From Geopsychrobacter sp. (GTDB lineage: Bacteria; Desulfobacterota; Desulfuromonadia; Desulfuromonadales; Geopsychrobacteraceae), in NCBI GenBank assembly GCA_021647445.1, contig JAKIUS010000002.1, positions 1 to 17,418 on the forward strand: 17,418 nucleotides of DNA, in the 5' to 3' direction. Every line of letters starts with the position of its first letter. Position 1 is the stretch's first letter. This document shows, piece by piece, positions 1 to 17,418 of the stretch. The translations under genes and the position numbers were made by a program. A model generated the notes under the pieces. It did not search any database and was not told where the DNA came from. It was given only the letters and a program-made list of their open reading frames with translations.

Positions 1-168
1 CTCGAGGAGGGCAGGGTGCAGGTCAGTGAATCCCCCTGTGCACGCAAGATCTGTATTGGCATGGGAAAAGTTCGTCGGGCCGGTGATTTGTTGGCCTGCG
101 TACCAAACCGCGTGGTGGTGCGGATTGAAGGGAAGAAAACCGACGGTTATGATCTCCTCAGTCGATGA
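1..168 (+). CDS. NusG domain II-containing protein (3' end only)
   Basis: Reading from base 1 gives 55 residues and a TGA at 166-168; the 5' end lies outside the window. The visible part holds a Cys-Ala-Arg-Lys-Ile-Cys stretch, then GDLLACVPNRVVVRIEG, which fits the C-terminal half of the NusG_II domain (paired cysteines, then a 'G-x-x-x-x-C-x-P-N-x-V-V-V-x-I' strand). These small, often membrane-anchored proteins resemble the insert domain of some NusG factors. Their role is not known; they commonly sit just upstream of Gx-type transporters, as here. The coding end overlaps the likely start of the next gene (149) by 20 bases, which suggests one transcript and coupled translation. The call rests on motif recognition and on the neighbouring gene. 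Confidence 0.72.
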   Translation, partial: LEEGRVQVSESPCARKICIGMGKVRRAGDLLACVPNRVVVRIEGKKTDGYDLLSR

Positions 169-727
169 TGAGCAACGCTTGGAGCAGGTGCGGCAGCGCG
201 TCTTTATGTCGTTGTTTATTGCGCTGGCAGGCGGCCTGCATACCTTTGAATCCCTGTTACCGAACCCGCTGCCCTGGTTCCGGATCGGTTTGGCCAATAT
301 CCTCGCCCTGACCGCCCTCTCTTTTTACGGCTTGCGGGCCATGTGGGTCCTCAGCCTGACCCGGGTATTTATCGGCAGTCTCTTGATTGGCAATCTGTTC
401 GGTCCGGGTTTTATGTTGTCTTTTGCCGGTGGCCTTGGCGCTTGCCTGATGATGTCGGTCGGGGCGGTGCTATTGCGGCGTGGGATCGGTCTGGTCGGCC
501 TTTCGGTGCTCGGTGCGACTGGACATGTGTGCGGACAATTGCTGATCGCGGGGTTGGTGGTGGTTCAGCACCAATCTATATGGTTGCTGTTGCCGGTTTT
601 TCTGCTCTTTGCTCTGCTCAGTGGAGTCCTTAATGGGCTTGCTGCTGATTTCATGGTTGATTATCTGTTACAGCACCCGGCGTTTTCGGCCTGCCACAAA
701 CGCTTCGGCTTTTCTCCAGAGAGATGA
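149..727 (+). CDS. Gx transporter family protein (heptaprenyl diphosphate synthase component I-like)
   Basis: A small integral membrane protein of about 192 residues with roughly six hydrophobic segments. The early 'ALAGGLHTFESLLPNPLPWF' region and the following 'RIGLANILALTAL' are typical of PF07456 (once called heptaprenyl diphosphate synthase subunit I, now Gx transporters of the ECF-like superfamily). It probably works in the inner membrane; the substrate is unknown, and family context elsewhere links it to isoprenoid or quinone metabolism. The frame is open back to an ATG at 26, but the first 41 codons of that longer version are soluble-looking and overlap the NusG-II reading frame. I therefore place the start at ATG 149, with a purine-rich GAAGGGAAG upstream at 127-135. 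TTG 179 and GTG 188 are other possible starts. It is followed after 12 bases by the lipoprotein gene. Confidence 0.8.
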   Translation: MISSVDDEQRLEQVRQRVFMSLFIALAGGLHTFESLLPNPLPWFRIGLANILALTALSFYGLRAMWVLSLTRVFIGSLLIGNLFGPGFMLSFAGGLGACLMMSVGAVLLRRGIGLVGLSVLGATGHVCGQLLIAGLVVVQHQSIWLLLPVFLLFALLSGVLNGLAADFMVDYLLQHPAFSACHKRFGFSPER

Positions 728-739
728 GGGAATAAAAAA

Positions 740-1210
740 ATGCGTCGATTTATCTATCTGCTGCTGATCTGTCTGTTGAGTGCCTGTGCCCTAGGAGGGC
801 AACAGACAGATAAATCAAAGTCTGCTTTCGAGCTTTCGCCAGCCTTAAGCCACGCGCAACTGCGGGAGGCTTTCGCCGCCCTGCCGGGAGTCTTGGTTCC
901 TGAGAGTGAACCACTGCGGGTGCTTTTTCCGGCGGGGGTTCTTTTTGCCAGCGGTTCCGTTTTGCCCATGCCGGGTGGCAGCGGGATGCTCGACAGCCTT
1001 GTCGACCTGCTCAAAGAATCGAACCTCGACTGGCGTTTTATCCTGCGGGCTGCTAGTGGCGAGGGGACTGAATACGACCAGGGCCTGGCGGCAGCGCGGG
1101 TTAAAATTCTGAAAACCTATTTCAAGGATGTTGGGCTCAACGTTCGCACCCTGCGTTTTCAGGCGGTTGCAGAAGCGGGACCCTTGCTTGAAATACAGAA
1201 CCTTAAATAG
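740..1210 (+). CDS. OmpA-like lipoprotein
   Basis: A 156-residue protein with a clear lipoprotein signal: Arg-Arg, a hydrophobic core and the lipobox L-S-A-C with Cys16 as the lipidated residue. The mature part, from about residue 55, resembles a short OmpA/MotB-type peptidoglycan-associated domain: 'LFPAGVLFASGSVLPMPGG', then a helix 'LDSLVDLLKES', then 'GLAAARVKILKTYFKDVGL', which matches the 'R-A-x-x-V-x-x-Y-(L/F)-x-x-x-G' end of that fold. It is likely held in the outer or inner membrane facing the periplasm. The start is preceded by GAGGGAA about 8 bases upstream. It lies 12 bases after the Gx gene and 27 before the nucleotidyltransferase gene, so co-transcription is likely. The OmpA-like assignment is moderate because the domain is short and divergent. 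Confidence 0.7.
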   Translation: MRRFIYLLLICLLSACALGGQQTDKSKSAFELSPALSHAQLREAFAALPGVLVPESEPLRVLFPAGVLFASGSVLPMPGGSGMLDSLVDLLKESNLDWRFILRAASGEGTEYDQGLAAARVKILKTYFKDVGLNVRTLRFQAVAEAGPLLEIQNLK

Positions 1211-1237
1211 TTACAATCAAGAAAGAGGAGTCGAACA

Positions 1238-2233
1238 ATGAAAGTCATTCTTCCGGTTGCGGGTAAAGGCACCCGCCTGCGCCCACATACCCATACCAAA
1301 GCCAAGTCGCTGGTTCATGTCGCGGGAAAAACCGTGCTTGAACATATCATCAGTCGACTTGAATCTCTGGAGATCAGTGAATATCTCTTTATTATCGATG
1401 AAAATGGCCAACAGATCAAAGAGTTCATGGCGCGGAAGTTTCCTGAGCTGAAATGTCGTTTTTTCGTGCAGAAGCAACGTCTGGGACCGGCGCATGCGGT
1501 GGCGCTGGCGGCACCGGCTATCGAAGAGGATGAAGACCTGTTGGTTGTGTTCAATGATACCATCTTCGTGACCGATCTGACCCGGATTCCGGAGCTCTGC
1601 GCAAATGCCGATGGCCTGATCTACTCGAAAGAGGTTGAGGATTATCAACGTTTTGGCGTCAATGTGGTGCGAGATGGTCGGATCGTCGATATGGTCGAAA
1701 AGCCGGACACCCCGGTTTCACGGCTGGCGCAGGTCGGACTCTATTACTTAAAAGATGGTCGTGGTTTCATCGAGCATATTGAGCAGACGATCAAGGCGGG
1801 GGAGATGGTCAAGGGGGAATACTATCTGCCCGCAGTCTTTATGCGCATGATTAGTGCGGGGTTGAACCTACAGGCTCCCGAGATCGATGCCTGGCTCGAT
1901 TGCGGTAAGCCGGAGACTCTGCTGGAAACCAATCGTTTCTTGCTTCAGGGTCGGCATCACGTGCATGGTGAGATTGAAAACAGCGTGTTGATTGAGCCGG
2001 TGCATATTGAACAGGGAGCCATGGTTAAAGATTCGATTCTCGGTCCAAATGTATCGGTTGCTGCGGGCAGTCGGATCGAAAAGAGTATCGTTTCCGATTC
2101 GATTATCAATGCCGAAAATCGGGTCATTAACATGGTGCTCGATCAGTCGCTGCTCGGGGATGTGGTCACCCTTGTCGGGTCACCGCGGCGCATGAATATC
2201 GGTGATCATTCGATTATCGAAATGGATCAGTAG
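1238..2233 (+). CDS. Sugar-phosphate nucleotidyltransferase with left-handed beta-helix tail
   Basis: A 331-residue enzyme that transfers a nucleotidyl group from an NTP to a sugar 1-phosphate, giving an NDP-sugar for polysaccharide or cell-surface synthesis in the cytoplasm. Residues 1-235 are the nucleotidyltransferase core: L-P-V-A-G-K-G-T-R-L-R-P at 5-16 (NTP loop), Lys21/Lys23 after it, a metal-site Asp at about 107 (F-N-D-T), a V-E-K-P sugar-binding strand, and W-L-D-C-G-K-P-E-T at 219-227. From about residue 240 a hexapeptide-like repeat (I-E-N-S-V-L-I-E-P, I-E-K-S-I-V-S-D-S) forms a beta-helix. This layout matches the long RmlA/StrD-like group and archaeal-type bifunctional enzymes; the sugar and NTP cannot be told from sequence. 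A strong AAAGAGGAG ribosome site precedes the ATG. Confidence 0.85.
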   Translation: MKVILPVAGKGTRLRPHTHTKAKSLVHVAGKTVLEHIISRLESLEISEYLFIIDENGQQIKEFMARKFPELKCRFFVQKQRLGPAHAVALAAPAIEEDEDLLVVFNDTIFVTDLTRIPELCANADGLIYSKEVEDYQRFGVNVVRDGRIVDMVEKPDTPVSRLAQVGLYYLKDGRGFIEHIEQTIKAGEMVKGEYYLPAVFMRMISAGLNLQAPEIDAWLDCGKPETLLETNRFLLQGRHHVHGEIENSVLIEPVHIEQGAMVKDSILGPNVSVAAGSRIEKSIVSDSIINAENRVINMVLDQSLLGDVVTLVGSPRRMNIGDHSIIEMDQ

Positions 2234-2248
2234 CCAGGATCATAAATG

Positions 2249-2380
2249 AGAGCCTCTTGCAAAAGGCTGAAAAATCAAGTGCCCGTCATTCCCGCGTAGG
2301 CGGGAATCCAGAAGTTCTCAGGTACGGCCTAAAAACTGGATTTCCGTTTTCACGGGGATGACAACTTTTGCAAGAGCCTC
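2249..2380 (+). repeat. Palindromic intergenic repeat, MITE-like
   Basis: The gap between the nucleotidyltransferase and DUF445 genes is mostly one imperfect inverted repeat. The outer arms are CTCTTGCAAAAG at 2254-2265 and its exact complement CTTTTGCAAGAG at 2365-2376, with GAG/CTC bases beyond them. The inner arms are 2285-2311 and 2336-2362, both starting GTCAT and ending ATCCAG when read inward. The centre, 2312-2335, is unpaired. No transposase is present, so it would be a non-autonomous element or a repeat copied in trans. The RNA would fold into a long hairpin and could affect transcript stability or termination between the genes. Confidence 0.8.
2288..2307 (+). repeat. ATTCCC-N8-GGGAAT inverted repeat (dRS3-like core)
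   Basis: ATTCCC (2288-2293), eight bases GCGTAGGC, then GGGAAT (2302-2307). This is the exact form of the 20-bp repeat called dRS3 in Neisseria, where it serves as a phage integration target and as part of repeat arrays. Very similar units are scattered in many proteobacterial genomes. The opposite arm of the larger palindrome carries a decayed version at 2339-2358 (ATTTCCG...CGGGGAT). Confidence 0.65.
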
Positions 2381-2410
2381 ATGAACATGTTTATTGTAAA
2401 GGATTTCTGA

Positions 2411-4012
2411 GTGAGCGGAATGACGATTAATCAACTGCTGCCCTACCTGCTGCCGCCTCTGCTCGGTGCGCTGATCGGCTATGTAACAAATTATATCGCC
2501 ATTCGCATGCTTTTTCGTCCGCTGAAGGCCTGGCGCATATTCGGTTTGCGCCTGCCACTGACTCCGGGAATTATTCCCGCCAAGCGAGGGGAACTGGCGT
2601 GTCGGATGGGAGATATGGTCGGCGAGCATCTGTTGACCGCCGCCGATGTCGGTCGCGCCTTTGCCAAGCCAAGTATTCAGAACGAACTGCGTCTGGCGGT
2701 GACCGACAAGCTCGGAACCTTTCTTGATCGAGAGCTGGGACCGCTCGAAACGCTGATTCCAGCCCGTTTTCGCCCCCGTTTCCGTGAGCTGGTTGATCTG
2801 CTGCGTGGCAAGGTGGCACGGCTGATCTTTGCTTACCTGCAGAGTGACGGTTTTGAAACCCGTTTGCGTGGGTATCTGCAGCGCCAGGGAGACCAGTGGC
2901 TAGCCCAGGATTTAGGCAATATTCTCACCCCACGGCGTTACCAAAGCCTGCAGCAGCATTTGGACGACAAGCTGAGCAGTTTTTTCCAGTCACCAAAGCT
3001 GGCCGAAACCGTTGGTCATTATGTAGATCATAAAACAGAAGCCCTGTTTGCCAATCAACGCCCCCTGCGTGAATTGTTGCCACCTGAGTTGATCGAGCTG
3101 TTACTCAAGCAACTGGAACGGGAGATCCCACCGTTGGTCGAACGTTTTGGCGGGATGCTGTATGATCCGGAATTTCGTGAGCGGCTGGTCGACAAGGGCA
3201 AAAAGGCGATCGATTCATTCCTCGATTCTTTGGGTGGCCTGGCCGGGTTGATCAGCGGATTCATGGACCTCAACAAGATTTACGATAAAATTCCTGAATT
3301 TCTCGACAAGGCCGGTGAAGAGGTTGCCGGTTGGCTCAAGGAAGAACGGACGCAACAGCAGCTGGCCGCACTGTTGCGTGAGCGGGTCGACGGCATGCTC
3401 GACAAACCCCTGGCGGTCTATCTGGAAAAACTTCCTTTTGAAAAGGTCAATGGGCTGCGTCGTTTTGTCCGTGAGCAGGCGATTGTTGCCCTGCAGTCGC
3501 GGCGTACCACTGAAGCAGCCCTTGGCCTGAGCGAAACCGCTATCGACCGGCTAAAGGATCGTTCTTTTGAAAGTTTGCTGAGCGCTAGTCTTCCGGACGG
3601 AACCCTCGACAGCGTGCGTGAGCAGCTGGCTGAGCGACTGCTCGAACTGCTCCGTTCACCCCAGGCGCGTACTGCTCTCGAAACCGTACTGCTGGAGCAG
3701 AGCGAAGAGTGGATCTACCGCAAGCCGCTCGGTCTACTTTCGGCACGGTTGCCGAATGACCTGCGTCAGGAGCTAGAGACTTCGCTCTGCCAGTTGGTCG
3801 AGGAGTTGCTTAAAAAAGAAGCCCCGCGTCTGGTCGAAACTCTCAATGTGAGGCGTATGGTAGAAGAAAAGGTCAACGGCCTCGATCTTATGCAGGTTGA
3901 AGGGCTGCTGATGGGAATCATGCAAGAGCAGTTTAAGTACATTAACTTGTTTGGTGGGCTACTCGGCTTTCTGATTGGTCTGCTCAACCTGGTGTTGCTG
4001 AGAATGATGTAA
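2411..4012 (+). CDS. DUF445 family membrane protein
   Basis: A 533-residue protein with the DUF445 hallmark at its N-terminus: one membrane segment (about residues 6-25, LLPYLLPPLLGALIGYVTNY) running into 'IAIRMLFRPL' and 'PLTPGIIPAKR'. A long, mostly helical, charged middle follows (about 60-500), and a second membrane segment lies at the very end (about 508-531). Both ends are thus in the membrane, with a large soluble helical part between. The family includes Bacillus YheB; the function is unknown. It is longer than YheB-type members, in line with delta-proteobacterial forms. The GTG at 2411 has AAAGGA 7 bases upstream; ATG 2420 is a possible start three codons later. Confidence 0.82.
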   Translation: MSGMTINQLLPYLLPPLLGALIGYVTNYIAIRMLFRPLKAWRIFGLRLPLTPGIIPAKRGELACRMGDMVGEHLLTAADVGRAFAKPSIQNELRLAVTDKLGTFLDRELGPLETLIPARFRPRFRELVDLLRGKVARLIFAYLQSDGFETRLRGYLQRQGDQWLAQDLGNILTPRRYQSLQQHLDDKLSSFFQSPKLAETVGHYVDHKTEALFANQRPLRELLPPELIELLLKQLEREIPPLVERFGGMLYDPEFRERLVDKGKKAIDSFLDSLGGLAGLISGFMDLNKIYDKIPEFLDKAGEEVAGWLKEERTQQQLAALLRERVDGMLDKPLAVYLEKLPFEKVNGLRRFVREQAIVALQSRRTTEAALGLSETAIDRLKDRSFESLLSASLPDGTLDSVREQLAERLLELLRSPQARTALETVLLEQSEEWIYRKPLGLLSARLPNDLRQELETSLCQLVEELLKKEAPRLVETLNVRRMVEEKVNGLDLMQVEGLLMGIMQEQFKYINLFGGLLGFLIGLLNLVLLRMM

Positions 4013-4066
4013 AGACCATTGATTTCAAGCTTATCCTCTGGCCGGTTATCAAATCAGGAAAAGAGA

Positions 4067-5545
4067 ATGATTGAAGTTACAGCATTGATAAAACAGGGAG
4101 AAGGCATTTCCGTTGAATTTAAGAAATGTCGCAATAACCTCAATCGGGATATTTATGAGACCGTCTGCGAGTTCCTTAACCGTCACGGTGGAACCCTGTT
4201 GCTCGGAGTGAGTGATGCCGGGGAGGTGACCGGTGTTGATCCAGACTGTACGGAACAACTGAAAAAAAACTTTGTAACGGCCATCAACAATCCGCAAAAA
4301 CTTTATCCTCCAGCCTATTTGTCCATTGATGAAATTGATAAAGAAGGCAAGACAATCCTGCGTATTTATGTGCCGGAAAGCTCACAGGTGCATCGCTGTA
4401 ATGGTCGTATCTTAGACCGTAACGAAGACGGCGACTTTGACATTACCGACCATACTACGCAAGTCGCCAATCTTTACCTGCGCAAGCAGACCACCTACTC
4501 GGAGAATAAGGTATATCCCCATGTCGGGCTGAGCGACTTGCGGTCCGATTTAATCGCACGCTGCCGTAAGCTCGCCGGAGTCTGGACTGCGGGCCACCCC
4601 TGGTCACAGATGGACGACCAGGAGTTGATCCAAAGTGCCCAGCTCTACCAGATCGATACCGAAACCAGAAAAGACGGTATTACTCTCGCAGGCATTCTTC
4701 TGTTGGGTACCGACCAGCTCATTCTATCAACCGTACCTCATCACCGGACTGATCTGATCTTGCGCAAGGTGAACCTGGATCGTTACGATGACCGGGATCT
4801 GGTTCGCACCAACCTGGTCGAAAGTTATGATCGAATTATTGCCTTTGTCCAGAAACACCTGCCCGATCCGTTTTTTCTGGAGGGCATGGATCGCATCAGT
4901 ATCCGCGACGCGATCTTCCGCGAAGTTGCCTCCAATATCCTGATTCACCGGGAATATACCAATGCGTTCCCAGCCAAACTGATCATCGAATTTGGGCAGG
5001 TCTGTACCGAAAATAGTAATAAGCCACATGGCTTCGGAACACTTGATCCAACCACCTTTACACCGTTCCCCAAGAACCCGGTAATTGGAGCTTTTTTCCG
5101 TGAGATTCATCGGGCCGATGAACTCGGCTCTGGAATGCGCAAGATGATGCGCTATGGGAATGCCTACGGTGGTGCCGATCCTGAATTAATTGAGGGGGAT
5201 GTCTTCCAGGTTGTGGTTAAGGTGCCGGAATTCGGAGCAATAGCGCCTCAACGCCCCTCTCTAAAACCAGAGTCAGAGGCCCAGTCGGGGGCCCAGTCGG
5301 GGGCCCAGTCGGGGGCCCAGTCAGATGATATCATTCACGCTCTGAGTGAGCGCGCTCTTTCAGCAAATGAACTGATTGAAATGCTGGGATTGAGCAGTAA
5401 AACAGGAGCTTTTAAGCGAAACATCAAAGAGCTGATGGATAGAAGATTTATTGAGTACACCCTTCCTGAGAAGCCCGGAAGTCGTCTTCAGAAATACCAA
5501 TTGACAGAAGCAGGTAACCGTTTCCTGAAATCTTCACAGGATTAG
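4067..5545 (+). CDS. AlbA_2/Schlafen-like domain, GHKL ATPase and winged-helix protein
   Basis: I place the start at ATG 4067, where AGGAAAAGAG stands at 4056-4065; a longer reading from TTG 4019 adds 16 unsupported residues. The 492-residue protein has three parts. Residues 10-130 are an AlbA_2 (Schlafen-type, putative nucleic-acid binding) domain, with E17-F-K-K and F36-L-N-R-H-G-G-T-L-L-L-G-V. Residues about 270-375 are a GHKL-type ATP-binding domain: E286-V-A-S-N290 with I-L-I-H-R-E-Y after it, F334-P-K-N-P, and D351-E-L-G-S-G-M-R-K. After a repeat-rich linker (405-419), residues about 420-492 form a winged helix. Such proteins occur as regulators or accessory factors beside restriction and toxin genes; the role is not established. 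The stop is 2 bases before the methyltransferase start, so the two are probably co-expressed. It opens the AT-richer accessory block. Confidence 0.82.
   Translation: MIEVTALIKQGEGISVEFKKCRNNLNRDIYETVCEFLNRHGGTLLLGVSDAGEVTGVDPDCTEQLKKNFVTAINNPQKLYPPAYLSIDEIDKEGKTILRIYVPESSQVHRCNGRILDRNEDGDFDITDHTTQVANLYLRKQTTYSENKVYPHVGLSDLRSDLIARCRKLAGVWTAGHPWSQMDDQELIQSAQLYQIDTETRKDGITLAGILLLGTDQLILSTVPHHRTDLILRKVNLDRYDDRDLVRTNLVESYDRIIAFVQKHLPDPFFLEGMDRISIRDAIFREVASNILIHREYTNAFPAKLIIEFGQVCTENSNKPHGFGTLDPTTFTPFPKNPVIGAFFREIHRADELGSGMRKMMRYGNAYGGADPELIEGDVFQVVVKVPEFGAIAPQRPSLKPESEAQSGAQSGAQSGAQSDDIIHALSERALSANELIEMLGLSSKTGAFKRNIKELMDRRFIEYTLPEKPGSRLQKYQLTEAGNRFLKSSQD
5279..5322 (+). repeat. In-frame 12-bp tandem repeat (AQSG units)
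   Basis: Three perfect copies of GCCCAGTCGGGG (5279-5290, 5291-5302, 5303-5314) and a partial fourth (GCCCAGTC, 5315-5322). Each unit encodes Ala-Gln-Ser-Gly. They form the flexible linker between the GHKL domain and the winged helix of the AlbA_2 protein. Because the unit is a multiple of three, copy-number change would alter linker length without breaking the frame. Confidence 0.93.
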
Positions 5546-5547
5546 AG

Positions 5548-8500
5548 ATGGAACTAAAAACAGAGATACAACAATGCCTCCAGGCCTTCTCCGGTAAAGA
5601 CTTGCGCACTGCCGCCATCGGTCTGCTGAACACTTTGGGCTATCAGAGTGAAAAGACCCTTGATCTCGGTGGTTCGCCAGAGGCATTTCTTGAGCAGTTC
5701 GACAATGATCCCGACCGGGCTTTCCGCAAAGACAAAGCCCTTTTTGAAGATTGGCAAGAGATTCAGCTGCTGTTCCAGCTTACAGATCAGGAACTCAGTG
5801 GTCAGAACAGTCTGTTTGTGGAAAACGAAGTAAAGCAGGGAGTGATGAACTCTTACCTCTTCTTTGCCCTCAGGCTGAAAGAGGCGACATACACTCGCGG
5901 CAAACTGGCGCAAATTACCCGCCAGCTAAACCGACTCTTTCCGATGCCGGTGATGGTGTTTTTTGAATATGACGGTCAGCTTTCTATCGCTGTCATCAAT
6001 CGTCGCGGAAACAAACGTGATAGCGACAATGATGTGCTTGGAAAAGTAACCTTTATCCAAGGTATCAGTTTGGCAGCTCCCCACCGTGGGCATCTTGACA
6101 TCCTGGCCAGTTTCTCCATTTCAGCACTGACCAGTAAGACTGGAATTAATAGTTTCGATGCTCTGCATGCGGCTTGGGAAGAAGTTTTTAACGTTGAGCT
6201 GCTCAACAAGAAATTCTACCGTGAACTTTCCAATTGGTATTTTTGGGCTATGCAGCATGTCCATTTTCCTTTTGACAACGCAGAGCTGGACAAGGATCAA
6301 CTCTTTAAAGACGATGACAAAATTCGGGAGCATGATGCCAAAAACCTCATCCGCCTGCTGACCCGGCTTTTGTTTGTTTGGTTTATCAAAGAGAAGGGTC
6401 TCATTCCAGAATCCCTCTTTGATTCGGATAAGCTGAAGAGCGAGGTGCTCAATGATTTTGATGACTGCTCTGCCGATACCCGTTTCTACAAAGCTATTCT
6501 CCAGAACCTGTTCTTTGCAACCCTCAACCAAAGCTGCGGTAAGCGCCAGTTCCGTAACCCAGGGCGACAGCATCGTAATATTACGACACTGATGCGTTAT
6601 CAGCAGTATTTTCAGGATTCCGACAGTTTCATTGCACTGGTTGAATCGGCCGTACCTTTTATGAACGGTGGTCTTTTTGAATGTCTGGATATGCCGCATC
6701 CGACTAAAAAGGGTCCCCAGGGCGGTGATGTGATCCTTTTTGAAGATGGCTTTTCAGATCGTGATGACAATGTGCTCCGGGTGCCGGATTTTCTCTTCTA
6801 CGGCAAACAAAAAAACATCGACCTCAGCGGAGTTTATGGTGACAATAAACGCAAAAAAGAAAAAGTTCTGGGCCTTATTCATATCCTCAATAGCTATAAG
6901 TTTACGATTGTTGAAAACACGCCGATAGAGCAGGAAATTGCGCTCGACCCCGAGCTTCTCGGTAAGGTCTTTGAGAATCTGCTTGCCTCTTACAACCCTG
7001 AAACAAAGACGACCGCACGTAAACAGACCGGCTCCTTCTATACTCCGCGAACCATTGTGGATTATATGGTCGACGAATCACTGAAGGCCTATTTGAGCCA
7101 GGCGCTTTGTAAGGCTTGCCCTGAAGTCACCGAAGGGGATGCCAAAGAAGGGCTTGATATCCTGTTTTCGTACTCTGAAAAAGAACATGTTTTTTCTGAG
7201 GCAGAAAAACTCGCACTCATTACGGCGATCGATAATTGCAAGATTCTCGATCCTGCCTGCGGTTCCGGTGCCTTTCCGATGGGCATTCTGCACAAGCTGG
7301 AGTTCATTCTCGGTAAACTTGATAAAAACAACAAGCTATGGCGTGATCGTCAAATTGGAAAAGTTAACGATACTATTGCTGTTGCCGAGCAGATTGACGA
7401 CGCTGTCATCCGCGAAAATACCGTTAAGGATCTGGAAGCCCAAAAAGAGGATGTTGAAGAGGCATTCTCGCAAAACGATCTTGGTTATGGCCGCAAACTC
7501 TACCTTATCGAAAACTGTATTTACGGCGTAGATATTCAGTCGATTGCCACGCAGGTGAGTAAGCTCCGTTTCTTTATCTCGTTGATTGTCGAGCAGGGGA
7601 TCAATCCGGATAAAGAGAACTTTGGTATACGCCCCCTGCCTAACCTGGAAGCTAAATTTACGACCGCTGATACGCTGATCCCGATCGAAAAGCCCGCAGA
7701 TCAGGGCGAGTTATTTGAATCCAAAAAGGTTAAGGACCTCGAAAAAGAGCTGAAACAGATACGACATAATTTGTTCAACGCCAAGACGCCGAAAACCAAA
7801 AACAAATACCGCTTACGCGATAAAGAACTGCGTGAACAGATTGCCGCAGAACTGGAAGTTAGCGGTTGGAGCAGCGCCTCTGCCCGGCAGCTTTCCCAAT
7901 GGGACCCCTACGACCAGAATGCCAGCTCCCCGTTCTTTGATGCTGAGTGGATGTATGGCATTTCGGACGGATTCGATGTTGTTATCGGGAATCCACCGTA
8001 TATTTCGGTTGAAAAATTCAGCGGGACGAAACAGCAAGAAGTATGGAAAAAAATCTATACAACTTATGCCGCCCGAGGTGATGTCTACTGTTTCTTTTAC
8101 GAACGTGGTGCTCAATTACTTAGACCTGGTGGACACCTCTGTTATATCACTTCCAATAAATGGATGCGGGCAGGCTACGGAGAAAAGCTGCGTGCTCTTC
8201 TCTCCTCGGCTGTAGATACCAAAGCCGTTCTTGATTTTGGTATGGCGCAGAATTTTGGTGCTGCCACCACTTATACGAACATTCTGAACTTTGAAAACAT
8301 ACCGACAACTAATCTCACCCAGGCTTGCTACGCTGCTGACGATAATGAGGCAATGGCTGATCCCGGAAATTATTTTCGGGGGAAAGCTGTACTGATGCCG
8401 GAACTTAGTGAAAACGCTTGGGTCGTCGTCACCCCCGAACGCTACCGCATCAAAAAATTAGTCGAGTTGCAGGGTGTCCCTCTTGGGAAGTGGAATTTAA

Positions 8501-9504
8501 ATATAAACTATGGAATCAAGACCGGTCTCAATGATGCTTTCTTCCTTACGCATGAACAGGTCGAAGACTTGATTGATCGTGAGCCACGGGGATCAGAGAT
8601 TATTGTACCACTTTTGCGCGGTCGTCATATTGATCGTTACAGGGTTAATTATGATGCTCTCTACATGTTGCTGATAAAATTCGGGGCATACAAAACACTT
8701 GAGCAGAATTATCCGGCTGTGTATTCACATCTGAAGAAATATGAAGCAGCTTTGAAAAAGCGTGGGCAGTGTAAATACTCACGGGCGAAGAAAGGAACTG
8801 TAAATCAGGAGTACCCTGGTCAGCATCATTGGTTGGAACTGGATAATAATATTACAGATGAATATATCGAAGCTTTCCGTCAACCAAAGATTATCTATCC
8901 GAATATGACCAAATACCTACCATTCTACTACGACCAGCAAGACCATTTTTTCATTAACGACAAAGCGTTTATCATGACCAGTGACTCAGAGTCGTTGCCA
9001 TATTTGACCGCCGTGTTGAACTCTTCTCTTTTTCGCTGCTGTTTCCGCGACAACTTCCCTGAACTGCTCGGAAATTCATATGAAGTACGTAAGGTTTTCG
9101 TAGACAAAATCCCGATCAAGAAATCCGACGCAATGACAGTGCCCCTGTTCGAAATATTGGTCAATTACATCCAGTTTGTAAAAGCTGACGCACATCAATC
9201 AACATCGGACAGCGCATCTGCTGCTGTTATTGCCGCTTTCCTCGAAGAGGTCATCGACGCCTGCGTGATGGAGGTTTATTTCGCTGAGCACATGCGTGAG
9301 CGCAAGCTCAACCTGATGGATCATGTTCGCTCGCTACTGCCAGCTGATAATGATCAGCGCAGTGATTCCGAAAAGTGGCACACTATCACTGCCTTTTTTG
9401 AACAGGCTAATACCCTGGATCACCCCATCCGCAACCGCCTGATGCGCATAATCAGCGATAGCCCCGAACTTCTCGCAGTGATCAAAAAAGAAGGCAAGGT
9501 ATGA
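5548..9504 (+). CDS. Eco57I/type IIG-like N6-adenine DNA methyltransferase (probable restriction-modification enzyme)
   Basis: A 1318-residue cytoplasmic protein. Residues 1-200 form an N-terminal domain seen in large Eco57I-like enzymes, including 'VMVFFEYDGQLSIAVINRR'; I see no certain PD-(D/E)XK triad in it. A helical region follows, then Q493-T-G-S-F-Y-T-P-R, which opens the methyltransferase domain. SAM-binding motif I is D568-P-A-C-G-S-G and catalytic motif IV is N815-P-P-Y, typical of N6-adenine methylation. A charged coiled-coil insert lies between them (about 730-775). After about residue 990, 'GIKTGLNDAFFLT' and 'LLRGRHIDRY' mark a TaqI_C-like target-recognition domain. The size and order fit single-chain type IIG enzymes and also PglX-type methylases, but no BREX partners are nearby. 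ATG 5548 follows CAGGATTAGAG. Whether it cuts DNA is unresolved. Confidence 0.85.
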   Translation: MELKTEIQQCLQAFSGKDLRTAAIGLLNTLGYQSEKTLDLGGSPEAFLEQFDNDPDRAFRKDKALFEDWQEIQLLFQLTDQELSGQNSLFVENEVKQGVMNSYLFFALRLKEATYTRGKLAQITRQLNRLFPMPVMVFFEYDGQLSIAVINRRGNKRDSDNDVLGKVTFIQGISLAAPHRGHLDILASFSISALTSKTGINSFDALHAAWEEVFNVELLNKKFYRELSNWYFWAMQHVHFPFDNAELDKDQLFKDDDKIREHDAKNLIRLLTRLLFVWFIKEKGLIPESLFDSDKLKSEVLNDFDDCSADTRFYKAILQNLFFATLNQSCGKRQFRNPGRQHRNITTLMRYQQYFQDSDSFIALVESAVPFMNGGLFECLDMPHPTKKGPQGGDVILFEDGFSDRDDNVLRVPDFLFYGKQKNIDLSGVYGDNKRKKEKVLGLIHILNSYKFTIVENTPIEQEIALDPELLGKVFENLLASYNPETKTTARKQTGSFYTPRTIVDYMVDESLKAYLSQALCKACPEVTEGDAKEGLDILFSYSEKEHVFSEAEKLALITAIDNCKILDPACGSGAFPMGILHKLEFILGKLDKNNKLWRDRQIGKVNDTIAVAEQIDDAVIRENTVKDLEAQKEDVEEAFSQNDLGYGRKLYLIENCIYGVDIQSIATQVSKLRFFISLIVEQGINPDKENFGIRPLPNLEAKFTTADTLIPIEKPADQGELFESKKVKDLEKELKQIRHNLFNAKTPKTKNKYRLRDKELREQIAAELEVSGWSSASARQLSQWDPYDQNASSPFFDAEWMYGISDGFDVVIGNPPYISVEKFSGTKQQEVWKKIYTTYAARGDVYCFFYERGAQLLRPGGHLCYITSNKWMRAGYGEKLRALLSSAVDTKAVLDFGMAQNFGAATTYTNILNFENIPTTNLTQACYAADDNEAMADPGNYFRGKAVLMPELSENAWVVVTPERYRIKKLVELQGVPLGKWNLNINYGIKTGLNDAFFLTHEQVEDLIDREPRGSEIIVPLLRGRHIDRYRVNYDALYMLLIKFGAYKTLEQNYPAVYSHLKKYEAALKKRGQCKYSRAKKGTVNQEYPGQHHWLELDNNITDEYIEAFRQPKIIYPNMTKYLPFYYDQQDHFFINDKAFIMTSDSESLPYLTAVLNSSLFRCCFRDNFPELLGNSYEVRKVFVDKIPIKKSDAMTVPLFEILVNYIQFVKADAHQSTSDSASAAVIAAFLEEVIDACVMEVYFAEHMRERKLNLMDHVRSLLPADNDQRSDSEKWHTITAFFEQANTLDHPIRNRLMRIISDSPELLAVIKKEGKV

Positions 9505-9704
9505 GCTGTTCGTGTTTCAATTTTCTGATCGCCATAGACGATCCCTTTAATCGTGATTTCTACACCCAAATGGCACAGATGGACGGTTGGTCCACACGTA
9601 CTCTCAGGGAACGGATTAACCCTATGCTGTTCGAATGCACCGCCTTGTTAAAGAACCGAGAATTACGAACTTACTCACAAACTGTGGCGCAAAAAATCAG
9701 ATAA
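9501..9704 (+). pseudogene. Remnant of a DUF1016 (YhcG-like PD-(D/E)XK nuclease) gene
   Basis: A 67-codon reading frame whose ATG overlaps the methyltransferase stop (ATGA at 9501-9504). From residue 8 it closely follows the middle of DUF1016 N-terminal domains: F-L-I-A-I-x-D-P-F-N-R-D-F-Y-T-Q-M, then W-S-T-R-T-L-R-E-R-I and M-L-F-E-C-T-A-L. Intact proteins of this family are about 330-380 residues, with helices before this segment and a nuclease domain after it. Both are missing, and the match fades after 'ALLKN'. I read it as the scar of a full-length gene that lost its 5' and 3' parts. An expressed small protein is possible because the coupled start is intact. DUF1016 proteins are frequent companions of restriction-modification genes. 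Confidence 0.72.
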
Positions 9705-9772
9705 GATTCTCCAGAAAGACCCATCTCATCATGTGGTAGGATCAGCAGCAATAAAAAACAGGAGAAAAGGCC

Positions 9773-11065
9773 ATGGCAAAGATAGAAGGCTTCAGAATTA
9801 AAAATTACCGTGTGTTGAAAGATGTGACACTTGGGAAGCTATGGAGTATGCAAAAAGCCCAAGCATTGACGCCTATGACTGCCGTAATCGGGAAAAACGG
9901 CGTCGGTAAAAGCTCACTATTCGACGCCTTTGGTTTTCTTGCAGATTGTTTGAAATTGGGTGTTGAAGAAGCCTGTGACACCAGAGGGCGGGGTGGTTTT
10001 GAGCGTATTTGTTCTCTAGGAGCTACCGGGCCGATTGAGTTTGAAGTCTATTACAAACAAGACGGTAATGCCCGTCCGATTACCTATGAACTTGCCATTG
10101 ATGCTGACAAAACCGGCCGACCCTACGTAAAACGGGAACGCCTTCGCCAGCGACGTAAAGGACAAAAACATGGTTGGCCATTCTCTTTTCTGGTGCTGAA
10201 TGAAGGCAAAGGAATCGTATGGAAAGGGGAAGAACTGGGACAGCCGTTTGATACCGATACGGAATTTGTTGATTTATTGCAGTTGATAAAAAAAATCGAA
10301 ACAGACTCACAAGCTGAAGAAAGTCGCGAAACTGAGATTGTTGAATTACAAGACAAGCGTAAACTCGGAATTGTAACTCTCGGAGCGCTGAAACAACATC
10401 CCAGAATATCGGCTTTTCGACAGTTCATCGAGGGTTGGTATTTGAGTTATTTCACACCAGATGCCGCCCGTAGCCTGCCATTAGCCGGGGCACAAAAGCA
10501 TTTGAATATACATGGGGACAATCTCGGCAATGTCGTTCAGTTTATGGAGCGTGAACACCCTAAACGCTTTCAGAGTATCCTCGACCGCATCGCTGAGAAA
10601 ATCCCCGGAATTGATCGGATCACTACCGAAGAGAGTCCAGATCGACGGGTGCTTTTACGGTTTAACGACAAAGGATTCGATGATCCGTTTTACGCACAAC
10701 AGATGTCTGATGGCACGCTGAAGGTTTTTGCTTATTTGCTTTTATTGGAAGATCCAACACCACCGCCATTTATCTGTATTGAAGAGCCTGAAAACGGGCT
10801 CTATCATAAACTTCTTGAGACTTTGGCAACGGAATTCCGTAGCCACGCCACCGGGCGGAAAAATGCACCGCAAATTTTCATCACAACCCATCAGCCTTAT
10901 TTTGTAGACGCACTCTCTCCGGAAGAGACCTGGATACTGGAAAAAGGACAAGGTGGTTTCTCGACCATTCGCAGAGCCAGTGATGATGCAACCGTTAAAG
11001 CTTTAGTCGATGAAGGATTGCCGCTTGGTAGCCTCTGGTACAGCGATTATCTGGATGCGGGGTGA
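9773..11065 (+). CDS. ABC-type AAA ATPase of a two-gene (ATPase + TOPRIM-like) module
   Basis: A 430-residue ATPase of the AAA_15/AAA_21, SMC/RecF-like kind. The N-terminus 'I-x-x-F-R-I-K-N-Y-R-V-L-K-D-V' is the usual first strand. Walker A is G40-K-N-G-V-G-K-S-S. A charged middle (about 105-200, with R-E-R-L-R-Q-R-R-K-G) is likely a helical insert. The C-terminal lobe has the signature-like M311-S-D-G-T-L, Walker B F333-I-C-I-E-E-P-E-N-G and the switch His373 in I-T-T-H-Q-P. All ATPase motifs look intact. The start has CAGGAGAAAAGG upstream. The stop lies 4 bases before the preferred start of the DUF4276-like gene, so the two proteins are probably made together. By analogy with PARIS AriA and OLD ATPases it may sense phage or foreign DNA and hold a partner effector; this is inference. 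Confidence 0.85.
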   Translation: MAKIEGFRIKNYRVLKDVTLGKLWSMQKAQALTPMTAVIGKNGVGKSSLFDAFGFLADCLKLGVEEACDTRGRGGFERICSLGATGPIEFEVYYKQDGNARPITYELAIDADKTGRPYVKRERLRQRRKGQKHGWPFSFLVLNEGKGIVWKGEELGQPFDTDTEFVDLLQLIKKIETDSQAEESRETEIVELQDKRKLGIVTLGALKQHPRISAFRQFIEGWYLSYFTPDAARSLPLAGAQKHLNIHGDNLGNVVQFMEREHPKRFQSILDRIAEKIPGIDRITTEESPDRRVLLRFNDKGFDDPFYAQQMSDGTLKVFAYLLLLEDPTPPPFICIEEPENGLYHKLLETLATEFRSHATGRKNAPQIFITTHQPYFVDALSPEETWILEKGQGGFSTIRRASDDATVKALVDEGLPLGSLWYSDYLDAG

Positions 11066-11069
11066 GCTG

Positions 11070-11717
11070 ATGCATTTTGAAATACTGATTGAAGATGCGT
11101 CAGGAAAACTCGCTTTGGATTCTATCATGGGGAAGATTCTTGGCCCAAATGAGCAAGATCATACCTACAAGGTAATTCCCTATAAAGGCATTGGCCGTAT
11201 TCCAAAAAACCTGAGAGGTAAAACAGATCCACAAAAGCGGATTCTTTTGGATCGTTTACCCAGGTTACTCAGAGGCTATGGGAAAAGCTTCCAAAGTTTC
11301 CCGGCTGTAGTTGTCGTGGTCGTAGACCTGGATAACAAGAGCGGTGTGGCGTTCAAACAGGAAATGCTCGACATTCTGAATAATTGTAATCCAAAACCGA
11401 CGACACTGTTTAGAATTGCAATAGAGGAAGGCGAAGCCTGGTTGATGGGAGACCGTAACGCCGTAAAAACCGCGTACCCTCATGCAAAGGATCAGATTTT
11501 GAACACTTATGTGCAAGACAGTATCTGTGGCACATGGGAAATGCTTGCGGATGTCGTTTATCCAGGCGGAGTGCAAAAACTCAAACAACTGGGCTGGCCT
11601 TATACCGGACAGGCTAAGTGCGAATGGGCGGAGAATATTGCACCTCACTTAGACGTGGAGAACAATCAATCTAGAAGCTTTCAGGTGTTTCGTGATGGAA
11701 TACGAAATCTGATGTAA
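11070..11717 (+). CDS. DUF4276/TOPRIM-like protein, partner of the AAA ATPase
   Basis: About 215 residues from ATG 11070, which sits 4 bases after the ATPase stop with GGGGTGAG at 11059-11066. The frame is also open from ATG 11010 and ATG 11055, both inside the ATPase gene. Features that suggest a TOPRIM-like fold are an N-terminal strand with E8-D9 and A-S-G-K, a run of valines ending in D86-L-D88, and I118-E-E-G-E-A-W-L-M-G-D128, which matches the 'E-x-W-(L/F)-x-x-D' pattern of DUF4276. TOPRIM proteins paired with ABC ATPases (OLD, PARIS AriB) act as nucleases in phage defence, so this is the likely effector. The fold and activity are inferred. The Trp-rich stretch near residues 150-195 (C-G-T-W-E, L-G-W-P-Y, C-E-W-A-E) is a recognisable mark of the subfamily. 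Confidence 0.7.
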   Translation: MHFEILIEDASGKLALDSIMGKILGPNEQDHTYKVIPYKGIGRIPKNLRGKTDPQKRILLDRLPRLLRGYGKSFQSFPAVVVVVVDLDNKSGVAFKQEMLDILNNCNPKPTTLFRIAIEEGEAWLMGDRNAVKTAYPHAKDQILNTYVQDSICGTWEMLADVVYPGGVQKLKQLGWPYTGQAKCEWAENIAPHLDVENNQSRSFQVFRDGIRNLM

Positions 11718-11763
11718 GTGTAAATCTAATCGCTGGTTAGCGACCGAGGTAAGAGGGTAGGGC

Positions 11764-12648
11764 ATGTTTGATGATGCTGATTTGAAAGCGCAGATGAAAA
11801 GGGTTCTAGCTGGCGTAGAGCAGTTGCTGCCGCAATTGACCGAACCGATTAACTGGCAACACTGCCATGCCGCAAGCTGGCGCCGCCATACGTTGACTGG
11901 TTTTTTGCACCCGGTTGAATATCTAGATCCGGTACAGCTGGATGATCTGCTCGGCATCGATAAGCAGAAGCAGATTCTTGAAGAGAACACCTCTCAGTTT
12001 ATCGATGGTTTTCCCTCCAATAACGTTCTCTTATGGGGAACCCGTGGCACCGGTAAATCGACCCTGGTTCGTGCACTGCTCAACCGTTATGCTTCCGACG
12101 GATTGCGCGTAATCCAGGTTGATAAAGACGATCTTGTTTACCTGCCCGATATCTTCGCCGTGGTTCGTGGCCAGGCCTACCGTTTCATCCTGCTTTGTGA
12201 CGATCTCTCATTCGAACCGGGCGAGACCAGTTATAAGGAGCTCAAGAGTGCTCTTGATGGTTCGGTCTACGCTGCGCCAGAGAATGTGCGGATCTATGTT
12301 ACCTCCAACCGCCGACATCTGCTGCCTGAGTATGAGACCGACAACCTTGGGGCCAAGATGGTCCATAACGAGATCCATCATGGTGAAGGGGTTGAAGAGA
12401 AGATTTCTCTCTCGGACCGTTTCGGTCTCTGGGTCGCGTTCAATAGTTTCAGCCAGGATCAATACCTCGTGGTGGTTGAGAAGACCATCGCCCGTATTTG
12501 TCGCGAACAGCAGCTTGCACCCTTCTGGGATCAGGATGTGAGCCAGGCCGCTATCGAATGGTCACGGGACAAGAGCAAACGTTGCGGTCGCACCGCCCTG
12601 CAGTTTGCTATTTATTGCGTCGGGCGGCGCATGCGCGAGGGTAAATGA
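11764..12648 (+). CDS. DUF815 family AAA ATPase
   Basis: A 294-residue P-loop ATPase. The N-terminal 80 residues are a helical lead ('HPVEYLDPVQLDDLLGIDKQ' just before the ATPase core). Walker A is G92-T-R-G-T-G-K-S-T, Walker B is F141-I-L-L-C-D-D-L, and a sensor-1-like I-Y-V-T-S-N-R-R-H-L-L-P follows. The end of the protein carries S-D-R-F-G-L-W and G-R-T-A-L-Q-F-A. This order is characteristic of DUF815, a widespread family of about 280-300 residues with no settled function. GAGGG stands 6 bases before the ATG. Its TGA overlaps the msrA start (ATGA at 12645-12648), so the two are translationally coupled. Base composition returns to that of the left-hand housekeeping genes, so I take it as the first gene after the accessory block. 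Confidence 0.88.
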   Translation: MFDDADLKAQMKRVLAGVEQLLPQLTEPINWQHCHAASWRRHTLTGFLHPVEYLDPVQLDDLLGIDKQKQILEENTSQFIDGFPSNNVLLWGTRGTGKSTLVRALLNRYASDGLRVIQVDKDDLVYLPDIFAVVRGQAYRFILLCDDLSFEPGETSYKELKSALDGSVYAAPENVRIYVTSNRRHLLPEYETDNLGAKMVHNEIHHGEGVEEKISLSDRFGLWVAFNSFSQDQYLVVVEKTIARICREQQLAPFWDQDVSQAAIEWSRDKSKRCGRTALQFAIYCVGRRMREGK

Positions 12649-13103
12649 TGGAGATTGCCTATTTTGCCGCCGGTTGTTTCTGGGGCATTGAGAAGAAGTT
12701 TTCTGAAATGATCGGGGTCTGCTCGACTGCGGTCGGCTACATGGGTGGTGACGGGTCGAATCCGACCTATGAGCAGGTCTGTAGCGGTGAGAGCGGTCAT
12801 GCCGAGACCGTCAAGGTGGAATTTGATCCGCAACAGATCAGTTATGCTGATCTGCTTGAGTCTTTTTGGCAGATGCATAATCCGACCTGTTTAAACTATC
12901 AGGGCTGGGATATCGGGACGCAGTACCGCAGTGCAATCTTCATTGTTGATGAAGGCCAGCGTCAGCAGGCGGAAGCGAGCTTTCAGGCCGAAATCGGCGG
13001 CGCGCGTCGCGATGAACCGATCGTTACTGAAATAGTCCCGGCACAGACTTTTTGGCGCGCGGAAGAGTACCACCAGCAGTATCTGGCCAAACGAAACCGT
13101 TGA
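12645..13103 (+). CDS. msrA: Peptide-methionine (S)-S-oxide reductase MsrA
   Basis: A 152-residue cytoplasmic repair enzyme that reduces the S form of methionine sulfoxide, using thioredoxin as the usual electron source. The catalytic cysteine is Cys11 in G-C-F-W-G. Other family marks are A-V-G-Y-M-G-G, P-T-Y-E-Q-V-C-S-G, G-H-A-E-x-V-x-V-x-F-D-P, Q-G-W-D-I-G-T-Q-Y-R-S and the terminal F-W-R-A-E-E-Y-H-Q-Q-Y-L. It is near the short end of the family and lacks the C-terminal tail where many MsrA proteins carry resolving cysteines; further cysteines occur in G-V-C-S-T, V-C-S-G and P-T-C-L-N. The start overlaps the DUF815 stop by four bases. ATG 12648 is an equally possible start one codon later. 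Confidence 0.95.
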   Translation: MMEIAYFAAGCFWGIEKKFSEMIGVCSTAVGYMGGDGSNPTYEQVCSGESGHAETVKVEFDPQQISYADLLESFWQMHNPTCLNYQGWDIGTQYRSAIFIVDEGQRQQAEASFQAEIGGARRDEPIVTEIVPAQTFWRAEEYHQQYLAKRNR

Positions 13104-13128
13104 CCCGAATCTCCCTCGCCTTTAAACA
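13100..13128 (+). promoter_or_regulatory. Possible sigma-70-type promoter before the SWIM/SNF2 pair
   Basis: TTGACC (13100-13105, five of six bases of the -35 consensus) lies 17 bases before TAAACA (13123-13128), a weak -10 in an AT-rich stretch. The gap between msrA and the SWIM gene has a second TTTAAAC at 13139-13145. The spacing is good but the -10 is poor, so this is only a candidate. Confidence 0.25.
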
Positions 13129-13155
13129 ATTCACATTTTTTAAACTGGAAAACCG

Positions 13156-14079
13156 ATGCCTTTTTCATTAACCATTCAGGAAATTCGCCGAGTCTGTGGT
13201 CAGACCTATTATCAACGGGGCCTTAATTATCAGCGTCAGGGTCGGGTGCTGGTTGCCGAATGGGATGATGAGGGACAGATGTTGTTCGGCGAGGTCAAGG
13301 GGAGTGGACGCAGAACCTATCAACAGGAGATCCTTTTCACCGCGGGTTCGAAGCACCATTTTGCTGGGTTCTGTAGCTGTCCGGTCTCAAATAATTGCAA
13401 GCATATCGTCGCTGTGCTGCTCGAATGGATCGAACTCAACCTAGAGACCTTTGCTCGCCAGTGTAATCCCGATCCCTTGAGTCTGATCAACTGGCAGCAG
13501 GCCACCCGCCAATTGTTGCATGACGCCGCCCATCGTAGTTATCCGGCCCCCGGAGAGGCCTGTCTGCTTTATCTTCTGCAGCCTAAGACTCAGGGACAGA
13601 CCCGAGTGCTGCAATTAAAGGTCCTTAAGAGTCGTCATTTAAAGCGTGGCGGTTGGGGCAAAACGACCTCCTGCAAACTTGCAGATTTGATCGGATATTA
13701 CAATCCGCCAGCCGGGGCCAGGCCAGTCGATAAGGAGATTGCACGTTTACTCAGCCCCGTCGATCGTTTTGGCTATACTTACGACTATAATCCGCCCCAG
13801 ATTGAGGGCGATATTGGGATTTTGGTGCTGCAGCGTTTATTGGAGACTGGGCGCTGTTTTTTTGAATCGATCGAACATCCGGCCTTACGTCTCGGGCCGC
13901 CTCGGCAGACAGATTTCTTGTGGCAGGAACAGGGGGCGTTGACTCAGTTAAAAATCTGCCTTAATGAAAAGACCGATTGGGTTTTGATTCCGACCACGCC
14001 CCCCTGGTATCTGGATCGCAAAACCGACCAATGCGGCCCCCTTGAACAGGCACTTGACACCCCGCCCTGCAATCCCTGA
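13156..14079 (+). pseudogene. SWIM zinc-finger half of a split SWIM-SNF2 helicase
   Basis: A 307-residue frame carrying a SWIM zinc finger, C73-S-C75-P-V-S-N-N-C81-K-H83, near the N-terminus, followed by a region of unknown fold ('LLYLLQPKTQ', 'RLLSPVDRFGYTYDY') found upstream of the SNF2 core in bacterial SWIM-SNF2 proteins of about 1000-1100 residues. It ends at TGA 14077-14079 within a TGATG that starts the helicase ORF. The two products together (307 + 782) have the length of one family member. One extra C in CCCC 14060-14063 would join them as L-D-T-P-A-L-Q-S-L-M-N-L-P-P, which continues the C-G-P-L-E linker well. It may be a mutation, a sequencing error or a tolerated split; nothing else in the frame is damaged. 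The zinc finger probably guides the helicase to DNA or a protein partner. Confidence 0.75.
14060..14063 (+). other. CCCC tract at the frame break between SWIM and SNF2 halves
   Basis: The four-C run lies just before the point where the SWIM frame leaves the family pattern. The helicase frame is open from 14058 onward and reads H-P-A-L-Q-S-L into the annotated ATG. One more C here would make a continuous 1000+ residue reading frame. It is the most economical site for a one-base loss. Confidence 0.6.
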
Positions 14080-16427
14080 TGAACCTGCCGCCAGTGGCGA
14101 AAGAGCATTTGGCTGATCTCAGTTATTTTCTGCTCCAGCAGTTTCCGCCGAATGCCATCCCGCTGCCGGTAGAAATCGAGATGCAGCACTATGATAAGGC
14201 CCCGCAACCACAGTTGATTCTGCACGGCGTCGTGGATGCTGCAGGCAAACGCTATCATCTCGCGCGGCTGCGCTTTAACTATGGGCCTCTGAGTCTGGTG
14301 CCGCTCAAGCGAGGCGAAAAACCTTTGCAGTTGATTCAGCATCAGGATGAAACCTGGCAGATCAACCGTCATCACCCAGAGGAAGAGGCCGCACTGGAGC
14401 ATATCTGTCACTATGGTCTGGTCCCTGCTCTTACTTCCTCCGACTCCCCAGAGTTGGATCTGTTTTTTGCGACTTCAAATCTGCAGGAGTCGGCACTGGC
14501 CTGGATGGATTTTCTCAAACAGGTTCCTGAGCTCGAAGCCCAGGGATGGCAGGTCGATATCGAATCCAGCTTTCAACTCAGTTTCGAGACCGCCACCGGG
14601 CTACAGGCTGAGATCTCTGAGAGCCAGATGGGTTGGTTTGAGGTCGGCCTTAATATTGAGCACGCTGGGCATAAGATTGCGCTGCTGCCGCTGTTGACCC
14701 AATGGCTCGAAAATAAAGATCCGCAACAGCCGCTGCTCCATCTGCTGGAGGGCAACCGCTGGCTGGAGATTCCGGCGACCGTGTTGGAGCCGGTGGTCAA
14801 GACCCTGGTCGAGCTCTATCAGAATCCACAGTTGAACGACCATGGCCAACTCAAACTGCCCCGTCCCCAGGCCCACGGTCTGCTGGAGCTTGAGGAACAG
14901 TTGAGTGCCATCGGTCATGAGTTTGTCTGGCAGGGGGGCAAACAGTTACGTCTGTTGGCTAAAAAGCTTAAGAATTTTCAAGGGATACAAGAGGCGCCAC
15001 TGCCCAAGGGCCTAAACGCTGAACTGCGTAGCTACCAACGTCAGGGGCTCTCCTGGCTGCAGTTTCTGCGTGAATATGAGTTAAGCGGAGTGCTGGCCGA
15101 TGATATGGGGCTGGGCAAAACGATTCAGGCTTTAGCGCACCTGCAATTGGAGAAGGAGGAGGGGCGGCTTGAAGACCCGGTCTTGATCATCGCGCCGACC
15201 AGTGTCATCAGTAACTGGCAGCGGGAGGCGGCACGCTTCACGCCGGAACTGAAATCTTTAGTGTTGCACGGACCGGGGCGTTCGGCCTTCTTTGATACCT
15301 TGGCCGATTACGATCTGATCATTACCAGCTATGCTCTGTTGACCCGCGACCTGGAACAACATCTGCGTTATAACTATCACAGTCTGATTCTCGATGAGGC
15401 CCAGGCGATCAAAAATCCCCGTGCCAAGAGTGCCCTGTCTGCCTGCAGTATCAAGGCGAAACATCGTCTATGTCTGACCGGTACCCCGCTTGAGAATCAC
15501 TTAGGAGAACTCTGGTCACTGTTCCAATTTCTGATGCCCGGTTTTTTGAGCACTCAGAAGCGTTTCACCCAACTCTTTCGCACGCCCATCGAAAAGCATC
15601 AGGATTTTGAACGACAGCAGCAGTTGCAGCAACGGGTTGCGCCCTTTGTTTTGCGGCGCGATAAGTCGCAGGTGGTGCTGGAATTGCCACCCAAGACCCA
15701 GATGGTGCGTGAGAGTGAACTGAATCCCGCGCAGAGCAAACTCTATGAGAGCTTGCGCTTGGCGATGACCGATAAGGTGGGGAAATTACTGCAGAAAAAA
15801 GGGCTGAAGAATAGTCACATCGAAATTCTGGATGCCTTGCTTAAGTTACGACAGGTCTGCTGTGATCCCCGTTTGGTCAAGCTGGAGAGCGCGCGCAAGG
15901 TCAAGCAGTCAGCCAAACTTGAAGCCCTGCTCGCCTTACTCGATGTGTTGCTCGAAGAGGGACGGAAGATCCTGATCTTCTCTCAGTTTACCTCGATGCT
16001 CAGTCTGATTGAGGCCGAACTTCAGGAACGGCAGATCGCCTACACCAAATTGACCGGTCGCACGCGAAAACGTGATGAAGTGATCCAGATCTTTCAGAGC
16101 GGCGAGGTACCGGTTTTTCTCATCAGCCTTAAGGCCGGGGGTGTTGGTCTTAACCTGACCGCCGCCGATACGGTCATTCATTATGACCCTTGGTGGAACC
16201 CGGCGGTTGAAAATCAGGCCACGGACCGTGCTCATCGCATCGGTCAAGAGAAACCGGTCTTTGTCTACAAGTTGGTCGCCAAGGGGACGTTGGAAGAGAA
16301 AATTCTTAAATTACAAGAGAAGAAGCAGGCTCTCGCTGATGGGGTCTATAGGCAGAGCGATAAACAGGAACAGTTACCCGGCGTGAGTTCAGAAGATTTG
16401 TTGTCATTGTTGACGGCTATTGAATAG
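14079..16427 (+). CDS. SNF2-family DEAD/DEAH-like helicase (ATPase half of SWIM-SNF2 protein)
   Basis: A 782-residue frame. Residues 1-300 are the pre-helicase region of bacterial SNF2 proteins. The motor follows: motif I D341-D-M-G-L-G-K-T, motif II D439-E-A-Q, motif III L466-T-G-T-P-L-E-N, then, in the second lobe, I-L-I-F-S-Q-F-T, S-L-K-A-G-G-V-G-L-N-L-T and motif VI D716-R-A-H-R-I-G-Q. All are intact, so the ATPase should be active as a double-stranded DNA translocase that remodels protein-DNA complexes. The ATG overlaps the TGA of the SWIM ORF (TGATG), which would allow termination-reinitiation, but there is no clear ribosome site of its own. The frame is closed upstream by TGA at 14055. 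It most likely began as one gene with the SWIM part. Confidence 0.9.
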   Translation: MNLPPVAKEHLADLSYFLLQQFPPNAIPLPVEIEMQHYDKAPQPQLILHGVVDAAGKRYHLARLRFNYGPLSLVPLKRGEKPLQLIQHQDETWQINRHHPEEEAALEHICHYGLVPALTSSDSPELDLFFATSNLQESALAWMDFLKQVPELEAQGWQVDIESSFQLSFETATGLQAEISESQMGWFEVGLNIEHAGHKIALLPLLTQWLENKDPQQPLLHLLEGNRWLEIPATVLEPVVKTLVELYQNPQLNDHGQLKLPRPQAHGLLELEEQLSAIGHEFVWQGGKQLRLLAKKLKNFQGIQEAPLPKGLNAELRSYQRQGLSWLQFLREYELSGVLADDMGLGKTIQALAHLQLEKEEGRLEDPVLIIAPTSVISNWQREAARFTPELKSLVLHGPGRSAFFDTLADYDLIITSYALLTRDLEQHLRYNYHSLILDEAQAIKNPRAKSALSACSIKAKHRLCLTGTPLENHLGELWSLFQFLMPGFLSTQKRFTQLFRTPIEKHQDFERQQQLQQRVAPFVLRRDKSQVVLELPPKTQMVRESELNPAQSKLYESLRLAMTDKVGKLLQKKGLKNSHIEILDALLKLRQVCCDPRLVKLESARKVKQSAKLEALLALLDVLLEEGRKILIFSQFTSMLSLIEAELQERQIAYTKLTGRTRKRDEVIQIFQSGEVPVFLISLKAGGVGLNLTAADTVIHYDPWWNPAVENQATDRAHRIGQEKPVFVYKLVAKGTLEEKILKLQEKKQALADGVYRQSDKQEQLPGVSSEDLLSLLTAIE

Positions 16428-16524
16428 CGGTCTGGGTGATAATCAAAAAGGCGACTGCATGACCAGAATCAAGCGGACAGACGTCTTTTATGGGCATCTA
16501 AAGGTGAATTTCGCCGGTTTACGC

Positions 16525-16530
16525 AGAAGG
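16525..16530 (+). promoter_or_regulatory. Ribosome binding site deciding a TTG start
   Basis: AGAAGG ends 8 bases before TTG 16539. No in-frame ATG or GTG with a comparable site lies before the conserved start of the GATE protein, so this site supports TTG as initiator. TTG 16533 is too close to be preferred. The preceding stretch from 16428 has no convincing terminator or promoter. Confidence 0.5.
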
Positions 16531-16538
16531 GTTTGGCG

Positions 16539-17418
16539 TTGGAACAACTTATACAATTGATCTTGCAGGCCGGGAAAACCACCATTGATCTGGCTCTTTA
16601 TGTCCTGTTGCCGGTGCTGGTCATCATGATGGCGTTGATGAAGCTGCTGGAGGCGCGCGGAGTTGTTGCGGGGTTCTCGAAAATTCTAGCTCCGGTTTTC
16701 AATCGTTTCGGTATTCCGGGGATGGGGGTGTTCGCGGCTCTGCAGTTACTCTTTGTCGGGTTTGCTGCTCCCATTGCCACCTTGCGGCTGATGGAGACCA
16801 ACGGGACCTCGCGGCGTGGGATTGCCGCGACCTTAGCGATGGTTCTTGCTATGTCCCAGGCCAACGTGGTCTTTCCCATGGCGGCCATCGGGTTGGATGT
16901 GGGCGGGGTGATACTGACGTCGATTATTGGTGGTCTGGTTGCTGCCAGCACGACCTACTATCTTTTTACCCGTTCTTTGGGAGCCGATTGTATTACCGAA
17001 ACCCTGGAGGTTCAGCGGGACAGTAAGACCAGCACGATCAATTTATTGATTATTGGCGGTCAAGAGGCGGTCGACATTGTGCTTAAATCGATCCCGATCA
17101 TTCTGATCGCTATTTTCCTTGTTAATTTGATTCAGTACTTTGGTCTTATTCACCTGATCGAAACTTTGACAACACCGCTCTTTCACCTTTTTGGTCTCTC
17201 TTCAAACGTGGTCCTGCCGATTGTAACGAAATTTATGGCGGGTGGAACCGCAATGCTCGGGGTCTCCATGCAGTTGGTTCAAGATGGCACTCTCGATATT
17301 GGTGAGATCAATCGTCTGGCCGGACTTATGGTCAATCCCTTAGATATTGTCGGTATTGCACTCTTGATATCCGCCGGTCAAAAAACCGCCTCGGTTGTGC
17401 GACCCGCTATCGCCGGCG
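16539..17418 (+). CDS. Nucleoside recognition (GATE) domain membrane protein, 5' part
   Basis: Reading from TTG 16539 gives 293 codons without a stop to the window end, so the 3' end is missing. The product is strongly hydrophobic with about eight membrane segments in two related halves: 'LALYVLLPVLVIMMALMKLL' to 'GFAAPIATLRLM' and, after a hydrophilic link (about residues 150-170), 'IPIILIAIFLVNLIQYFGLI' to 'KFMAGGTAMLGVSM'. Paired halves of this type are the nucleoside-recognition/GATE domains shared by SpmA/SpmB, FeoB and CNT transporters. It probably lies in the inner membrane and moves a small molecule; the substrate is unknown. It is 111 bases downstream of the helicase. A reverse-strand open frame over 16598-16951 is a shadow of this gene. 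Confidence 0.82.
   Translation, partial: MEQLIQLILQAGKTTIDLALYVLLPVLVIMMALMKLLEARGVVAGFSKILAPVFNRFGIPGMGVFAALQLLFVGFAAPIATLRLMETNGTSRRGIAATLAMVLAMSQANVVFPMAAIGLDVGGVILTSIIGGLVAASTTYYLFTRSLGADCITETLEVQRDSKTSTINLLIIGGQEAVDIVLKSIPIILIAIFLVNLIQYFGLIHLIETLTTPLFHLFGLSSNVVLPIVTKFMAGGTAMLGVSMQLVQDGTLDIGEINRLAGLMVNPLDIVGIALLISAGQKTASVVRPAIAG

Follow-up and report, generated by a model that had tools for sequence, protein, structure and literature searches.

The interval between the DUF445 and DUF815 genes of a Geopsychrobacter sp. genome holds what is likely a horizontally acquired island of two independent modules, an intact, PARIS-like HEC-01 cassette and the left-over part of an HKD-SNF2 operon, set at a junction that has been filled recurrently. 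The stretch of DNA that we analysed, here called the window, is 17,418 nucleotides long and belongs to one contig (JAKIUS010000002.1) of a MAG that is 71% complete.

Gene content and composition of the block

The open reading frames and their Pfam matches place five genes between DUF445 and DUF815, all on the + strand and separated by short gaps: an AlbA_2 protein, a methyltransferase, a DUF1016 stub, an ATPase and a DUF4276 protein (Table 1). An earlier note on this DNA, made without database searches, had claimed these five genes in this order, the DUF1016 remnant included, and every one of them was present. Its base counts (22 G+C at 8641-8700 and 34 at 14881-14940) were exact, and G+C is indeed lower in the block (46.8%) than in the flanks (53.6% and 52.7%). 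Measured in 500-bp windows, mean G+C was 0.468 in the block (sd 0.023, n=30) and 0.533 in the flanks (sd 0.022, n=36), with ranges that partly overlap, while GC3 lay between 0.42 and 0.53 in four block genes and between 0.57 and 0.65 in the nine flanking genes measured. The proposal that the block is a foreign defence island is thus borne out by its composition, together with the empty site in relatives described below.

Table 1. Features of the DUF445-DUF815 interval and its borders, in window coordinates
Feature	Positions	Strand	Basis or remark
DUF445 gene, left border	2411..4012	+	PF04286 1.4e-39
Inserted stretch between DUF445 and DUF815	4013..11763		G+C 0.468 vs 0.536 and 0.527; ends approximate
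Schlafen/AlbA_2-GHKL-winged-helix protein, module 2 accessory	4067..5545 (longest frame 4019-5545)	+	PF04326, PF21247, PF13749
Eco57I/TaqI_C N6-adenine methyltransferase, 1318 aa, module 2	5548..9504	+	PF07669, PF12950
DUF1016 (YhcG) N-terminal stub, 67 aa	9501..9704	+	PF17761 3.8e-7
TAGGATC, speculative -10 element	9737..9743	+	36 bases before ATPase start; TANGAYC pattern
HEC-01A ABC (OLD-like) ATPase, 430 aa, module 1	9773..11065	+	PADLOC HEC-01A 2.8e-197; AAA_21 2.2e-47
HEC-01B DUF4276 protein, 215 aa, TOPRIM-like, module 1	11070..11717	+	PADLOC HEC-01B 3.3e-94
DUF815 gene, right border	11764..12648	+	PF05673 1.8e-99

The DUF445-DUF815 junction in relatives

DUF445 was detected in 51 of 60 relatives and a member of the DUF815 family in 55. 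Our family set comprised 44 genomes, the window's own included, and 17 of these carry an orthologous DUF815 (best match at E 1e-130 or better). The earlier note had called for an empty site, and 13 family genomes have one, with DUF445 and DUF815 lying about 13-115 bp apart (DUF445 stop codon included). Twelve of them fall between 13 and 113 bp, namely G003, G004, G005 and G006, which are of the same genus, and G010, G017, G020, G021, G022, G029, G030 and G036; G065 is the thirteenth, at about 115 bp. The site seems empty in G008 as well, where the contig ends inside DUF815. These empty sites led us to reject the reading of the block as native genes. The rest of the 17 are the window's genome and three filled ones, G024, G027 and G028.

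Counting G013, which belongs to another genus and lies outside the 17, five of the 44 family genomes carry different content at the junction. In G013, HEC-01 stands alone, directly behind DUF445. In G024 the site contains an AlbA_2 gene of 72% identity together with a frame of 94 aa; Pfam found nothing in this frame, which to the eye looks like the beginning of a site-specific methylase. G027 has a divergent HEC-01 pair (PADLOC HEC-01A 1.4e-92, HEC-01B 6.8e-60) with no Pfam family in its HEC-01B; its ATPase is split over two contig ends, across which occupancy was read. Likewise in G028, a type I HsdR lies directly before DUF815 and DUF445 ends another contig, so that occupancy is again read across contig ends. 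The HEC-01 pairs at the junction fall into two PADLOC model sets, one for the window and G013 and one for G027. Of the four other occupants, three include genes recognisable by themselves as defence genes and the fourth is an AlbA_2 gene; with four further family members occupied in this way, the junction appears to be a local integration hotspot. DUF815 was absent among the matches listed when we searched the literature on DUF445, defense islands and integration hotspots.

DUF815 itself is variable in this family. Between HEC-01 and MsrA, G013 has a weak 24-residue DUF815 match with an internal stop codon (L065 3588-3692), and DUF815 therefore seems dispensable there. DUF445 is followed by MsrA, with no DUF815, in G001, G011, G012, G018, G023, G031 and G034.

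The HEC-01 pair

The earlier note knew of no named system with this set of genes. The ATPase-DUF4276 pair, however, belongs to a named one, HEC-01 (Hma-embedded candidate 01, PADLOC-DB), as both proteins match its models, in order and adjacent, with 4 bp between the genes. The window pair adjoins a methylase without HmaA or HmaC, and the other copies that we compared stand in varied contexts. Both families are large: 5781 of 5898 candidates were confirmed as DUF4276 relatives in one search, and for the ATPase all 8000 scored candidates were relatives. At E 1e-100, the ATPase was found in 5 of 136 genomes of the order and in 10 of 395 genomes sampled from the larger phylum (the window's own counted in each).

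The DUF4276 protein is predicted to be a TOPRIM nuclease whose active site contains E8, D86 and D88. These three residues are invariant in 65 aligned rows, as is the Walker K46 of the ATPase in 41. The protein's own Pfam match falls below the cut-off (1.9e-4, 22.1 bits against 30.2), and PF14103 is the precomputed label on about 118 of the 120 relatives listed for it, the window's own entry excluded. In VIA-align, chains of OLD, GajA and retron Eco2 fill the 11 best rows for the DUF4276 model, all of them weak matches. The literature searched held no mention of DUF4276, nor of HEC-01 together with PADLOC.

By analogy, the pair would work like PARIS, in which an ABC ATPase (AriA) and a TOPRIM nuclease (AriB) form the same two-gene layout. 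The OLD-like ABC ATPase would keep the DUF4276 TOPRIM nuclease inactive, sense a phage trigger, and then release or activate the nuclease, which would cut nucleic acid (perhaps tRNA) and so abort infection. The ATPase also matches the AriA model (8.4e-44), though HEC-01A far better. AriB was unmatched: the nine PADLOC families that the DUF4276 protein hits at 0.001 are all HEC-01, so that the window effector, unlike that of PARIS, matched only HEC-01 models. We hold it possible, if tentatively, that the intact HEC-01 pair instead cuts DNA in the manner of OLD or Gabija, and does not act on tRNA in PARIS fashion. OLD and GajA supply the top structural rows, yet these matches are too weak for choosing, and the layout follows PARIS in being split: the ATPase and the TOPRIM-like part of the window are encoded as two proteins, and the block has no GajB-type gene. 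Membership in MADS was rejected (MAD3 ATPase model NF047739, 87.9 bits against a curated cut-off of 420).

Upstream of the ATPase start, at 35-38 bases, 5 of 15 HEC-01 copies, the window's included, carry the pattern TANGAYC, possibly a -10 element; none of 5000 shuffles reached five, for a motif that was picked post hoc. By eye, similarity upstream of the ATPase ends near the ribosome-binding site. The closest relative of the ATPase (P0122) is 95% identical and one relative of the DUF4276 protein (P0044) 80% identical, each on a contig of 10,915 bases; if that contig is shared, the cassette genes differ in history.

The methylase and its usual partners

Pfam finds in the methyltransferase both the Eco57I-type methylase (PF07669, 9.4e-37) and the TaqI_C specificity domain (PF12950, 2e-10) of type IIG enzymes, and the motifs NPPY and DPACGSG are conserved across 41 aligned methylases. 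The description of this protein as type IIG-like agrees with its best PADLOC label, REase_MTase_IIG (3.2e-98). However, the same label is given (1.7e-106) to the methylase of L069, which is 64% identical to the window's and belongs to a complete operon with a helicase and an SMC-like ATPase; in the N-terminal region of the 41 aligned methylases we saw by eye no PD-(D/E)XK pattern at 90% conservation; and the usual HKD-SNF2 partner is absent from the block. Thus, the methylase probably does not amount to a complete type IIG enzyme by itself, and we set the type IIG reading back without dropping it. Membership in BREX, as PglX, was rejected (NF033452, 77.9 bits against a curated cut-off of 500). 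Hma models were absent among the 25 best of 60 PADLOC rows, and no HmaA helicase lies between DUF445 and DUF815.

To see what usually surrounds this methylase, we compared 79 loci from the best 80 of 199 confirmed stretches, a sample that favours close relatives and includes many cut contigs, and counted helicase and SMC-like neighbours only at loci with enough flank. An HKD(PLD)-SNF2 helicase of about 1110 aa, a family that matches PADLOC C3a139 'HKD+Snf2', is nearby in 59 of the 64 loci with at least 2 kb upstream, and an SMC/RecF-like ATPase in 21 of the 63 with at least 1 kb downstream. DUF1016 matches occur at 10 of the 79 loci. At eight, an AlbA_2-type gene lies directly upstream of the methylase, preceded by the helicase in five and by the contig end in three. 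Eight further methylase loci gave a helicase match in six, the other two being cut within about 0.5 kb upstream, and both order relatives with this methylase carry the helicase and the SMC-like ATPase. HKD-helicase systems are discussed in portions of PMC12839542 and PMC10853773. The block thus shares its methylase family with these restriction-like operons, some of which also have AlbA_2 or DUF1016 beside it, but by open reading frames and Pfam it has neither the helicase nor the SMC-like ATPase, and its DUF1016 is a stub. In the window's own genome, at 71% completeness, no full-length helicase match was found, only two pieces of one 881-aa frame (5e-11 and 5.6e-7) and a weaker one elsewhere.

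The stub overlaps the methylase stop by 4 bases. It covers positions 98-136 of the 137 in PF17761, the end of DUF1016_N, at 30.7 bits against a cut-off of 32.8, and its 67 residues do not include the DUF1016 nuclease domain. Among four DUF1016 proteins tried, it aligned best with that of L122 (31% over 54 residues).

The AlbA_2 protein, for which we judged ATG 4067 the best start by eye, joins an AlbA_2 domain (PF04326, 6.7e-17) to a GHKL match to HATPase_c_4 (PF13749) that lies below the Pfam cut-off (2.1e-4, 21.7 bits against 26) and to a Fic-like_C winged helix (PF21247, 1.1e-10). Accessory proteins of BREX and related loci, described in part of PMC12839542, have the same three-part order of Schlafen RNase, minimal histidine kinase and wHTH. 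In contrast to those loci, the window protein, a putative RNase, adjoins a methylase without its helicase. Within its gene, a perfect 12-bp tandem array of 3.8 copies (5278-5322) codes for an SGAQ linker, and the homologue in G024 has similar QVEA repeats in a comparable place. In a Desulfobacterales locus (L087 55-4354), identity to the window's proteins is 82% over 392 residues for AlbA_2 and 56% for the methylase beside it; the AlbA_2 gene may therefore travel alone between such operons.

From its genes and those of its relatives, module 2 (4067-9704) is best read as what survives of a broken restriction-like operon, namely the methylase and a Schlafen/AlbA_2 accessory; it can probably methylate but not restrict. 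We infer that the helicase was once present at this locus. This reading, in which the methylase and the AlbA_2 protein outlive the nuclease, draws on the missing helicase, the DUF1016 stub, the lack of a PD-(D/E)XK pattern and the label common to L069. Several points speak against decay: both the methylase and the AlbA_2 frame are intact, the genome is incomplete, we found no helicase remnant at the junction, and five of 64 family loci have no helicase. Apart from the incomplete genome, these points, together with the REase_MTase_IIG label, would fit a module that is complete as it is and never had a helicase, pairing a Schlafen RNase with a methylase that has a hidden nuclease or serves as a solitary epigenetic or anti-restriction enzyme. 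We think this unlikely: the helicase accompanies the methylase at nearly all loci with sufficient flank, both order relatives included, and stands ahead of the AlbA_2-methylase pair at all five uncut loci; moreover, the stub adjoins a methylase in whose family we saw no conserved nuclease pattern.

One system or two modules

The earlier note had left open whether the block is one multi-gene system or two modules side by side, and had proposed that its idea would be refuted if the methylase and the ATPase pair never occurred together in other genomes. For the reading as one system, the outcome came close to this. A close HEC-01 ATPase was near the methylase at one of the 79 loci (L071), 5.3 kb downstream, as part of a close HEC-01 pair (85% and 77% identical). 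Weaker relatives of the ATPase (26-34%) are near the methylase in L093, L118 and L138.

The converse comparison covered 12 HEC-01 neighbourhoods besides the window and G013, set against 12 reference proteins, with other neighbours named by eye. The window's methylase family was in none of the 12. A DUF4276 match lies beside the ATPase in nine; in L195 the contig end cuts inside the ATPase, and L198 and L212 lack the match (the L212 ATPase is truncated). The contexts differ: by eye, the HEC-01 copies of G485 and G391 are among type I R-M-like genes, and those of G343 and G378 have helicase-like frames nearby. Two cases count against a strictly stand-alone cassette, L196 with weak helicase and DUF1016 matches, and L197 with a helicase-like frame (40% over 79 residues) directly before the ATPase. 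Neither of two plasmid copies has the methylase. On the conjugative plasmid pGLE121P3 (L220 6001-7960) the pair lies between conjugation genes, and on a Rahnella plasmid (L221 6001-7943) in a prophage-like stretch, with DUF4276 proteins 57% and 50% identical to the window's. The genes of both are annotated merely as AAA family ATPase or hypothetical protein.

The two modules are thus separable, and two modules side by side is the favoured alternative. A single five-gene system was rejected on the count of methylase loci. Such an integrated system, in which methylation would mark self and the ATPase-DUF4276 pair would punish unmethylated or trigger-bearing phage, with the AlbA_2 protein taking part, would fit the shared strand, the short gaps and the arrangement in L071; given how rarely the two occur together and the lone HEC-01 of G013 at the same junction, we regard it as very improbable. 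About as improbable is a chimera, delivered to a dedicated DUF445-DUF815 hotspot, in which the HEC-01 pair functionally replaced the lost helicase-nuclease and so coupled an orphan adenine methylase and a Schlafen-type protein to a TOPRIM abortive effector. Every element of the block belongs to a familiar kind.

Discussion

Two likely independent modules, an intact cassette beside a seemingly decaying restriction operon, warn against taking neighbours of this kind for a single system. The prediction that DUF4276 is a TOPRIM nuclease is new within the literature searched and directly testable. Finally, the locus offers one junction that, within a single family, at least 13 genomes leave empty and five have filled.
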